Part shown: positions 1 to 61,385 of the stretch, one piece after another
Layout: every line of letters begins with the position of its first letter
Numbering within the stretch: the stretch's first letter is position 1
NCBI GenBank assembly: GCA_018607905.1
Contig: JABBAP010000015.1
Location: 1 to 61,385, forward strand
Reading direction: 5' to 3'
Length of the DNA stretch: 61,385 bases
DNA from: Paracoccaceae bacterium
GTDB taxonomy: Bacteria; Pseudomonadota; Alphaproteobacteria; Rhodobacterales; Rhodobacteraceae
Translations under genes and position numbers: made by a program
The notes under the pieces: model-generated
What the model was told of the DNA's origin: nothing
Database searches by the model: none
The model's input: the letters and a program-made list of their open reading frames with translations, nothing else

Positions 1-2
1 TG

Positions 3-1025
3 CATATTGATATCGTCGATTATCCTGGCGAATGGCTGCTGGATTTACCGCTGATGGAACAGAGTTTTGCGCAGTGGTCGCAAGGCGCGATTGCGTTGGC
101 GCGCGGGCCAGCGCGGATTGAAATGGCAACGGAGTGGTTGGCGTTGTTGGACGGCGCGGATGGCACCGATGCGTTGGACGAGGCGCAGGCGCAAGCGTTG
201 GCGGCGGCCTTTACGGATTATTTGCAGGCGTGTCGCGCGGCGGGATTATCGGCCTGTGCGCCGGGGCGGTTTTTGATGCCCGGGGATTTGGCGGGTTCGC
301 CTGCGTTGACGTTTTCACCGTTGAAAGAGGGCGATGCGCCGCGCAGATCGTTGGCGCGTGAAATGGCGCGGCGGTTTGAGGCGTATAAATCACAAGTCGT
401 GTATCCGTTTTTTCGCGATCATTTTTCGCGCATTGATCGCCAAGTTGTGTTGGTTGATGCGCTGGGGGCAATTCATTCGGGGCCACAAGCGGTGGGGGAT
501 TTGCGCGATGCTTTGGCCGAGATTATGGGGTGCTTTAAGGCGGGGCAGAACGGCTGGTTTTCGGCGTTGCGCGGGAAATCGGTAGAGAGGGTTTTGTTCG
601 CGGCAACAAAGGCGGATCATTTGCATCAAAACCAGCATCAAGCGTTGACCCACATCATGGGCGCGTTGGTGCGATCTGCGCGCAGTAAAGCGGAATATCA
701 AGGGGCGCGTACGGATGCGATGGCGATTGCGTCATTGCGGGCGACGACGGAAGAAACGCGAAAGCATGAGGGTGAGAGTTTGGATTTGGTGCGGGGGCGA
801 TCGCTGGAAACGGGTAAGCAGGTTGCGATGTTTGCAGGCGCGTTGCCTGATGATCCGTCGGTGTTGTTGAAACCTGCGGAGGCGGATCAGCAGGGCTGGC
901 TTGATGGGGAATACGCGGTGATGGGGTTTGCGCCTGCGGAGGTTTCGATCAAGGCTGGGGATGGGCCGCCCCATATTCGATTGGACCGCGCGGCGGAGTT
1001 TTTGATCGGGGATCGGTTGGGATGA
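3..1025 (+). CDS. ycjX: YcjX-family (DUF463) P-loop NTPase, 5'-truncated by the window edge
   Basis: The frame is open from position 3 with no start codon, so the N-terminal part, including the P-loop, lies outside the window; about 340 residues are visible. The first residues read HIDIVDYPGEWLLDL, the Walker-B-like segment typical of the YcjX/DUF463 family, and this is the main reason for the call. The family comprises predicted ATP/GTP-binding proteins associated with envelope stress; the biochemical role is not established. The stop overlaps the start of ycjF (ATGA at 1022-1025), so the two are translationally coupled, as they are in many proteobacteria. The first ATG inside the window (54) is internal and should not be taken as the start. 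Confidence 0.9.
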   Translation, partial: HIDIVDYPGEWLLDLPLMEQSFAQWSQGAIALARGPARIEMATEWLALLDGADGTDALDEAQAQALAAAFTDYLQACRAAGLSACAPGRFLMPGDLAGSPALTFSPLKEGDAPRRSLAREMARRFEAYKSQVVYPFFRDHFSRIDRQVVLVDALGAIHSGPQAVGDLRDALAEIMGCFKAGQNGWFSALRGKSVERVLFAATKADHLHQNQHQALTHIMGALVRSARSKAEYQGARTDAMAIASLRATTEETRKHEGESLDLVRGRSLETGKQVAMFAGALPDDPSVLLKPAEADQQGWLDGEYAVMGFAPAEVSIKAGDGPPHIRLDRAAEFLIGDRLG

Positions 1026-2008
1026 GCAAGAAACCTGTGGTGATAGAATTAGACGCGAGCGAACCTGTGCCAACGCCAGCGGAGGCACCTGTGGTGGTGA
1101 CTGAGGTACACGCGCCTGCGTTGGAGCATGGATTGCGATTTGCGGCTGCGCGTCGTGGGTTTGGGATTGGGCGGCTGTTTTGGAGCGCTGTTTTCGGGTT
1201 GATCACGTTCATGATTGGTGTGTTCGTCTGGGATTTTGCCGCTGAAATGTTGGCGCGTAATATCTGGCTGGGGCGCGGGGCGCTGGGCCTGTTGGGGTTG
1301 GTGACGGTGGCGTTGCTGGTAATGGCAGCGCGCGAGTTGGCGACGTTATCGCGTCTCAAACGGATTGATGGGCTGCGCGGCGATGCGGAGGCGGTTTTGC
1401 GCGACGGCGACATGGCGAAGGCTAAGGTGTTTCAAGGGCGATTGGCGGGCCTGTATCGTGGGCGGGCCGATCTGCGCTGGGCATTGGCCGAGGTCGAGGC
1501 AAGGCAAAACGATGTGTTCGATGCGAGCGCGGTTTTGCAGCTGAACGAGACGCAAATCATGCGGGCGCTCGATGAACAGGCGCAAAGGTGCATTGAAAAT
1601 GCAGCGCGACAAGTCGCGACGGCGACGGCCTTGGTGCCGTTGGCGTTGGCGGATGTTGTGGTGGCGCTGACAGCGAACCTGCGGATGATCCGACAGATTG
1701 CACAAATTTACGGTGGGCGGTCTGGCACGTTTGGCGCGTGGCGTTTGACCAAGGCCGTGGCTGCGCATTTGGTGGCGACAGGCGCAGTGGCGATTGGCGA
1801 TGATCTGATTGGATCGGTTGCGGGCGGCGGTGTTTTGTCCAAAATCTCGCGTCGATTTGGTGAGGGTGTAATTAACGGCGCGTTGACCGCGCGGGTTGGT
1901 GTCGCCGCGATGGAAGTGTGCAGACCGATGCCGTTTGTGAGCGAGGATAAGCCGCGTGTGACGGGGATTATTAAGCGCAGTTTGACCGGGCTTTTCGGAA
2001 AATCTTAG
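1022..2008 (+). CDS. ycjF: YcjF / TIGR01620-type inner membrane protein (DUF697)
   Basis: A 328-residue protein with an acidic, proline-rich N-terminal tail, two predicted membrane helices at roughly residues 52-70 and 86-103, and a C-terminal DUF697-like part rich in small residues (around 200-300). The size, the membrane pair followed by a DUF697 region, and coupling to ycjX all fit the TIGR01620 family. Its function is unknown; in enterobacteria ycjX and ycjF sit beside the phage-shock-protein genes, but no psp gene is visible here. The stop codon TAG shares bases with the TAA of the leftward hemoglobin gene (TTAG at 2005-2008), so no terminator fits between the two convergent genes. Confidence 0.88.
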   Translation: MSKKPVVIELDASEPVPTPAEAPVVVTEVHAPALEHGLRFAAARRGFGIGRLFWSAVFGLITFMIGVFVWDFAAEMLARNIWLGRGALGLLGLVTVALLVMAARELATLSRLKRIDGLRGDAEAVLRDGDMAKAKVFQGRLAGLYRGRADLRWALAEVEARQNDVFDASAVLQLNETQIMRALDEQAQRCIENAARQVATATALVPLALADVVVALTANLRMIRQIAQIYGGRSGTFGAWRLTKAVAAHLVATGAVAIGDDLIGSVAGGGVLSKISRRFGEGVINGALTARVGVAAMEVCRPMPFVSEDKPRVTGIIKRSLTGLFGKS

Positions 2009-2427
2009 CGCAGGATCGGCGGGCCAGAGGTTTCGCGTGCGGATTCGACACCGAAACGCAGGCCACGGCCAATACGGTGCGCGAGGGTGGACCATTGCAG
2101 CGCGAGGTCGCTGGGCAGTTCGTCTGATAGGGTTTGATCAAACAGGGCGAGCCAGTTGGTGAACATGCTCGGTTCAATCGCTGATATTCCAGAGTGGACG
2201 AGCATCGGATTGCCGTCATAGCTACGCTCGTGGAGGATCGCGTTGGCCCAGAAGTTGGCGATTTTTGCTTCATGGACGCGCCAGATTTCGGGGTCGTTTG
2301 ACAGGATGCCGATGAACAAGGGGCCGAGCGTTTTATCAACGCGAACGCGGGCATAAAAATGTTTCACGACAGTTTCGATTTGCCTACGCGTGAGGGGGAT
2401 ACGCGGTGGCAGAGCGTGGGTGTTCAA
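2005..2427 (-). CDS. Group III truncated hemoglobin (TTG start)
   Basis: A 140-residue protein reading from a TTG at 2427, which overlaps the TGA of the upstream 51-aa gene (TTGA), so translation is probably coupled. A longer open frame runs upstream to 2631 but crosses that small gene and does not resemble globin. Features of group III truncated globins are visible: FYARVR with the B10 tyrosine near residue 26, the LGPLF turn, KIANFWA in the E-helix region, and YDGNPMLVH, whose histidine matches the F8 heme ligand of Campylobacter Ctb. Family members bind heme and oxygen/NO and are linked to nitrosative or microaerobic stress. The operator-like palindrome upstream of the pair fits this. The exact start is inferred, since no ATG or good ribosome site is present. 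Confidence 0.85.
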   Translation of the reverse strand: MNTHALPPRIPLTRRQIETVVKHFYARVRVDKTLGPLFIGILSNDPEIWRVHEAKIANFWANAILHERSYDGNPMLVHSGISAIEPSMFTNWLALFDQTLSDELPSDLALQWSTLAHRIGRGLRFGVESARETSGPPILR

Positions 2428-2579
2428 TTCGTAAACCAGACGATGATCAGGCCGACTGGCAGCCAGAATAACATGTTGAAAAACGAGCGGAGCAGGCCAA
2501 GTTCGCCTTTGGGATCGACGTCGAAGAACTCGCACATTTTTGTGCCAGGCCACAGGATTGCGTCTGCAATTTTTTCCAT
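2424..2579 (-). CDS. 51-aa small membrane protein coupled to the truncated hemoglobin
   Basis: A short gene starting at ATG 2579, with AAAGGA about 10 bases upstream, and ending in TGA at 2424-2426. The protein begins MEKIADAILWPGTKMCEFF, has a charged middle (DVDPKGELG) and ends in one hydrophobic helix (FNMLFWLPVGLIIVWF) that almost reaches the C-terminus. It is therefore a single-pass membrane protein with the bulk of its N-terminus on one face. It directly precedes the hemoglobin gene and overlaps its TTG start. I do not recognise a family. The operon position suggests a partner or membrane anchor of the globin, which is inference. Its length, ribosome site and coupling argue that it is real. 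Confidence 0.75.
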   Translation of the reverse strand: MEKIADAILWPGTKMCEFFDVDPKGELGLLRSFFNMLFWLPVGLIIVWFTN

Positions 2580-2615
2580 GAGGTGATTCCTTTAATAAAC
2601 ATTTAGGATACCTAT

Positions 2616-2644
2616 TTAATATGATTTTCAATTACGCATTTCAA
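2616..2644 (-). promoter_or_regulatory. Sigma-70-type promoter of the 51-aa protein / hemoglobin unit
   Basis: Read leftward, TTGAAA (2639-2644) and TATTAA (2616-2621) are separated by exactly 17 bases, a good housekeeping promoter in a notably A+T-rich gap. Transcription would begin near 2609, about 30 bases before the ATG at 2579. The -35 box lies inside the palindrome at 2636-2648, so a protein bound there would block it. Confidence 0.65.
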
Positions 2645-2648
2645 ATGC
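2636..2648. promoter_or_regulatory. Perfect palindrome GCATTTCAAATGC overlapping the -35 box; NsrR-like operator
   Basis: The 13-base palindrome GCATTT-N-AAATGC coincides with the -35 element of the hemoglobin promoter. It matches the inner core CATTTnAAATG of the operator described for the nitric-oxide-sensing Rrf2-family repressor NsrR; the outer flanks match only partly. A second small dyad, TAGG-ATA-CCTA, lies at 2604-2614 around the expected transcription start. Assignment to NsrR rests on motif resemblance and the globin gene downstream. Confidence 0.5.
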
Positions 2649-2682
2649 TAATAATGTCGCAGGTAATTGAAGGCCGCGCGAT

Positions 2683-3876
2683 CTAGGGTTTGCGCGCAGT
2701 TTTCGCGAGCGGACCGATGGAGGTGAGTTCGCCGCTGACCATTTTTTGCAAGATTGTGCGCACGACTGGCAGGTCGCTGACCGGGGCGAGCAGATAGTCG
2801 CGCAGGATTGGGAGGATCGTGCTGTCGGATTGGTAGAACGGTGTGAAAGCGCGGCTCATCAGTTGGTAAATGCGGACGTGCCAACGGCGCATTTGGGCGT
2901 AATCGGACAGCGCCATTTCGACGGTTTTGTGGCGGAGCGATTGCGCCAGTGCCATTGCGTCGAGCAGGGCCATGTTCGCACCTTGGCCGAGTTGTGGGCT
3001 GGTGCGGTGGGCGGCGTCACCGATGTAGGCGAGCCGATCTTCGGTTGGGTTGCGCAGGGTGCCGTGGCTGTATTTCGCCATTGTTAGGTCGGCGTGGTCG
3101 GTCAGCAGTTCGGCGTAGGGGGCAAAGCTGGGCCAGAGGGTTGCGGCGTCGGACTGCCAATCGGCAAAGGGCGCATTGCGCCATTCGTCAAAGTCATCGC
3201 GCGGCAAAGACCAGAACAGGGCGGTTTTGTGTTTTGGGTCGTTGGGGAGGAAGCCGACGGGTAAGATGCCGACCATCGTGGAGGCTTTGCGATAGCATTG
3301 CGCGAGGGTGTTTTTCGGCTTGGTTGGCGTGTCGACGATGCCCCAAAGTGCGCCGTAACTGAGCGGGATTGGTTGCATCGGGGAAAGTGGGGAATCAACG
3401 CCGCTGCCGTCGATGACCAGATCAAAAAGGCCGAGTTTTCGTTCATGGCTAAGGAGGAGGCGGCCTGCTGGCAGGTTTTGCGTGGCGGTGATCGGGGTGG
3501 AGGACACGATTGTGGCGCCAGCAGTTTTTGCGGCGTGATGGACGCAATCAAACAGGCTGGCGCGATGCATGGCGAGGCCGAAACGTTCGTGTTTGGTGCC
3601 GTCGTAGGTGACGTTGAGGACTTTGCGCCCTGATTTGGATTCGATGCCGATCATGTCGTGGATTTTGTTGCCGTAGTTCAGGGCGCGTTCGCCAACGCCA
3701 AGGGCATCAAGAACCATCAGGCCGATGGGTTGCATCACGAGGCCAGAGCCGACGGGGGCGGGGGCATCGAATTGATCGTAAACGGTGACGGTGTGGCCAT
3801 CGCGTGCAAGGAAAGCGGCGGCCGCGAGCCCGCCAATGCCTGCGCCCGCGACGGCGATTTTGTATTTTGAAGTCAT
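2683..3876 (-). CDS. FAD-dependent aromatic-hydroxylase-type monooxygenase
   Basis: The start was placed at ATG 3876 (MTSKYKIAVAGAGIGGLAA), giving 397 residues; the open frame extends upstream but without family resemblance. The N-terminal GAGIGG dinucleotide-binding motif (about residues 10-15) and the late GDAAHRTSPQLGQGAN motif (about 285-300), which binds FAD ribityl phosphate, identify a PHBH-fold flavin monooxygenase. The middle DG motif is altered: DGSGVDSPLS lacks the usual arginine. The family hydroxylates aromatic or polyketide-like substrates using NAD(P)H and oxygen; the substrate here is unknown. It stands alone, divergent from ileS over a 224-base gap. The altered DG motif could mean unusual NAD(P)H handling or a related oxidoreductase reaction. 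Confidence 0.82.
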   Translation of the reverse strand: MTSKYKIAVAGAGIGGLAAAAFLARDGHTVTVYDQFDAPAPVGSGLVMQPIGLMVLDALGVGERALNYGNKIHDMIGIESKSGRKVLNVTYDGTKHERFGLAMHRASLFDCVHHAAKTAGATIVSSTPITATQNLPAGRLLLSHERKLGLFDLVIDGSGVDSPLSPMQPIPLSYGALWGIVDTPTKPKNTLAQCYRKASTMVGILPVGFLPNDPKHKTALFWSLPRDDFDEWRNAPFADWQSDAATLWPSFAPYAELLTDHADLTMAKYSHGTLRNPTEDRLAYIGDAAHRTSPQLGQGANMALLDAMALAQSLRHKTVEMALSDYAQMRRWHVRIYQLMSRAFTPFYQSDSTILPILRDYLLAPVSDLPVVRTILQKMVSGELTSIGPLAKTARKP

Positions 3877-4011
3877 GGAGATTTTGTAACGTGTTTGGGC
3901 CTGTTTGTAACGCCCCGCTTTGTCGCATTTCATTGGCTGGACGAGGGCGGGTTGCGCAGCTATAACGCCCCTTATGGAACAAATATTCGGCATTATCATT
4001 CGAATTATTAC

Positions 4012-4040
4012 CCCGGCGCTCTGAGAGTTGAGACGCCGGG
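4012..4040 (+). other. Stem-loop in the ileS leader
   Basis: CCCGGCG (4012-4018) and CGCCGGG (4034-4040) form a 7-bp stem with a 15-base loop that can pair further through a bulge (TCT with AGA). It lies 60 bases before the ileS start, in the gap between ileS and the divergent monooxygenase. No U-run follows, so it does not look like a simple terminator. The rest of 3877-4100 shows only an A+T-rich stretch around 3975-4010 suitable for promoters. Confidence 0.4.
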
Positions 4041-4100
4041 ACAAGGCGTTTGAAACCTGCGCCGCCCCTTCTGACATTATGACAAGACGGAGCCACGAAA

Positions 4101-7088
4101 ATGTGTGCCGATACCCCTGAATACAAAGATACGTTGAACCTGCCGAAAACCGATTTCCCGATGCGGGCGGGATTGCCAACACGCGAGCCTGTTTGGCTGG
4201 AGCGCTGGGCGAAACAAGATATTTACCACAAACAACGGGCCGAGGCGGGTGATCGCACGCCGTTTATCCTGCATGACGGGCCTCCGTATGCGAATGGTAA
4301 TTTGCACATCGGTCACGCGCTGAACAAAATCCTGAAGGATTTTATCGTGCGCAGCCAGCAGATGATGGGCAAAGACGCGCGTTACGTTCCCGGTTGGGAT
4401 TGCCACGGTCTGCCGATTGAGTGGAAAATCGAGGAGCAGTATCGCAAGAAGGGCAAGAATAAAGACGACGTGCCTGTGATCGAGCTACGTCAGGAATGCC
4501 GCAAATTTGCCGAAGGCTGGATCGACATTCAGCGCGAAGAGTTCAAGCGTTTGGGTGTTCAGGGCAACTGGGAAGACCCGTATCTGACGATGAATTTCAG
4601 CTCTGAGGCGGTGATTGCCGAGGAGTTTATGAAGTTCGTGATGAACGGTGCCCTGTATCAGGGATCAAAGCCTGTGATGTGGTCGCCGATTGAACAAACC
4701 GCATTGGCTGAGGCTGAGGTGGAGTATCACGACAAGGACAGTTTCACGGTTTGGGTGAAGTTTAAGGTAGCGAATGCCCCAAAGTTTGAAGAAATTGATG
4801 ATGTAAACAAGGAAGCTTTCAAATGGGGCGTGGATCCAACCGATACACGTCCGCTGTTCACAGATATCCGAGATGCTTATGTAGTCATCTGGACCACAAC
4901 GCCTTGGACCATTCCGTCGAACAAAGCAGTGGTTTACGGTGAGGACATTTCATACGGTCTGTACACGGTAACAGGCACACCAGAAGAATCTTGGGTTACT
5001 GTCGGGGACACATTTGTGTTGGCTGACAACTTGGCTGCAGATGTAATGAGACGCGCACGACTTGAGGAAGATAGTTATTCTCGTGTTCGTTCCGTAACCA
5101 GTGGCGAATTGAAAGGCCTAACCCTAAAACACCCGTTGGCTGGAGCCGAGGATGGCAACGGCGAGTGGGATGACGTTCGTGATTTCCGCGCGGCGGAGTT
5201 TGTGACCGATACAGAAGGCACAGGCTTTGTGCATTGTGCGCCGTCCCACGGGATGGAGGAGTATGAGCTGTACCGCGATCTGAACATGCTGGAGCAGGTC
5301 ATCACCTACAATGTGATGGACGACGGATCGTTCCGCAAAGACCTGCCGTTCTTTGGTGGGAAGTACATTCTGAACCGCAAGGGCGGCGAGGGCGACGCGA
5401 ATAAAGCGGTGATTGATAAGCTGGTTGAGGTTGGCGGGTTGCTGGCACGCGGCAAGATCAAGCACAGCTATCCGCATTCTTGGCGGTCCAAAGCGCCAGT
5501 GATTTATCGCAACACGCCGCAATGGTTTGCCGCGATTGATAAGCCGATTGGCGGCAATGACACCTATGGCAAAACGATCCGCGAGCGGGCGTTGAATTCC
5601 ATTGATCAGCTGGTGAAATGGACCCCTGTGACGGGGCGCAACCGGTTGTATTCGATGATCGAAGCGCGTCCTGATTGGGTGTTGTCACGCCAGCGGGCGT
5701 GGGGTGTGCCGCTGACGTGTTTCACGCGTAAAGGATTGCTGCCGACAGATGCGGATTACATTCTGCGCGATGATACCGTGAACGCACGGATTGCCGACGC
5801 GTTCCGCGCTGAGGGTGCGGATTGTTGGTATGAAGACGGCGCGAAGGCGCGGTTCTTTGGCGATGATTTTGATCATGATGAGTGGGATCAGGTGTTCGAC
5901 ATTCTGGACGTTTGGTTTGATTCTGGATCGACGCATTCGTTTGTTGTGCGCGACCGCCCTGATGGATCGCCTGACGGGATCGCGGATGTGTATTTGGAAG
6001 GCACGGACCAGCATCGTGGTTGGTTCCATTCGTCGATGTTGCAGGCCTGTGGCACCAAGGGGCGCGCGCCGTATAAGGCGGTTGTGACGCACGGATTTAC
6101 GCTCGATGAAAAGGGCATGAAGATGTCCAAGTCCATCGGCAACACGATTGTGCCTGAGACAATTGTAAAGCAATACGGCGCGGATATTCTGCGGCTTTGG
6201 GTGGCGCAAACTGACTTTACCGCGGATCAGCGGATTGGGCAGGAAATTCTGAAAGGCGTGGCGGATAGCTATCGTCGCTTGCGCAATACGATGCGGTTTA
6301 TGCTGGGGAACCTAGACGGGTTCACGGATGCAGAGCGCGTTGATCCATCCGAGATGCCAGAGTTGGAGCGTTGGGTGTTGCATCGTTTGGCTGAGTTGGA
6401 TGTGGCAGTGCGCGACGGGTACAACACCTATGATTTCCAAGGTGTTTTGCAGCAATTGTTCCAGTTTACCACCGTGGATCTGTCGGCGGTCTATTTCGAT
6501 ATCCGCAAGGATGTTTTGTACTGTGACGGGGACGATAGCCTTGCGCGGCGTTCGGCGCGGACGGTTTTGGATATCTTGTTTGATCGCTTAACCGCATGGC
6601 TTGCGCCGATGTTGGTGTTCACGATGGAGGACGTTTGGTTAGAGCGGCATCCGGGTGAGGATAGTTCTGTGCATTTGCGGGACTTTCCTGAAACGCCAGC
6701 GGCTTGGCGCGATGAAGCGTTGGCGGCGAAGTGGGATGCGATCCGCAAAGTGCGCCGTGTTGTGACGGGTGCGATTGAAGTGCAGCGCCGTGACAAGGTG
6801 ATCGGTGCATCGCTGGAGGCCGCGCCGAGTGTTTATGTGGCGGATGCAGATGTTTTGGCGATGCTCGAGTCTGTGCCGTTTGACGATATTTGTATCACGT
6901 CTGGGATTTCTTTGTCGGGCGATGCCGCACCTACAGGCGCGTTCACGATGCCAGATACGGACGGCGTTGCGGTGGTGTTTGCCACAGCCGACGGCGACAA
7001 ATGTTTGCGCTGCTGGAAAATCCTGCCCGATGTTGGCACACACAGCCATGAAGGTGTTTGTGGACGCTGTGAAGACGCGCTGGGTTAA
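4101..7088 (+). CDS. ileS: Isoleucyl-tRNA synthetase
   Basis: A 995-residue class I synthetase that charges tRNA-Ile. Visible signatures are the HIGH motif (YANGNLHIGHALNK, near residue 65), the CP1 editing domain with TTTPWTIPSN and GTGFVHCAPSHG (near 270 and 375), the catalytic-loop motif MKMSKSIGN (near 675), and a C-terminal zinc-binding knuckle with paired cysteines (CLRCWK, CGRC). A GGAG precedes the ATG at 4101. Bases about 4755-5150, the first half of the editing domain, use clearly different codons from the rest of the gene (several GTA, plus CTA, AGA and CGA) and include a stretch around residues 220-250 that I do not recognise from typical homologues. A strong terminator follows at 7115. 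Confidence 0.97.
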   Translation: MCADTPEYKDTLNLPKTDFPMRAGLPTREPVWLERWAKQDIYHKQRAEAGDRTPFILHDGPPYANGNLHIGHALNKILKDFIVRSQQMMGKDARYVPGWDCHGLPIEWKIEEQYRKKGKNKDDVPVIELRQECRKFAEGWIDIQREEFKRLGVQGNWEDPYLTMNFSSEAVIAEEFMKFVMNGALYQGSKPVMWSPIEQTALAEAEVEYHDKDSFTVWVKFKVANAPKFEEIDDVNKEAFKWGVDPTDTRPLFTDIRDAYVVIWTTTPWTIPSNKAVVYGEDISYGLYTVTGTPEESWVTVGDTFVLADNLAADVMRRARLEEDSYSRVRSVTSGELKGLTLKHPLAGAEDGNGEWDDVRDFRAAEFVTDTEGTGFVHCAPSHGMEEYELYRDLNMLEQVITYNVMDDGSFRKDLPFFGGKYILNRKGGEGDANKAVIDKLVEVGGLLARGKIKHSYPHSWRSKAPVIYRNTPQWFAAIDKPIGGNDTYGKTIRERALNSIDQLVKWTPVTGRNRLYSMIEARPDWVLSRQRAWGVPLTCFTRKGLLPTDADYILRDDTVNARIADAFRAEGADCWYEDGAKARFFGDDFDHDEWDQVFDILDVWFDSGSTHSFVVRDRPDGSPDGIADVYLEGTDQHRGWFHSSMLQACGTKGRAPYKAVVTHGFTLDEKGMKMSKSIGNTIVPETIVKQYGADILRLWVAQTDFTADQRIGQEILKGVADSYRRLRNTMRFMLGNLDGFTDAERVDPSEMPELERWVLHRLAELDVAVRDGYNTYDFQGVLQQLFQFTTVDLSAVYFDIRKDVLYCDGDDSLARRSARTVLDILFDRLTAWLAPMLVFTMEDVWLERHPGEDSSVHLRDFPETPAAWRDEALAAKWDAIRKVRRVVTGAIEVQRRDKVIGASLEAAPSVYVADADVLAMLESVPFDDICITSGISLSGDAAPTGAFTMPDTDGVAVVFATADGDKCLRCWKILPDVGTHSHEGVCGRCEDALG

Positions 7089-7114
7089 ATCAGCGTTTCA
7101 TTTTGAAAGATTTT

Positions 7115-7140
7115 AGGGCCCTTCGGGGCCCTTTTTCTTT
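7115..7140 (+). terminator. Intrinsic terminator of ileS
   Basis: A perfect 7-bp stem AGGGCCC / GGGCCCT closes a TTCG tetraloop and is followed by TTTTTCTTT. It sits 26 bases after the ileS stop. Confidence 0.85.
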
Positions 7141-7167
7141 GAGTATTTTTGGACAAAAGAAATTGGG
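7141..7167 (+). repeat. 3'-end tail motif, copy 1
   Basis: GAGTATTTTTGG followed by ACAAAAGAAATTGGG, lying between the ileS terminator and the leftward DUF1643 gene. Three more relatives occur at 10659, 34055 and 47013, always just past the end of a rightward gene. Confidence 0.5.
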
Positions 7168-7686
7168 TTAGCGCCAGATTTCTGGCTGCACGGAATAGCT
7201 GATGTAGAGGGGGTGTTTGGGGTGGCCTGCTTTGGAGAGGCCGAGGTGGTACAGCGGTTTGGGTTGGGCGCGGAGCACTGTTTCCATTTCTGGGCCGCGA
7301 TTTTTGTGTTCGCCGTGTGTGCCCCATGCGCAGATGATTGTGTCTGCGATTTTGGCGGCGTTTAGGATTGCTGCGTCATTTTCAGGGCCTGTTGGGTCCG
7401 TTTGGGCGCGCATCACGCGTGGATCGGTGGCGCGGTAGGCGAAGATGTTGGTGACGGTAAAGGCAGCAAAGCCGAGGGCGCGGGCGCGGCGTTCGCAGCG
7501 TTCGACGGTGGGGTCGTTTTGAACCTCGGTCGCTTTGGACGGGTTGAGCATGATGAACAGGGCGTGTTTGCCCTGCTTGCCCCCCGATTTACCCCATGTT
7601 CGGGTCAGCGTGTAGCGGTAGTTTTCGCAATCCGAATAGGTGGCGGTGCTGGCCGCGTCGCCTTTTTGAAACGTGCGTTCAATCAT
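7168..7686 (-). CDS. DUF1643 domain protein
   Basis: A 172-residue cytoplasmic protein from ATG 7686. The conserved pattern [21 protein letters not shown] near residue 40, [11 protein letters not shown] near 80 and CAWGTHG near 120 is that of DUF1643, a family of unknown biochemical role that occurs scattered in bacteria and sometimes near defence or phage genes. Here it is the last gene of the leftward rbfA / DUF2233 / truB block and overlaps the end of truB by eight bases, so it is probably co-transcribed and coupled. Nothing in the local context suggests a defence function. Confidence 0.85.
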
Positions 7687-8590
7687 GTTTTACAAAAACG
7701 CGGGAGGGGTGGAGTTCGCCTGCTTTGTAGATGCCGATTGCGATGGGTTCACCGCTGCACGCGACCCATGCTTCGTCGCCGTATTCGAGGTTTGAAGCGA
7801 TGACCATTGCAGGATTGCCGTTGCGCAGTTTTGCCACCTGTTCGGGCTTGCAGGACAGGCAAGGCAGATCGTCGAGGCCGACTTCGAGCGGCAGGAGGTG
7901 CTCGTCGAGTTCTGGGGATTTGGCGAGTTCTTCGACACGATCAAGGGTGATGCCGTCGGAGGTTTCAAAGGGGCCAGACCAGATGCGGCGCAGTTTCAGG
8001 ACGTGGGCATGACAGCCGAGAACATCGCCGAGGTCGCGGGCGATTGCGCGTACGTAACCGCCTTTGCCGCAGGTGAGTTCTAGCTCGACGTGATCTGCAT
8101 CTGGGCGAGAGAGGAATTTGAGGTCTTCGACCCAAAGGGGGCGGGCAGCGATTTCGATGTCTTCGCCAGCGCGGGCAAGTTTATAGGCGCGTTGACCATC
8201 AATTTTCACGGCAGAGAATTTTGGCGGGACTTGTTGGATGTCGCCGATGAAAGGGGGTAACGCGGCGATGATTTCTTCGTCTGTGGGGCGTGTGTCGCTG
8301 GATGCGATAACTTCGCCTTCGGCGTCATCGGTGTTGGTGGCTTGGCCCAAACGGACGGTGAAGGTGTAGGCCTTGAGCGCGTCGGTGATGTAGGGGACGG
8401 TTTTGGTGGCTTCGCCCAAAGCAACGGCGAGAACGCCTGTGGCATCAGGGTCCAGCGTGCCTGCGTGGCCTGCTTTGTTCGCGCCGAGCGCCCATTTCAC
8501 CTTGTTCACCACGGAGGTCGAGGTGATGCCAGCGGGCTTGTCGATCACGAGCCAGCCAGAGATGTTGCGGCCACTTTTCTTGCGTCCCAT
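7679..8590 (-). CDS. truB: tRNA pseudouridine(55) synthase
   Basis: A 303-residue protein that isomerises U55 in the T-loop of elongator tRNAs. The N-terminal segment [21 protein letters not shown] and the catalytic motif [20 protein letters not shown], whose first aspartate in LDPDA is the nucleophile, identify the TruB family; a C-terminal PUA-like region follows. The start at 8590 shares a base with the stop of the DUF2233 gene (TAATG) and the end overlaps DUF1643, so the block is a tightly coupled operon. Its position near rbfA is the common bacterial arrangement of translation-maturation genes. Confidence 0.97.
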
Positions 8591-9324
8591 TAGTTGTCCT
8601 CTACCACGGCGACGATGGGGCCGAGTGTGTGAAAGCCGAAATCGGATCGGCTTAGGTTGGGGGCGTAAAGCCGTGAAATATTGCCGTCAAAATAAAGGGC
8701 GCTGGGCAGTTTCAACGCGTCGCGGAAATAGCTGCCGAATGCGTGGAAGGTGACGGTGTTGTTTGAGATCACGAAGACAGCCGTGGAGCCGTCGGATGTG
8801 GTGCCGACACCGTTGCGGATGTATTTGCTGGTGCTTTTTGGCAAGAAACGTGGGTGCAGTTCGCCGTCGATGACCAACATCGGTCCAGATTGTGTGGCGT
8901 GTTTGCAGGTTGGATTTTGGCTTTGGAATTTGAGTGTTTCAATCACATCGGCGCGCTTTGATCGGATGCAAAAGACGCCGTTGGGCAGCAGGCCGAAATT
9001 ACCGGGGCCCGCGTTTGGGATGACCTTTTTCAGCTCTACCCCGTTTTCGACGTAGTGGCCGACGGGATCGCGATCATCGTGGTACATGCCTGCGTTCATC
9101 GCAAAGGCGAGTTTTTTGCCTTTTGCGATGAGGGCGCGATCCAGTGTGGTGAACTGGCCGTAGGGTTTGCCGTTTGGTTTGTACAGGAACAGCGATAGAT
9201 CGGAGGCAGCCACATCGACAGTGCATTTGGTGAAGCTGTTGCCTTTGTAGGTTTCATCGACGCATTCAGATGCGCTGGCGAATCCGCCAAAGCACAAAAG
9301 AAGGGCCGCGAGTTTAAGCTTCAT
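8590..9324 (-). CDS. Secreted DUF2233 / phosphodiester glycosidase (NAGPA-like) protein
   Basis: A 244-residue protein starting at ATG 9324 (a TTG lies one codon upstream) with a clear signal peptide, [18 protein letters not shown]. The body shows the fold markers of the phosphodiester glycosidase family: [12 protein letters not shown] near residue 75, [13 protein letters not shown] near 108, SGPMLVIDG near 145, and [14 protein letters not shown] near 175. Family members cleave phosphodiester-linked sugars such as GlcNAc-1-P diesters; the bacterial substrate is unknown. It lies between rbfA, which it overlaps by 11 bases, and truB. The pairing with translation genes looks like operon convenience rather than a shared pathway. 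Confidence 0.85.
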
Positions 9325-9715
9325 CAATGTCGAGATCCTGTTTCACGGTGTCTTGATCCAGAAGGCGGCGGGTTTCATCCATTTGATCAAAGGTGTGGTC
9401 GTAGACGAATTTGAGTTCTGGTGAGAATTTCAGGGTCAGCGATTTGTTCATCTGACGGCGCAGTTCGTATTTGTTGCGGTTCAACGCCTCGATCACGATA
9501 TCGGCGTTCACACCACCCAGCGGGGAAACATGCACAACGGCGGCGCGCAGATCGTTGGTTGCGCGTACTTCGCCCACTGTTACGGAAACATGCGCCAGAT
9601 CGGGGTCGTGGATATCACCACGGGCCAAAGTTTCGGCCAAGGAACGGCGGATCAGTTCGCCCACGCGGAGCTGTCGTTGGGTCGGGCCAGCCGATGAATT
9701 TGATTTTTTTGCCAT
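9314..9715 (-). CDS. rbfA: 30S ribosome-binding factor RbfA
   Basis: A 133-residue protein with the KH-type RbfA core: RVGELIRRSLAETLARGDIHDP near the N-terminus, VSVTVGEVRATNDLRAAVV in the middle and LRRQMNKSLTLKFSPELKFVYD later. It binds late 30S precursors and assists 16S rRNA 5'-end maturation, notably in the cold. ATG 9715 is preceded by AAAGGA. It is the first gene of the leftward rbfA / DUF2233 / truB / DUF1643 operon; the promoter must lie in the 128-base gap shared with divergent dapB. Confidence 0.95.
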   Translation of the reverse strand: MAKKSNSSAGPTQRQLRVGELIRRSLAETLARGDIHDPDLAHVSVTVGEVRATNDLRAAVVHVSPLGGVNADIVIEALNRNKYELRRQMNKSLTLKFSPELKFVYDHTFDQMDETRRLLDQDTVKQDLDIDEA

Positions 9716-9843
9716 GATGTATCCTTTGAAGGTTCATTTATGGCAGAAAGAGCCGCCTTACAACATTGGTTTGTGTGGTGTGGGGTTTGATTTTGCGGGT
9801 GAGCGGGGTAAAGCCGAGGGAAGATTTAGTGAAGGATAAGATC

Positions 9844-10653
9844 ATGACGACCCTGCCTGCGATTGCGATTGTTGGAGCTTCTGGCCGAATGGGACAGATG
9901 TTGATCAAGACTGTGCTTGAGAGCGATGCCTGTACGTTGGCGGGTGTAACCGAACGCAGCGGCCATGATTGGGTTGGCAAGGATCTGGGCGCGTGCATGG
10001 GCGGCGGCGATATTGGCGTGATTGTTTCGGATGATCCGCTGGAGGTTTTTGCAAAATCACAGGCGGTGATTGAGTTTACATCGCCCGAGGCCACGGTGGC
10101 GCATGCGGCACTGTGTGCACAAGCGCGTGCGGTGCATGTGGTTGGAACGACGGGAATGACTGACGCGGACATGGAGAAGTTGAAAGCCGCCGCACGGCAT
10201 GCGCCGATTGTTCAGGCTGGCAACATGAGTTTGGGTGTGAACTTGTTGGTGCAATTGACCAAAAAGGTGGCAGAGGCGCTGGACGAGGATTTCGATATCG
10301 AGGTTGTGGAAGCGCACCATCGTCACAAGGTTGATGCGCCAAGTGGCACGGCATTGATGTTGGGCGAAGCGGCGGCTGAGGGGCGCGGTGTTGCGCTGGA
10401 AGATGTGCGCGACAGCGGGCGCGACGGAATTACGGGCGCGCGTAAACGCGGGGATATCGGGTTCACGGCCATTCGGGGTGGCGATGTTGTTGGCGAACAC
10501 GATGTGATTTTCGCAGCGGACGGCGAGCGGATTGTGCTGCGCCATTTGGCGACAGATCGCGGGATATTTGCGCGCGGTGCGTTGAAAGCAGCGCTTTGGG
10601 GCCAGGATAAAGGGCCTGGTTTGTACAGTATGTTGGATGTGCTTGGGCTGTAG
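9844..10653 (+). CDS. dapB: 4-hydroxy-tetrahydrodipicolinate reductase
   Basis: The start was set to ATG 9844, seven bases after AAGGA, rather than an in-frame ATG at 9766 with no ribosome site; this gives 269 residues, the usual length. Visible motifs are the NAD(P)-binding GASGRMGQM near residue 10, GTTGM near 100, and [20 protein letters not shown] near 155, with the catalytic histidine and the substrate-binding lysine. DapB reduces the dihydrodipicolinate precursor in the diaminopimelate/lysine pathway. It is a single gene between divergent rbfA and the convergent DUF1674 gene. Confidence 0.96.
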
Positions 10654-10658
10654 GTTTT

Positions 10659-10685
10659 AAGTATTTAAGCGAAAAAGAAATCAGG
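10659..10685 (+). repeat. 3'-end tail motif, copy 2
   Basis: AAGTATTTAAGCG then AAAAAGAAATCAGG, five bases past the dapB stop. It matches the copy at 7141 in overall pattern (GTATTT, purine spacer, AAAGAAAT, GG). Confidence 0.45.
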
Positions 10686-10687
10686 GA

Positions 10688-10870
10688 TCAGAAATCTGAG
10701 GTGATGCCCTTTTTCTCCCAATCGCCAAAGCGGGTGGGTTCGGGGCCGTTGCGACCACCAAGTTCGGTTGGCATTTGATCCTTGGCGGCTGCCTTTTTAC
10801 GGGCTTCGGCCTCGGCCAAGGCGCGTTTGGCGGCAGCGGCCAGCTTTTTGTCTTTTTCGGAATCGCTCAT
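10688..10870 (-). CDS. DUF1674 protein, SDHAF4-like succinate dehydrogenase assembly factor
   Basis: A 60-residue protein from ATG 10870 (MSDSEKDKK). The N-terminal half is an alanine/lysine-rich helix; the C-terminus ends RFGDWEKKGITSDF, the signature of DUF1674, the family of mitochondrial SDHAF4/Sdh8 that chaperones the flavinylated SDH subunit. An upstream in-frame extension exists but lacks family resemblance and would run into the divergent rsmB promoter region. Role by homology only; sdh genes are not in the window. Confidence 0.85.
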   Translation of the reverse strand: MSDSEKDKKLAAAAKRALAEAEARKKAAAKDQMPTELGGRNGPEPTRFGDWEKKGITSDF

Positions 10871-10947
10871 TTGTGCCTGTCCTGTTTGTACGCTAGATAG
10901 GCCGCAACACGGACCAAGGCAAGTTGGCCCTGCGGATAGGAGCATCC

Positions 10948-12234
10948 ATGAATACTGCAACGATTTCGGCCAGATTTGGCGCTGTGGCGCTGATCCATGC
11001 GGTTTTGATGGAGCGCACCATGCTGGGCGACGCGGTTCAAAGCGAGGACGGGCCGATTTCTAAACTGGCGCCGCCTGATCGGGCCCGCGCGCAAAGTTTG
11101 GCGGCACTTACTTTGCGCCACATGCCAAGGTTGGATGCGATTCTTGAGGGGTTTTTGGAGCATAAGCCGCCATTGCGTGCGCTGAATGCCTTGCGGATTT
11201 GTGCGGCGGAGATTGTGCTGGATGGTATCCCTGCGCATGGGGCGGTGAATGCGGCGGTGGAAATCGTGCGCGCCAGTACCAAGACGAAACATTTGGGCGG
11301 CATGGTGAATGCAGTGGGGCGTAAATTGGGGGCGCTGGATGTAGAGAGCCTGCAGAATATGCCTGTGCCGCAACTACCCAAAGCGGTACGCGGCGCGATT
11401 GTGAAAGCGTTTGGCGAAGAGGGAACGATAGCGATTGAGCGGGCGCATTTGGATCGCCCGCCGTTTGATTTAACGCTGAAAGAGCCTGAACGGGCAGAGG
11501 AATGGGCTGAACGGCTGGATGCTGACGTGTTGCCGACGGGGAGTTTGCGTTTGCGCAAGTCGGTGCAAATTTCGGCGTTGGATGGATTTGAGAGCGGCGA
11601 TTGGTGGGTTCAGGATGCGGCAGCGGCGATGCCTGTGCGCTTGCTCGGTGATATCAGTGGCAAACGGGTTTTGGATTTATGTGCGGCACCGGGTGGCAAA
11701 ACCATGCAGTTGTGTGCGGCGGGGGCAGATGTGACCGCGCTCGATCTGTCGCCAGAGCGGATGCACCGTGTGATGGAAAATACACGCAGGATGGGGTTTC
11801 AACCGCGCATGGAAGTGGTAAATGCGATGCATTGGGAGCCAGATGACGCGTTTGATGCGATCCTGCTGGATGCGCCGTGTTCGGCAACGGGTACCATTCG
11901 GCGCCATCCTGATTTGCCCTACGTGCGGCCTTCGTTGGATTTGAAGCCGTTGTTGAGTTTGCAGCAAGCGATGTTGAAACGCGCCAGCGCGTGGCTGCGC
12001 CCGAATGGGCGGATGGTGTATGCGACCTGTTCATTGATCCAAGCCGAGGGAGAGCGGCAAATCGCGCGGTTGCTGGAAGACAGCGATATGGCCGAAAAGG
12101 CGGTTACGCCAGCGGATTATGGCCTCGATCCATCGTGGGCCGTATCAAAGGGTGCAATCCGTCTGCGGCCCAATTACTGGTCGGAGTTGGGTGGTATGGA
12201 CGGGTTTTATATGGCGTTACTGCACAAGCAGTGA
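10948..12234 (+). CDS. rsmB: RsmB-type 16S rRNA (cytosine-C5) methyltransferase
   Basis: ATG 10948 follows AGGAG and is preferred to a TTG at 10924. The 428-residue protein has an N-terminal NusB-like helical domain (about 1-140) and a C-terminal SAM-dependent m5C methyltransferase domain: DLCAAPGGKTMQL binds SAM near residue 243, DAPCSATGTIRRHPD carries the motif IV cysteine near 310, and ATCSLIQAEGE the catalytic motif VI cysteine near 360. It methylates a cytosine of 16S rRNA; the exact position (C967 in E. coli RsmB) is by analogy. It is followed by the heparinase-like gene and purH, an order familiar in this bacterial group. Confidence 0.93.
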   Translation: MNTATISARFGAVALIHAVLMERTMLGDAVQSEDGPISKLAPPDRARAQSLAALTLRHMPRLDAILEGFLEHKPPLRALNALRICAAEIVLDGIPAHGAVNAAVEIVRASTKTKHLGGMVNAVGRKLGALDVESLQNMPVPQLPKAVRGAIVKAFGEEGTIAIERAHLDRPPFDLTLKEPERAEEWAERLDADVLPTGSLRLRKSVQISALDGFESGDWWVQDAAAAMPVRLLGDISGKRVLDLCAAPGGKTMQLCAAGADVTALDLSPERMHRVMENTRRMGFQPRMEVVNAMHWEPDDAFDAILLDAPCSATGTIRRHPDLPYVRPSLDLKPLLSLQQAMLKRASAWLRPNGRMVYATCSLIQAEGERQIARLLEDSDMAEKAVTPADYGLDPSWAVSKGAIRLRPNYWSELGGMDGFYMALLHKQ

Positions 12235-12292
12235 TGACAGGCGCGGTGCTGCCCCCTATACGTTTTATGAAACAGGCAGGCAGTTAACGAAC

Positions 12293-13996
12293 ATGAGCTG
12301 GGCAAATCAGGTTCTGCAATATCCTTTGGCAACGTGGCGCGGATTGCGCCGTGTTTGGCCGCGCATTGCTGATCGTGTGGCGATGCGAACCGCGCGGCTT
12401 TCATCCCCTGCAACTGCGTTTGTGTCCCAACCTGAGCCGCGATCTTATGGGCAAGCGGCGCACGGTGTGCAAATGCTGGCGGGCAATTATCTGGTGCGCG
12501 GAAATATTCATGAAATGCCAGATTCGGTGCCTTGGGACATTGTGAGCCTTGGGCACGATCAGCGGGTTCAGATGCACGGGTTTGCGTGGCTCGATGATGT
12601 CGTCGCTGTCGATACGCCAGAGGCGCGGGCCAAGGCACAGGCGTGGGTTTTTGAGTGGGTGGAGCGATATGGTCGTGGGCGCGGTGATGGCTGGGTGCCC
12701 GATCTGGCGGGGCGGCGTGTGGTGCGCTGGATCAATCATGCGATCCTGATCTTGCAACGTGCAGACAGTGAACAGTCGCAGGCGTTTTTCCGCAGTTTGG
12801 GGCATCAGGCGCATTTTCTGCGCAAACGGTGGAAATCTGTGCGCGCTGGTTTGCCGAGGTTCGAAGCGCTTACGGGATTGGCGTATTGCGGTTTGGCGCT
12901 GGAAGGGCAGGGCCATGTTTTGCAACCCGCCCTTAAGGCGCTGGGCCGCGAATGTGTGCGCGAGATTGGGGCAGATGGCGGGATTGCCAGCCGTAATCCA
13001 GAAGAATTGATGGAGATTTTCACGCTGTTGTCTTGGGTGAACCAAGCGGTCAGCGTTCACGGGCAAGCGATAGACAGCGAGATTTTGCTGGCGTTGGAGC
13101 GCATCGCGCCTGCCATTCGTGCGCTGCGTTTGGGCGATGGACGGATGGTGCAATTTCACGGTGGCGCTGCGGGGCAAGCGGATCGCGTGGATCAAGCACT
13201 GGCCGATGCAGGGATTCGCAGCCCTGCGCGCATGGGCGGTGCGATGGGGTATTCGCGCATGTCTGCGTCGGGAACAGTTTTGGTGGTTGATACCGCGAAC
13301 ATGCCATCAAGCGAGCATTCGCAAAATGTGCATGCTGGCGCGTTGTCGTTTGAAATGTCTTCGGGGCGGGTGCCGATTTTGGTGAACATGGGGCCAGCGC
13401 GGGGCTATGCGACGCAAATCCGAAATGCCTCGCGGGCGAGCGCGGCGCATAATGTTTCGGTTTTGGATCGAGTATCATCGGCGCGGTTTATCGGGAAAGA
13501 CAAACGCTTGCGCTGGGTTGCGGCCCCGAGTTTTGTGAACGCGAAAAAGGACGATAACGAGTTTGGCCAAGCCTTACTGGCGCGCCATGATGGATACAGT
13601 CAATCGCACGGTCTGATCCATGAGCGCCAATTGGCAGTCGTGCATTCTGGCGAAGAAGTGCAGGGCGAAGAACGGTTTTATTGCAAATCCACAGGCGAGC
13701 GTGTGCGTTTTGGTGCGCGTGCGGATGAAAACCGCGCTATGCCGTTTGAAACGCATTTTCGGTTCCACCCAGATGTGGATGTAGAGCTGGGCCTGAACGG
13801 GACAATCGCGTCTATTCAGCTGAAAACAGGCGAGATCTGGTTGTTGCGTGCGAAAGACGGAGATCTGGAGTTGCGCGACACAATATTTATTGAACAAGGC
13901 CGCCTTAAGCCACGTGCGACACAAGAGGTTGTGGTCATGGGGCGCGTTGTGGATTATGAGGGCGGCATTAGCTGGACTTTGACGCGCAGCAGTTGA
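12293..13996 (+). CDS. Heparinase II/III family protein
   Basis: A 567-residue protein starting at ATG 12293. The N-terminal half is helical (toroid-like, about residues 30-330, with GRGDGWVPDLAGRRVVRWINH near 125) and the C-terminal half is a beta-rich heparinase II/III region with HNVSVLDRVSSARF near 390 and HERQLAVVHSGEEV near 450. The family acts on acidic polysaccharides by beta-elimination. No signal peptide is visible, so a cytoplasmic or unusually exported location is possible. The conserved placement between rsmB and purH suggests a core role in the group, but the substrate is unknown. Confidence 0.85.
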   Translation: MSWANQVLQYPLATWRGLRRVWPRIADRVAMRTARLSSPATAFVSQPEPRSYGQAAHGVQMLAGNYLVRGNIHEMPDSVPWDIVSLGHDQRVQMHGFAWLDDVVAVDTPEARAKAQAWVFEWVERYGRGRGDGWVPDLAGRRVVRWINHAILILQRADSEQSQAFFRSLGHQAHFLRKRWKSVRAGLPRFEALTGLAYCGLALEGQGHVLQPALKALGRECVREIGADGGIASRNPEELMEIFTLLSWVNQAVSVHGQAIDSEILLALERIAPAIRALRLGDGRMVQFHGGAAGQADRVDQALADAGIRSPARMGGAMGYSRMSASGTVLVVDTANMPSSEHSQNVHAGALSFEMSSGRVPILVNMGPARGYATQIRNASRASAAHNVSVLDRVSSARFIGKDKRLRWVAAPSFVNAKKDDNEFGQALLARHDGYSQSHGLIHERQLAVVHSGEEVQGEERFYCKSTGERVRFGARADENRAMPFETHFRFHPDVDVELGLNGTIASIQLKTGEIWLLRAKDGDLELRDTIFIEQGRLKPRATQEVVVMGRVVDYEGGISWTLTRSS

Positions 13997-14039
13997 TTGA
14001 ATGGCCTGCGCGGACACATAAAAGGATACGACTGTTCCC

Positions 14040-15632
14040 ATGTCTGATGATCTTCAACCGCTGCGCCGCGCTCTTCTTTCTGTTTCTGATAAATCGGGTC
14101 TGATTGATCTGGCCCGTGCGTTGGATGCGCGCGGGGTCGAGTTGTTATCGACGGGCGGCACGGCGAAGGCGATCCGTGATGCGGGGCTGCCTGTGAAAGA
14201 TGTGTCCGAAATTACCAATTTCCCCGAGATGATGGATGGGCGCGTGAAAACGCTGCATCCGATGGTGCATGGAGGATTGCTGGCGTTGCGCGATAATGCG
14301 GATCATGTGGCGGCGATGGAGGAGCACGGCATTGGCAATATCGATTTGTTGGTGGTGAACCTGTATCCGTTTGAAGAAACTGTTGCAGCGGGCGGCGATT
14401 ACGACACTTGCATCGAAAACATAGATATTGGCGGGCCTGCGATGATCCGTGCGGCGGCGAAAAACCACGGGTTTGTTTCGGTTGTTGTGGATGTTGAAGA
14501 TTACGATGGGTTGTTGGGCGAGTTGGATGCCAACGACGGGCAGACTTCGCTGGCGTTTCGTCAAGGTTTAGCGCAGGCGGCGTACGCGCGCACAGGTGCC
14601 TATGATGCGGCGGTTTCGACTTGGATGGCCAGTGCGATCGGGACGGATGCACCACGGCGCAAGGCGATTGCTGGGACGTTTGTGCAGACGATGCGGTACG
14701 GCGAAAACCCGCACCAATCGGCGAGTTTTTATTCCAATGGGGATGCGCGGCGCGGTGTTGCCACGGCAGAGCAGCATCAGGGCAAAGAGCTGTCTTACAA
14801 CAACATCAACGACACGGATGCGGCGTTTGAGTTGGTGGCGGAGTTTGACCCTGCCAACGGGCCAGCCTGTGCGATTATCAAACACGCGAACCCGTGCGGC
14901 GTGGCGACTGGGGCGAGCATGGCAGAGGCCTATCAATCGGCGTTTGATTGTGATCGCACATCGGCGTTTGGCGGGATTATCGCGCTGAACCAGACGTTGG
15001 ACGCGGCAACAGCGGAACAGATTGTTGAAATTTTCACCGAAGTTGTGATTGCGCCTGATGTGACAGATGAGGCGAAGGCGGTTTTTGCGGCCAAGAAAAA
15101 CCTGCGTTTGTTGACCACGGGCGGTTTGCCTGATGTGCGCACAGGCGGACAGGTCTGGAAGCAGGTTTCTGGCGGGTATTTGATCCAAGATCGTGACAAC
15201 GGCTTTGTGAACCCTGCTGATTTAAAGGTTGTGACGAAACGCGCACCAAATGCGCAGGAAATGGCCGATCTGTTGTTGGCATGGAAAATTGCAAAACACG
15301 TGAAATCGAACGCGATTGTCTACGTAAAAGATGGCGCGACTGTGGGTGTGGGTGCGGGGCAAATGAGCCGCGTGGACAGCACACGGATTGCCGCGCGTAA
15401 GGCACAGGATATGGCGGATGTTTTGGGGCTGGATGCGCCACTGACACAAGGCTCGGTCGTGGCGTCTGATGCGTTCTTTCCGTTTTCAGATGGGTTGCTG
15501 ACGGCCGCAGAAGCGGGCGCAACAGCGGTTATTCAGCCAGGTGGTTCGATGCGCGATGAAGATGTAATCAAAGCCGCAGATGACGCGGGTTTGGCGATGG
15601 TGTTCACAGGAATGCGGCACTTTCGCCACTAA
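14040..15632 (+). CDS. purH: Bifunctional AICAR formyltransferase / IMP cyclohydrolase
   Basis: A 530-residue enzyme for the last two steps of IMP synthesis. The N-terminal MGS-like cyclohydrolase domain shows [28 protein letters not shown] and [16 protein letters not shown]; the C-terminal transformylase domain shows [13 protein letters not shown], the catalytic KHANPCGVA near residue 282 and [10 protein letters not shown] near 475. AAAGGA lies about 13 bases before the ATG, slightly far. lspA follows after 13 bases, implying co-transcription. Confidence 0.97.
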
Positions 15633-15645
15633 AGGGACGGTAGCT

Positions 15646-16110
15646 ATGAAGCGCATTTTGGCAATGAGCCTTGGGATTTTTGTGTTCGATCAACTGACGA
15701 AGTTTTTTGTGGTTCAGTATCTGGATTTGCAAATGAAGTTGGCGATTGATGTGCTGCCGCCGTTGGTGAATTTCCGCATGGCGTGGAATGAGGGCATCAA
15801 TCTGGGGCTTTTGGCGGATTACGATTTGCGTTGGATTCTGATTGTTGTGTCCATCGCGATTTCCGCTTGGGTTTTGTGGTGGGGCCGCAGTTTCACAGGG
15901 TGGTTCGGCGCGTTTTTGGTGGGCTGTATCGTTGGCGGGGCGCTGGGCAACACGGTGGATCGTGTGGTTTACGGCGCTGTTGCCGACTTTTTGAATATGT
16001 CGTGTTGTGGGTGGAGAAACCCTTATTCGTTCAACGTGGCCGATATCGCCATTTTTGTCGGGGCATTCGGTTTGGTGCTGTTTTCTGAAAAGCTGCACAG
16101 AAAAGCGTGA
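15646..16110 (+). CDS. lspA: Lipoprotein signal peptidase (signal peptidase II)
   Basis: A 154-residue inner-membrane aspartic protease that removes signal peptides from lipidated prolipoproteins. ATG 15646 was chosen (MKRILAMSLGIFVFDQLTKF); an upstream frame overlapping purH is an extension. Four membrane helices are visible, with the family motifs FDQLTKFFV, NEGINLGLL, GNTVDRVVYGAVADF (first catalytic aspartate) and FNVADIAI (second). The next gene encodes a lipoprotein that would be a substrate. Confidence 0.95.
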   Translation: MKRILAMSLGIFVFDQLTKFFVVQYLDLQMKLAIDVLPPLVNFRMAWNEGINLGLLADYDLRWILIVVSIAISAWVLWWGRSFTGWFGAFLVGCIVGGALGNTVDRVVYGAVADFLNMSCCGWRNPYSFNVADIAIFVGAFGLVLFSEKLHRKA

Positions 16111-16165
16111 CGCCCGCCAAAAACTTCGGTAAACACAACAAAAGAGCAGGTTGAGGGTATTCGCA

Positions 16166-16705
16166 ATGAAAATTGCTGGGTTGAAAATTGTAGTGACGGT
16201 TGCGCTGGTTGGCGTTGTTGCTGGCTGTGACACAACGCAAGGGGTCGGTCGATTCTTTGCTGGTGACGAAAACAAACAGAATGGCCCTGATGAATTCGGG
16301 ATCGTTCCAACCCGTGCGTTGGAATTGCCTGATGATCTGGTTTCATTACCCGAGCCAAAACCCGGTGCCCGCAATCGCACAGACCCGTTGCCGGAACACG
16401 ATGCCGTTGCTGCCCTTGGTGGACAGCCTGATCGTTTGGACAGCACGCGCGTTGGTGCAGGCGAAGGCGCCTTGTTGGCCGCTGCCGAACGCCGTGGCAC
16501 AGCATCCAACATTCGTGAAGTTCTTGCTGAAGAAGATCAAGAATTCCGCGATGACAACGGCCCATTATTCCTAGAGCGGCTGTTCAAAGTGAATACCTAT
16601 TTGAAAACGTATAAAGACGATACTTTGGAAGCGCGTCGCACAAATGAATTGCTGCGCCGCAAAGGTATAAAAACACCGTCTGTTTCGCCCGTCGAAAAAC
16701 GATAA
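16166..16705 (+). CDS. DUF3035 lipoprotein, BamF-like
   Basis: A 179-residue protein from ATG 16166 with a hydrophobic leader and the lipobox VAGC, placing the lipidated cysteine at residue 21. The mature part is polar, with FGIVPTRALELPDDLVSLPEP near residue 50 and REVLAEEDQEFRDDNGPLF near 120. This matches DUF3035, annotated in alphaproteobacteria as BamF, an accessory subunit of the outer-membrane beta-barrel assembly machine. It follows lspA closely. The BAM role is by family and has not been tested here. Confidence 0.82.
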   Translation: MKIAGLKIVVTVALVGVVAGCDTTQGVGRFFAGDENKQNGPDEFGIVPTRALELPDDLVSLPEPKPGARNRTDPLPEHDAVAALGGQPDRLDSTRVGAGEGALLAAAERRGTASNIREVLAEEDQEFRDDNGPLFLERLFKVNTYLKTYKDDTLEARRTNELLRRKGIKTPSVSPVEKR

Positions 16706-16710
16706 ACTGT

Positions 16711-16741
16711 AACGTCACTCACGTTTATGTTGAGTGGCGTT
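16711..16741 (+). other. 11-bp stem-loop between the DUF3035 gene and the M16 peptidases
   Basis: AACGTCACTCA (16711-16721) pairs with TGAGTGGCGTT (16731-16741) over 11 positions, one of them G-T, with a 9-base loop. It starts five bases past the DUF3035 stop. No U-run follows, so it may be a Rho-type or processed 3' end rather than a classical terminator. Confidence 0.5.
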
Positions 16742-16798
16742 GATTGTGCGCGCCAACAGTCTACTGTTTCATCAACGAGTTAACTCATTGGAGGTCCC

Positions 16799-18145
16799 AT
16801 GCTGTTGCGGACTGTTAGTTTTTGTTTTGCGGCCGTTCTGGCAGCGCAAAGCGTTTTTGCCGAGACAGGCAAGGTCACGACATTCGAATTGGAAAACGGG
16901 CTGCAAGGGGTGGTGATCGAAGACCACCGTGCGCCTGTTGTGACCAACATGGTTTGGTACCGTGTCGGATCGGCGGATGAGCCAGCGGGATACACGGGGG
17001 TGGCGCATTTTCTGGAACACCTGCTGTTTAAAGGGACAAAAACCCTGAAACCGGGTGAGTTTAGCAAGATCGTCAAGGAAAATGGCGGTGTGGGCAATGC
17101 CTTCACGTCGTATGATTACACGGGCTATTTCCAACGGGTTGCCGCGGATCGTTTGCCGTTGATGATGCAGTTAGAAGCCGATCGGATGCGCAATCTGGTT
17201 CTGTTGGAAGAAGACGTTGTAACAGAACGCAATGTGGTGATCGAGGAGCGCAACACGCGCACGGAAAGTGATCCTAACAGCCTGTTCCAAGAACAGCGCC
17301 GCGCGATGATGTTTATGAACCACCCGTATCGCAACCCTGTGATTGGCTGGCGTCACGAGATTGAAGCGTTGAATTTGCAAGCGGCGCTGGATTTTTACGA
17401 AACCTATTACGCGCCAAACAATGCCATTTTGGTGATCGCCGGTGATGTGACCCCAGAAAACGTGAAGGCGTTGGCAGAGGAACATTTTGGCCCGTTGAAA
17501 CCGTCTGATAATATTCCAGAACGGGTGCGGCCCAAAGAGCCGCCCCATTTGTCGCCTGTGACGGTTACGTTTCAGGATCCGCGTCAAACACAGCCCTATT
17601 TTGTGCGCAGCTATCAAGCGCCAAAACGCCAGTCTGGGGATCAAAAAGAAGCCGCCGCGTTGTTGTTGTTTGCGCAATTGCTGGGCGGATCGGGTATTTC
17701 ATCGGTGATGGGGCAAAAACTGCAGCTGGAGCAAAAGATCGCGGTTCACACCAGTGCGTGGTACGATTCGATGTCGTATGACCCTGAAACATTTGGCGTT
17801 TACGCGATGCCGCGCCCTGATGTGACGCTGGACGATTTGCAAGACGCCGTTGATCAGGTGTTGGCGGAGTTTCTGGAAGAGGGTGTTGATGCAGAGCATC
17901 TGGCACGTCTGAAAGTGCAAATCGCTGCCGAGGATATTTACGAGTTGGATGATCAAGCCGGCGTGGCGCGCACCTATGGGCAGGCGTTGACGGCGGGTTT
18001 GACGGTGCAAGATGTGCAAAGCTGGTCTGATGTTTTGCAGAGCGTTACCGAAGAAGACATTATGGCCGCCGCACGCAAAGTGTTGGTGCTAAAACAATCG
18101 GTGACAGGTTTAATGTTGCCACCCGCGACGGAGGAATCCCAATGA
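16799..18145 (+). CDS. M16 (pitrilysin) zinc peptidase, active subunit
   Basis: A 448-residue exported protein. GGAGG lies just upstream of ATG 16799 and the leader MLLRTVSFCFAAVLAAQSVFA is a signal peptide. The inverted zinc motif HFLEH is at about residues 70-74, and the distal glutamate is in VTERNVVIEERNTR near 150, so this is the catalytic member of an M16B pair. The second M16 gene overlaps it by four bases. Such pairs act in the periplasm on unfolded or short peptides; physiological substrates are unknown. Confidence 0.93.
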   Translation: MLLRTVSFCFAAVLAAQSVFAETGKVTTFELENGLQGVVIEDHRAPVVTNMVWYRVGSADEPAGYTGVAHFLEHLLFKGTKTLKPGEFSKIVKENGGVGNAFTSYDYTGYFQRVAADRLPLMMQLEADRMRNLVLLEEDVVTERNVVIEERNTRTESDPNSLFQEQRRAMMFMNHPYRNPVIGWRHEIEALNLQAALDFYETYYAPNNAILVIAGDVTPENVKALAEEHFGPLKPSDNIPERVRPKEPPHLSPVTVTFQDPRQTQPYFVRSYQAPKRQSGDQKEAAALLLFAQLLGGSGISSVMGQKLQLEQKIAVHTSAWYDSMSYDPETFGVYAMPRPDVTLDDLQDAVDQVLAEFLEEGVDAEHLARLKVQIAAEDIYELDDQAGVARTYGQALTAGLTVQDVQSWSDVLQSVTEEDIMAAARKVLVLKQSVTGLMLPPATEESQ

Positions 18146-19458
18146 TCCGATTTTTCGTAGTTCTTTGGGTTGCAGTGATCGCAGCCCTGCCCGCTGCGGC
18201 GCAAATCAAAATTGAAGAGGTCACTAGCGCGGGGGGCATCAAGGCGTGGTTAGTGAACGAACCTTCGATCCCGATCATCGCGATGCAGGTTGGATTTAAG
18301 GGCGGCACCAGTTTGGATGCGCCGGGCAAAACGGGATCAATCAATTTGATGGCTGGATTGCTGGAAGAAGGCACGGGCGACATGGATGCGGCGGCGTTTC
18401 GCCGTGAAACCGAAAGCCTCGCGGCGAATTTCGGGTTTAGTGCGCGGCGCGACAGTGTTGTGGTTTCTGCGCAAGTGTTGAAATCAAACGCGGATGAAGC
18501 ATTGGCGTTGTTGCGAAAAGCGATTGTTGAGCCTGCGTTTAATGATGCGGCGATAACCCGTGTACGTGCGCAAGTTTTATCTGGCCTTGAAAGCGATTTG
18601 AAAGACCCGCAATCCATTGCCGGGCAAACCTTGAATGCGATTGCCTTTGCGGGGCATCCCTACAGCCTGCCTACGGATGGGACGTTGGAAACGGTTAAGG
18701 CCCTGACGCGCGATGATTTGTTTGCAGCACACCGCGCCAGCATGAGCAAAGATCATTTGATCGTTTCCGTTGTGGGTGATGTTACTGCCGAAGAGCTGGG
18801 CCCGATGTTGGACGCGCTGTTGGGCGGGTTGCCAGAGGCAGGTGCTGATTTACCTGCGCGGGTCGCGTTTGGTGCGACTGGCGGCACAACGGTTGTTGAT
18901 TTTCCATCGCCGCAATCTGTCGCGCTTTGGGCGCAGCCAACGAGTGTTGATTTGGATCATCCAGATTTCATGCCAATGTTTGTGATGAACCACATTCTGG
19001 GCGGTGGCGGTTTTGGATCACGCCTAACGGATGAGGTGCGCGAGAAGCGTGGCCTGACCTATGGCGTTTACACTTACATCGCGTGGTTGGGTGCGACCGA
19101 ATACATCGGCGGGTCTGTGGCGTCTGCGAACGGGACGGTAGGCGAGGCGATTGACGTTGTCGCGGCTGAGTGGAAACGGATGGCAGAAGGCGGCGTTACG
19201 CCCGAAGAGTTGGACAAGGCGAAAAAGTACATGACCGGGTCGTATGCGCTGCGCTTTGATGGCAATGCCAAGATTGCACGGGTGATGGCAGGCATGCAGT
19301 TGGATGGGTTTGTACCAGAGTATATCAATACGCGAAATGAGCGTCTAAATGCGGTGACAGTTGAGGATATCGCGCGGGTGGCCAAACAGCATTTGCAGCC
19401 TGATGGGTTGCGATTTGTTGTGGTTGGCCAGCCTGAGGGCGTTGTATCCACCGATTGA
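18142..19458 (+). CDS. M16 peptidase-like partner without the zinc motif
   Basis: A 438-residue protein beginning at the ATGA overlap (18142) with a signal peptide (MIRFFVVLWVAVIAALPAAA). Where the partner has HFLEH this protein reads SINLMAGLLEEG, so zinc ligands are absent, while the C-terminal arginine/tyrosine motif REKRGLTYGVYTYI, used to hold substrate, is kept. This is the usual pattern of the non-catalytic subunit of heterodimeric M16 peptidases such as MPP or Sphingomonas-type pairs. It should assemble with the upstream gene product in the periplasm. Confidence 0.92.
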   Translation: MIRFFVVLWVAVIAALPAAAQIKIEEVTSAGGIKAWLVNEPSIPIIAMQVGFKGGTSLDAPGKTGSINLMAGLLEEGTGDMDAAAFRRETESLAANFGFSARRDSVVVSAQVLKSNADEALALLRKAIVEPAFNDAAITRVRAQVLSGLESDLKDPQSIAGQTLNAIAFAGHPYSLPTDGTLETVKALTRDDLFAAHRASMSKDHLIVSVVGDVTAEELGPMLDALLGGLPEAGADLPARVAFGATGGTTVVDFPSPQSVALWAQPTSVDLDHPDFMPMFVMNHILGGGGFGSRLTDEVREKRGLTYGVYTYIAWLGATEYIGGSVASANGTVGEAIDVVAAEWKRMAEGGVTPEELDKAKKYMTGSYALRFDGNAKIARVMAGMQLDGFVPEYINTRNERLNAVTVEDIARVAKQHLQPDGLRFVVVGQPEGVVSTD

Positions 19459-19478
19459 TGTATCGTGGTTAATCATGT

Positions 19479-19518
19479 GCAAAGCCCTGAATTCGGCAAT
19501 CGCGAATCGGGGCTTTGC
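19479..19518 (+). terminator. Long stem-loop after the M16 pair
   Basis: GCAAAGCCC (19479-19487) pairs with GGGCTTTGC (19510-19518), and an inner 5-bp stem ATTCG / CGAAT forms within the loop. It lies 20 bases past the M16 stop and 17 before mutL. There is no U-run, so termination is uncertain; it could also shield the mutL ribosome site, which is weak. Confidence 0.5.
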
Positions 19519-19535
19519 GTGCTATCCATTGTGGC

Positions 19536-21359
19536 ATGAACGCCCCTGACCCCAACATAAGCGCAAATCGCGCGCCGATACGCCAGCTGGATGATGCTGC
19601 GGCCAACCGCATTGCGGCAGGCGAAGTAGTTGAACGCCCCGCGAGCGCGGTGAAAGAGTTGGTGGAAAACGCCATCGACGCGAATGCGACACGGATCGAG
19701 GTGGCCTACGCTGATGGTGGTAAAACGCTGTTGCGCGTAACTGACGATGGGTTCGGCATTCCTGAGGATCAGTTGCATTTGGCGCTGTCCCGTCATGCCA
19801 CATCGAAAATCGACGGATCGGATTTGCTGAACATCCACACCTTTGGGTTTCGCGGCGAGGCGCTGCCGTCTTTGGGGGCCGTTGGGCGATTAACGATTAC
19901 ATCGCGGGCTGAAGGCTCGGATGGGGCGGCGACGATTTCGGTGAACGGCGGCGCGTTAGATGCATTGAAACCTGCGGCACTGTCGCGGGGCACGGTGGTC
20001 GAATTGCGCGATTTGTTTCATGCGACCCCTGCACGGCTAAAGTTTTTACGCACGGATAGATCCGAAAGCGGTGCGATCATTGATGTGATCAAACGCTTGG
20101 CGATGGCAGAGCCGTTGATCGGGTTCACGTTGCGCGATGTGACGGGGGGCGGTGAAGGCCGCGTGGTGTTTCAAGTCGCGCCGCAGACGGGTGATCTGTT
20201 TGATGCGCTGCATGCGCGGTTGGCCAAAATACTGGGCGCGGATTTTGCGGCAAATGCGTTGCGCATTGATGCCGAACGCGAGGGTTTGGCGATTACAGGA
20301 TTTGCCAGCCTGCCGACCTATTCACGCGGGTCTGCAGCGGCGCAATATATGTTTGTGAACGGGCGACCCGTGCGCGACAAAGTGTTTTTCGGGGCGATCC
20401 GTGGAGCATATTCTGACTTTCTGCACCGTGACCGCCACCCTGCGCTGGCGCTGTTTTTGGAATGCGATCCAACGCTGGTGGATGTGAATGTGCACCCTGC
20501 CAAAAGCGAGGTTCGGTTTCGTGATCCTGGCATTGCGCGTGGACTGATTGTTACCGCGTTGCGCCATGCGTTGGCTGATGCAGGGCATCGTGCATCGACC
20601 ACGGTGGCGGATGCAACGCTGGGGGCGTTTCGCCCTGAAACCGCACCTGCGGGGGCGATCTATCAGATGGATCGGCAATCCCAGCCGCGTTATTCTGCTG
20701 CGCCCCAAGCGGGGTTTGCAGAAACGCAGCCGAGCTATTCTGCGCGGGTCGAGGTGGTTGAAACCCCTGTTGTTGCGGATCAACCGTTGGGGGCGGCGCG
20801 TGCGCAGGTACACGAGAATTACGTGATTGCGCAGACGCCAGATGGGATTGTGATTGTCGATCAGCACGCCGCGCATGAACGGTTGGTGTATGAGCGATTG
20901 AAACGGCAGATGGCCGAAAATGGTGTGGCAGCGCAGGCGTTGTTGATCCCTGAAATTGTGGAACTTGCTGCGGATGATCATGGGCGTGTTTTAAGTGCGG
21001 GTGATGAATTGGCGGGCTTTGGCCTTGTGATCGAGGATTTCGGTGGGACGGCTGTTTGTGTGCGCGAAACCCCTGCGTTGCTCGGCGAAGTGAACGCAGC
21101 TGCATTGGTGAATGATATCGCAGACGAGCTGGCGGATTTGAACCAGACCCAAAGCGTGAAAGACAAGTTAGAGGCGATTTTAAGCCGCGTGGCCTGTCAT
21201 GGCTCGATCCGATCTGGGCGGGTGATGCGGGCCGAAGAAATGAATGCGTTGTTGCGCGAAATGGAAGCAACGCCGCATTCTGGGCAATGCAATCATGGCC
21301 GCCCGACGTATGTGGAGTTGAAATTACATGACATTGAAAAACTGTTTGGGCGGCGCTGA
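19536..21359 (+). CDS. mutL: DNA mismatch repair protein MutL
   Basis: A 607-residue GHKL ATPase. ATG 19536 was chosen ([19 protein letters not shown]). N-terminal motifs are [32 protein letters not shown] and GFRGEALPS; the C-terminal dimerisation domain carries [12 protein letters not shown] (about residue 448), the metal-binding endonuclease motif, plus [10 protein letters not shown] and [11 protein letters not shown]. It is thus an endonuclease-type MutL, as expected for bacteria without MutH. The start has no clear Shine-Dalgarno. rmuC overlaps its stop by one base. Confidence 0.97.
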
Positions 21360-22567
21360 TGGAAATTGATTTCAACGATCCTTTGGTTCTAGGGGGCATC
21401 GCGCTGGGCTTGGCTTTGGTGTTGGTGTTGTTCTTGCTGGTTTTCGCGCTACGGGCATCGGGGCGGGCGGCACGCGCTGCGGAGCCGCTGGCCAATCAGA
21501 TGTTGATGATGGGCGAAGGTCTGCGGGTGATGAACGAGAGCCAGCATGTGTTGAAAGGCGGGCTGGACAGCATGACCCAAACGCAGGCGCAGGCGATGCA
21601 CACGGTAGAAAGCCGATTGGCGCATGTTCAACAGCAGATGCAGGATAAGCTGCACGAAAACGCGATGAAAAGCGCGCGCTCCTTGGCTGAAATGCAGGGG
21701 CAAATGAAGGACACGTTGCAGGGCAGCAGCGAGAAGACGACGAAATCTTTGACGCAGTTGCAGGAACGACTGGCGACGATTGATAAGGCGCAGACGAATA
21801 TTGAAAAACTGTCAGGCGATGTTTTGTCGCTGCAAGATATCCTGTCGAACAAACAGACGCGCGGGGCGTTTGGGGAAATTCAGCTGAATGACATTGTGCA
21901 AAAGGCGATGCCGCCCGATGCGTATACGTTTCAGGCGACGTTATCGAACGGGAAGCGGGCGGATTGTTTGATCCATTTGCCGAACCCACCCGGGCCGATC
22001 GTGATTGATAGCAAGTTCCCGTTGGAGGCTTACGAGAAGATTCGTGCGGCGGATAATCCTGCGATGGTTCAGATCGCGGTGCGCGAAATGAAAGCGGCGG
22101 TGCGCGCGCATATCAGTGCGATTTCGCAGAAGTATATTATTGAGGGTGAAACAGCAGAAGGGGCATTGATGTTCCTGCCATCTGAGGCCGTTTATGCCGA
22201 ATTACACGCCAATTTTGGCGATGTGGTACGCGAGGGGTTTGATGCGCGGGTTTGGATTGTGTCCCCGACCACCTGCATGGCGACGTTGAACACGATGCGC
22301 GCCATTCTGAAAGATGCGCGGATGAAGGAACAGGCGGGGGCCATTCGCAAGGAACTGGGCCTGCTGAACAAAGATGTAGATCGGCTGGAAACACGGGTTG
22401 GTAATTTGGATCGCCATTTTGGGCAGGCGGCCAAGGACGTGGAAGATATCAAAATTTCGGCGACGAAAGCAGGTAATCGCGCGAAACGGCTCGATGCGTT
22501 TGATTTTGCTGAAATCGAAGAAAGCCCAGCGGATAACATCGTGCGGATCGCGCCCGAGGATAGTTAG
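21359..22567 (+). CDS. rmuC: DNA recombination protein RmuC
   Basis: A 402-residue protein whose ATG shares a base with the mutL stop (TGATG), implying coupling. One N-terminal membrane helix (about residues 10-30), a long coiled-coil with many glutamines (about 50-170) and the conserved RmuC domain with GAFGEIQLNDIVQ, VIDSKFPLEAYEKI and AVRAHISAISQKYI are visible. The family was named for its effect on inversion at short inverted repeats in E. coli and is nuclease-like; membrane anchoring is inferred from the N-terminal helix. Confidence 0.93.
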   Translation: MEIDFNDPLVLGGIALGLALVLVLFLLVFALRASGRAARAAEPLANQMLMMGEGLRVMNESQHVLKGGLDSMTQTQAQAMHTVESRLAHVQQQMQDKLHENAMKSARSLAEMQGQMKDTLQGSSEKTTKSLTQLQERLATIDKAQTNIEKLSGDVLSLQDILSNKQTRGAFGEIQLNDIVQKAMPPDAYTFQATLSNGKRADCLIHLPNPPGPIVIDSKFPLEAYEKIRAADNPAMVQIAVREMKAAVRAHISAISQKYIIEGETAEGALMFLPSEAVYAELHANFGDVVREGFDARVWIVSPTTCMATLNTMRAILKDARMKEQAGAIRKELGLLNKDVDRLETRVGNLDRHFGQAAKDVEDIKISATKAGNRAKRLDAFDFAEIEESPADNIVRIAPEDS

Positions 22568-22658
22568 GGCCTGTTGCACAAATTGACGCAGCGTTAAGTT
22601 GTGGGTTGTTCCGCGTGATTTCATCGCGTTCACATAAGTGAAGCGTTGGAGTGCGAAA

Positions 22659-23957
22659 ATGTCTTTGTCGGGTTTGGAAATTCATCCAGAGAGAATTGTG
22701 CTGAGCAATGAATTGCATGCGCGGCCTTTTCCTGTTGTGCGCGGACCAAGCAGTGCCGCGTCTATTGCGATTGAACGGGATCTGGCGAACCCGGATGCGG
22801 ATCGCGCGCATTTGATCGCGCTGATGGATCGGTACGGCGCCGCGCACCCAGCGCCAGATGCATCGCATCATTCCGCAGATTTGGGCAAAGTGCGGTTGAA
22901 ATGGGAACGCCATTCGGAGTTTGCGACCTACACATTATTTGCTGATCAGGTTTCCGAAATTCCGTTTTCGGGTGATCTGTTCAAGTATTTCCCAGAAAAA
23001 TGGCGGGCACAAAGCTCTGGGCGATTGTTGTCATCTGTGCTTGTCCGCATCGAACAAGCACGCGAACCGCAAGCGGCGATAGAGCGTATTCAAAAAGTTG
23101 GTGCGGATTGGTTTTTCGACGAGGGGATGGCGGCGGCCTTTGTGTTGGAAAAAGAGGCGGCGATTGTTGGTGATTTCCGTTTGGATGCGCAAGATCACAT
23201 TCGGTTTGCGGTGTTTCAAATCGGGAACACGGGTGCCCATCGGATGGGGCGAATTGTGCAACGGCTGATAGAGATCGAGACCTATAAAACCATGTCGATG
23301 TTGACCCTGCCGATTGCGCGGGATGTTTTCGCGGGTCTTTCGGATTTGGACCGAGACCTTGGCGCGGTTGTCGCTGGCATGTCAAAGGAAGCGGAGAATC
23401 CGCAAGCGGAGTTGAACACGCTGCTGGATATTTCCAGTAAGATTGAGAGTTTTTCTGCGAAAACAACCTTTCGATTTACTGCGGCAGAGGCTTATTCCGC
23501 ATTGGTGTATGCGCGGGTGGATGTGCTGTTGGAAGAACGCCTTGCTGGGTATCAATTGTTTTCTGAATTTATGTCGCGGCGGTTTGAACCTGCGATGCGG
23601 ACCTGTCGGTCTGCATCAATGCGGTTGGCGGATATATCGGGGCGCGCGGCGCGGGCATCAAGGTTGTTGGGGACGCGGGTGAGCGTGCATGTGAATGAGC
23701 AAAACCGAGAGATTTTGAAGAACATGGACAAACGCGCGGCCTTGCAATTGCGTCTGCAAGAAACTGTCGAGGGGCTGTCTGTGGTTGCGATAAGTTATTA
23801 TGCGGTCAGCCTGTTGGTGAAGTTTTTGTATCCGTTTGGCGCGAAAATTGGCTGGAGTGAAAGCTGGGTTGGCGCGGTTGTTGTTGTGCCAGTCGTGGCG
23901 ATTGTTTGGTTTTTGGTGCGAAATATTCGCAAAACGGCAGAAAAAAGGGGCCGATGA
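22659..23957 (+). CDS. DUF3422 membrane protein
   Basis: A 432-residue protein. ATG 22659, with GGAG seven bases upstream, is preferred to the GTG at 22638. It opens with HPERIVLSNELHARPFPVV, the hallmark of DUF3422, has a long helical middle and ends with two membrane helices (about residues 372-392 and 400-422) followed by a basic tail. The function of this alpha/beta-proteobacterial family is unknown. A short G+C stem followed by TTTT (about 23970-23985) may terminate it before the convergent chrR. Confidence 0.87.
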   Translation: MSLSGLEIHPERIVLSNELHARPFPVVRGPSSAASIAIERDLANPDADRAHLIALMDRYGAAHPAPDASHHSADLGKVRLKWERHSEFATYTLFADQVSEIPFSGDLFKYFPEKWRAQSSGRLLSSVLVRIEQAREPQAAIERIQKVGADWFFDEGMAAAFVLEKEAAIVGDFRLDAQDHIRFAVFQIGNTGAHRMGRIVQRLIEIETYKTMSMLTLPIARDVFAGLSDLDRDLGAVVAGMSKEAENPQAELNTLLDISSKIESFSAKTTFRFTAAEAYSALVYARVDVLLEERLAGYQLFSEFMSRRFEPAMRTCRSASMRLADISGRAARASRLLGTRVSVHVNEQNREILKNMDKRAALQLRLQETVEGLSVVAISYYAVSLLVKFLYPFGAKIGWSESWVGAVVVVPVVAIVWFLVRNIRKTAEKRGR

Positions 23958-23987
23958 TGCCCCCAATTTCCCCCGCGCCGAGGGGTT

Positions 23988-24635
23988 TTAGATTTTAAAG
24001 AACGGTTGCAGCAAGCGTGGTAGCAGGCTGTTAAAGCGCAAAGGCGCATCTGTGGCCGCGATGCAAATGCAATCGGCATCCATGCTGGCGATGGGTTGAT
24101 GGTTTAGGTCCTCATTCGCGATTTCGAGGTCGCCACGGGCGAATTCGTCTACTTCATCCGCGAATGATCCCTGCAAAACCAAGGTCAATTCCATGCCGCG
24201 ATGGCCGTGATCGGGAACGGATTGCCCCGCTGGGATAAACAACAGGCGCGCCTGTGCTGTGTCGTTTGTCGGGATGATCGCTTGTTTGACGCCGCCGCCC
24301 AAGGATTTCCATTTCACCTTTTCCAGGTCGCCGCCCAGGTATTTTTGGATGGGTTCTGGCAACACGCCTTTTGGTCCCGGTTTTTCGATAACTGTGTCGC
24401 TGGATTTGATGCGGCCCAGCGTTGCCGCAAAGGCATCTGATTTCAACTCAACACTGTCGCATTCTTCCATGACGCAGGCGCCAACGGCCTCGTAGCTGCT
24501 GACAAGCGCGCGGCTTTCGTCCGACAGGGACAGGTGCGCGGCGACAACAATGTCAAAGGCTTCGGGCAGGGCACCAGCGGCGTAACCCATTGCCAATTGG
24601 TCGTTTAAAACGTGCTTCACGGTCATTCTATTCAC
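23988..24635 (-). CDS. chrR: ChrR-type anti-sigma factor with cupin domain; zinc-site cysteines replaced
   Basis: A 215-residue protein coupled to rpoE by a 4-base overlap. The N-terminal anti-sigma part resembles Rhodobacter ChrR (KHVLNDQLAMGYAAGALPEAF), but the zinc motif H-x3-C-x2-C reads HLSLSDES (codons at 24513-24536): both cysteines are serines. The C-terminal cupin keeps its metal ligands (DHGHRGMELTLVLQG and a later NHQP). In R. sphaeroides ChrR holds sigma-E inactive and releases it on singlet oxygen; zinc is bound by two histidines and two cysteines. The loss suggests altered metal binding or a changed sigma contact. Confidence 0.9.
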   Translation of the reverse strand: MNRMTVKHVLNDQLAMGYAAGALPEAFDIVVAAHLSLSDESRALVSSYEAVGACVMEECDSVELKSDAFAATLGRIKSSDTVIEKPGPKGVLPEPIQKYLGGDLEKVKWKSLGGGVKQAIIPTNDTAQARLLFIPAGQSVPDHGHRGMELTLVLQGSFADEVDEFARGDLEIANEDLNHQPIASMDADCICIAATDAPLRFNSLLPRLLQPFFKI

Positions 24636-25192
24636 TCACTTAAAGTCTGGCGGAGGCGGTTTAGCGCCAACCTAATGCGGGATTTGATTGTGCCAAGGGG
24701 TAGGCCGGTTTCTTGGGCCAATTCGGAATGTGTCAGGTCGCCAAAATAGGCGCGACGCACGATGTCGCGTTGCTTTTTCGGCAGCTGTTCGAGCGCCTTG
24801 GCGAGTTTTTGGGTTTCCTGCTGGAGCACCAAAGCATCAGAGGCCTCTGGCTCTGGTTCGGGGCCCCAAGCGAGGTCTTCTGGTTCAGGGCGCGCGGAGC
24901 GGCGAAAGGCATCAATTTTTTTGTTACGCGCAATGGTGAAAATCCAGGTGGCCGCTGAGGCGCGGGTTGGATCGAACAAATGCGCCTTGTGCCAAACCGT
25001 GACCATTGTTTCTTGGGCGCATTCTTCGGCCATGGTGGCGGACGCGCCAGATTTTATCAAGAACCCTTTGATGCGCGGGGCGAAGTGGGCAAACAATTCT
25101 GCAAAAGCAGTTTCGTCGCGCGTGTCGCGCACGCGTAAGATGTTGGCTGACCAATCTGGCTCAAGACACGATTGATTTTGGGCCCGTGCCAT
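24632..25192 (-). CDS. rpoE: ECF sigma factor RpoE (singlet-oxygen type, ECF11-like)
   Basis: A 186-residue sigma factor from ATG 25192 with AAGGA upstream; an in-frame ATG at 25288 would lie at the predicted transcription start and adds unrelated sequence. Region 2 shows AEECAQETMVTVWHKAHLFDP and ATWIFTIARNKKIDAFRR; region 4 shows LPKKQRDIVRRAYFGDLTHSELAQETGLPLGTIKSR. These closely follow R. sphaeroides RpoE, and the adjoining chrR supports ECF11. A promoter of the same type as that of the divergent operon lies about 95 bases upstream, indicating autoregulation. Confidence 0.95.
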   Translation of the reverse strand: MARAQNQSCLEPDWSANILRVRDTRDETAFAELFAHFAPRIKGFLIKSGASATMAEECAQETMVTVWHKAHLFDPTRASAATWIFTIARNKKIDAFRRSARPEPEDLAWGPEPEPEASDALVLQQETQKLAKALEQLPKKQRDIVRRAYFGDLTHSELAQETGLPLGTIKSRIRLALNRLRQTLSE

Positions 25193-25292
25193 TGGTTTCC
25201 TTAATTTTTTAGTTTTCGTAAGCGCACCATATCCTACACGCCACGGCGGCGCATTGGTTTTTTGCCAGGATATGTTTGCTTCGATCATGTGG

Positions 25293-25322
25293 GGGATACG
25301 GCGTGGGTTCGAAATTGGATCA
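25293..25322 (-). promoter_or_regulatory. RpoE-type promoter upstream of rpoE-chrR
   Basis: Read leftward, TGATCC (25317-25322) is followed by 18 bases and TATCCC (25293-25298). TGATCC is the -35 sequence of R. sphaeroides RpoE promoters. The predicted start (about 25286) leaves a leader of about 94 bases before the rpoE ATG. Confidence 0.75.
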
Positions 25323-25355
25323 CTGGGGGCAAAGTTTTTTTAGCAGTTGTTTTTG

Positions 25356-25385
25356 TGATCCATTCAATACGGCGAAACGTATCCT
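25356..25385 (+). promoter_or_regulatory. RpoE-type promoter of the amine oxidase - SDR operon
   Basis: TGATCC (25356-25361), an 18-base spacer and TATCCT (25380-25385) repeat the architecture of the divergent rpoE promoter. The ATG of the first gene is 27 bases past the -10, with AAGGA in between, so the leader is only about 20 bases. Confidence 0.78.
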
Positions 25386-25412
25386 TTACGAATACCAAGT
25401 AAGGAATGCTGA

Positions 25413-26699
25413 ATGCCGTTTGAGTTTGCTCCGAGTGCCCCACTGAAAATCGCTGTAATCGGGGCAGGTGTCTCTGGCATGGGGGCGGCGCACTTGTTGT
25501 CAAAGGCGCATGATGTGACCCTATTTGAGGCCGAGAAACGGTTGGGCGGGCATGCGCGGACTGTTTTGGCAGGTAAAAATGGCGATCAGCCAGTTGATAC
25601 AGGGTTTATCGTTTTCAATTACGCGAATTACCCGCGTCTGACTGCGTTGTTCGAAGAATTGGACGTGCCCGTTGTCAAAAGCAAGATGAGCTTTGGGGTT
25701 TCGGCAGACGGGGGACGCGTGGAATATGCGCTCAACGATTTGGCGGCGCTGTTTGCGCAGAAAAGCAACATGGTGAACCCCAAGTTTTTGGGGATGCTGA
25801 TTGATATTATGCGGTTCAATTCCAAAGCGTTGAAGGCTTCCCAAGACCCGAGCGTGACGCTGGGCGAGTTGATGGATCGTCTTAAAATGGGCGAATGGTT
25901 TCAGAAATATTACCTGCTGCCGTTTTCCGGTGCGATTTGGTCGACGCCGCTGGAACAGATGTTGTCTTTCCCTGCGCAGGCGTTGACTCGGTTTTTCCAG
26001 AACCACAATCTGCTCGGCGTGTATGGGCAGCACCAGTGGTACACCGTTGAGGGTGGATCAATCGAATACGTCAAACGCATGGAGGCGGCGATGCGCAATC
26101 AGCGGTGTGATATCCGTTTAGGTGCCGATGTTGTCGGCGTGCGGCGCACTGGGCTGGGCGGCGAAGTGCGCTTGGCTGGTGGTGTATGGGAGCAGTTTGA
26201 TCGCATTGTGTTTGCCTGTCATTCGGATCAAGCGTTGAAAATGTTAGAAGACCCATCTGCCGATGAAAAGGCATTGCTGGGCGCGATCAAATATCAGAAC
26301 AACCGTGCGGTTTTGCACGCAGACCCCGCCGTGATGCCAAAGCGAAGGGCCTGTTGGGCAAGCTGGACCTATTCAACCGCGAAGCAAAATGTGTCTGATC
26401 CTGTGGGGATTACCTATTGGATGAACACGCTGCAGCCGATCCCAGAGGATGATTTGCTGCTGGGGTCATTGAACCCAAGTGTGAACATCAAGGACGAGCT
26501 GATCTACGAGGAAAGCAATTTCATGCACCCCGTGTTTGATCGGGCGGCCTTGGATGCGCAGACCAAGTTGAAGGCGTTACAGGGGCAGCGGAATACTTGG
26601 TTTTGTGGGGCGTATTTGCGCAATGGCTTTCACGAAGACGGCTATTCCAGCGGCGTAGATGTGGCGCAAGATATGGGGATGATTCCGCAATGGGCGTAG
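25413..26699 (+). CDS. FAD-dependent amine-oxidase-family oxidoreductase, RpoE target
   Basis: A 428-residue flavoprotein with an N-terminal Rossmann motif IAVIGAGVSGMGAA (about residue 13), FEAEKRLGGHARTV near 40 and a C-terminal FAD contact GAYLRNGFHEDGYSSGVDVAQ near 400. It belongs to the branch annotated as amine oxidase or 'cyclopropane/unsaturated fatty acid synthesis' protein, and corresponds by content and position to the first gene of the R. sphaeroides RpoE-regulated cluster RSP_1087-1091 (from memory). In that species the genes are linked to ChrR turnover and to fatty-acid modification. It is the first gene of a six-gene operon and overlaps the next by 10 bases. Confidence 0.88.
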   Translation: MPFEFAPSAPLKIAVIGAGVSGMGAAHLLSKAHDVTLFEAEKRLGGHARTVLAGKNGDQPVDTGFIVFNYANYPRLTALFEELDVPVVKSKMSFGVSADGGRVEYALNDLAALFAQKSNMVNPKFLGMLIDIMRFNSKALKASQDPSVTLGELMDRLKMGEWFQKYYLLPFSGAIWSTPLEQMLSFPAQALTRFFQNHNLLGVYGQHQWYTVEGGSIEYVKRMEAAMRNQRCDIRLGADVVGVRRTGLGGEVRLAGGVWEQFDRIVFACHSDQALKMLEDPSADEKALLGAIKYQNNRAVLHADPAVMPKRRACWASWTYSTAKQNVSDPVGITYWMNTLQPIPEDDLLLGSLNPSVNIKDELIYEESNFMHPVFDRAALDAQTKLKALQGQRNTWFCGAYLRNGFHEDGYSSGVDVAQDMGMIPQWA

Positions 26700-27457
26700 G
26701 ACCAGATCACATTTGCGGCCACACCTATCATGGTCGCCACGGCGCAATCAAAAACGCATTCCGCTACCGTGTGGATTACGTTTTGGCGGATTTATCCAAG
26801 GCTGACGATGGGCCAAGCCTGTTTTCACGCAACAAAGGAAATGTGACGGCGTTGCATGATGTGGATCATGGTGGGGCGGTCGGCGAAGGGCGCGGTTTGG
26901 ACTGGGTTCACAGCGTCCTGGCCGAACACGGATTTGAAGGGCTAACGCAGGGCCGCATATTGTTGTTGGCACAGCCCCGTGTGTGGGGGCATGTGTTCAA
27001 CCCTGTGAGTTTTTGGTTGGTGTATGACACGTCTGATATCTTGCGCATGGTGATCGCGGAGGTGAGCAATACCTATGGCGGGCGGCATTCCTATCTGTGT
27101 TATCACAAAGACCTGCGTCGGATTTCGCCTACGGATCGGTTGAAGGCGCGAAAGATGTTCCATGTGTCGCCGTTTCAACCCGTTGAGGGGCAATACACGT
27201 TTCGATTTGATGTGACGGAGAGCCATGTTGGCATCGTGATCGATTATCGCAGTGGTAACGATGGCGGCGTTTACGCGACCTTTCATGGGCGTCGTCAGAC
27301 CATGACCAACGGTTCAATTCTGCGCGCGGCGATTGCACGCCCCCTTGGATCGTTGCGGGTGTTGGCGTTGATCCATTGGCAGGCCGCGCGGTTGTGGTGG
27401 AAAGGCGCGGGGTTTCGCAATCCGCCTGCTGCACCTGAAACGGAGGTTTCATCTTGA
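26690..27457 (+). CDS. DUF1365 protein
   Basis: A 255-residue protein from ATG 26690. It opens with CGHTYHGRHGAIKNAFRYRVDYVLADL and carries LLAQPRVWGHVFNPVSFWLVYD near residue 100 and YLCYHKDLRRISPTDRLKARKMFHVSPFQP near 130, the pattern of DUF1365. The family nearly always neighbours an amine-oxidase-like flavoprotein, and often a cyclopropane synthase, suggesting action on membrane acyl chains; its chemistry is unknown. It sits second in the RpoE-driven operon. Confidence 0.88.
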   Translation: MGVGPDHICGHTYHGRHGAIKNAFRYRVDYVLADLSKADDGPSLFSRNKGNVTALHDVDHGGAVGEGRGLDWVHSVLAEHGFEGLTQGRILLLAQPRVWGHVFNPVSFWLVYDTSDILRMVIAEVSNTYGGRHSYLCYHKDLRRISPTDRLKARKMFHVSPFQPVEGQYTFRFDVTESHVGIVIDYRSGNDGGVYATFHGRRQTMTNGSILRAAIARPLGSLRVLALIHWQAARLWWKGAGFRNPPAAPETEVSS

Positions 27458-27987
27458 AGATTTTAAACACCGTTTTGGCGGTCGCGCTGTTTGCGCCCCT
27501 GTCCACAGGTGCCAATGGCCAAGCGGCCCCAAATGAGGTGAAAAAAGAGATTTCCGCACCGCAATTGCAGGGCAAGCACACGGCGCGGTATTGGTGGTTT
27601 CGGTTGTTCAATGCCGAGTTGTGGACCGCGAATTCTGGCGAATTTAGCTTTGATCAGGAATTCGCTTTGTCGATCAGCTATCTTTATCCGTTCACAAAGG
27701 AGCTTTTGGCGCGGACGTCCGTGGAGGATATCGCCCGCGTTGAAGGCGGAAAACCCGAGGATCATGCAAAGCTGGAAAAGCTGCTGATCGGGTGTTTGGT
27801 TGATGTGGACAAAGGCACGCGCATTACTGGGGTTGCGGAGTCTGCGAACAAAATTGCGATGTATGTGAACGGGCGCAAAAGCTGTACGATGTCCTATCCG
27901 AATGTGCGCAAACGGTTCTTTGGGATTTGGCTGGCGCCCACATCGCGCGATGCCAAAGGGGCGCGGCGTTTGCGCGGTAACGGCTAG
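27454..27987 (+). CDS. Chalcone-isomerase-like exported protein (TTG start)
   Basis: A 177-residue protein initiated at TTG 27454, supported by GGAGG seven bases upstream and by overlap with the DUF1365 stop; no ATG is available before the signal peptide MKILNTVLAVALFAPLSTGANG. The mature part (GKHTARYWWFRLFNAELWTANSGEF, then SISYLYPFTKELLARTSVEDI and SYPNVRKRFFGIWLAP at the end) resembles the Chalcone_3 / chalcone-isomerase-like family, which binds fatty-acid-like ligands in some members. Periplasmic location and co-transcription with lipid-type enzymes suggest a role in handling a modified acyl chain. The catalytic assignment is not supported. Confidence 0.75.
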   Translation: MKILNTVLAVALFAPLSTGANGQAAPNEVKKEISAPQLQGKHTARYWWFRLFNAELWTANSGEFSFDQEFALSISYLYPFTKELLARTSVEDIARVEGGKPEDHAKLEKLLIGCLVDVDKGTRITGVAESANKIAMYVNGRKSCTMSYPNVRKRFFGIWLAPTSRDAKGARRLRGNG

Positions 27988-29232
27988 ATGGTGCAGGGAC
28001 GCAATGTCGGGCTGCATCGGTATTCTACCTTTGCAGGGGTTTTAGCAGCGGCAGGTTTGCCGCTGTATATTCATGCGCCGAAATTTTATGTGGATCAATA
28101 TGATCTGTCGTTGACGATGATCGCATCGGCCTTGCTGGGGTTGCGGATGTTGGATTTCATTCAAGACCCTGTTTTGGGGTGGGTGGTTGATCATCTGGGC
28201 CAATGGCGCAGCGCGTTTGCAGGTGCCATGACGGCGCTGCTGGCGGGTGCGATGGTGGCGCTGTTTGCCGTGCCAGCGCCGATTGATCCATTGCTGTGGT
28301 TTATCGCCTGTTTGGCGGTTTTGTTCACCGCGTTCAGCGCGCTTTCGATCCTGTTTTACGCACGCGGCATCGCGAAGGGCGAAAAGTTGGGCGACGATGG
28401 GCATGTTCATTTGGCAGGGTGGCGCGAAAGCGGTGCGTTGATCGGGATTTGCCTCGCGGCAATTTTACCGACAATTTTTCTGAGCCTTGGATTTGGTGCG
28501 CCGATGGCGGCGTTTTCGATTGTTTTTGCGGTTGCCGCCGCTGTTGGTGCGGTGATGATGGCGCAGGAATGGCAGGGCAAAGCGGTTGTTGAACCGACGA
28601 ATATTCGGGCCTTGCTGGCGGATCCTGTTATCCGTCAATTGCTGGTGGTGGGGCTGTTGAATGCGGCCCCTGCGGCGGTGAGTTCGAGCCTGTTTTTGTT
28701 CTTTGTGGAATACCGTTTGGGCAGTGCGCAAAGTGCTGGGCCATTGTTGTTGCTGTTCTTTCTTTCTGCGGCGGCGAGCGTGCCGATTTGGGCGCGAATT
28801 TCCCATGTAAAGGGCGCAAAATGGACCTTGATGGCCGGCATGTTGATGGCGATTATCACCTTTAGCTTTGCGGTGACCTTGGGCGAGGGCGATGTCGTGC
28901 CATTTGCAGTTATTTGCCTGTTTTCGGGGGCGGCGCTGGGAGCGGATATGACCCTGTTGCCCGCAATGTTCAGCCAGCGCGTGAAGCTGGTGCATCGCGG
29001 TGGTGGACAGGCGTTTGGGCTGTGGAATTTCTGCGCGAAATTCACGCTGGCGTTGGCGGCGGTTACGGTTCTGCCTGTGTTGGACAACGCTGGGTTTTCA
29101 ACCCGCGAGGCGAACCCGCCGATGGTGCTTTTGGTTTTGACAATCACCTACGCGGTTGTGCCATCTGTTTTAAAAGTTTTAGCACTGGCCGTTCTGTATT
29201 GGACGCCAATCGAGGAGGTGCAGCATGTCTGA
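27988..29232 (+). CDS. GPH/MFS-type transporter (MFS_2)
   Basis: A 414-residue polytopic membrane protein with about 12 helices. Its ATG directly follows the preceding TAG. The N-terminal GLPLYIHAPKFYVDQYDLSL and the loop RMLDFIQDPVLGWVVDHLGQWR match the glycoside-pentoside-hexuronide:cation symporter (MFS_2) family; the same family also includes lipid transporters related to MFSD2A. As the fourth gene of the RpoE operon it may move a lipid or a small oxidised product across the membrane, which is inference. Confidence 0.85.
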   Translation: MVQGRNVGLHRYSTFAGVLAAAGLPLYIHAPKFYVDQYDLSLTMIASALLGLRMLDFIQDPVLGWVVDHLGQWRSAFAGAMTALLAGAMVALFAVPAPIDPLLWFIACLAVLFTAFSALSILFYARGIAKGEKLGDDGHVHLAGWRESGALIGICLAAILPTIFLSLGFGAPMAAFSIVFAVAAAVGAVMMAQEWQGKAVVEPTNIRALLADPVIRQLLVVGLLNAAPAAVSSSLFLFFVEYRLGSAQSAGPLLLLFFLSAAASVPIWARISHVKGAKWTLMAGMLMAIITFSFAVTLGEGDVVPFAVICLFSGAALGADMTLLPAMFSQRVKLVHRGGGQAFGLWNFCAKFTLALAAVTVLPVLDNAGFSTREANPPMVLLVLTITYAVVPSVLKVLALAVLYWTPIEEVQHV

Positions 29233-29782
29233 TCTAGTACTTTTTGCGCTGGGCGGCGCGGTGGTTTTTGCTGGCTTTTTGCTGGCGTTTCGCCTCACTG
29301 GATTTAAGTCGCAGACCCCTGCGGATTACAGCGATGGGCCCGTGCTCGATATCCAAGAGCATCTGAATGGGCCGCTGATTTGTGAAGGTGTTTTGTACGG
29401 GCCAACAGGGCGTGTGGTATCGCGTTTTGTGGCGGATATGCATGGCACGTGGGATGGGAACAAAGGGCACCTGACGGAGGATTTCCGCTATGACAGCGGA
29501 ACAGTGCAAAAACGCGAGTGGTTTTTGACGGCAAAAGACGGTGGCGCATTTGATGCAAAGGCCCCTGACGTTGTGGGGACGGGGCGGGGCGTTCAGCTTG
29601 GGTCTGCGATCAATTTGAAATACCGTATTATGCTGGCAGAAACTGCTGGTGGGCACACGTTGGATGTGACTGATTGGATGTACTTGTTGGACAACGGCAC
29701 AATCGTGAACCGTAGCCAGATGCGCAAGTTCGGGATCAAGGTGGCAGAGCTGGTGGCGACTATCCGCAAGGCTGATGTGTGA
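29225..29782 (+). CDS. DUF3833 protein
   Basis: A 185-residue protein starting at ATG 29225, eight bases inside the transporter gene. An N-terminal hydrophobic helix (LVLFALGGAVVFAGFLLAF) anchors it. The body, with VLDIQEHLNGPLICEGVLYGPTGRVVSRFV and FRYDSGTVQKREWFLT, is the lipocalin-like DUF3833 family, of unknown function. It is consistently found in the same clusters as DUF1365 and SDR genes. Confidence 0.85.
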   Translation: MSDLVLFALGGAVVFAGFLLAFRLTGFKSQTPADYSDGPVLDIQEHLNGPLICEGVLYGPTGRVVSRFVADMHGTWDGNKGHLTEDFRYDSGTVQKREWFLTAKDGGAFDAKAPDVVGTGRGVQLGSAINLKYRIMLAETAGGHTLDVTDWMYLLDNGTIVNRSQMRKFGIKVAELVATIRKADV

Positions 29783-30510
29783 TGCAAGCGGGTTCGCGAT
29801 ACTGGCTGGTTGGCGCATCTGAGGGGCTAGGCCGTGCCTTGGCGATTAAGCTATCAGAGGCGGGTGTCGAGTTGGCATTAAGTGCGCGAAGTGCTGAGCG
29901 TTTGCAGGAACTGGCCGATGTGTTGCCAAGTGGTGCGTCTGTGCATCCCGTCGATGTGTCCGATTTAGCGGCGGTGAAAGATGCAGCGACGGATGTGGGG
30001 CAGATTGACGGCGTGATTTACGCGGCGGGTGTGTACTGGCCGATGGAGGCGCGCGCGTGGGATGCAGAGGCGGTTGAAGCCATGTGTGATATCAATTTCA
30101 CGGGTGCTGCGCGGGTTTTGGGTGAATGTGTTCCTGCGATGATTGAACGAGATGCGGGGCATGTGGTTTTGGTTGGCAGCCTGTCAGGGTTTCGCGGTTT
30201 GCCGGGCGCAATTGGCTACGGTGCGAGCAAGGCTGGCCTGATGCATTTGGCGGAAAATCTGCGGGCGGAATTGCACGCAACGGGGGTGAAGGTTCAACTG
30301 GTGAACCCGGGTTTCATCAAGACGCGGTTGACCCAGAAAAATGCGTTCAAGATGCCATTTCTGCTGGAGGCTGACGCCGCCGCAGACAATGTGATCGCGG
30401 CGATGCGATCCACCCGTTTCCAGAGCAACTTTCCACGGGTGTTTTCATGGCTGTTTCGTGGCGCCAATTTTTTGCCCGCTTGGGCGTATTATCGGCTGTT
30501 TGGACGTTAG
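29782..30510 (+). CDS. Short-chain dehydrogenase/reductase
   Basis: A 242-residue classical SDR beginning at ATG 29782 inside the DUF3833 stop (a GTG one codon earlier is the alternative). VGASEGLGRALA binds the cofactor near residue 10, YAAGV near 75, the catalytic serine lies in GSLSGFRG near 133, and the YxxxK pair in GYGASKAG near 146. It is the last gene of the RpoE operon. The substrate may be an acyl or aldehyde product of lipid oxidation. Its TAG overlaps the TAA of the next, convergent gene (TTAG at 30507-30510). Confidence 0.9.
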   Translation: MQAGSRYWLVGASEGLGRALAIKLSEAGVELALSARSAERLQELADVLPSGASVHPVDVSDLAAVKDAATDVGQIDGVIYAAGVYWPMEARAWDAEAVEAMCDINFTGAARVLGECVPAMIERDAGHVVLVGSLSGFRGLPGAIGYGASKAGLMHLAENLRAELHATGVKVQLVNPGFIKTRLTQKNAFKMPFLLEADAAADNVIAAMRSTRFQSNFPRVFSWLFRGANFLPAWAYYRLFGR

Positions 30511-31034
30511 CTTTTCGCCAAAAAAGCATTCACCGCCTTTAACGCTGATCCATCGCGGAAACGACGATACTCGAGGTTCAGGCCACCCTCGGCTAATGTG
30601 CGGTGGTATTCTTGCACAATGTAATTCCCGTCTTCGTCGATCAACAGTGAGAATACGGTCATGGTGTCGCTTGTTACCCGCGCCCAGACGTAGGGGTCGC
30701 CTTTTAGTGGATCAAGCGGCACTGCTTTGCCAAACACGTTGGTTTTCATGGCGGATGCAAAGATGCCGTCGCGTTGGGACGGTGTGAATGTGATCGTGTA
30801 TTTGTTTTCTTTGACGCGGCCATCCGACTTGTGAATGATCGAGGTCCACGAAAGCGTAAATCCACTCTTTGCATCCGAAATTGTGACGCTCATATCGCGA
30901 TCGGCTTCTGTGCCATCGCTGGACATTTTTGCGGTCCCTGTGAAGGTTCCGAGGAAATCTGAGATGTCGGCGGCCAGCGCGGGCAGGCCAGAAATGGAAA
31001 AGAGAAATGCAAAAATTGCGAGAAAGCGCCGCAT
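30507..31034 (-). CDS. Exported protein of unknown function
   Basis: A 175-residue protein with a signal peptide (MRRFLAIFAFLFSISGLPALA). The mature part is beta-rich and opens DISDFLGTFTGTAKMSSDGTEADRDMSVTI, later PYVWARVTSDTMTVFSLLIDEDGNYIVQEYHRTLAEGGLNLEYRRF, suggesting a small lipocalin-like barrel. I recognise no named family. It is convergent to the RpoE operon, and its promoter faces the formate dehydrogenase gene across a 221-base gap. Confidence 0.75.
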   Translation of the reverse strand: MRRFLAIFAFLFSISGLPALAADISDFLGTFTGTAKMSSDGTEADRDMSVTISDAKSGFTLSWTSIIHKSDGRVKENKYTITFTPSQRDGIFASAMKTNVFGKAVPLDPLKGDPYVWARVTSDTMTVFSLLIDEDGNYIVQEYHRTLAEGGLNLEYRRFRDGSALKAVNAFLAKS

Positions 31035-31255
31035 TTTGGGGCTCCGGTCTATTTTGTGAAGTTATCAGATCAGCTTAGCAGAAATTTGCCACGGGTCGAT
31101 AGGCGTGACAGATTCGTGAGCGCACTTCTGCGCGAGTTTGATCAATGGTGATTTTCTAAGACGTTATCGGGTGGGAAAATGTCGATTATTCACTGTGAAA
31201 AATTGGCATGCCGTGGTCTATGGATGAAAAGCCCACAGTCTCGGGAGACACGTCT

Positions 31256-34036
31256 ATGGCAGATGCAATTCAATTCACACTCGACGGTCAGGTCGTTGTC
31301 GCGGGATCAGATGAAACCATCTGGGAAGTCGCAAAGCGCGAAGGCACGACCATTCCGCACCTGTGCCATTCTGGCGAAAAGGGCTATCGCTCTGACGGGA
31401 ATTGCCGTGCGTGTATGGTTGAAGTGGACGGCGAACGCACGCTGGTTGCATCGTGTATTCGCAAGCCATCCGAAGGCATGGTCGTAAAATCCGAATCTAA
31501 TCGCGCGCAAACGGCCCGCAAGTTGGTGATGGAAATGTTGGTTGCCGATCAGCCAGCGCGTGATGTAGCACACGATAAATCTTCCCATTTCTGGGATATG
31601 GCCGATTTGAACGGTGTCGCTGAGAGCCGTTTTCCGCAAACTGAAAAAGACCGTATTCCGCTGTTGGATGACAGCCATGTTGCGATGTCGGTTAATCTGG
31701 ATGCGTGTATTTCGTGCAACTTGTGTGTGCGTGCGTGCCGCGAAGTGCAGGTGAATGATGTGATCGGAATGGCGGGTCGTGGTCGCGACAGCCAGATCGT
31801 TTTTGATATGAATGACCCGATGGGTGACAGTTCGTGTGTGGCGTGCGGTGAATGTGTGCAGGCCTGCCCAACAGGTGCGTTGATGCCTGCCAAGGCGCTC
31901 GATGAATTTCTTGTTGGGGACAGCAAAGATTTCGACGAAGAGGTGAAATCCGTTTGCCCGTTCTGTGGTGTTGGGTGTCAGGTCTCGTTGAAAGTGAAAG
32001 ACGGCAAAGTCGCATGGGTGGACGGTATTGATGGCCCTGCAAACGAGGGTCGTTTGTGTGTGAAAGGCCGTTTCGGATTCGATTACATCCACCACGAACA
32101 CCGTTTGACCAAGCCGTTGATCCGCCGTGATGACGCCCCTGCCAAGGGTTTGAATGTACATCCCGACAATGTTCTGGATTTCTTCCGCGAAGCATCGTGG
32201 GAAGAAGCCATGACCTTTGCAGCGGGTGGCTGGGCCAAATTGCGCGATGAGCGTGGCGGCAAATCAATCGCTGGTTTTGGGTCGGCAAAATGTACAAATG
32301 AAGAAGCGTATTTGTTCCAAAAGCTGATCCGTCAGGGGTTCGGGCACAATAACGTCGATCACTGCACGCGGTTGTGTCACGCAAGTTCGGTTGCGGCATT
32401 GATGGAAAATGTTGGGTCGGGCGCGGTTTCTGCGACGTTCAATCAGATTGAAAATTCAGATGTGGCGATTGTGATTGGGGCCAACCCGATTGAAAACCAT
32501 CCTGTTGCGGCGACGTATTTCAAACAGTTCACCAAACGCGGTGGCAAGCTGATTGTGATGGATCCGCGCGGCGTTGGTCTTGGTAAATATGCGACGCATC
32601 GATTGAAATTCCGCCCAGGGACGGATGTTTCGATGCTGAACGCGATCATGCACACGATTGTCGAAGAGAAGTTGTACGATCAGCAATATATCGAAGCGTA
32701 TACAGAAAATTGGGAAGCGCAAAAAGCGCACCTCAAGGATTTCCCGCCAGAGAAAATGGCGGAGTTGTGCGGTGTTGATGCAGAAGAGCTGAAGGAAGTG
32801 GCGCGTCTGTTTGCAGGTGCAAAAGCGGGCATGATTTTCTGGGGCATGGGCATTTCGCAGCACATCCACGGCACGGATAATTCACGCTGTTTGATCAGCC
32901 TTGCACTGATGACGGGGCAAGTTGGCCGTCCGGGTGCGGGCCTGCACCCGTTGCGCGGACAAAACAACGTGCAAGGCGCATCTGACGCGGGCATGATCCC
33001 GATGTTCTTGCCTGATTATCAACCTGTTGGGGATGACGGCGTGCGATCCGCGTTCAACGAAATTTGGAAATCGGACGTGGATTTCGGGGCTGAAAAAGGC
33101 CTGACCGTGGTAGAGATTATGGATGCTGTTCACGATGGCGATATTCGTGGCATGTATATTCTGGGTGAAAACCCCGCGATGTCGGACCCTGATGTGGAAC
33201 ATGCGCGTGATGCGTTGGCTAAGTTGGAGCATTTGGTTGTTCAGGATATTTTCCTAACGGAAACAGCGAACTATGCCGATGTGATTTTACCTGCGTCTGC
33301 GTTTGCAGAGAAAACGGGCACCGTGACGAATACAAATCGTCAGGTACAAATGGGCCGCCCAGCGGTTCCACCGCCAGGTGAGGCGCGTGAAGATTGGGCG
33401 ATCACAACGGAATTGGCGGATCGTTTGGGGTTGGAGTGGGGCTACACCCATCCGAGCCAGATTTTCGCTGAGATGAAGTTGGGGATGAAATCTTTCGACA
33501 ACATTACGTGGGAGCGTTTGGAAACTGAGGCGGTGACCTATCCGTCATTGTCCCCAACGGACCCTGGCCAACCGATTGTGTTTGGCGATGGTTTCCCGCG
33601 CCCAGATGGCCGCGCGAAATTCACGCCAGCGTCGATTATCGCGCCAGATGATGTGCCAGATGATGAGTATCCGATGATCTTGACTACGGGTCGTCAGTTG
33701 GAGCACTGGCACACGGGTTCGATGACGCGCCGCGCAAGTATTTTGGACGGATTGGAGCCAGAGGCGAACTGCTCGTTGCACCCTAAAACATTGCGCAAGA
33801 TGGGGATTGAGCCGGGTGGCATGATCCGTTTGACCACGAAACGCGGGTCGATTGTGACGATGGCACGCGCCGATCGCGCTGTGGCCGAAGATATGGTGTT
33901 CTTGCCGTTTGCTTACGTCGAAGCGGCGGCGAATATCCTGACGAATTCCGCGCTTGATCCTTATGGTAAAATTCCAGAATTCAAATTCTCGGCTGTGCGA
34001 GCGGAGAAATTTGAGGACGTAATTGCGGCGGAGTGA
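31256..34036 (+). CDS. Molybdenum formate dehydrogenase, alpha subunit (FdsA/FdhA-like)
   Basis: A 926-residue enzyme from ATG 31256, eight bases after GGGAG; 16 extra upstream codons (GTG/ATG choices) lack a ribosome site. Cofactor domains in order: [2Fe-2S] with CHSGEKGYRSDGNCRAC (near residue 37), two 4Fe-4S clusters (CISCNLCVRAC near 150, CVACGECVQAC near 193), a fourth cluster (CPFCGVGC near 232) and the Mo-bisPGD domain. The metal-ligand position reads CTRLCHASS, so it is a cysteine rather than selenocysteine enzyme. It oxidises formate to CO2. Diaphorase subunits (FdsB/FdsG) and FdsC/FdsD are absent next door, so the electron acceptor is not apparent. Confidence 0.92.
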   Translation: MADAIQFTLDGQVVVAGSDETIWEVAKREGTTIPHLCHSGEKGYRSDGNCRACMVEVDGERTLVASCIRKPSEGMVVKSESNRAQTARKLVMEMLVADQPARDVAHDKSSHFWDMADLNGVAESRFPQTEKDRIPLLDDSHVAMSVNLDACISCNLCVRACREVQVNDVIGMAGRGRDSQIVFDMNDPMGDSSCVACGECVQACPTGALMPAKALDEFLVGDSKDFDEEVKSVCPFCGVGCQVSLKVKDGKVAWVDGIDGPANEGRLCVKGRFGFDYIHHEHRLTKPLIRRDDAPAKGLNVHPDNVLDFFREASWEEAMTFAAGGWAKLRDERGGKSIAGFGSAKCTNEEAYLFQKLIRQGFGHNNVDHCTRLCHASSVAALMENVGSGAVSATFNQIENSDVAIVIGANPIENHPVAATYFKQFTKRGGKLIVMDPRGVGLGKYATHRLKFRPGTDVSMLNAIMHTIVEEKLYDQQYIEAYTENWEAQKAHLKDFPPEKMAELCGVDAEELKEVARLFAGAKAGMIFWGMGISQHIHGTDNSRCLISLALMTGQVGRPGAGLHPLRGQNNVQGASDAGMIPMFLPDYQPVGDDGVRSAFNEIWKSDVDFGAEKGLTVVEIMDAVHDGDIRGMYILGENPAMSDPDVEHARDALAKLEHLVVQDIFLTETANYADVILPASAFAEKTGTVTNTNRQVQMGRPAVPPPGEAREDWAITTELADRLGLEWGYTHPSQIFAEMKLGMKSFDNITWERLETEAVTYPSLSPTDPGQPIVFGDGFPRPDGRAKFTPASIIAPDDVPDDEYPMILTTGRQLEHWHTGSMTRRASILDGLEPEANCSLHPKTLRKMGIEPGGMIRLTTKRGSIVTMARADRAVAEDMVFLPFAYVEAAANILTNSALDPYGKIPEFKFSAVRAEKFEDVIAAE

Positions 34037-34054
34037 TCTGTGGCCAAAGCGTTT

Positions 34055-34080
34055 AGGTATTTGAAGAACATTGAAACGGG
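34055..34080 (+). repeat. 3'-end tail motif, copy 3
   Basis: AGGTATTTGAAGAACA then TTGAAACGGG, 18 bases past the formate dehydrogenase stop and running into the terminator stem. It is the most degenerate copy. Confidence 0.35.
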
Positions 34081-34107
34081 GCGGTCGACTTGGCCGCCCC
34101 GTTTTGT
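34075..34107. terminator. Bidirectional terminator between the formate dehydrogenase and SHMT-like genes
   Basis: AACGGGGCGG (34075-34084) pairs perfectly with CCGCCCCGTT (34094-34103) around a 9-base loop and is followed by TTGTTT; the opposite strand also has T-rich sequence after the stem. It serves both convergent genes. Confidence 0.85.
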
Positions 34108-35430
34108 TTAGGTGTTCATGTAGTGCAGGGTCTGGAAGCGTTTGCGCAGAGCTGCGGTTTCTTTTGCAAGGCTTTCTGGGTCGTTCGACATAAGCGAGCG
34201 CGCGAGCAGGTCGGCGATTTCGGGAACGTCTTTTGGGGTCACGCCAAAGCGGGTGATTTCTGGGGTGCCGATGCGCAGGCCGTTTAGATCGCCTTCGATT
34301 TCAGCAATGGGCAGGCCAATTCCGCAGGTTAGGAACCCTGCTTGGCGCAGTTTTTTGGCTGCGGTTTGTCCGCCACCAAACGGGGCCGCTTCGATCGCGA
34401 GTTGGTGGGAGGTTGTGCCGCCTTTTGCGTTTGCGAAAATCGGGATGTTGCGTGCGGACAGTTCGGTTGCAAAGGTTTGGGCGACGTCGATCATTTGTTT
34501 TGCATAGGCTGATCCGTGATCGCGCCAATCGAGCAAGGTCATGGCGAGCGCGGCGGATTTTGCGGCGTCAAAGTTGGCTGTCATTCCTGGAAATGCGATG
34601 GCGTCTAGGCGCTCGGCCATATCAGCGTCGTTTGTGACGATAAGGCCGCCAGCGGGGCCACCAAGGGATTTATAGGTGCTCATCGTCATGATGTGTGCGC
34701 CTTGGGCTAATGGATCGGGCCAAGCGCCACCTGCGATGATGCCGCATTGGTGGGCTGCATCGAACAATACTTTGGCGCCGACTTCATCTGCGATGGCGCG
34801 AATTTCGCTGACTGGATGTGGGAACAGGTTGAGCGAACAGCCGATGGTGATCAGCGATGGGTTTGATTTATGGGCCAAGTGGAGCAGGGCTTCTATGTCG
34901 ATTGTGTAGCCGTCTGCATCAATCGGGGCGTACAGAATGTTTAGACCGTAAAGGCCCGCGCAACCAGCGATGTGGTGGGTGACATGGCCACCGATTGACG
35001 GGGGCGGCGCGATGATTGTATCGCCCGCTTTGCTGGTGGCCATAAAGGCGTAAAGGTTGGCAATTGCGCCCGATGGGACGCGAATTTCGGCGTGATCGGC
35101 GCGGAAAACCTCGGCGGCTAACTCGGCGCAGATGACCTCGATTTCTTCAATCGCTTCTAGGCCCATTTCGTATTTATTGCCGGGATAGCCGAGGGAGGGG
35201 CGTTCGCCGATGCCGCTGGACAAAAGTGCGGAGGCGCGCGGGTTGATGACGTTTGTCGCGGGATTGAGGTTAAAGCAGCTGTGTTCGTGGATTTCGCGAT
35301 TATCATTTGCGAGGGTTTCAAGGCGCGTTGCAATTTTGGCCGATTGGGATAGTGCCGTTTCGCCTGCGATTTTTTGCACGAGCGTTTCGGAAGTTGAGGG
35401 AACCCATGGGCGGTGTTTGAGAGCGGTCAT
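34108..35430 (-). CDS. Serine hydroxymethyltransferase-like PLP enzyme
   Basis: A 440-residue fold-type I PLP enzyme from ATG 35430. It follows the SHMT pattern: LGYPGNKYEMGLEAIEEIE near residue 78, VPSGAIANLYAFMA near 115, PPPSIGGHVTHH near 137, DAAHQCGIIAGG near 220 and the PLP lysine in MSTYKSLGGPAGG near 245. Several segments differ from housekeeping GlyA (for example HKTLRGPRGG), so it is probably a specialised paralogue, perhaps a beta-hydroxy amino acid aldolase/transaldolase or alpha-methylserine-type transferase. It is divergent from a LysR regulator that probably controls it. Confidence 0.85.
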   Translation of the reverse strand: MTALKHRPWVPSTSETLVQKIAGETALSQSAKIATRLETLANDNREIHEHSCFNLNPATNVINPRASALLSSGIGERPSLGYPGNKYEMGLEAIEEIEVICAELAAEVFRADHAEIRVPSGAIANLYAFMATSKAGDTIIAPPPSIGGHVTHHIAGCAGLYGLNILYAPIDADGYTIDIEALLHLAHKSNPSLITIGCSLNLFPHPVSEIRAIADEVGAKVLFDAAHQCGIIAGGAWPDPLAQGAHIMTMSTYKSLGGPAGGLIVTNDADMAERLDAIAFPGMTANFDAAKSAALAMTLLDWRDHGSAYAKQMIDVAQTFATELSARNIPIFANAKGGTTSHQLAIEAAPFGGGQTAAKKLRQAGFLTCGIGLPIAEIEGDLNGLRIGTPEITRFGVTPKDVPEIADLLARSLMSNDPESLAKETAALRKRFQTLHYMNT

Positions 35431-35531
35431 TGCCTGATCCTTTGCTGAAGTTGTAGTGATTTTGCAGATGCTGGGGTTGAATTGCAAATCAGTATTGCTA
35501 ATTAATAGGCCTAGAAAAACTGAGTCTTGCT

Positions 35532-36407
35532 ATGTCTGTCGCGCCCCCACGTCCAAGTTTGCCACCACTGAATGCATTGCGTGCATTTGAAAGTGCTGCG
35601 CGTCTGGGTGGGTTTAAACAGGCGGCGGGGGAGTTGAATGTCACGGCTGGTGCGGTTGCGCAGCATATCAAATTTCTGGAGGCCTGGTGCTGTGCGCCGT
35701 TGTTTGAGCGGCGTGCAAAAGGTGTGAGCCTGACGGTGTTGGGGCAATCTGTATTGGCGGATTTTGAACGCGCGTTTGATGCTGTTGGCTTTGCGAGCCA
35801 GCGATTGCGTGCGTTGGGTGCGCCCAAAAACGTGAACATTGCCGCGCTGCCGAGTGTTGCGCAGTTGTTGGTTGTCGCGTGGTTGCCTGCGATGCGCGAC
35901 GCGGTGCAGGGTGTTCAGGTGTCGGTAACAGCAATGGAAGAGGCCCCGAATTTGGCGCGCGAACCCTTTGATTTGAGCCTGTTTTTCGAATTGAACCCTA
36001 AACAGAGTTTGACGGGGCTGGATGCGCTTATTCCTGTGGCATCGCCTTCGTTGGTTGCGGGTTTTACGGATCTGGAGGCGTTCATGTCTGCGCGTCATAT
36101 TTCGGATCAAAGCTGGGCGCAGGATTGGCCGCGTTGGTTTGAAGCCGTTTTTCCAGATCAAATCTATTCGGGGTCAGGGCCAAGTTACTCGTTGTTCAGC
36201 ATGGCGGTGGAGGAGGCCAAAAGTGGGGCCGGTATTTTGATGGCGCACCGCAGTTTGGTTGCACCGTTGCTGAAAAGTGGCGCATTGGTTGTTGCGATGG
36301 ATCGCCCTGTTCCGATCGATCTGGCACTGGTGCTGGAGCGCAGCCCTATTTCTGGGGAATCGCCCGTTGTTGATGCGTTGGTCGAGGTGATCGAGACGCT
36401 GGTATAG
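35532..36407 (+). CDS. LysR-family transcriptional regulator (GcvA-like)
   Basis: A 291-residue regulator. The N-terminal winged helix has LPPLNALRAFESAARLGGFKQAAGELNVTAGAVAQHIKFLE (recognition helix near residues 38-52), close to the GcvA/AmpR branch, followed by a ligand-binding domain. The 101-base divergent gap to the SHMT-like gene holds TTGCA repeats at 35462 and 35482, two helical turns apart, and TTGCT at 35495, candidate binding sites. By the usual LysR logic it controls the divergent gene in response to an amino-acid-like ligand. Confidence 0.9.
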   Translation: MSVAPPRPSLPPLNALRAFESAARLGGFKQAAGELNVTAGAVAQHIKFLEAWCCAPLFERRAKGVSLTVLGQSVLADFERAFDAVGFASQRLRALGAPKNVNIAALPSVAQLLVVAWLPAMRDAVQGVQVSVTAMEEAPNLAREPFDLSLFFELNPKQSLTGLDALIPVASPSLVAGFTDLEAFMSARHISDQSWAQDWPRWFEAVFPDQIYSGSGPSYSLFSMAVEEAKSGAGILMAHRSLVAPLLKSGALVVAMDRPVPIDLALVLERSPISGESPVVDALVEVIETLV

Positions 36408-36411
36408 GGTA

Positions 36412-37122
36412 TTATTGCCAGTGAACGTCGCCCAGAAAAATGTAGCCTGCGCCGTAGATGGTTTTGATGAGTTTGGGGTTTTTGGGATCGTCGCGCAGTT
36501 TTGTGCGCAACCGAGAGACGCGCACATCCATCGCGCGATCAAAGCTGTCGGAAGCATCACCACCGAGGGATTCTTGCATGAAAGCGCGGGAAATGAGGCG
36601 GTTTGGAGCGTTTAGGAACAGGCGCAAGACTTCGCCTTCGGCTTGAGACAGGGGTGCTGTATCGCCCTCATCTGGGGTGAGGAGGTATTGGTCGAAATCG
36701 GCTGACCAGCCTGCGAATTTGGCAACTTGCGAGGCCTCCGATTGGGGCGATTTCCCACGGCGGAGCAGGGCACGGGCACGCGCGACGACTTCGGCTGGAT
36801 CGAACGGTTTGATGATGTAATCATCCGCGCCAAGTTCCAGACCCGTGATTTTATCCTGCACCTGATTGCGGCCAGAAATGATGATGATTGCCGCGCCCTG
36901 ATCGGTAGCCAGACGATGAACCAGCGCGAGGCCGTCTTTGTCTGGCAGGCCAAGATCAACGAGGCAAATGTCGGGGGTTATGGTTTTGAGCGAGGCTTCG
37001 AATTCGGTGGCGCGCGCAAAACTGGCGGTTCTGAAACCCGCAGCTTCCAGAGCGTCGGCGAGTGTAAGGCGAATTTGCGGTTCGTCGTCCAGAATGGTGA
37101 TTAAAGGGGCGGGCGTGTTCAT
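36412..37122 (-). CDS. OmpR/PhoB-type response regulator
   Basis: A 236-residue protein with a receiver domain (acidic pair DDEP near residue 12, phospho-acceptor in CLVDLGLPDKDG near 57, lysine in IIKPFDPAE near 105) and a C-terminal winged helix (FDRAMDVRVSRLRTKLRDDPKNPKLIKTIYGAGY). It overlaps the end of the upstream kinase gene by four bases, forming a two-component operon. Targets are not shown, but the divergent acyl-ligase / ABC cluster is the obvious candidate. Confidence 0.93.
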   Translation of the reverse strand: MNTPAPLITILDDEPQIRLTLADALEAAGFRTASFARATEFEASLKTITPDICLVDLGLPDKDGLALVHRLATDQGAAIIIISGRNQVQDKITGLELGADDYIIKPFDPAEVVARARALLRRGKSPQSEASQVAKFAGWSADFDQYLLTPDEGDTAPLSQAEGEVLRLFLNAPNRLISRAFMQESLGGDASDSFDRAMDVRVSRLRTKLRDDPKNPKLIKTIYGAGYIFLGDVHWQ

Positions 37123-39038
37123 GCGTGAACCTCTTGGAATTTTTCAGCCAATTGCGGGGCGGCGAAGGGTTTTTTCAGTAATGGAAATTGGGCGCTGGCC
37201 TGTTGGTGGATCGGGTCGTCGGCGGGCAGGCCTGTCATCATGATAACGGGCATGTTGTGGCCCGTGGTTAGCAGATTTCGCGCCATATCAAAGCCGTTCA
37301 TCCCATCGCCAAGCATGATATCGGTCAACACATGGCTGATGCCGGGGATTTGCACCAGGGTTAGGGCTTCTTCAGCGTTGTCAGCCTCGATCACGGAATG
37401 GCCCATTTCACGGAGCATTTCGCGGGTTTGTAGGCGCAAATCTTCGCGGTCTTCGACCAAAAGGACCATGCCGGGATCGGTGGTCTTGGTGCCAAAACGC
37501 AGAGGGAGTTGGATGGTGACGACGGCGCCGCCGCTGGGTTGGTTTTTGATGCGTACGCGGCCGCCAGACATTTGTGCAAAGTCGTAAACCATCGTGAGGC
37601 CGAGGCCTGAGCCCTCGGACGCTTTGGTAGTGAAGAACGGGTCGAGTGCGCTTTGCAGGGCCTTTTCGGTGAAGCCTGTGCCTGTGTCGGTCACGATAAA
37701 TTCGATCCAAACCGTGCCGCGCAAACGGGCCGACAGATGGATGTGACCCGTGTCGCCGATGGCGTCGCGCGCGTTGAGGATGAGGTTCAGCAAGCCGTCT
37801 TGCACAAAGCCATGATCGAGCATCACCGCGTTGGTGATGTCGTTGTTTTTGGTTTCTATCGTGATGCCGTCGGGCAGGGCGGCGGTTGCAAGATTAGTTA
37901 AATTGCTGAACAATTCGTCGATGGAGACGGCGGAAATTGACAGATCACGGCGACCAGACACATCTGATAATTTGTCGAGCAATTCGCCGCCGCGCAGGGC
38001 TGCGGCCTTGGTGGTTGTGATTGCATCCCGCGCCACATCGGGGAGGTTTTCAATGCGTTCGAGTTTGCCCTGGAGGCCGAGGATCACGGTGAGCAAGTTG
38101 GCGAAATCATGGGCAAGGCCGCTGGTCAGTTGCGCGGCAAGTTCGCGTTTGCGCGTTTGGGTGAGCGCGGCGCGGGCCTGTGCCTCGGCGGTGATGTCCA
38201 TCGACAAAACATAGGCGCCGTTGATCGCGCCGTTGGGTGCGGTGTCTGGCGTGAGGGCGACACGGATACGGCGTGTGGCGTCTTGGAGATCAATTTCGAT
38301 GACGGAGGGTTCGCCAAGTAGTGCCTTGTCGAACATCGGGCCGACTTGGGCGTAGGCCTCGGGGCCAAGGGCCTCGCTGGCGTGCAGGCCGATGATTGAA
38401 CGTGGCGGGGAACCGATAACTTCGGACAGTTTGCGGTTGGAATAGGTGTAGCGTTGATTGCGGTCGATATGTGCGATGTGCGCGGGGGTCATTTCGGAGG
38501 TCATTCGCGCACGGGCCTCGGACTCGGTGAGGTCGCGTTTGGTTTCTTCGAGCGTGGCGATTGTGGCGGCAAGGGAGCGGTTGGTTTCGGCGAGTTCTTC
38601 GGAGCGAGTAAAAAGATCTGCTTCGAGTTTTGCGCCCTCTGATCGCAGCAAGGATTCTTGTTGTTTGATTTGGGTGATGTCGGTGTAAACGGTGACCCAA
38701 CCGCCTGTGCGTAACGGGCTGCCTTCGACGGAAATCCATTGGCCGTTGTCGCGTTGGCGTTCCATGTAATGGGGTTCAAAGGCGCGGGCTTGGTCGGTGC
38801 GGCTTTGGACGAATTCTTCTAGGTCGCCAACTTCGCCGTAATCGCCGCGCGATGCGAGGTAACGAATGGCATCGGCAAAGTCGGAGCCGATTTCAACGAT
38901 GTGATCGGGCAGATCAAACATTTCTTGATACCGCCGATTGGCCACAGACAGGCGCAAATCTTGGTCAAAGATCGTCAGGGCTTGGCCGATAAGGTTCAGC
39001 CCTGCGCGCATCATCTGGGTTGTGGTTTGGTCCGACAT
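37119..39038 (-). CDS. Hybrid sensor histidine kinase with two PAS domains
   Basis: A 639-residue soluble kinase from ATG 39038 (MSDQTTTQMMRAGLNLIGQALT); the frame extends upstream to 39137 through a palindromic repeat and was not followed. Order: PAS_7-type domain (about 10-130), coiled linker, second PAS (about 175-300), H-box LTSGLAHDFANLLTVILGL near 320, HATPase with LLNLILNARDAI, DTGTGF and GSGLGLTMVYDF, then a receiver with LTDIMLGDGMNG near 570. No membrane helix is present, so it senses a cytoplasmic signal. It is coupled to the response regulator. Confidence 0.92.
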   Translation of the reverse strand: MSDQTTTQMMRAGLNLIGQALTIFDQDLRLSVANRRYQEMFDLPDHIVEIGSDFADAIRYLASRGDYGEVGDLEEFVQSRTDQARAFEPHYMERQRDNGQWISVEGSPLRTGGWVTVYTDITQIKQQESLLRSEGAKLEADLFTRSEELAETNRSLAATIATLEETKRDLTESEARARMTSEMTPAHIAHIDRNQRYTYSNRKLSEVIGSPPRSIIGLHASEALGPEAYAQVGPMFDKALLGEPSVIEIDLQDATRRIRVALTPDTAPNGAINGAYVLSMDITAEAQARAALTQTRKRELAAQLTSGLAHDFANLLTVILGLQGKLERIENLPDVARDAITTTKAAALRGGELLDKLSDVSGRRDLSISAVSIDELFSNLTNLATAALPDGITIETKNNDITNAVMLDHGFVQDGLLNLILNARDAIGDTGHIHLSARLRGTVWIEFIVTDTGTGFTEKALQSALDPFFTTKASEGSGLGLTMVYDFAQMSGGRVRIKNQPSGGAVVTIQLPLRFGTKTTDPGMVLLVEDREDLRLQTREMLREMGHSVIEADNAEEALTLVQIPGISHVLTDIMLGDGMNGFDMARNLLTTGHNMPVIMMTGLPADDPIHQQASAQFPLLKKPFAAPQLAEKFQEVHA

Positions 39039-39110
39039 GGGGAGTTGGGTAGCAGAGGTTGCGGTCTTAATGCTAGGGGAATGTTGGTGTCGCCTGCCTC
39101 TCGTCCTTTG

Positions 39111-39153
39111 CTTTGCAAAGCCCTGCCGGCGCCGCATTGTTTCACAATGCGGC
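39111..39153. repeat. Palindromic REP-like element
   Basis: Two hairpins lie in tandem: CTTTGC-TTT-GCAAAG (39111-39125) and GCCGCATTG-TTTCA-CAATGCGGC (39131-39153, 9-bp stem), joined by a G+C-rich segment. They lie between the sensor kinase start and the acyl-ligase gene. The compact double palindrome looks like a dispersed intergenic repeat, though I see no second copy in this window. The remainder of the 264-base gap is A+T-richer (39160-39230) and should hold the divergent promoters. Confidence 0.55.
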
Positions 39154-39302
39154 CTGTAACAATTTGATACATTTCCGAAAAATTTCAGAATGGTTTTGAC
39201 GTCACTTCTTTCTCAATCAATGATGTTGCGTGGAGAATCATCGCTCTGCGCGACGCTGGACGGCCACAAAAGTTGGGCGCTGGCAACTGGGAGGAAATAT
39301 TC

Positions 39303-41270
39303 GTGACAACTGGTCAATCCCCTGTCGGGGACCTCGTTACTATTCCGCGTTTGTTGGCGCGTAATGCGTCGAAATTCGGTGACAAGCCTGCCTATCGCGA
39401 AAAAGAATTCGGTATTTGGCAAAGCTGGACTTGGGCGCAAGTGAGCGACGAGATCAATGCTTTGGCGCTGGGTCTGTTGGAATTGGGCCTGAATGAGGGT
39501 GATCACGTCGCGATTATCGGTAAGAACCGCCCGTATTTTTACTGGGCGATGGTTGCTATTCAATCGTGTGGCGCGGTTCCTGTACCGTTGTATCCCGATG
39601 CTGTGGCCGACGAGATGGCCTTTGTGTTGGATCATTGTTCTGCGCGGTTCGTGATCGTCGAAGACCAAGAACAGGTCGACAAGTGTTTGGATGTGAACGA
39701 CCAATTGCCGGGCATGGAAGAGATTCTCTATCTCGATGCACGGGGTTTGCGCAAATACGACCACACCCATTTGCACGATTATCGCGAAATCCAAAAGCGC
39801 GGACTTGCGGGCACGAAAAAGGCCGAGCTGGATGCGCGGTTGGCCAAGCAAGATATCAATACGACCTGCGTGATGCTGTATACATCTGGCACGACGGGCC
39901 GCCCGAAGGGTGTTGTTTTGTCGAACCAAAACATCATCATGTCGGGCAAGGCCGCTGCTGAATTTGACGGGCTGCACGCGGACGACAGTGTGTTGGCGTA
40001 TTTGCCAATGGCATGGGTTGGCGATTTCATCTTTACGGTTGGTGAAGGATACTGGACCGGTTTTTGTGTGGCCTGCCCTGAAAGCCCAGAAACCATGCAG
40101 CATGACCTGCGCGAAATCGGGCCAAGCTATTTCTTTGCGCCGCCACGGTATTTTGAGGGTGTGCTGACATCGGTGATGATCCGCATGGAAGACGCAAGCC
40201 CGCGCAAACGCAAGATGTTCAAGAAATACATGGATTTTGCCAAAGAAGTGGGCCCGAAAATTCTGGACGGGAAGCCTGTGAGTTTTGGCGAACGGCTGAA
40301 ATACGCGATGGGTAATTTATTGGTTTATGGTCCGTTGAAAAACACGCTCGGGTTAAGCCGTGTGCGTGTTGGGTACACGGCGGGCGAGGCAATTGGGCCT
40401 GAGATCTTCGATTTTTACCGCTCGCTTGGGATTAACCTAAAGCAGTTGTACGGCCAGACAGAAGCGTCGGTTTTTGTGACTGTGCAGCCAGACGGCGAAG
40501 TGCGCGCGGATACGGTTGGGGTGCCTGCCCCCGGGGTGGAATTGCGGATCGCGGACAACGGCGAGGTGTTTTACAAATCACCTGGCGCATTTGTTGAATA
40601 TTACAAAAACCCTGAAAGCACGGCTGAAACCAAAGATGCCGAAGGCTGGGTTGCGACGGGTGATGCGGGTTTCATTGAGGAAGACACTGGGCATTTGCGG
40701 ATCATTGACCGCGCCAAAGATGTTGGCAAAATGTCCGATGGCCAGATGTTTGCGCCAAAGTATGTTGAGAATAAGTTGAAGTTTTTCCCGAACATTTTGG
40801 AAGCAGTTGTTTTTGGCAATGGCAAAGACCGCTGTGTTGCGTTTTTGAACATTGATCTAACGGCTGTGGGCAACTGGGCGGAGCGTAACAATATTGCGTA
40901 TTCGTCGTATCAGGAGCTGGCCGGGCATCCGCAGGTTTTGGACACGTTGCAAGAGCATGTGGAGACGGTGAACGCATCTGTGGCAGAGGATCCGATGTTG
41001 TCGGGCTGTCAAATCCATCGGTTCTGTGTGCTGCACAAACAGTTGGATGCGGATGATGGAGAATTGACGCGGACGCAGAAAGTACGCCGTCGCATCATCG
41101 AAGAGAAATTCGCGGATTTAATCGCAGGATTGTATGACGGTTCTGAGCATATCTCGACTGAGACAGAAGTGATGTACGAAGATGGGCGCAAGGGTTCCAT
41201 CAGTGCGACGCTGGAAATGCGCGATGCGAAGGTTTTCGCAACTGCCGCTGATAAGGTGGCTGCACAGTGA
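39303..41270 (+). CDS. AMP-binding acyl-CoA ligase (long-chain fatty acid type)
   Basis: A 655-residue ligase initiated at GTG 39303, eight bases after GGGAGG; an earlier TTG at 39273 lacks a ribosome site. Visible motifs are the phosphate-binding LYTSGTTGRPKGVVLS near residue 200, YGQTEA near 385, ATGDAGFIEEDTGHLRIIDRAKD near 455 and the C-terminal lysine region ELTRTQKVRRRI near 595. Length and motif spacing match bacterial FadD15-like long-chain acyl-CoA synthetases. It forms acyl-CoA through an acyl-AMP intermediate. As the first gene of an ABC-importer operon it probably activates the imported acid on entry. Confidence 0.92.
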   Translation: MTTGQSPVGDLVTIPRLLARNASKFGDKPAYREKEFGIWQSWTWAQVSDEINALALGLLELGLNEGDHVAIIGKNRPYFYWAMVAIQSCGAVPVPLYPDAVADEMAFVLDHCSARFVIVEDQEQVDKCLDVNDQLPGMEEILYLDARGLRKYDHTHLHDYREIQKRGLAGTKKAELDARLAKQDINTTCVMLYTSGTTGRPKGVVLSNQNIIMSGKAAAEFDGLHADDSVLAYLPMAWVGDFIFTVGEGYWTGFCVACPESPETMQHDLREIGPSYFFAPPRYFEGVLTSVMIRMEDASPRKRKMFKKYMDFAKEVGPKILDGKPVSFGERLKYAMGNLLVYGPLKNTLGLSRVRVGYTAGEAIGPEIFDFYRSLGINLKQLYGQTEASVFVTVQPDGEVRADTVGVPAPGVELRIADNGEVFYKSPGAFVEYYKNPESTAETKDAEGWVATGDAGFIEEDTGHLRIIDRAKDVGKMSDGQMFAPKYVENKLKFFPNILEAVVFGNGKDRCVAFLNIDLTAVGNWAERNNIAYSSYQELAGHPQVLDTLQEHVETVNASVAEDPMLSGCQIHRFCVLHKQLDADDGELTRTQKVRRRIIEEKFADLIAGLYDGSEHISTETEVMYEDGRKGSISATLEMRDAKVFATAADKVAAQ

Positions 41271-41554
41271 TGTTGAACCGCAAAGCGCTGATCTTGGCGC
41301 TCGCTTGGGCGTTTATCTTGTTCGTTTTGGCGGGATTTCTGCGCGGCACAGTAATGCAAATTTTGATGTTCGGTCTGGTGGCTGTTTTGGCATTCGCCGT
41401 GATCGAGGAAAATGCAGGACGCGGATTGGAAAAAGGGAAGTTCTTTTACAAGAACTATTTCGGATCAGCGCGCTCTGTGAACGATGCTTGGATATTTGGG
41501 TTGGGTGTAGTGTTCGGGGCCATTGTGGTTCTGCGCCCTACACTGGAATGGTGA
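41270..41554 (+). CDS. Small three-helix membrane protein in the ABC cluster
   Basis: A 94-residue protein starting at ATG 41270, which overlaps the stop of the acyl-ligase gene. Three hydrophobic stretches (about residues 7-24, 27-45 and 72-90) flank a polar loop with ENAGRGLEKGKFFYKNYFGSARSVNDAW. No family recognised. It is coupled to the ligase upstream and ends four bases before livG, so its stoichiometric production with the importer is likely. It could be an accessory subunit that links ligase and permease; this is inference. Confidence 0.78.
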   Translation: MLNRKALILALAWAFILFVLAGFLRGTVMQILMFGLVAVLAFAVIEENAGRGLEKGKFFYKNYFGSARSVNDAWIFGLGVVFGAIVVLRPTLEW

Positions 41555-41558
41555 GAAA

Positions 41559-42371
41559 ATGACCGCAACTGACAGTTACGTAACCCCAGACGGGCGCACC
41601 ATTGGTGGCGTCATGATGGAGATGAAGAATATCACACTGCGTTTTGGCGGTGTTGTGGCGATCAAGGATATTTCGTTTGATATCCGCGAGGGTGAAATTC
41701 GGGCGATTATCGGGCCGAACGGCGCTGGTAAATCGTCGATGTTGAACGTGATCAACGGGTTTTATCATCCGCAAGAGGGCGAAGTTTGGTTCCGTGGCGA
41801 AAAACGCCCGTCCATGAAGCCGTATCAGATTGCAGCGCAGGGTATTGCGCGGACGTTCCAGAATATCGCGTTGTTTCACGGCATGACGACCGTGGAAAAC
41901 GTGATGACGGGTCGTCAGTTGATGATGAAGAAGAATTTCTTGTGGCAAATGCTGCGGGTTGGCCCTGCGATGGCCGAAGAAGTTGTGCATCGTCGTCGTT
42001 GCGAAGAAATTATTGATTTCCTAGAGATTCAGCACATCCGCAAAGAGCCTGTGGGCAATCTGCCTTACGGTTTGCAAAAGCGGGTCGAGCTGGCGCGCGC
42101 CTTGGCGATGGAGCCAAAGCTGTTGTTGCTGGATGAGCCGATGGCGGGGATGAACGTTGAGGAAAAAGAGGACATGAGCCGCTTTATTCTGGATGTGAAC
42201 GATCAATACGGCACCACGATCGCGCTGATCGAACACGACATGAGCGTTGTGATGGATTTGGCGGACCGCGTCGTGGTTCTTGATTACGGTAAAATGTTGG
42301 CTGATGGCACGCCAGATGAAGTGCAGAAAAACCAAGCGGTGATTGACGCTTATTTGGGGGTTGAACACTGA
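41559..42371 (+). CDS. livG: ABC transporter ATP-binding protein, LivG type
   Basis: A 270-residue ATPase from ATG 41559. Walker A GPNGAGKSS near residue 50, the family loop ARTFQNIALFHGMTTVENVMTG near 105, signature LPYGLQKRVELARAL near 170, Walker B LLLLDEPMAGM near 192 and switch histidine EHDM near 225. The long insertion after the Q-loop region is typical of LivG-like HAAT-family ATPases. The gene abuts livH (TGATG overlap). Confidence 0.94.
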   Translation: MTATDSYVTPDGRTIGGVMMEMKNITLRFGGVVAIKDISFDIREGEIRAIIGPNGAGKSSMLNVINGFYHPQEGEVWFRGEKRPSMKPYQIAAQGIARTFQNIALFHGMTTVENVMTGRQLMMKKNFLWQMLRVGPAMAEEVVHRRRCEEIIDFLEIQHIRKEPVGNLPYGLQKRVELARALAMEPKLLLLDEPMAGMNVEEKEDMSRFILDVNDQYGTTIALIEHDMSVVMDLADRVVVLDYGKMLADGTPDEVQKNQAVIDAYLGVEH

Positions 42372-43330
42372 TGTTAGATTTTCTGTATAGCATTTTCGTT
42401 GGTCCGTTCGTGGACATGTGGTCGTTGCCCGATTTCCTGATCCAAGTTTTGTGGGAAGGCTTTGTTTCGGGCGTTCTGTATGCGCTGATCGCGCTCGGGT
42501 TTGTGCTTATCTTTAAGGCGTCTGGTGTTTTCAACTTTGCCCAAGGCATCATGGTTGTGTTCTCGGCACTGACGCTGGTGGGGCTAACGGAACTGGGTGT
42601 TCCCGCGTTTTTGGCGCTGATTATTACGCTTGGTGTGATGTACATGCTGGCGTTTTCGGTGGAGCGATTTGTGCTGCGAAAACTGGTGAATCAACCTGAT
42701 ATTATTCTGTTTATGGCGACGATTGGTTTGACGAATATCCTGATTGGTTTGGGCCAATGGATTTTTGGCGGCGAGACAAAGACGATGATCACCGAGCAGT
42801 TATGGCTGCCAACAGGCTCCAGCGTTTGGGAGCCGGGTGGCGGGTTGGTGATTTTCCAGCATATCGACATTGCAGCGACTGTGATTGCTGTATTGATGAT
42901 CGTCGGCTTGGGTTTCTTTTTCAGCTATACCAAGGTTGGTCGTGCGTTGCGCGCGGTGGCCGATGATCATCAGGCATCGCTGTCTGTTGGGATTTCGCTG
43001 AACCAAATTTGGGTGATCGTTTGGTTTGCAGCAGGTATCGTGGCGCTGGTCACGGGTATCATGTGGGGCGCGCGTTCTGATGTGTCTTTCAGTCTGCAAA
43101 TCATCGCGCTTAAGGCGCTGCCTGTTCTGGTTTTGGGTGGGTTTACATCCATCCCTGGGGCCATCGTCGGTGGTTTGATCATCGGGATTGGTGAGAAAAT
43201 ATTTGAGATTTATTGGGGGCCGTTGTTCGGCTCTGGTGTGGAGGGTTGGTTCGCTTACGTGATCGCGCTGATCTTCCTGCTGTTCCGTCCACAAGGCCTG
43301 TTTGGCGACAAAATTATCGAGAGGGTGTGA
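42371..43330 (+). CDS. livH: ABC transporter permease, LivH type
   Basis: A 319-residue membrane protein with about eight helices. EGFVSGVLYALIALGFVLIFKASGVFNFAQG at the N-terminus and ALRAVADDHQASLSVGISLNQIW, the EAA-like coupling loop near residue 195, identify the BCAA-type permease family. It starts in the livG stop and its own stop overlaps the next small gene. Confidence 0.94.
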   Translation: MLDFLYSIFVGPFVDMWSLPDFLIQVLWEGFVSGVLYALIALGFVLIFKASGVFNFAQGIMVVFSALTLVGLTELGVPAFLALIITLGVMYMLAFSVERFVLRKLVNQPDIILFMATIGLTNILIGLGQWIFGGETKTMITEQLWLPTGSSVWEPGGGLVIFQHIDIAATVIAVLMIVGLGFFFSYTKVGRALRAVADDHQASLSVGISLNQIWVIVWFAAGIVALVTGIMWGARSDVSFSLQIIALKALPVLVLGGFTSIPGAIVGGLIIGIGEKIFEIYWGPLFGSGVEGWFAYVIALIFLLFRPQGLFGDKIIERV

Positions 43331-43575
43331 TGTACATGGAAAGAACAATGTATAAAGTTCTACTGCTTTCCTTGGCATTGGTCCTTCTCGGAGAAGTGAT
43401 GGGTTTTATCTCAATCATCCGGAACCTCTTGCAGATATATTCACGGGCAGACACTTGGCCTTTCATGCCAACTTGGATCGCAATGATGGTCCAAGTTGGT
43501 AGAATGCTGTTCGCACTTACGCTGCTGTATTGGGCCCCTAAATTCATCAAACAACAATTCCCGGAGGTTGCGTAA
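43330..43575 (+). CDS. Small two-helix membrane protein between livH and livM
   Basis: An 81-residue protein that begins in the livH stop (TGATG) and ends in the livM start (TAATG), so all three are translationally linked. GAGGG precedes its ATG. Two hydrophobic segments (about residues 8-26 and 48-66) and a basic C-terminal side are visible. Its bases are less G-rich, with different codon choices from both neighbours (for example several CTT and CTC leucines and ATA), suggesting a different history. I recognise no family. The position suggests an accessory membrane subunit of the importer. Confidence 0.75.
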   Translation: MYMERTMYKVLLLSLALVLLGEVMGFISIIRNLLQIYSRADTWPFMPTWIAMMVQVGRMLFALTLLYWAPKFIKQQFPEVA

Positions 43576-44663
43576 TGTTTTACCGCGAAGCAGGGCAATA
43601 TAACACGACCTACGAAAAAGACATGCAGGTCTTTCCGATCAAACAAGACAAGATCGGGATCGCGATTTGGCTGGTGCTGGCCTATCTGTTTGTGCCGTTC
43701 TTTGGCATTCCGGGATTGGAATATGGGTTCGCAATGAACGCCATTATGATCCCTGTGCTGATCTTTACGATCACCACAATTGGATTGAACATTCTGGTTG
43801 GGTTCACGGGGCAAATTAGCCTTGGGACAGGTGCGTTTATGGGGGTCGGGGCCTATGCCTGTTACAAGCTGACATCGTATTTCCCTGACGTGAATATCAT
43901 CGTGCTTATTCTGGCCAGTGGATTTGTATCCGCGATTGTGGGGGCGCTGTTTGGGTTGCCGTCCCTGCGGATCAAAGGGTTCTATCTGGTTGTGGCCACG
44001 TTGGCGGCGCAGTTCTTTCTGGAATGGTGCTTTATCCGTGTGGGTTGGCTTTATAACTATAACGCGTCTGGCGCGATCGAAGTGCCCCAGCGCGAGGTGT
44101 TTGGCTGGATCGTGACGGGGCCAAGTGCGGAGCCTGTGACGCGGTATCTGGTGGTGCTGAGCATTCTGATTTTCCTTGCAATTATCGCGGGTAACCTGAC
44201 GCGCGGACGTATTGGGCGCAGCTGGATGATGATCCGCGATATGGATATCGCAGCCGAGTTGATTGGTGTGCGACCACTCACGGCCAAGCTGTCGGCGTTT
44301 GCGGTTTCGAGCTATTTCATCGGCGTGTCTGGCGCGTTGATGGTGTTCATGTGGCTGGGCGCTGCCGAAGTTGAGAGCTTCGATGTGAACCACTCGTTCC
44401 TGTACCTGTTCATGGTGATCTTGGGGGGGCTTGGCTCCATCACAGGGTCGTTCATGGGCGCGGCGTTCATCTGGACCTTTCCGATTGTTCTGAAAGAGCT
44501 GGGTAAGAGCTGGTTCGGGATCAATGCGACAGTGATGGAAAACGTCAGCTTGGTTGCGATTGGTGTGATGATTGTTGTGATCCTGATTGCAGAGCCCCAC
44601 GGGATGGCCCGTTTGTGGCAGATCATAAAACAGAAGTTACGAATCTGGCCGTTCCCGCACTAG
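43575..44663 (+). CDS. livM: ABC transporter permease, LivM type
   Basis: A 362-residue permease with about nine helices. TTIGLNILVGFTGQISLGTGAFMGVGAYA and the coupling loop GRIGRSWMMIRDMDIAAELIGVRPLTAKLSAFAVS near residue 220 define the LivM family. It pairs with LivH to form the translocation channel. A 107-base gap with no evident terminator leads to the binding-protein gene. Confidence 0.94.
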   Translation: MFYREAGQYNTTYEKDMQVFPIKQDKIGIAIWLVLAYLFVPFFGIPGLEYGFAMNAIMIPVLIFTITTIGLNILVGFTGQISLGTGAFMGVGAYACYKLTSYFPDVNIIVLILASGFVSAIVGALFGLPSLRIKGFYLVVATLAAQFFLEWCFIRVGWLYNYNASGAIEVPQREVFGWIVTGPSAEPVTRYLVVLSILIFLAIIAGNLTRGRIGRSWMMIRDMDIAAELIGVRPLTAKLSAFAVSSYFIGVSGALMVFMWLGAAEVESFDVNHSFLYLFMVILGGLGSITGSFMGAAFIWTFPIVLKELGKSWFGINATVMENVSLVAIGVMIVVILIAEPHGMARLWQIIKQKLRIWPFPH

Positions 44664-44770
44664 GGCACGCCGTGATGCGCCAGCAGCCAAACGAGGCCGC
44701 GCTGTTGGCACAAGGAGAGGTCTCGATCACGGGTTGCCATTGCGGTGGCCCACACTAGGGAGAGTGCAAA

Positions 44771-46069
44771 ATGCTTAAGAAGCTTATTGCAGGTGTTCTT
44801 GGGGCCGCAGTGGTCACAGGTGCAACATATGAAACAGCACAGGCGGAGGACACGCTTTACGTTCCTTCACTGTCATACCGGACGGGCCCATTTGCGGGCG
44901 CTGGCGTTCAGATCGCCAACGGTTTTTCCGATTACTTTGCAATGTTGAATGCCCGTGATGGCGGCATCGGTGGTGCGAAGATCGTAAATGAAGAATGCGA
45001 AACAGCGTACAACGCGCAAAAAGGCGTTGAATGTTATGAAGCAACCAAAGGCAAAGGCGCCTTGGTTTATAACCCGTATTCAACAGGCATCACGCTTCAG
45101 TTGATCCCAAAAGCGCCAGTGGATGAAATTCCTATTCTGTCCATGGGCTATGGTTTGTCTGCTGCGGCGAAGGGTGAAACTTTCCCTTGGACGTTCACAT
45201 ATCCAGCGTCTTACTGGTCGCAAATGTCTTCGATCCTGAAATACATCGACGCAAACGGTGGCGTTAAAGGCAAAAAGATCGGCTTTATCTACCTCGACGT
45301 TGGTTACGGTAAAGAGCCTATTCCTTTGCTGGAAGAACTGTCCCCGAAAATGGGTTTCGAAGTGGCTTACTTTCCAGTTGGCGTGAAAGAAATGCAGGCG
45401 CAATCCGCACAGTGGTTGAACGTTCGCAAAGAGCGCCCTGACTGGATGGTTATGTGGGGCTTTGGTGCCATGAACGCATCTGCGATCAAAGAAGCGGCGA
45501 AAATCCGTTACCCAATGGACAAGTTCATTGGTAACTGGTGGGCAGCGGCAGACGTTGATCTGCGTCCAGTTGGCGAATCCGGTAAAGGTTACATCGGCGC
45601 AAACTTCTCTGGTATCGGTACGGATTTCCCAGCGGTTCAAGACATGATCAAACATGTTGTAGAAGCTGGCAATTCACAAGCTGACCCAGCAGATGTTGGC
45701 GGCGTTTTGTACAACCGTGGCATGTTCAACGCTGTGATCGTGGCCGAAGCAATTGCGGCTGCACAAAAAGCGACTGGCAAAAAATCCATCACGGGTGCGG
45801 ATATGCGTATCGGTCTGGAAACGTTTGATCTGTCCGAAGCACGTTTGGCTGAATTGGGCCTTGCTGGTTTCACAGCACCGATCAAAGGTGATTGTGCAGA
45901 CCACGAGGGTGCTGGTTCCGTATTCATGCAGCAGTGGAACGGTACAAGCTGGGACAAAATTTCTGACCCAATCGCACCAATGACAGACGTGGTTTCACCA
46001 CTTCTGGATGCAGCTGCGGCGCAGTATGTTTCTGACAAGCCTGAGTGGAAAACACAGACTTGTAACTAA
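44771..46069 (+). CDS. Periplasmic substrate-binding protein of the Liv-type importer
   Basis: A 432-residue secreted protein with a signal peptide MLKKLIAGVLGAAVVTGATYETAQA cleaved before EDTLYV; GGGAGAG precedes the ATG. The type I periplasmic fold of the Peripla_BP_6 family is visible (LSYRTGPFAGAGVQIANGFSDYFAMLNARDGGIGG at the start, GKKIGFIYLDVGYGKEPIPLLEE near residue 155). The gene uses more regular, highly-expressed-type codons than its neighbours, fitting an abundant receptor. The ligand is unknown; flanking ligases suggest a carboxylic acid, possibly aromatic or fatty, rather than an amino acid. Confidence 0.92.
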   Translation: MLKKLIAGVLGAAVVTGATYETAQAEDTLYVPSLSYRTGPFAGAGVQIANGFSDYFAMLNARDGGIGGAKIVNEECETAYNAQKGVECYEATKGKGALVYNPYSTGITLQLIPKAPVDEIPILSMGYGLSAAAKGETFPWTFTYPASYWSQMSSILKYIDANGGVKGKKIGFIYLDVGYGKEPIPLLEELSPKMGFEVAYFPVGVKEMQAQSAQWLNVRKERPDWMVMWGFGAMNASAIKEAAKIRYPMDKFIGNWWAAADVDLRPVGESGKGYIGANFSGIGTDFPAVQDMIKHVVEAGNSQADPADVGGVLYNRGMFNAVIVAEAIAAAQKATGKKSITGADMRIGLETFDLSEARLAELGLAGFTAPIKGDCADHEGAGSVFMQQWNGTSWDKISDPIAPMTDVVSPLLDAAAAQYVSDKPEWKTQTCN

Positions 46070-46077
46070 GACTTTTT

Positions 46078-46103
46078 GTCTGGCGCGGTGCGCTGCGCCA
46101 GAC
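46078..46103 (+). other. Stem-loop between the binding-protein gene and livF
   Basis: GTCTGGCGC pairs perfectly with GCGCCAGAC across an 8-base loop, nine bases after the binding-protein stop. There is no U-run downstream. Such hairpins often protect the mRNA of abundant binding proteins and reduce expression of the following gene. Confidence 0.6.
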
Positions 46104-46128
46104 ATTCCAATTTAGATGGATTTGACCC

Positions 46129-46953
46129 ATGCTCGACGCTGCAAAAACCGAAGAAACCTTGTTAGAAGTGAATAATATCGAGGTGATTTATAATCACGTC
46201 ATTTTGGTTCTAAAGGGTGTTTCATTGAGCGTTCCCAAAGGCGGTATCACCGCGTTGTTGGGGGGCAATGGTGCGGGGAAATCGACGACGTTGAAGGCGA
46301 TTTCGAACCTGTTGTTATCTGAACGGGGCGATGTGACCAAAGGGACGATTGAATATCGCGGCCAGAAAGTTGCGGGCCTGTCGCCTGCGGAATTGGTGAA
46401 ACGCGGTGTGATCCAAGTGATGGAAGGACGCCATTGTTTTGGCCACCTTACTGTTGAAGAGAATTTGCTGACGGGGGCATATACCCGCAAGATTTCACGG
46501 GCCGAGCTGAAAGACAGTCTTGATCTGGTGTACACATATTTCCCCCGTTTGAAGGAGCGCCGCAAATCACTGGCGGGTTATACCTCGGGTGGGGAACAAC
46601 AGATGGTGGCGATTGGGCGGGCGTTGATGTCCATGCCAGAAACCGTGCTGTTGGACGAGCCGTCAATGGGGTTGGCGCCGCAATTGGTGGAAGAGATTTT
46701 CACGATTGTGAAAGATTTGAACGAAAAAGAAGGCGTATCGTTTTTGCTGGCCGAGCAGAACACAAACGTGGCGCTGCGGTTTGCGCATTACGGGTATATT
46801 CTGGAAAGCGGGCGTGTGGTGATGGATGGCCCTGCTGCTGATCTGCGCGAGAACCCGGATGTGAAGGAATTCTATCTGGGCATGTCGGATGAGGGGCGTA
46901 AATCGTTCCGTGATGTGCGGTCTTATCGTCGTCGTAAACGCTGGTTGTCTTGA
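46129..46953 (+). CDS. livF: ABC transporter ATP-binding protein, LivF type
   Basis: A 274-residue ATPase: Walker A GGNGAGKST near residue 45, Q-loop region GVIQVMEGRHCFGHLTVEENLLTGAY near 95, signature YTSGGEQQMVAIGRAL near 150, Walker B TVLLDEPSMGLAP near 172. The C-terminus is extended and basic (YRRRKRWLS). It is the second ATPase of the importer. Confidence 0.94.
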   Translation: MLDAAKTEETLLEVNNIEVIYNHVILVLKGVSLSVPKGGITALLGGNGAGKSTTLKAISNLLLSERGDVTKGTIEYRGQKVAGLSPAELVKRGVIQVMEGRHCFGHLTVEENLLTGAYTRKISRAELKDSLDLVYTYFPRLKERRKSLAGYTSGGEQQMVAIGRALMSMPETVLLDEPSMGLAPQLVEEIFTIVKDLNEKEGVSFLLAEQNTNVALRFAHYGYILESGRVVMDGPAADLRENPDVKEFYLGMSDEGRKSFRDVRSYRRRKRWLS

Positions 46954-46988
46954 GTTTTCACGTTTGGCGTAAAGATAATTAAGTGAAC

Positions 46989-47005
46989 AGGGGGCGCTGC
47001 CCCCT
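46989..47005 (+). other. G+C hairpin after livF
   Basis: AGGGGGC pairs with GCCCCCT around a GCT loop, immediately upstream of the tail motif at 47013. Hairpin plus tail together look like a composite 3'-end element. It may partly terminate livF transcription before the PaaK-like gene. Confidence 0.5.
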
Positions 47006-47012
47006 TACCCCC

Positions 47013-47041
47013 GAGATACTTGTCCTCAAAAGAAACAGGGG
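47013..47041 (+). repeat. 3'-end tail motif, copy 4
   Basis: GAGATACTTGTCCTC then AAAAGAAACAGGGG, following the G+C hairpin downstream of livF. It shares GAG-TA-TT and AAAAGAAA with the copy at 7141. Confidence 0.5.
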
Positions 47042-47054
47042 GGCGGGATGCTAG

Positions 47055-48296
47055 ATGGAGGCCGATGTGGGCAGATTTTACGATGATTTAGAAACGCGCA
47101 GTGCGGATCAACGTGGGGCGGATTTGGCCACGGCGCTGCCACGCCAAATTGCCAATGCTGTTCGAAATGCGGGCGGATATTGCGCCTCTTTGAATGACGT
47201 TAACCCAGCGGATGTTGTGGATATGGCGGCGCTTGCGAAACTTCCTGTTTTGCGTAAATCCGAATTGGGTGCAGCGCAAAAGAAAGTGTCGCCGCTCGGT
47301 GGCTATGGCGCGCGCCAAGTTGGCGAGTTCGATCATATTTTTCAATCGCCCGGTCCAATTTATGAACCTGGGATGCGCGGTGGCGATTGGTGGCGTATGG
47401 GGCGCGGATTGTTTGCGGCAGGAATTGGTAAAGGTGATGTGGTTCAGAACTGTTTTTCTTATCATCTGACGCCAGCGGGCATGATGTTTGAAAATGGCGC
47501 GCAAGCCGTTGGTGCAACCGTTTTGCCTGCAGGTACGGGGCAAACGGAATTGCAGGTTCAGGCCGCGTTGGCATGTGGCGTCACCGCGTATACAGGCACG
47601 CCTGACTATTTGAAGATTATCCTCGATAAAGCCGACGAAATGGGCGTTGATCTGTCTGGTCTGAAAAAGGCTTGCGTCGGCGGAGGGGCGTTGTTTCCGT
47701 CTTTGCGTCAAGAATATGCAGATCGTGGCATTGCGTGTTTGCAAGGCTATGGCACGGCCGATTTAGGCTCGATTGCTTATGAAAGTGTTGCGATGGAAGG
47801 CATGATCATCGACGAAGGCGTGATTGTGGAGATCGTGACGCCCGGCACGGGGAACCCTGTGGCGGATGGCGATGTTGGCGAGGTTGTTGTCACCACGTTG
47901 AACCCAGATTATCCGCTGATACGTTTTGCGACGGGCGATATGTCTGCTGTTTTGACCGGGCAAAGCCCGTGTGGGCGCACCAATTTGCGTATCAAAGGTT
48001 GGATGGGTCGTGCAGATCAGACTGCGAAAATTAAGGGCATGTTTGTGCGCCCTGAACAGGTTGCGGATTTGGTTGCGCGCCACGGCGATGTTTCCAAGGC
48101 CCGCGTTGTGGTCAGCCGCGAAGGTGAAGCGGATAAAATGCAGGTTTTGTGTGAGGCCAAGGACGGTGCAAATGTTGAGGCGATTGAAGCGTCCGTGCGC
48201 GATGTTCTGAAACTTCGTGGAGACGTGTTATTGCATAACATTGGATCATTGCCAAATGATGGTAAGGTGATTGACGACCAACGCACCTATGAGTGA
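47055..48296 (+). CDS. Phenylacetate-CoA ligase-like (PaaK family) adenylate-forming enzyme
   Basis: A 413-residue protein. The start is taken at ATG 47055, but GTG 47067 has GGAGG five bases upstream and may be the real one. PaaK-family features are the length, YHLTPAGMMFENGA near residue 135, GGGALFPSLRQ near 215, the adenine-contact segment GYGTADLGSIAYES near 232, IRFATGDMSAV near 295 and a C-terminal AMP-binding_C_2 region. The usual serine/threonine/glycine phosphate loop is replaced by FQSPGPIYEP. It probably activates an aromatic or related acid brought in by the importer; the catalytic competence should be questioned because of that loop. Confidence 0.83.
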   Translation: MEADVGRFYDDLETRSADQRGADLATALPRQIANAVRNAGGYCASLNDVNPADVVDMAALAKLPVLRKSELGAAQKKVSPLGGYGARQVGEFDHIFQSPGPIYEPGMRGGDWWRMGRGLFAAGIGKGDVVQNCFSYHLTPAGMMFENGAQAVGATVLPAGTGQTELQVQAALACGVTAYTGTPDYLKIILDKADEMGVDLSGLKKACVGGGALFPSLRQEYADRGIACLQGYGTADLGSIAYESVAMEGMIIDEGVIVEIVTPGTGNPVADGDVGEVVVTTLNPDYPLIRFATGDMSAVLTGQSPCGRTNLRIKGWMGRADQTAKIKGMFVRPEQVADLVARHGDVSKARVVVSREGEADKMQVLCEAKDGANVEAIEASVRDVLKLRGDVLLHNIGSLPNDGKVIDDQRTYE

Positions 48297-48304
48297 TCCT
48301 TAAC

Positions 48305-48330
48305 GTGCTGAACGCGTGAGGGGTCAGCAC
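48305..48330 (+). other. Stem-loop just upstream of the pseudo-caspase gene
   Basis: GTGCTGA (48305-48311) pairs with TCAGCAC (48324-48330) over a 12-base loop. It lies between the PaaK-like stop and the GGAGAG ribosome site of the next gene, so it could be a weak 3' end or affect access to that site. Confidence 0.4.
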
Positions 48331-48343
48331 TGAGGAGAGTAAA

Positions 48344-50008
48344 ATGGGACTTCGTAACGTTTTAAACAGCACTGTTATGGCGCTGACGCTGGGGGTGGGT
48401 GCTGTTAGCGCGCAGGATTTGGTGTTGATGGTGGGAAATGAAGCCTATCGCAATTTCAACCCTGTAGCGAATGCGCGGGCGGTTTTAGGAACCGCGAGTG
48501 CGTTTGAGGCGGCTGGCTATCAGGTTATCGAGGTTGCGGATGCAACAGAATCTCAGATGAAATCTGCGCTGGATCAGTTTGAACGTTTGCACGGCGACGC
48601 GGATCGCGTGGTGGTCGTTTTGTCTGGCCAGTTTATGAAAACAAAATCGAGCACGTGGTTTGCGCCGAGTGATTTGCAATCTCCGTCACTGGCAAATGTT
48701 GGGTTTGATGCGCTTCCGCTTTCTGCTGTGCTGTCATTTTTGGGCGAAAAGCCTGGTGGTGCCGCCTTGTTTTTAGCGGATGAAGCGGGCGGCGCGTCTG
48801 TTGCGGCATCAATCCAAAAAGGCATTGGGCACTTGCGAATACCACAAGGGGTTTTGGTTGCTAAGGGAACGCCGTCTGCCGTTCGTCGGGCATTATTGCA
48901 GGAATTTCTTCGACAGGATATTTCTATGGCACAGGCGGCTGAGGCATCCCAAGAATTGGATGTTTCAGGTTTCGTTTCGGATTGGGTTTCTTTGAACGGG
49001 GCCAGTGATCCAGAGGGCAGCGACGAGGGTGTTGTTGATTTGGGTGTGTCGGCCGCGCTGGCAGAAGAGGCGTTTTGGCAAGCGGTTGATGCGATGGGTA
49101 ACAAAGCATCTTATGAGGCGTATTTGCGGCGCTATCCGTCTGGTGAGTTTACCGATCAAGCCAATCAGATGTTGCAAGTGATCGCAGATGCGACGCCGAA
49201 ATATTCGCCCGAGGAAAAAGCTGAGTTGGATTTGGCGCTAACGCGAAATGATCGCCGCCGTGTGCAAGAACAGCTGTCGTTGCTTGGGTTTAATCCACGT
49301 GGGATTGATGGCCTGTTTGGGCCAGGTTCACGGGCTGCGATAAAGCGGTTTCAGGCGCAGACCGGGTTGGATGGTGACGGTTTCATGAACCCCGAAACCC
49401 TGTTGCGGTTGCGCAAAAGGGCAGAACGGCGGGCAGAAGAGTTAGCGCAAGAAGCTGAACGTGAAAAGCGCGCACGCGATGCTGCGGATGCAAGATTGTG
49501 GGCGCAAACGGGCGCACGCGGTACTGAAGCAGATTATTTGGCGTATCTGAGCAAGTTTCCAAATGGGTTGTATAACACCGCCGCGCGGACGCAGTTACAG
49601 CGCATCGAACAAGAAAACCGCGCCTCGGCTGAGGTGGTGGAGCGCGCTGCGTGGGACGATGCAAAGAACATTGATACGGTTGCTGGCTATCGCAGTTTCC
49701 TTGCAGAGTTTCCGAATGGAGCATTTGGGAAGCTTGCAGAGGCGCGGATCAATCAGTTGGCGGCGACGGATGTTGAAAACGAACAGCTTGCTGCTGCGAA
49801 AAGAGAAGAAAAATCTTTGGGGATGGGGCCGTCGATGATGGTTCTGGTCGAGCGCAAGCTTAAGGCGATCGGATTAAGACCAGGTAAACTCGACGGCACA
49901 TTTACGGAGGAAACGCGCGAGGCCATTCGGGCCTATCAGAATGCGCGTGGCCTAGCGGCGACTGGTTACGTCACACGGCGTACCGCTGTGCGTTTGATGA
50001 CGGAGTAG
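48344..50008 (+). CDS. Exported pseudo-caspase with two peptidoglycan-binding domains
   Basis: A 554-residue protein with a signal peptide (MGLRNVLNSTVMALTLGVGAVSA). Residues 25-220 follow the bacterial caspase (C14) layout, LVLMVGNEAYRNFNPVANARAV, but the histidine-glycine and cysteine positions of the dyad read VLSGQF and LADEAG, so it is predicted inactive. Two peptidoglycan-binding_1 domains follow: one with RRVQEQLSLLGFNPRGIDG near 305, the other at the C-terminus with RKLKAIGLRPGKLDG near 505. The linker between them has repeated YLAYLSKFPNG-like segments and is helical. Likely a periplasmic cell-wall-bound scaffold; function unknown. Confidence 0.85.
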   Translation: MGLRNVLNSTVMALTLGVGAVSAQDLVLMVGNEAYRNFNPVANARAVLGTASAFEAAGYQVIEVADATESQMKSALDQFERLHGDADRVVVVLSGQFMKTKSSTWFAPSDLQSPSLANVGFDALPLSAVLSFLGEKPGGAALFLADEAGGASVAASIQKGIGHLRIPQGVLVAKGTPSAVRRALLQEFLRQDISMAQAAEASQELDVSGFVSDWVSLNGASDPEGSDEGVVDLGVSAALAEEAFWQAVDAMGNKASYEAYLRRYPSGEFTDQANQMLQVIADATPKYSPEEKAELDLALTRNDRRRVQEQLSLLGFNPRGIDGLFGPGSRAAIKRFQAQTGLDGDGFMNPETLLRLRKRAERRAEELAQEAEREKRARDAADARLWAQTGARGTEADYLAYLSKFPNGLYNTAARTQLQRIEQENRASAEVVERAAWDDAKNIDTVAGYRSFLAEFPNGAFGKLAEARINQLAATDVENEQLAAAKREEKSLGMGPSMMVLVERKLKAIGLRPGKLDGTFTEETREAIRAYQNARGLAATGYVTRRTAVRLMTE

Positions 50009-50040
50009 AGCGGCTGGCACCAACTAGCGCCGCCGCTTGC

Positions 50041-51174
50041 CTAGCGCAGACAAGCGCTTTCGCTGACGGAAAGGGACAGGCGTGCTGCTTGTCCATAGGC
50101 ACCAAAATCGCTACGCAGTTCTGGGAAGATGTCAAAAACCTCGTTGCGTGTATCATCATCTAGGCCAGAGAGAGACAGATCACCGGGGTGAAAGCTCTCG
50201 GTTGGGAGGCCGTCGGAATAGATTACTTCGTGTTTGTCGAACAGAACATGAATGTATTCGACGCCTTTTACAGAACTGTCCACGATAACAGATTGATCGG
50301 TGATCAACCCTTTGGCAGGAGCGAGGACTTGGCTTTCTGCAAAGTTCATCATGACATTTTGTCCAGACACCAGAATCCTGTGTTGCGGGGAAACGTGCAT
50401 ATCTTTGTTCGGAAGATCTGGTCCGAATGCATCTTTGCGGATCAAGATCGGACGGAGATGGGTGAAAGATTGCAAACGCGCGCCAGATACTTTTTTGCGC
50501 CCAATCCAGCGAATGGCTTGGATGCCGCTGTCTTTGGTGATCACCAGATCGCCGACTTTTAAATCCTCTATCAGCTTGTCGCCAAGAGGCGTCGCGATCA
50601 GTGTTCCGGGCGTAAAGCAAACGATGTCAAAGCTGATGTCGTTGATACCAACGGTGCCTGAATTTGCATTTGAGGGGCCGTTTTCAAAACTGATGCCGAT
50701 TGTCGCAACAGGACCCGCGAATTGAACGATTACGCTGTCTGCGGAGCCTGAGCCATCGAAGCTGTTACTGGCAGCACCCGATGCGGATACTGTGTAGGTT
50801 CCATCGCCATTATCGGTGACGGTCTGAAGGGCGGGGTCGACGCTGCTGAAAATGACGGCAACGGGATTGCCATCAGCGTCTCTCGCATCGATTGTTACGG
50901 CATCGCTCCAGGTGTCGCCGCCATCCACGTCGAGAAGTTCAAAGCTCGCGTTTTGGACATTTTCACCAAAATCGACGGATGTCGTATTCGGATTGGCGGT
51001 CGTGCCGCCAGACCCATACACAAAACCTGTGGTTCCATAGGTTCCGCTGCCATCTGCGAAGAAAGTCATGCCTGATGTTGTTACGGTTACGTCAGCATCC
51101 TCCCCCGAAGCGCTGTCTGATACCGTGCTTGTACCGCCGGTTTGAAAAACCGACCAATCTAATAGTGCGGCCAT
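50041..51174 (-). CDS. Hint-domain protein with beta-rich N-terminal region
   Basis: A 377-residue protein from ATG 51174, behind GGGGGAG. Residues 1-190 are rich in Gly, Ser, Thr and Asp with no signal peptide, like proteins exported by type I secretion. At about residue 191 the Hint module begins with CFTPGTLIATPLGDKLIEDL and continues with GDLVITKDSGIQAIRWIG and SPQHRILVSG, the markers of the Hint_2 family found widely in Roseobacters. Hint domains can self-cleave at the initial cysteine; the C-terminal histidine-asparagine pair of true inteins is missing. Surface or secreted role is inferred. Confidence 0.82.
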   Translation of the reverse strand: MAALLDWSVFQTGGTSTVSDSASGEDADVTVTTSGMTFFADGSGTYGTTGFVYGSGGTTANPNTTSVDFGENVQNASFELLDVDGGDTWSDAVTIDARDADGNPVAVIFSSVDPALQTVTDNGDGTYTVSASGAASNSFDGSGSADSVIVQFAGPVATIGISFENGPSNANSGTVGINDISFDIVCFTPGTLIATPLGDKLIEDLKVGDLVITKDSGIQAIRWIGRKKVSGARLQSFTHLRPILIRKDAFGPDLPNKDMHVSPQHRILVSGQNVMMNFAESQVLAPAKGLITDQSVIVDSSVKGVEYIHVLFDKHEVIYSDGLPTESFHPGDLSLSGLDDDTRNEVFDIFPELRSDFGAYGQAARLSLSVSESACLR

Positions 51175-51319
51175 CGTACTCCCCCTAGAGTGTTAAGGCT
51201 GTGTCTGACCCTGATATGAGAACTAAGATTGGTCAAAACAAGGCGGCGGAGGAGTTATTTGTTTAAGAATTTATGTGATACAGTGGTATGACGTCTGAAA
51301 TTGATGGGTAGGATTTTGA

Positions 51320-51634
51320 ATGGCCGTGTATCTAACGCTCGCTTCTGTGGCAGCTCGATTGGGTGAAAAAGTTACCGAAGCAGAGCGGTTACTGGGGTTA
51401 AGTGTGCTGAACACATCGGAATTTCAGTTTGAGGCGATATACACAAAAGAGGAGTTGAAAGCGTTTAATGCGGTTCAGGGTCCATCGGTATTTCTGATTG
51501 TGACGGATGATGACAAATTTAAAGAACTAATTCCTGAGCGTCAAAATGGTGTGATGAATTACATGCGTTTGAACAACGAAAAGGCTCTGGCGCGGGTTTC
51601 TGATGTGTTGAAACAGAAAAAATCCGGCAGATAA
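51320..51634 (+). CDS. Uncharacterised 104-aa protein
   Basis: A cytoplasmic protein from ATG 51320 with TAGGA upstream. It begins MAVYLTLASVAARLGEKVTEAERLLG and contains FQFEAIYTKEELKAFNAVQGPSVFLIVTDDDKF, an alpha/beta pattern, then a basic end (LKQKKSGR). I recognise no family. It is a single gene, divergent from the Hint gene and followed by a strong terminator. Confidence 0.7.
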   Translation: MAVYLTLASVAARLGEKVTEAERLLGLSVLNTSEFQFEAIYTKEELKAFNAVQGPSVFLIVTDDDKFKELIPERQNGVMNYMRLNNEKALARVSDVLKQKKSGR

Positions 51635-51651
51635 AACGTTTTTAGAAACAG

Positions 51652-51686
51652 AAAAAGGCCGCCAGCAAAGTTGCTGCGGCCTTTTT
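51652..51686. terminator. Bidirectional terminator between the 104-aa gene and rpmJ
   Basis: AAAAAGGCCGC (51652-51662) pairs with GCGGCCTTTTT (51676-51686); an inner AGCAA / TTGCT pairing shortens the loop. Both strands have a U-run after the stem, suited to the two convergent genes. Confidence 0.9.
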
Positions 51687-51705
51687 GAATTCCGATGATC
51701 GGAAC

Positions 51706-51831
51706 TTAACCCTGACGTGCTTTGAAGCGACGCTGAGTTTTGTTGATCACGTATACGCGGCCCTTACGACGAACCACGCGGCAATCCCGGTGGCGCGCTT
51801 TGAGCGAGCGGAGCGAGTTTTTGACCTTCAT
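51706..51831 (-). CDS. rpmJ: 50S ribosomal protein L36
   Basis: A 41-residue gene, easily missed by length filters: [20 protein letters not shown] followed by [21 protein letters not shown]. It is a zinc-independent-type (C-minus) L36, since the CxxC/CxxxxH zinc ligands are mostly lost, with one cysteine left. ATG 51831 is preceded by AAGGAGAAGG. It lies just downstream of tRNA-Val on the same strand and ends at the bidirectional terminator. Confidence 0.95.
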
Positions 51832-51901
51832 GGGCCTTCTCCTTTTTCGCGGCGCGCGGGGGTGCGCCTGTTTGTTTCAGTTTAATCCATCCCCTGGGGA
51901 A

Positions 51902-51976
51902 TGGTGGGCGTAACTGGGATTGAACCAGTGACCCCTTCGATGTCAACGAAGTGCTCTCCCGCTGAGCTATACACCC
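51902..51976 (-). tRNA. tRNA-Val (anticodon GAC), CCA encoded
   Basis: The 75-base gene folds as a full cloverleaf on the minus strand: acceptor GGGTGTA / TACGCCC with discriminator A and encoded CCA, D-arm GCTC / GAGC, anticodon stem CTTCG / CGAAG with loop TTGACAT, and T-arm ACTGG / CCAGT with TTCAATC. The anticodon GAC reads valine GUC/GUU codons. Confidence 0.97.
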
Positions 51977-52105
51977 AAATCCAAGCAACTGCCCTTACAG
52001 CAGAAAATCGTGTTCGCGTGCTATATGCGGAGTCGCAGGTGGGTTCAAGAGGTTTTGCATCCGTAACGCAGGAATGATATCGTTAAGCAACAAAAAGAGA
52101 ATATT

Positions 52106-52966
52106 ATGACGCCTGCTGAATACCATTTGCATTTGCCTGACACCATCAGTTGTGGTGCGGTGTTTTCGAGCCCCCATAGTGGGCGCGACTACCCGTCGTC
52201 TTTTCTGAAAGACTCGCTTTTGGATGCGGTAACGATTCGCAGCTCGGAAGATGCGTTTGTCGATCAACTGTTCATGTCTGCGATTGATAACGGCGCGCCT
52301 TTGTTAGCGGCGTCTGCGCCCCGTGCGTTTGTCGATTTAAACCGCAATGCCGATGAATTAGATCCAGCGGTTGTGGACGGTGTGCATTTGGTTGGCAGTA
52401 ATCCACGGATTTCGTCGGGTTTGGGTGTTATCCCGCGCGTGGTCTCCGAAGGGCGCGCGGTGATGCAGGGCAAGATATCTGTAGACGACGCCAAAGATCG
52501 GCTGGATCGGTTTTATCATCCCTACCACGCCCAATTGCGCGAGCTGATGGACACGTCGCGTGCCGCGTTTGGTAAGGTGTTGCTGATTGATTGCCACTCG
52601 ATGCCACGAGAGGCGCTGACGAACGTGTCAGGGCGGTTTGGTCGTATGCCAGAGATCGTTTTGGGGGATCGGTTCGGATCATCGTGTGAGGGCGCCTTTG
52701 TGGACGAAATAGAGGCTGCACTGGACGATGCTGGGTTTCGTGTTGCCCGAAATACGCCTTTTGCGGGCGCGCACATCACACAGGCCTATGGGCGACCAAG
52801 TTTGGGACAAAGTTGTTTGCAGATCGAAGTCGATCGCTCGCTGTATTTGGATGAGAAGAATGTCGTGAAAACGGAGCAGTTCGATGAAATCCGTTTGCGT
52901 TTGGCTGGTGTGGTTGCGACGATCTGTGAATTGACGCGCTGGCCTACGCAATTGGCAGCAGAATAA
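52106..52966 (+). CDS. N-formylglutamate amidohydrolase family protein
   Basis: A 286-residue zinc-dependent hydrolase. FSSPHSGRDYP near residue 20, DLNRNADELDP near 75, LLIDCHSMP near 160, NTPFAGAHITQAYGRP near 213 and QIEVDRSLYLDE near 240 are the conserved blocks of the FGase family (PF05013). It releases formate and glutamate from N-formylglutamate in histidine degradation; no hut genes are nearby, so other N-acyl substrates are possible. The stop lies three bases from the convergent adenylate cyclase stop. Confidence 0.93.
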   Translation: MTPAEYHLHLPDTISCGAVFSSPHSGRDYPSSFLKDSLLDAVTIRSSEDAFVDQLFMSAIDNGAPLLAASAPRAFVDLNRNADELDPAVVDGVHLVGSNPRISSGLGVIPRVVSEGRAVMQGKISVDDAKDRLDRFYHPYHAQLRELMDTSRAAFGKVLLIDCHSMPREALTNVSGRFGRMPEIVLGDRFGSSCEGAFVDEIEAALDDAGFRVARNTPFAGAHITQAYGRPSLGQSCLQIEVDRSLYLDEKNVVKTEQFDEIRLRLAGVVATICELTRWPTQLAAE

Positions 52967-52968
52967 CG

Positions 52969-54276
52969 CTAGCTCGGGCGAGAGCCTTCAAGATACCACA
53001 GTTCCATGTCGCCCTTGCCTTTGATGCTGACGGTGCCGCGTTCCTCAAAGTTGAAATCCCCTTCAAGAATGCGTTTGGTTTCTTCGGTCACCTGAATTTT
53101 TCCGTTCGTGCCATAGGTTTCAAGCCGCGCGGCGGTGTTCACGGTATCGCCCCAAACATCGTAAAACGGCTTTTTCGTTCCGATCACGCCCGCAACCACG
53201 GGTCCTGAATGAATCCCAATGCGCAATTCCAAGCGCTCATTGACTTCGCGTGCGAAAAGTTCGGTTTCGGACAACATATCAAGCGCCATTCGGGCGACCC
53301 GCACGGCGTGATCTGGTTGGGGATCGGGCATTCCGCCCGCGACCATAAAGGCGTCGCCCAGCGTTTTGATTTTTTCGAGCCCGTGTTTATTGGCGAGGTC
53401 ATCAAAACGGGTGAAAAGCATGTTCAGCATTCTGACAACTGAATCGGGTGTCCGTTGTGATGCTAGCGGCGTGAAGCCAACGATATCGGCAAACAGGATG
53501 GTTGCCTCGTCGTGGCTGTCGGCAATTGTTTGGCCAGGATTGCGTTTCAGTTGCGCGGCGATGGGCCCGGGCAACATGTTGGCGAGCAGGGCTTCGGAAT
53601 ATTCATATTCGCGTTGCAATGCCTCTTCTGCGGTGCTGGCCTGTTTGAAGCCGTAAAAGACCATGCAAAAGATCGCCAGCAGTGTTGTGGGGATCGAGAT
53701 GAAATACAGGATCGTGAGGAATGTATTTGTCAGATTTAGAAAATCAGCGGGTTCGGCGAAGTTTCGATCGGCGTAAATAAAGGCAGTTAGTCCCAATCCA
53801 ATTGAAATAATCGACAGCAGATTTTGACGGACGCCAAAGATGGCAATTGCAGTGGTGGCACCTGCCAGCAAATAGAAATGGATGGCCGATTGCGCAGAGA
53901 ACATCCACGCATTTGTGGTCGCAAAGCCAAGCCAGAGGATAAGATTGTAGAGGCCACCGGCGTAGGGCCACAGGGCATTCAAAATTGGCGTAAGTTGAAA
54001 AGCGATTGCGACGAGGGAGATGATGATGATTGGGACGATCAGGCCTTGGGCATCGTAGATCGCGAAAAATATAACGTGGGGCACACATAACACCGAGACC
54101 AACATCACAAGGATGTTGGTCATAATGATACGCCGTTTGGACGGGCCTTGGAATTTTTCAGTTCCCAAAGTTACCCAAGCCCAAAGACCAGAAAGAATTG
54201 CGTCACGCACAAATTTCACCAAATGGTAAAGAAAAATCCTTACAGCATGCTTGCCGTAAGGGTTCGGGTAATACAA
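52969..54276 (-). CDS. Membrane-bound class III adenylate/guanylate cyclase
   Basis: The frame gives 435 residues from TTG 54276; no ribosome site is obvious, and the first internal ATG is 54123, so the start is uncertain. Six membrane helices (about residues 50-210) precede a class III catalytic domain (about 245-430) with ILFADIVGFTPLA (metal aspartates), KIKTLGDAFMVAGG (base-contacting lysine) and YDVWGDTVNTAARLE (second base contact and transition-state arginine/asparagine region). These residues suit ATP, so adenylate cyclase is favoured. The helix layout resembles other alphaproteobacterial six-TM cyclases. Confidence 0.88.
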   Translation of the reverse strand: MYYPNPYGKHAVRIFLYHLVKFVRDAILSGLWAWVTLGTEKFQGPSKRRIIMTNILVMLVSVLCVPHVIFFAIYDAQGLIVPIIIISLVAIAFQLTPILNALWPYAGGLYNLILWLGFATTNAWMFSAQSAIHFYLLAGATTAIAIFGVRQNLLSIISIGLGLTAFIYADRNFAEPADFLNLTNTFLTILYFISIPTTLLAIFCMVFYGFKQASTAEEALQREYEYSEALLANMLPGPIAAQLKRNPGQTIADSHDEATILFADIVGFTPLASQRTPDSVVRMLNMLFTRFDDLANKHGLEKIKTLGDAFMVAGGMPDPQPDHAVRVARMALDMLSETELFAREVNERLELRIGIHSGPVVAGVIGTKKPFYDVWGDTVNTAARLETYGTNGKIQVTEETKRILEGDFNFEERGTVSIKGKGDMELWYLEGSRPS

Positions 54277-54310
54277 GACAATCGGAAGTAAATTGTTGAA
54301 AAGAGACGGT

Positions 54311-54344
54311 ATTTCACGCCCTTTTCACACCGATTACGTGAAAT
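54311..54344 (-). other. Inverted repeat after clpA
   Basis: ATTTCACG (54311-54318) and CGTGAAAT (54337-54344) form an 8-bp stem with an 18-base loop right at the clpA stop. No U-run follows on the minus strand, so it is only a possible 3'-end structure. Confidence 0.4.
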
Positions 54345-56665
54345 TACTCAGCCGTGAGTAGCGGCGGCTTAGATTTCGGGATGCGCCGCTTTTCTGGCGG
54401 CTCCATCACCAAATCGAGTTTGCCATCTTTCACGGAGACTTTGACCAGCCCACCTTTGGTCAATTTGCCAAACAGAAGCTCCTCGGCCAATGGTTTTTTC
54501 ACATGTTCTTGGATCACGCGCGACAGGGGACGTGCGCCCATTTTGCTGTCGTAACCTTTGTCACCGAGCCAAGCTGCGGCGGCGGGGGTCAGCTCGAAAA
54601 TCACGTTACGATCCATCAGCTGTGCCTCGAGTTGTAGGATGAATTTATCCACAACTTTGGCGATGGTTTTCTTGCCCAGCGGCGCGAATGAAATCACAGC
54701 ATCCAAACGGTTGCGGAATTCCGGTGTGAACAGTTTTTCGATTGCTGCGGTGTCTTCGCCTTCACGGCGCGAACGACCAAAGCCGATGGCCTCTTTTGCG
54801 GCTTCTGATGCGCCCGCGTTCGAGGTCATGATCAGCACAACATTGCGGAAATCTGTAGTCCGTCCATTGTGGTCCGTCAGTTTGCCGTGATCCATAACCT
54901 GCAACAAGATGTTGAACACATCAGGGTGGGCTTTTTCGACTTCGTCCAACAACAGTACACAGTGCGGATTTTGATCGACGCCATCTGTAAGCAGGCCGCC
55001 TTGATCAAACCCGACATAGCCAGGAGGCGCACCGATCAAACGGCTGATCGCGTGTTTTTCCATGTATTCGGACATATCAAAGCGTAACAATTCAACGCCA
55101 AGCGTATCGGAAAGCTGTTTTGCGACCTCTGTTTTACCAACACCCGTTGGGCCTGCGAACAAGTAGTTGCCGATGGGTTTTTCTGGCTCGCGCAGACCTG
55201 CACGTGACAGTTTAATGGCGGAAGTGAGCGCATCGATCGCTGCATCTTGGCCAAAGACCACCCGTTTCAGGTTTGCATCCAGATCGCGTAGAACCTCTGC
55301 ATCGTCTTTGGACACAGTTTTGGCTGGTATACGCGCAATCTTTGCAACGACCTCTTCGATTTGGGGCACGTCGATGATTTTTACCCGGCGATTTTCTGCG
55401 ATAACTCGTTGGTGCGCGCCTGCTTCGTCGATCACGTCGATGGCTTTGTCTGGCAGCTTACGGTCATGAATGTAACGCGCGGCCAATTCCACCGATGTGC
55501 GGATCGCTTCTGGGGTGTAGGTGATCTGGTGATGCTCTTCGAAGTTTGGCTTGAGGCCCTGAAGGATTTTCACCGCGTCTTCTACGGATGGTTCTTTCAC
55601 GTCGATCTTTTGGAAGCGACGCGACAAGGCGCGGTCTTTTTCAAAATGCTGACGGTATTCTTTGTAGGTGGTTGACCCCATGCACCGCAGTTTGCCGCCC
55701 TGCAGAGCAGGTTTCAGCAGGTTTGATGCGTCCATTGCGCCGCCAGATGTGGCACCTGCGCCGATAACAGTGTGGATTTCGTCGATGAACAGAACCGCAT
55801 CTTCGTGGTCTTCCATTTCGGTCATCACGGCCTTGAGGCGTTCTTCAAAATCACCGCGATAGCGTGTGCCTGCCAGCAATGCGCCCATGTCGAGCGAATA
55901 GATTGTGGCGCCAAGCAAGACGTCGGGCGTTTCGCCTTGGACGATTTTGTTGGCGAGCCCTTCGGCGATGGCGGTTTTGCCGACACCGGGATCACCCACA
56001 AGGATTGGGTTGTTTTTGCGACGACGACACAGCACCTGGATACAGCGTTCAACTTCGTGATCGCGCCCGATGAGGGGGTCAATGTCGCCTTCGGCCGCTT
56101 TTGCGTTTAGATCGACACAATATTTTTGCAGGGCGGTTTCTTCTTTGGTGGCTTCGTCAGCCTCAAAGTTAAGGTCTTCGATGTCATCAGACCCTGTCAG
56201 GGGGCGATCTTCGCCAAAGCTGGGGTCTTTGGCGACCCCGTGCGAGATGAAATTCACCGCGTCGTAACGGGTCATATCCTGTTCTTGCAGGAAAAATGCA
56301 GCGTGGCTTTCGCGTTCGGCAAAGATTGCAACAAGGACGTTTGCGCCTGTTACATCGTTGCGACCAGACGATTGCACATGAATTGCAGCGCGTTGAATGA
56401 CCCGTTGAAAGGCCGTGGTTGGCTGCGCTTCGGGGTTTTCTGTTTCGGACACAAGGCTGTCGAGCTCGGAATCGAGGAATTGGACGATAGTCTTGCGCAG
56501 GCTTTCGCGATCAACTTCGCAGGCGCGCATAACCTGTGCGGCGTCTGGTTCGTCGATCAACGAAAGAAGCAAATGTTCCAACGTCGCAAGTTCGTGATTG
56601 CGTTCGTTTGCATGGGCAAGCGCCGCGTGGATGGCGTTTTCAAGGCTGCTCGAAAAAGATGGCAT
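54344..56665 (-). CDS. clpA: ATP-dependent Clp protease ATP-binding subunit ClpA
   Basis: A 773-residue AAA+ unfoldase. An N-domain (about 1-145, [18 protein letters not shown]) precedes AAA-1 (Walker [15 protein letters not shown] near residue 215, Walker [10 protein letters not shown] near 285) and AAA-2 (Walker [15 protein letters not shown] near 497, Walker [10 protein letters not shown] near 568). The ClpP-docking loop reads EAIGFGRS near 620. It unfolds substrates for ClpP, including N-end-rule proteins via ClpS. clpS, commonly just upstream, is absent here; the upstream 241 bases hold an inverted repeat and A+T-rich sequence only. Confidence 0.96.
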
Positions 56666-56709
56666 GTTTGACTCGCACTTTCATTTTAACACGTTCCCTA
56701 CAAACGCTG

Positions 56710-56750
56710 GGTTTTCCCTTTCCCCTAGACTTCGGCGAGAATGGAAAACC
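56710..56750. promoter_or_regulatory. Inverted repeat in the clpA / DUF2975 divergent gap
   Basis: GGTTTTCC (56710-56717) and GGAAAACC (56743-56750) are perfect inverted copies separated by 25 bases, about two and a half helical turns. They lie 45 bases upstream of the clpA start and 157 before the DUF2975 gene. The rest of 56751-56906 is A+T-rich with TTGACA at about 56840. A heat-shock promoter for clpA could not be identified with confidence. Confidence 0.4.
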
Positions 56751-56906
56751 TTCAAGGCCTTTTTAGCAAATTAGGTGTAAAAACTTTGTAACAGAGTCCA
56801 ATTTGTTGTGATTGGCCGGCAAGAAAAACTCTGAATTGGTTGACAATTGGGTGGTTATTGAATTAATTATCGCAAAACATGAATTTTTCGCATTTCGGAG
56901 ATTTTG

Positions 56907-57440
56907 ATGCCATCAACCTACATCAGACGGTTTTCAAGCGCTATTTTGGCGGCAATGGGTGTTTTTCTGATTTACTATTCATACCGCGCAATCGGTTTTT
57001 TGGTTGAGTTTTCCTTCCTCGATCACAGTCTGTGGGAAAAACATTATTTGGTTCGCGGCGATGTTGTGATCCCGACGTGGTTGCGTGTTTCGTATTTTAT
57101 GGCTTGGATGTTTCCTATTTCGGCAACGGCTATCATGCTGTTGGTTACGATGTATCTGACAAATTTGATCCGCTCGGGTGGGCATTTCAGCATTCAGATG
57201 ATCCGCGCGCTGCAACGGGTTGGCGTGTTTGCGGTGATCGCTGGGGCTACCCTTATGGGTGCAACGTCGGTTTGGGCTTGGATGATCACCTATCAAAACA
57301 CCGCTGAACGACGCAGTCCGTATTTGTACTACGATTCAGCGCAAGTCGGGATTATCCTGTTGGGTGTTGGCATTTTTATGTTGGGTTGGGTTCTGAAAAC
57401 TGCGCTGTTGATGCGCCAAGAAAATGAGGAGTTCGTGTAA
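56907..57440 (+). CDS. DUF2975-like membrane protein, first copy
   Basis: A 177-residue protein from ATG 56907, six bases after GGAG. Four hydrophobic helices (about residues 10-30, 60-85, 105-130, 145-167) and the terminal motif GWVLKTALLMRQENEEFV match the DUF2975 family, whose members typically end in an E-n-n-FV-like tail. It overlaps the second, paralogous gene by one base. Function unknown; the family is often coupled to a YozG-like HTH gene, as here. Confidence 0.8.
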   Translation: MPSTYIRRFSSAILAAMGVFLIYYSYRAIGFLVEFSFLDHSLWEKHYLVRGDVVIPTWLRVSYFMAWMFPISATAIMLLVTMYLTNLIRSGGHFSIQMIRALQRVGVFAVIAGATLMGATSVWAWMITYQNTAERRSPYLYYDSAQVGIILLGVGIFMLGWVLKTALLMRQENEEFV

Positions 57441-57985
57441 TGACGCCGCAAGTTTTCAAAGCGCGTGTTCAAGGATTTTCGGCGGCGTTGATGTGCGCGA
57501 CGATCCTGTTTCTTGTTTATTATATGTACAGCTCATTCCAGCGCGCCTACCGATTTTGTTTTGGCGAGCCCGAACTTTGGGCTGACCATTGGCGTGTCGA
57601 AGACGCCGCGATCATCGAGAACAGCTCTCGGGTGTCGTATTTCCTAATCTGGAGCGTTGTTATTTTGCTGTCGGCCATTGCAACCGTTGCTGCGATCCAT
57701 TTGTTGAACAGGTGTCGCAAAGGTTTGATCTTTGATGCAGGCACGGCGCGCAGTATTCAAGTTTTGGGTGGCATACTGGTTGTCGCGATGATCGGGGATC
57801 AGGTGTTTGGCGCGTTAGAATTGTATCTGGTAACGCAGCATAATCCCGTTCATGTGGAGCTGATCCGGTGGCAGTATGACCCGACAGATTTCAAAACGGC
57901 GGCGCTTGCAGTGGTGCTCTTTATGTTTGGCTGGGTTATGCGAGACGCCATTGAAGTGGAACAAACGAACAAGGGGTTTGTCTGA
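57440..57985 (+). CDS. DUF2975-like membrane protein, second copy
   Basis: A 181-residue paralogue of the preceding gene, sharing the four-helix layout and the C-terminal FGWVMRDAIEVEQTNKGFV. Shared positions include RVSYFLIW / RVSYFMAW in helix two. It starts in the first copy's stop (TAATG) and its stop overlaps the HTH gene, so all three are coupled. The pair probably arose by duplication and may form a heteromer. Confidence 0.8.
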   Translation: MTPQVFKARVQGFSAALMCATILFLVYYMYSSFQRAYRFCFGEPELWADHWRVEDAAIIENSSRVSYFLIWSVVILLSAIATVAAIHLLNRCRKGLIFDAGTARSIQVLGGILVVAMIGDQVFGALELYLVTQHNPVHVELIRWQYDPTDFKTAALAVVLFMFGWVMRDAIEVEQTNKGFV

Positions 57986-58200
57986 TGGCGATAATTGTTC
58001 GACTGGATGTGATGCTGGCGATGCGAAAGATGCGTTCTAAGGAATTGGCAGAACGCATTGGCATTACCGAACAGAACCTGTCCCTGTTGAAATCAGGCAA
58101 GGTGCGCGGTGTTCGGTTTGAAACCCTCAGCGCGATATGCCGTGAATTGGACTGCCAGCCTGCTGATCTGTTGGAATTCACGCCAGACGAACCCGCTTAG
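57985..58200 (+). CDS. Small Xre/YozG-family HTH regulator
   Basis: A 71-residue protein that is almost only a helix-turn-helix: VRLDVMLAMRKMRSKELAERIGITEQNLSLLKSGKVRGVRFETLSAICRELDCQPADLLEF. This is the Cro/C1-type YozG family seen next to DUF2975 proteins. It likely autoregulates the three-gene unit, possibly through contact with the membrane partners. Its TAG shares bases with the TAA of the convergent neighbour (TTAG at 58197-58200). Confidence 0.9.
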   Translation: MAIIVRLDVMLAMRKMRSKELAERIGITEQNLSLLKSGKVRGVRFETLSAICRELDCQPADLLEFTPDEPA

Positions 58201-58973
58201 CGTTTTACGGGAACGAGCAAAGTTTCTGGGCGGGAACGTTCAGCGTCTTTGAACAGGCTGAATGATTGGTTCACGTAATTCACTGCTGCTGACGTGTGGT
58301 TCATAAATTTTTCCAAATCAGGCGTTAACTCTGCCTCAACAACGGAAACGGAACGGTCCTGTGGCAGCGTTTCAAAGGTCACGTAAAACCAAGGTTGGCC
58401 CCGTTTCAGGATCAGGTCTTGCGTTGCATCATGCCATTCAAATGCCCACATCAACGGGCGGGGCCAATTGTTGATCGCAAATCGCCCACCAAAGATTGTG
58501 CCCGGCATTTGAACCTTGGAATAGTGCATAAACGCGGACAGTTGTGTCATGTAGACGGGCTCATCCGCGATGAAAGTATAGGGTAGGGATACTTGCACCG
58601 TGGGGCGATCTGGATAGCGCCATTCGTGTTCGGCGGTTAGGTGCAGTTTCTTGCTGAGGACGTTGTTGCGCACCGGGCTAGCGTCTCCTGCCATGTTCTT
58701 TAGCCCAGCTTTGCCCTTGGCATCGCGCACAAGTCGCAGGTGCAAATCATAGGGCGCGCGGATCATGAAATACCGGCTTTCCATATTGATGATCGCTGGG
58801 CAACGAGACGCAGATTTGGCGTGGTTTTTGTTCATTTCCACAGAACGGATGCGCTCTGGTGGGGAATACACGACGCCAGAACGCGGCTCGTTCAACAGCC
58901 AGCCGACCCGGACGGGGCCAGATTTCAGGGCTGGGCCTGTGTCTTGGGGTTCGAACCAGTCTTTGAGTGCCAT
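58197..58973 (-). CDS. Uncharacterised 258-aa protein
   Basis: A soluble protein from ATG 58973 without signal peptide or membrane helix. Visible stretches are GPVRVGWLLNEPRSGVVYSPPERIRSVEMNK near residue 20, the acidic/basic YFMIRAPYDLHLRLVRDAKG near 68, FGGRFAINNWPRPLMWAFEWHDATQDLILKRGQPWFYV near 165, and a helical C-terminus. I recognise no family. The many tryptophan, tyrosine and proline residues suggest a ligand-binding beta fold. It follows the PPOX gene by three bases and is probably in one operon with gloB and PPOX. Confidence 0.8.
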   Translation of the reverse strand: MALKDWFEPQDTGPALKSGPVRVGWLLNEPRSGVVYSPPERIRSVEMNKNHAKSASRCPAIINMESRYFMIRAPYDLHLRLVRDAKGKAGLKNMAGDASPVRNNVLSKKLHLTAEHEWRYPDRPTVQVSLPYTFIADEPVYMTQLSAFMHYSKVQMPGTIFGGRFAINNWPRPLMWAFEWHDATQDLILKRGQPWFYVTFETLPQDRSVSVVEAELTPDLEKFMNHTSAAVNYVNQSFSLFKDAERSRPETLLVPVKR

Positions 58974-58976
58974 GAT

Positions 58977-59534
58977 TTAGTGTCCGTAAATATGCCCGGT
59001 TTGAAAACCGTCGATGCTGGTTGTGTTCTTTTCACGCCGATAGTCAACCAACTCGTCATCCGATTTGGCATCCGCCCAGCGGGTCAGGTTAGGGCGATCT
59101 GATTGATATTCGAACAATGGAACCCCGTATCCGCACGACGTTTGCACCATATCGATATCAAGCACGACAATTTGGCGCGCATTTCTGGGCGCATCATTGT
59201 CATAATGTTGTTTCAGAAGTGTTGCGTATTCAGGCGTACCCGTTTGGTGCGTCGCAGCAGTGCCATATAGGCGCATTATCCGTGGCGGGCCCTCGAACGC
59301 GCAGGTCATGATCGTCATACGCGGGAGTAGGCGTGTGTGAGCCGCCGTTTCACTGCCAGACCCGATATAATCAAGGTAGGAGACGCGGTTCGCATCAATG
59401 ATACGGAACACATCTGTTGGACGCGGTGAAATATTCACACGGCCAGTTGGCGCAGCAGACCCCGCAAAAAAGATCTTTTGGCGGGACAGGAAATCTTGGT
59501 GTTGATCAGACAAGCTGTCAAAGATGTCGGCCAT
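58977..59534 (-). CDS. Pyridoxamine 5'-phosphate oxidase-fold (FMN-binding) protein
   Basis: A 185-residue protein with the split-barrel pattern of the PPOX-like family: FLSRQKIFFAGSAAPTGRVNISPRP near residue 15, YLDYIGSGSETAAHTRLLPRMTIMTCAF near 53 and PRIMRLYGTA near 83. Members bind FMN, F420 or heme and catalyse varied redox steps; true PdxH features are not evident. It lies between gloB (15 bases upstream) and the unknown 258-aa gene. Confidence 0.85.
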   Translation of the reverse strand: MADIFDSLSDQHQDFLSRQKIFFAGSAAPTGRVNISPRPTDVFRIIDANRVSYLDYIGSGSETAAHTRLLPRMTIMTCAFEGPPRIMRLYGTAATHQTGTPEYATLLKQHYDNDAPRNARQIVVLDIDMVQTSCGYGVPLFEYQSDRPNLTRWADAKSDDELVDYRREKNTTSIDGFQTGHIYGH

Positions 59535-59549
59535 TGGGATCTCGTTGCG

Positions 59550-60317
59550 TTAGAAGTTGTCTTTGCGGGTGCGGATTTCTGCAAACACGTCTGCGTCTGT
59601 GGCATCTTCCATGCCAATAGCCGCTTTAAGTTTTGGATGATTGGCCCGCAGGAATGGGTTGGTGGCAAGTTCCAGCCCGAGGTTGGACGGAACGGTAGGT
59701 TCGCCTTTGGCACGCGCCTCTTCGGTTTCGGCCATCCGTTTTTGATAGCTTTCGTTATCGGGTTCAATCGTCATGGCGAATTTGCCGTTTGATGTGGTGT
59801 ACTCGTGGCCAGAATAAATGGTCATGGCCCGGGGCAGGTCTTGGAATTTCTGCATGGTAGCCCACTGCATATCCATCGTGCCTTCAAACACGCGACCACA
59901 GCCCCAAGCCATTAGGCTGTCAGCGGTAAACGCGGCGAGGGCTTCGTCAAAGATGAACGCGATGTGGCCAAGCGTGTGGCCAGAAACGTCGATCACGCGG
60001 CAGGTTTCGCCGCCGAGTTGGAATGTGTCACCGTCTGAAAGCTGGGTATCAAGTGGGGGTATGCGGTAGGCGTCTGGCGCGCCGCCGTGAACGGATGCGC
60101 CAGTTGCCGCGCGGACCTCCTCTAATCCCATGATGTGATCATCGTGGTGATGGGTGATCAAGATGTGATCAAGCGACCAGCCCAAATCGGCCAGCGCTGC
60201 AAGGATTGGCTTTGCTTCTGGCACATCAACGACCGCAGTTTGGCCGCTTTCAGTTTCGTGCAGGATGAAAGCATAATTATCGGAGAGGCAGGGAACTGTT
60301 ATGACTTGGAGAGGCAT
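59550..60317 (-). CDS. gloB: Hydroxyacylglutathione hydrolase (glyoxalase II)
   Basis: A 255-residue metallo-beta-lactamase-fold enzyme from ATG 60317 (MPLQVITVPCLSDNYAFIL); a TTG five codons earlier is a weaker alternative. THHHDDHIMGLEEV near residue 53 supplies metal ligands, DVSGHTLGHIAFIF near 110 another, FTADSLMAWGCGRVFEGT near 130 and YSGHEYTTSNGKFA near 163 complete the site. It hydrolyses S-D-lactoylglutathione in methylglyoxal detoxification. It begins a leftward unit with the PPOX and 258-aa genes and is divergent from the methyltransferase-like gene. Confidence 0.95.
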   Translation of the reverse strand: MPLQVITVPCLSDNYAFILHETESGQTAVVDVPEAKPILAALADLGWSLDHILITHHHDDHIMGLEEVRAATGASVHGGAPDAYRIPPLDTQLSDGDTFQLGGETCRVIDVSGHTLGHIAFIFDEALAAFTADSLMAWGCGRVFEGTMDMQWATMQKFQDLPRAMTIYSGHEYTTSNGKFAMTIEPDNESYQKRMAETEEARAKGEPTVPSNLGLELATNPFLRANHPKLKAAIGMEDATDADVFAEIRTRKDNF

Positions 60318-60380
60318 GGTGTTTTGATCCAACTCGTGGTTATTTGAATTTCAGTCTGGCTGAACTTATGGACCGATGCA

Positions 60381-61154
60381 ATGCACTTGGATGTGGTTGA
60401 CCTTCATTCCTTTTATTATCGCACCAAATTGGGGCGGATCGCGCAGCGTGCTTTGCGCGAGCGGATCGTGGGGATGTGGCCCAACACCAAAGGGCAAACT
60501 GTTGCAGGGTTTGGGTTTGCGGGGCCGATGTTGCGCCCATTTTTGACGGAAAGTCGTCGGGTGATGAATTTGATGCCCGGGCAGCAGGGTGTTATGCCTT
60601 GGCCCGATGGGCTGCCCAATCATTCGGTGATGGTGGAAGAAACGCTTTGGCCTGTAGCCACGGGAACGGTGGATCGTTTGATCGTGCTGCATGGTTTGGA
60701 AACCTGTGAACGGCAATCTGATTTATTAAACGAGATATGGCGTGTGCTTGGGCCTGGGGGGCGGGCGCTGTTTGTGGTGCCGAACCGTTCTGGGCTGTGG
60801 GCGCGGCGCGATAAAACGCCGTTTGGATTCGGGCGGCCCTACAGTTTAGGGCAGTTGGAATCGCAGTTGCGAAAGCATCAGTTTGTGCCGCTGCGTCAGG
60901 TTTCCGCACTGTTCGCGCCGCCAAGCCACCGCGCGTGGGTGGTTCGATCTGCAAACTGGTTTGAAAAGTTTGGTGGCAAACTGTCGTACATCCTGCCTGC
61001 GGGTGCGGTGATGGTTGAAGTGACAAAACAGGTTCACGCCCCCAAACGACCTGGGCTGACAGAGGCCGTTCGCAAACCGCTCAAGGCACTGGGCGGTGTT
61101 GCCAAACCCGTTACGGGATCGGTGCAGGGCAGCGAAGCCATTCTTGACAAATAA
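60381..61154 (+). CDS. SAM-dependent methyltransferase-like protein
   Basis: A 257-residue protein with a Methyltransf_11-type layout: motif I is degenerate ([16 protein letters not shown] near residue 42 instead of GxGxG), while [45 protein letters not shown] near 98 keeps the post-motif pattern typical of the fold. The basic C-terminal tail is alanine/lysine-rich. It sits divergent to gloB, a frequent neighbour in this group. The substrate is unknown, and SAM binding may be altered. Confidence 0.82.
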
Positions 61155-61230
61155 ACAGATCAGCTAACACTGAATTTGACACGGCGACGGCGAAGATTCG
61201 ACGAAATCTTGCGTTTAGCGACGTAAAGCC

Positions 61231-61239
61231 TGTGGATAA
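61231..61239 (-). promoter_or_regulatory. Single perfect DnaA-box sequence
   Basis: TGTGGATAA (complement TTATCCACA) is an exact 9-mer DnaA box in the 231-base tail 61155-61385. No second box, AT-rich unwinding region or replication gene is seen nearby, so it is not an origin on this evidence. The rest of the tail holds no gene; it looks like the promoter region of the next gene to the right. Confidence 0.35.
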
Positions 61240-61385
61240 GTCCCAAAAAAATGCACGAAACGTGGCGCAGATTGTCGCGTTTTGACGCAAGTCTTTGGAA
61301 ATAAAGAAAAACCCTCTGTTTGGGGCTCACAATGAATTGTTGCGCCGCAGCAATTGCTTTGCTAATACCGCGCTGATTTAACTTG

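Follow-up and report, generated by a model that had tools for sequence, protein, structure and literature searches.

A divergent ECF11 promoter pair in a Paracoccaceae bacterium, with an in-frame ATG at the predicted rpoE transcript start and a ChrR lacking three of four anti-sigma zinc ligands

A well-studied RpoE-ChrR system is that of R. sphaeroides, where an RpoE promoter is reported on each side of the locus (PMC3818230), furan fatty acids are described as promoting the breakdown of ChrR (PMC7380195), and zinc in the ChrR anti-sigma domain, held by His6, His31, Cys35 and Cys38, is reported to be required to inhibit RpoE (PMC6852236). The ECF11 promoter consensus is given as TGATCC-N16-CGTA in Pseudomonas (PMC5507510), as TGATCC with CGTATT or CGTAAT in Shewanella (PMC4336711), and as TGATCC-N15-GCGTA for R. 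sphaeroides Pos19 (PMC5036791). An ECF sigma factor with a ChrR-type anti-sigma factor is also found in the SigR/SigR′/RsrA system of Streptomyces, in which an autoregulated promoter precedes an upstream in-frame ATG; the extended form, SigR′, is reported to be degraded by Clp proteases, and a second promoter gives a short, stable form (PMC5472188, PMC4921905).

We analyzed a 61,385 bp stretch of a Paracoccaceae genome (contig JABBAP010000015.1; hereafter the window), in which a gene encoding sigma regions 2 and 4 adjoins a gene for a ChrR-family anti-sigma factor, with a TGATCC-N16-CGTA promoter 5′ of rpoE (Table 1). The circuit is the known ECF11 RpoE-ChrR/furan-fatty-acid locus, sharing gene order, divergent promoters, motif, and feedback operon with R. 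sphaeroides RSP1091-1087 as described in PMC3818230 and PMC7380195. It differs from R. sphaeroides in having a sixth gene in the rightward operon, in carrying an in-frame ATG where rpoE transcription is predicted to start (the near-identical locus L187 has none), and in a ChrR that lacks three of the four anti-sigma zinc ligands. An earlier note on this DNA had proposed a six-gene rightward operon, and six same-strand open reading frames (25413-30510) are indeed present there, overlapping or abutting one another. The sixth gene was found in four of the 43 relatives that have ufaO and the MFS gene (L012, L013, L014, and L065).

Table 1. Features of the rpoE-chrR/ufaD locus, in window coordinates.
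Feature	Coordinates	Strand	Basis
chrR, anti-sigma factor	23988..24626	-	TIGR02451, 207 bits (cut-off 124.5)
rpoE, ECF sigma factor, long form of 218 residues	24632..25288	-	PF04542/PF04545; best solved relative 2q1z
Internal in-frame ATG, putative start of the 186-residue short form	25190..25192	-	sequence
32-codon in-frame N-terminal RpoE extension, open, predicted disordered	25193..25288	-	sequence and AlphaFold2
AAGGA, Shine-Dalgarno-like, before the internal start	25198..25202	-	sequence, energy -5.1
ATG with its A as 9th base after CGTA; putative leaderless start codon of rpoE at the predicted transcript start	25286..25288	-	motif distance, conservation
-10 core CGTA, rpoE promoter, 16-base spacer	25297..25300	-	conservation and published consensus
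-35 TGATCC, rpoE promoter	25317..25322	-	motif and conservation in relatives
-35 TGATCC, ufaD-operon promoter	25356..25361	+	motif and conservation
-10 core CGTA, ufaD-operon promoter, 16-base spacer	25378..25381	+	conservation
ufaD homologue, flavin amine oxidoreductase, RSP1091-like	25413..26699	+	domain match; function by homology (PMC7380195)
ufaO homologue, DUF1365, RSP1090-like	26597..27457	+	domain match; longest ORF, real start probably later
Sixth gene, 177 residues, weakly chalcone-isomerase-like	27454..27987	+	PF16036, E 0.012, below cut-off
MFS_2 transporter, RSP1089-like by order	27988..29232	+	domain match
DUF3833 protein, RSP1088-like by order	29225..29782	+	domain match
Short-chain dehydrogenase, RSP1087-like by order	29779..30510	+	domain match

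The gap between rpoE and the amine-oxidase gene contains TGATCC-N18-TATCC in both directions, as the earlier note reported, and with the letters it gave (TATCCC and TATCCT): TGATCCAATTTCGAACCCACGCCGTATCC on the minus strand at 25322..25294, on the rpoE side, and TGATCCATTCAATACGGCGAAACGTATCC on the plus strand at 25356..25384, on the ufaD side. These two matches in the window compare with 0.03 expected (100 dinucleotide shuffles, spacer 17–19), and none of the 100 shuffles had two. The spacers had been called identical, which holds for their length (18 bases) but not for their sequence. We compared the locus with those of 80 fetched relatives of the window RpoE, giving 81 loci with the window itself. 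TGATCC-N16-CGTA is exact on the rpoE side in 75 of the 80, with one mismatch in four and two mismatches in one; on the ufa side it is exact in 27, with one mismatch in 39 and two in 12, and is absent from two relatives, both of which gave no ufaD or ufaO match. The proposal that one ECF sigma factor acts on its own gene and on the rightward operon is thus backed by homology and conservation, although the phrase 'direct sequence evidence' overstated a control that is read from those two sources.

The -10 element had been taken as TATCC, a boundary that does not stand. At sites with no more than one mismatch, CGTA is invariant on both the rpoE side (79/79) and the ufa side (66/66), base 7 of the rpoE-side motif is a purine in all 79, and the three bases after CGTA vary; TATCC is therefore the TA of CGTA plus variable bases. 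Read from these alignments, the RpoE promoter code is TGATCCR-N15-CGTA, as published for other ECF11 factors. That matched promoters with a -10 of TATCC form a lineage-specific code is highly improbable. Both window sites end in TATCC, and early R. sphaeroides papers reportedly used this register too, with a -10 of TAAGA; however, TCC directly follows CGTA at only two of the 79 rpoE-side and one of the 66 ufa-side promoters. Moreover, a search of the whole genome for TGATCC-N17-19-TATCC, as the earlier note had suggested, returned 11 matches in 3.17 Mb, of which the nine outside the window all lack CGTA; six matches have the 18-base spacer, four of these are also without CGTA, and only the two window sites carry it.

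Nor are matched promoters the rule. Of the relatives, 78 have ufaD or ufaO next to rpoE (ufaD being the nearest found in 52 and ufaO in 26); in these, an exact -35 TGATCC is present on the rpoE side in 74 but on the ufa side in 27, and on both sides in 25. On the ufa side the first two bases of the -35 are variable (TAATCC in 18, TCATCC in 15, plus others), so that the matched pair in the window represents one state among several.

Elsewhere in this genome a photolyase gene, with a CMAS-family methyltransferase gene (a ufaM candidate) 76 nt behind it, follows a TGATCC-N16-CGTA site, and the ECF11 core regulon (ufaD, ufaO, photolyase, CMAS) is present with the motif. The whole furan-fatty-acid pathway known from R. 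sphaeroides (PMC7380195) would then be under RpoE control. There are 25 genome matches to TGATCC-N15-17-CGTA, including 14 at N16, seven of which precede a possible transcript (rpoE, ufaD, photolyase, a histidine kinase, a TPR protein, a 65-residue ORF, and a possible small RNA) while the other seven lie inside longer ORFs. The reversed pattern has three matches, an unfair control because it contains CTAG, a rare tetranucleotide. The histidine kinase gene begins 40 nt downstream of an exact RpoE-type promoter (L153:3866, minus strand; contig C8 near 94840). The possible RpoE-dependent small RNA (L153:9420-9536, minus strand; C8 near 100518) has no Rfam match and consists of an RpoE-type promoter between two genes followed by ~80 nt that end in a strong hairpin (z -3.45). 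The reaction-centre family PF00124 has no match in this genome, which is 95.9% complete. Sigma70_r1_2 (PF00140) also has no match, versus matches in 10 of 14 control genomes, and the one RpoH-like match is below cut-off; the draft may lack the contigs with these genes.

A point absent from the earlier note is that the first in-frame ATG of rpoE coincides with the predicted start of its transcript. An ATG lies exactly 8 nt after the rpoE-side CGTA in 79 of the 81 loci, and at 78 loci it is in the rpoE frame with no stop; as exceptions, L064 has it in frame but at 9, in L072 the ATG at 8 is out of frame, and L051 has no ATG. The stretches from CGTA to the sigma core vary in length and keep the frame, with the same remainder in 79/81, and they are open in the rpoE frame at 75 of the 81 loci, compared with 9 and 13 for the other two frames. 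The arrangement is present in 78 of the 80 relatives versus a mean of 0.77 and a maximum of 4 in dinucleotide shuffles of the same stretches, although these do not amount to 80 independent events because the loci are related.

The constant distance from CGTA would also be seen if the ATG were part of the promoter, a preferred initially transcribed sequence unrelated to translation. This is very improbable, as divergent ufa promoters of the same sigma factor have an ATG at offset 8 in only 4 of 77 cases, the photolyase promoters of relatives (no more than one mismatch) have it at 8 in 1 of 10, with one more at 9, and the rpoE frame is kept open. The photolyase gene of this genome has CGTA-N8-ATG (L152:4835, minus strand; C16 near 118334). 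It was considered as a second leaderless RpoE target and dropped, since the spacing is unconserved among 30 photolyase loci (29 of them in other genomes): a promoter with no more than one mismatch is present at 10, the ATG is at 8 only in this genome, and L210, with a mismatch in its -10, has it at 9.

The ufa-side promoters offer another view of where transcription may begin. Of 78 such promoters, 49 have A and 59 a purine at position 9 after CGTA, and 49 have a pyrimidine at position 8. Because A is also frequent at position 10 (45/78), these promoters do not fix the start to a single base, and the ufaD promoter of the window itself carries G at position 9 and A at position 7. In the rpoE promoters, position 8 is a C or T at 80 of the 81 loci, and the A of the ATG occupies position 9. 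The simplest reading is that initiation occurs on this A, the 9th base after CGTA, give or take a base or two. None of the 81 loci has a Shine-Dalgarno sequence of -6 kcal or better before this ATG. Conservation of the ATG at offset 8, together with the initiator signature at the sister promoter, suggests that the self-made rpoE mRNA is probably leaderless, its start position following from motif distance and that signature. It would resemble other alphaproteobacterial leaderless mRNAs, such as the 171 described in S. meliloti (PMC3616915), in having its AUG at the 5′ end. In the literature searched we found no report of a leaderless rpoE or ECF11 start, and more may be known in print.

Translation from this ATG would give a 218-residue RpoE and from the internal ATG, the only in-frame start in that part of the window gene, one of 186 residues. 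An internal in-frame start is present in 80 of the 81 loci, L063 being the exception. A conserved Shine-Dalgarno sequence before it was considered and set aside: the mean energy (-5.9) is only slightly stronger than that of an out-of-frame control (-4.7), and -6 or better is reached in 28/81 versus 27/81 loci. The extension has a dN/dS of 0.64 compared with 0.06 for the core (20 independent pairs), so that purifying selection on its peptide is weak at best; differences at the three codon positions number 158, 168, and 195. A structured extension was likewise rejected, as an AlphaFold2 model of RpoE with the extension (pTM 0.45, 28 sequences) has no secondary structure there and pLDDT below 50 for residues 1–10 and 12–41. 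Because the extension is near-neutral by dN/dS and predicted to be disordered, it is the start, the open state, and the frame that are kept rather than the peptide. Of 79 extensions in the family, 73 have F, L, M, I, or Y as their second residue; we do not propose a hydrophobic-second-residue degron, many second residues being non-hydrophobic in other families.

The arrangement recurs beyond the family. Among 30 further loci of the order the ATG is at 8 in 25 and at 9, 11, and 14 in one each; one has no ATG and one no promoter. From other families of the class we examined 85 of 146 matching genomes (25 + 60 loci, mostly the better-scoring), in which a promoter with no more than one mismatch lies within 400 nt in 58 and is lacking in 27. 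Among these examined genomes an in-frame, open ATG at offset 6–12, mostly 9, follows the promoter at 32 of the 58 loci, in 20 of 36 families, versus a mean of 0.98 and a maximum of 6 in 1000 shuffles, and ATGs at offsets 6–12 are in frame in 33 cases versus out of frame in four. The recurrence in Alphaproteobacteria is plain from these counts, with 26 of the 58 promoter-bearing loci lacking the arrangement. In other classes of the phylum (40 of 51 matches examined) it is present at 4 of 21 promoter loci, with a ratio of in frame to out of frame of 4:5 and hence no enrichment. L158 and the R. sphaeroides-like loci L187-L189 have no such ATG. The best member of the L187-L189 genus shares 98% identity with the solved chain 2q1z, which we take, on the basis of an ECF11 review, to be R. 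sphaeroides RpoE, and L157 in this genus has an ATG at 14. Of three public plasmid records examined, two start rpoE 75 or 107 nt after CGTA despite an in-frame ATG at 8 or 9.

ChrR of the window has V-H-S-S in place of the anti-sigma zinc ligands H-H-C-C, and the motif H-x24-H-x3-C-x2-C is accordingly absent, whereas the cupin ligands H-H-E-H are kept. In an alignment of 80 ChrR proteins (the window and 79 others, L055 having given no chrR match) H-H-C-C is kept in 73, each of the other seven lacks both cysteines, and the cupin ligands are kept in 79. A tree, in which some rows are long-branched, places the losses as two changes, one in L051 and one in a supported group of six comprising the window, two Amylibacter, Neptunicoccus, one MAG, and HTCC2255. 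No report of a zinc-less ChrR was found in a literature search. Non-zinc class I anti-sigma domains also lack H-x3-C-x2-C (PMC7406223), but here the loss is within an otherwise zinc-binding ECF11 ChrR that keeps its cupin metal site. Because zinc-free relatives of the fold are described in other groups (PMC7406223), the window domain may hold without zinc; the alternative is a de-repressed sigma factor in this lineage. A review describes what the anti-sigma zinc does in the response to singlet oxygen as unknown (PMC6852236), and a peptide study proposes that it takes part in sensing (PMC6432622).

We consider it quite probable that this is an ECF11 self-amplifying promoter pair in which a leaderless self-made rpoE mRNA yields a long RpoE and an internal start yields a short form. 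Freed RpoE would transcribe rpoE-chrR leftward and the ufaD operon rightward, and the ufaD and ufaO homologues, with ufaM elsewhere, would make furan fatty acids. RpoE would start its own transcript about nine bases after CGTA, on the A of the in-frame ATG, and this leaderless mRNA would yield the 218-residue protein, 32 residues of which are the extension. The internal start (ATG at 25192, with AAGGA before it) could give the 186-residue form from the self-made or any longer transcript. The sequences show directly that the promoter is conserved and that the ATG keeps its place and open frame and recurs across Alphaproteobacteria; the transcript start, leaderless translation, and the two RpoE forms are inferred.

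It is unlikely, though still to be weighed, that the short RpoE alone is functional, the ATG at the transcript start, where some ribosomes would initiate, being kept in frame merely to avoid a clash with the Shine-Dalgarno-led internal start and the extension being neutral baggage. Such a view would fit the near-neutral extension sequence, the R. sphaeroides-like loci that work without this ATG, and the internal start present in all loci but one. However, avoidance would be served by loss of the ATG, yet 79 of 81 loci keep it at one precise offset, it is met again in 20 of 36 other families, and L063 has no internal start. We propose a division between two RpoE forms akin to that in Streptomyces; a leaderless, Shine-Dalgarno-independent mode of translation alone would also fit and needs no peptide function. 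More speculatively, the long form may differ in stability or activity, like Streptomyces SigR′. As in that system an upstream in-frame start is fed by an autoregulated promoter, but in the window the ATG is at the very 5′ end of the predicted transcript, and the parallel is drawn from sequence alone.

A broader interpretation, possible but less likely than not, is that alphaproteobacterial ECF11 factors have an ancient isoform switch, convergent with Streptomyces SigR′, between a long, leaderless-translated form made under stress and a basal short form. Its loss from R. sphaeroides and close relatives would account for its having gone unnoticed, and the anti-sigma zinc site, being incomplete in the window lineage, could not be the singlet-oxygen sensor there.

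The promoter pair was already known, and the interest for specialists is in the probable leaderless rpoE start and the zinc-less ChrR. The lineage with this ChrR offers a natural test of what the anti-sigma zinc does in the response to singlet oxygen. Should the leaderless start prove true, some public records place the rpoE start codon wrongly, and a large part of the Alphaproteobacteria would have a second form of a textbook stress sigma factor, induced by the factor itself, possibly a second SigR′-like case.
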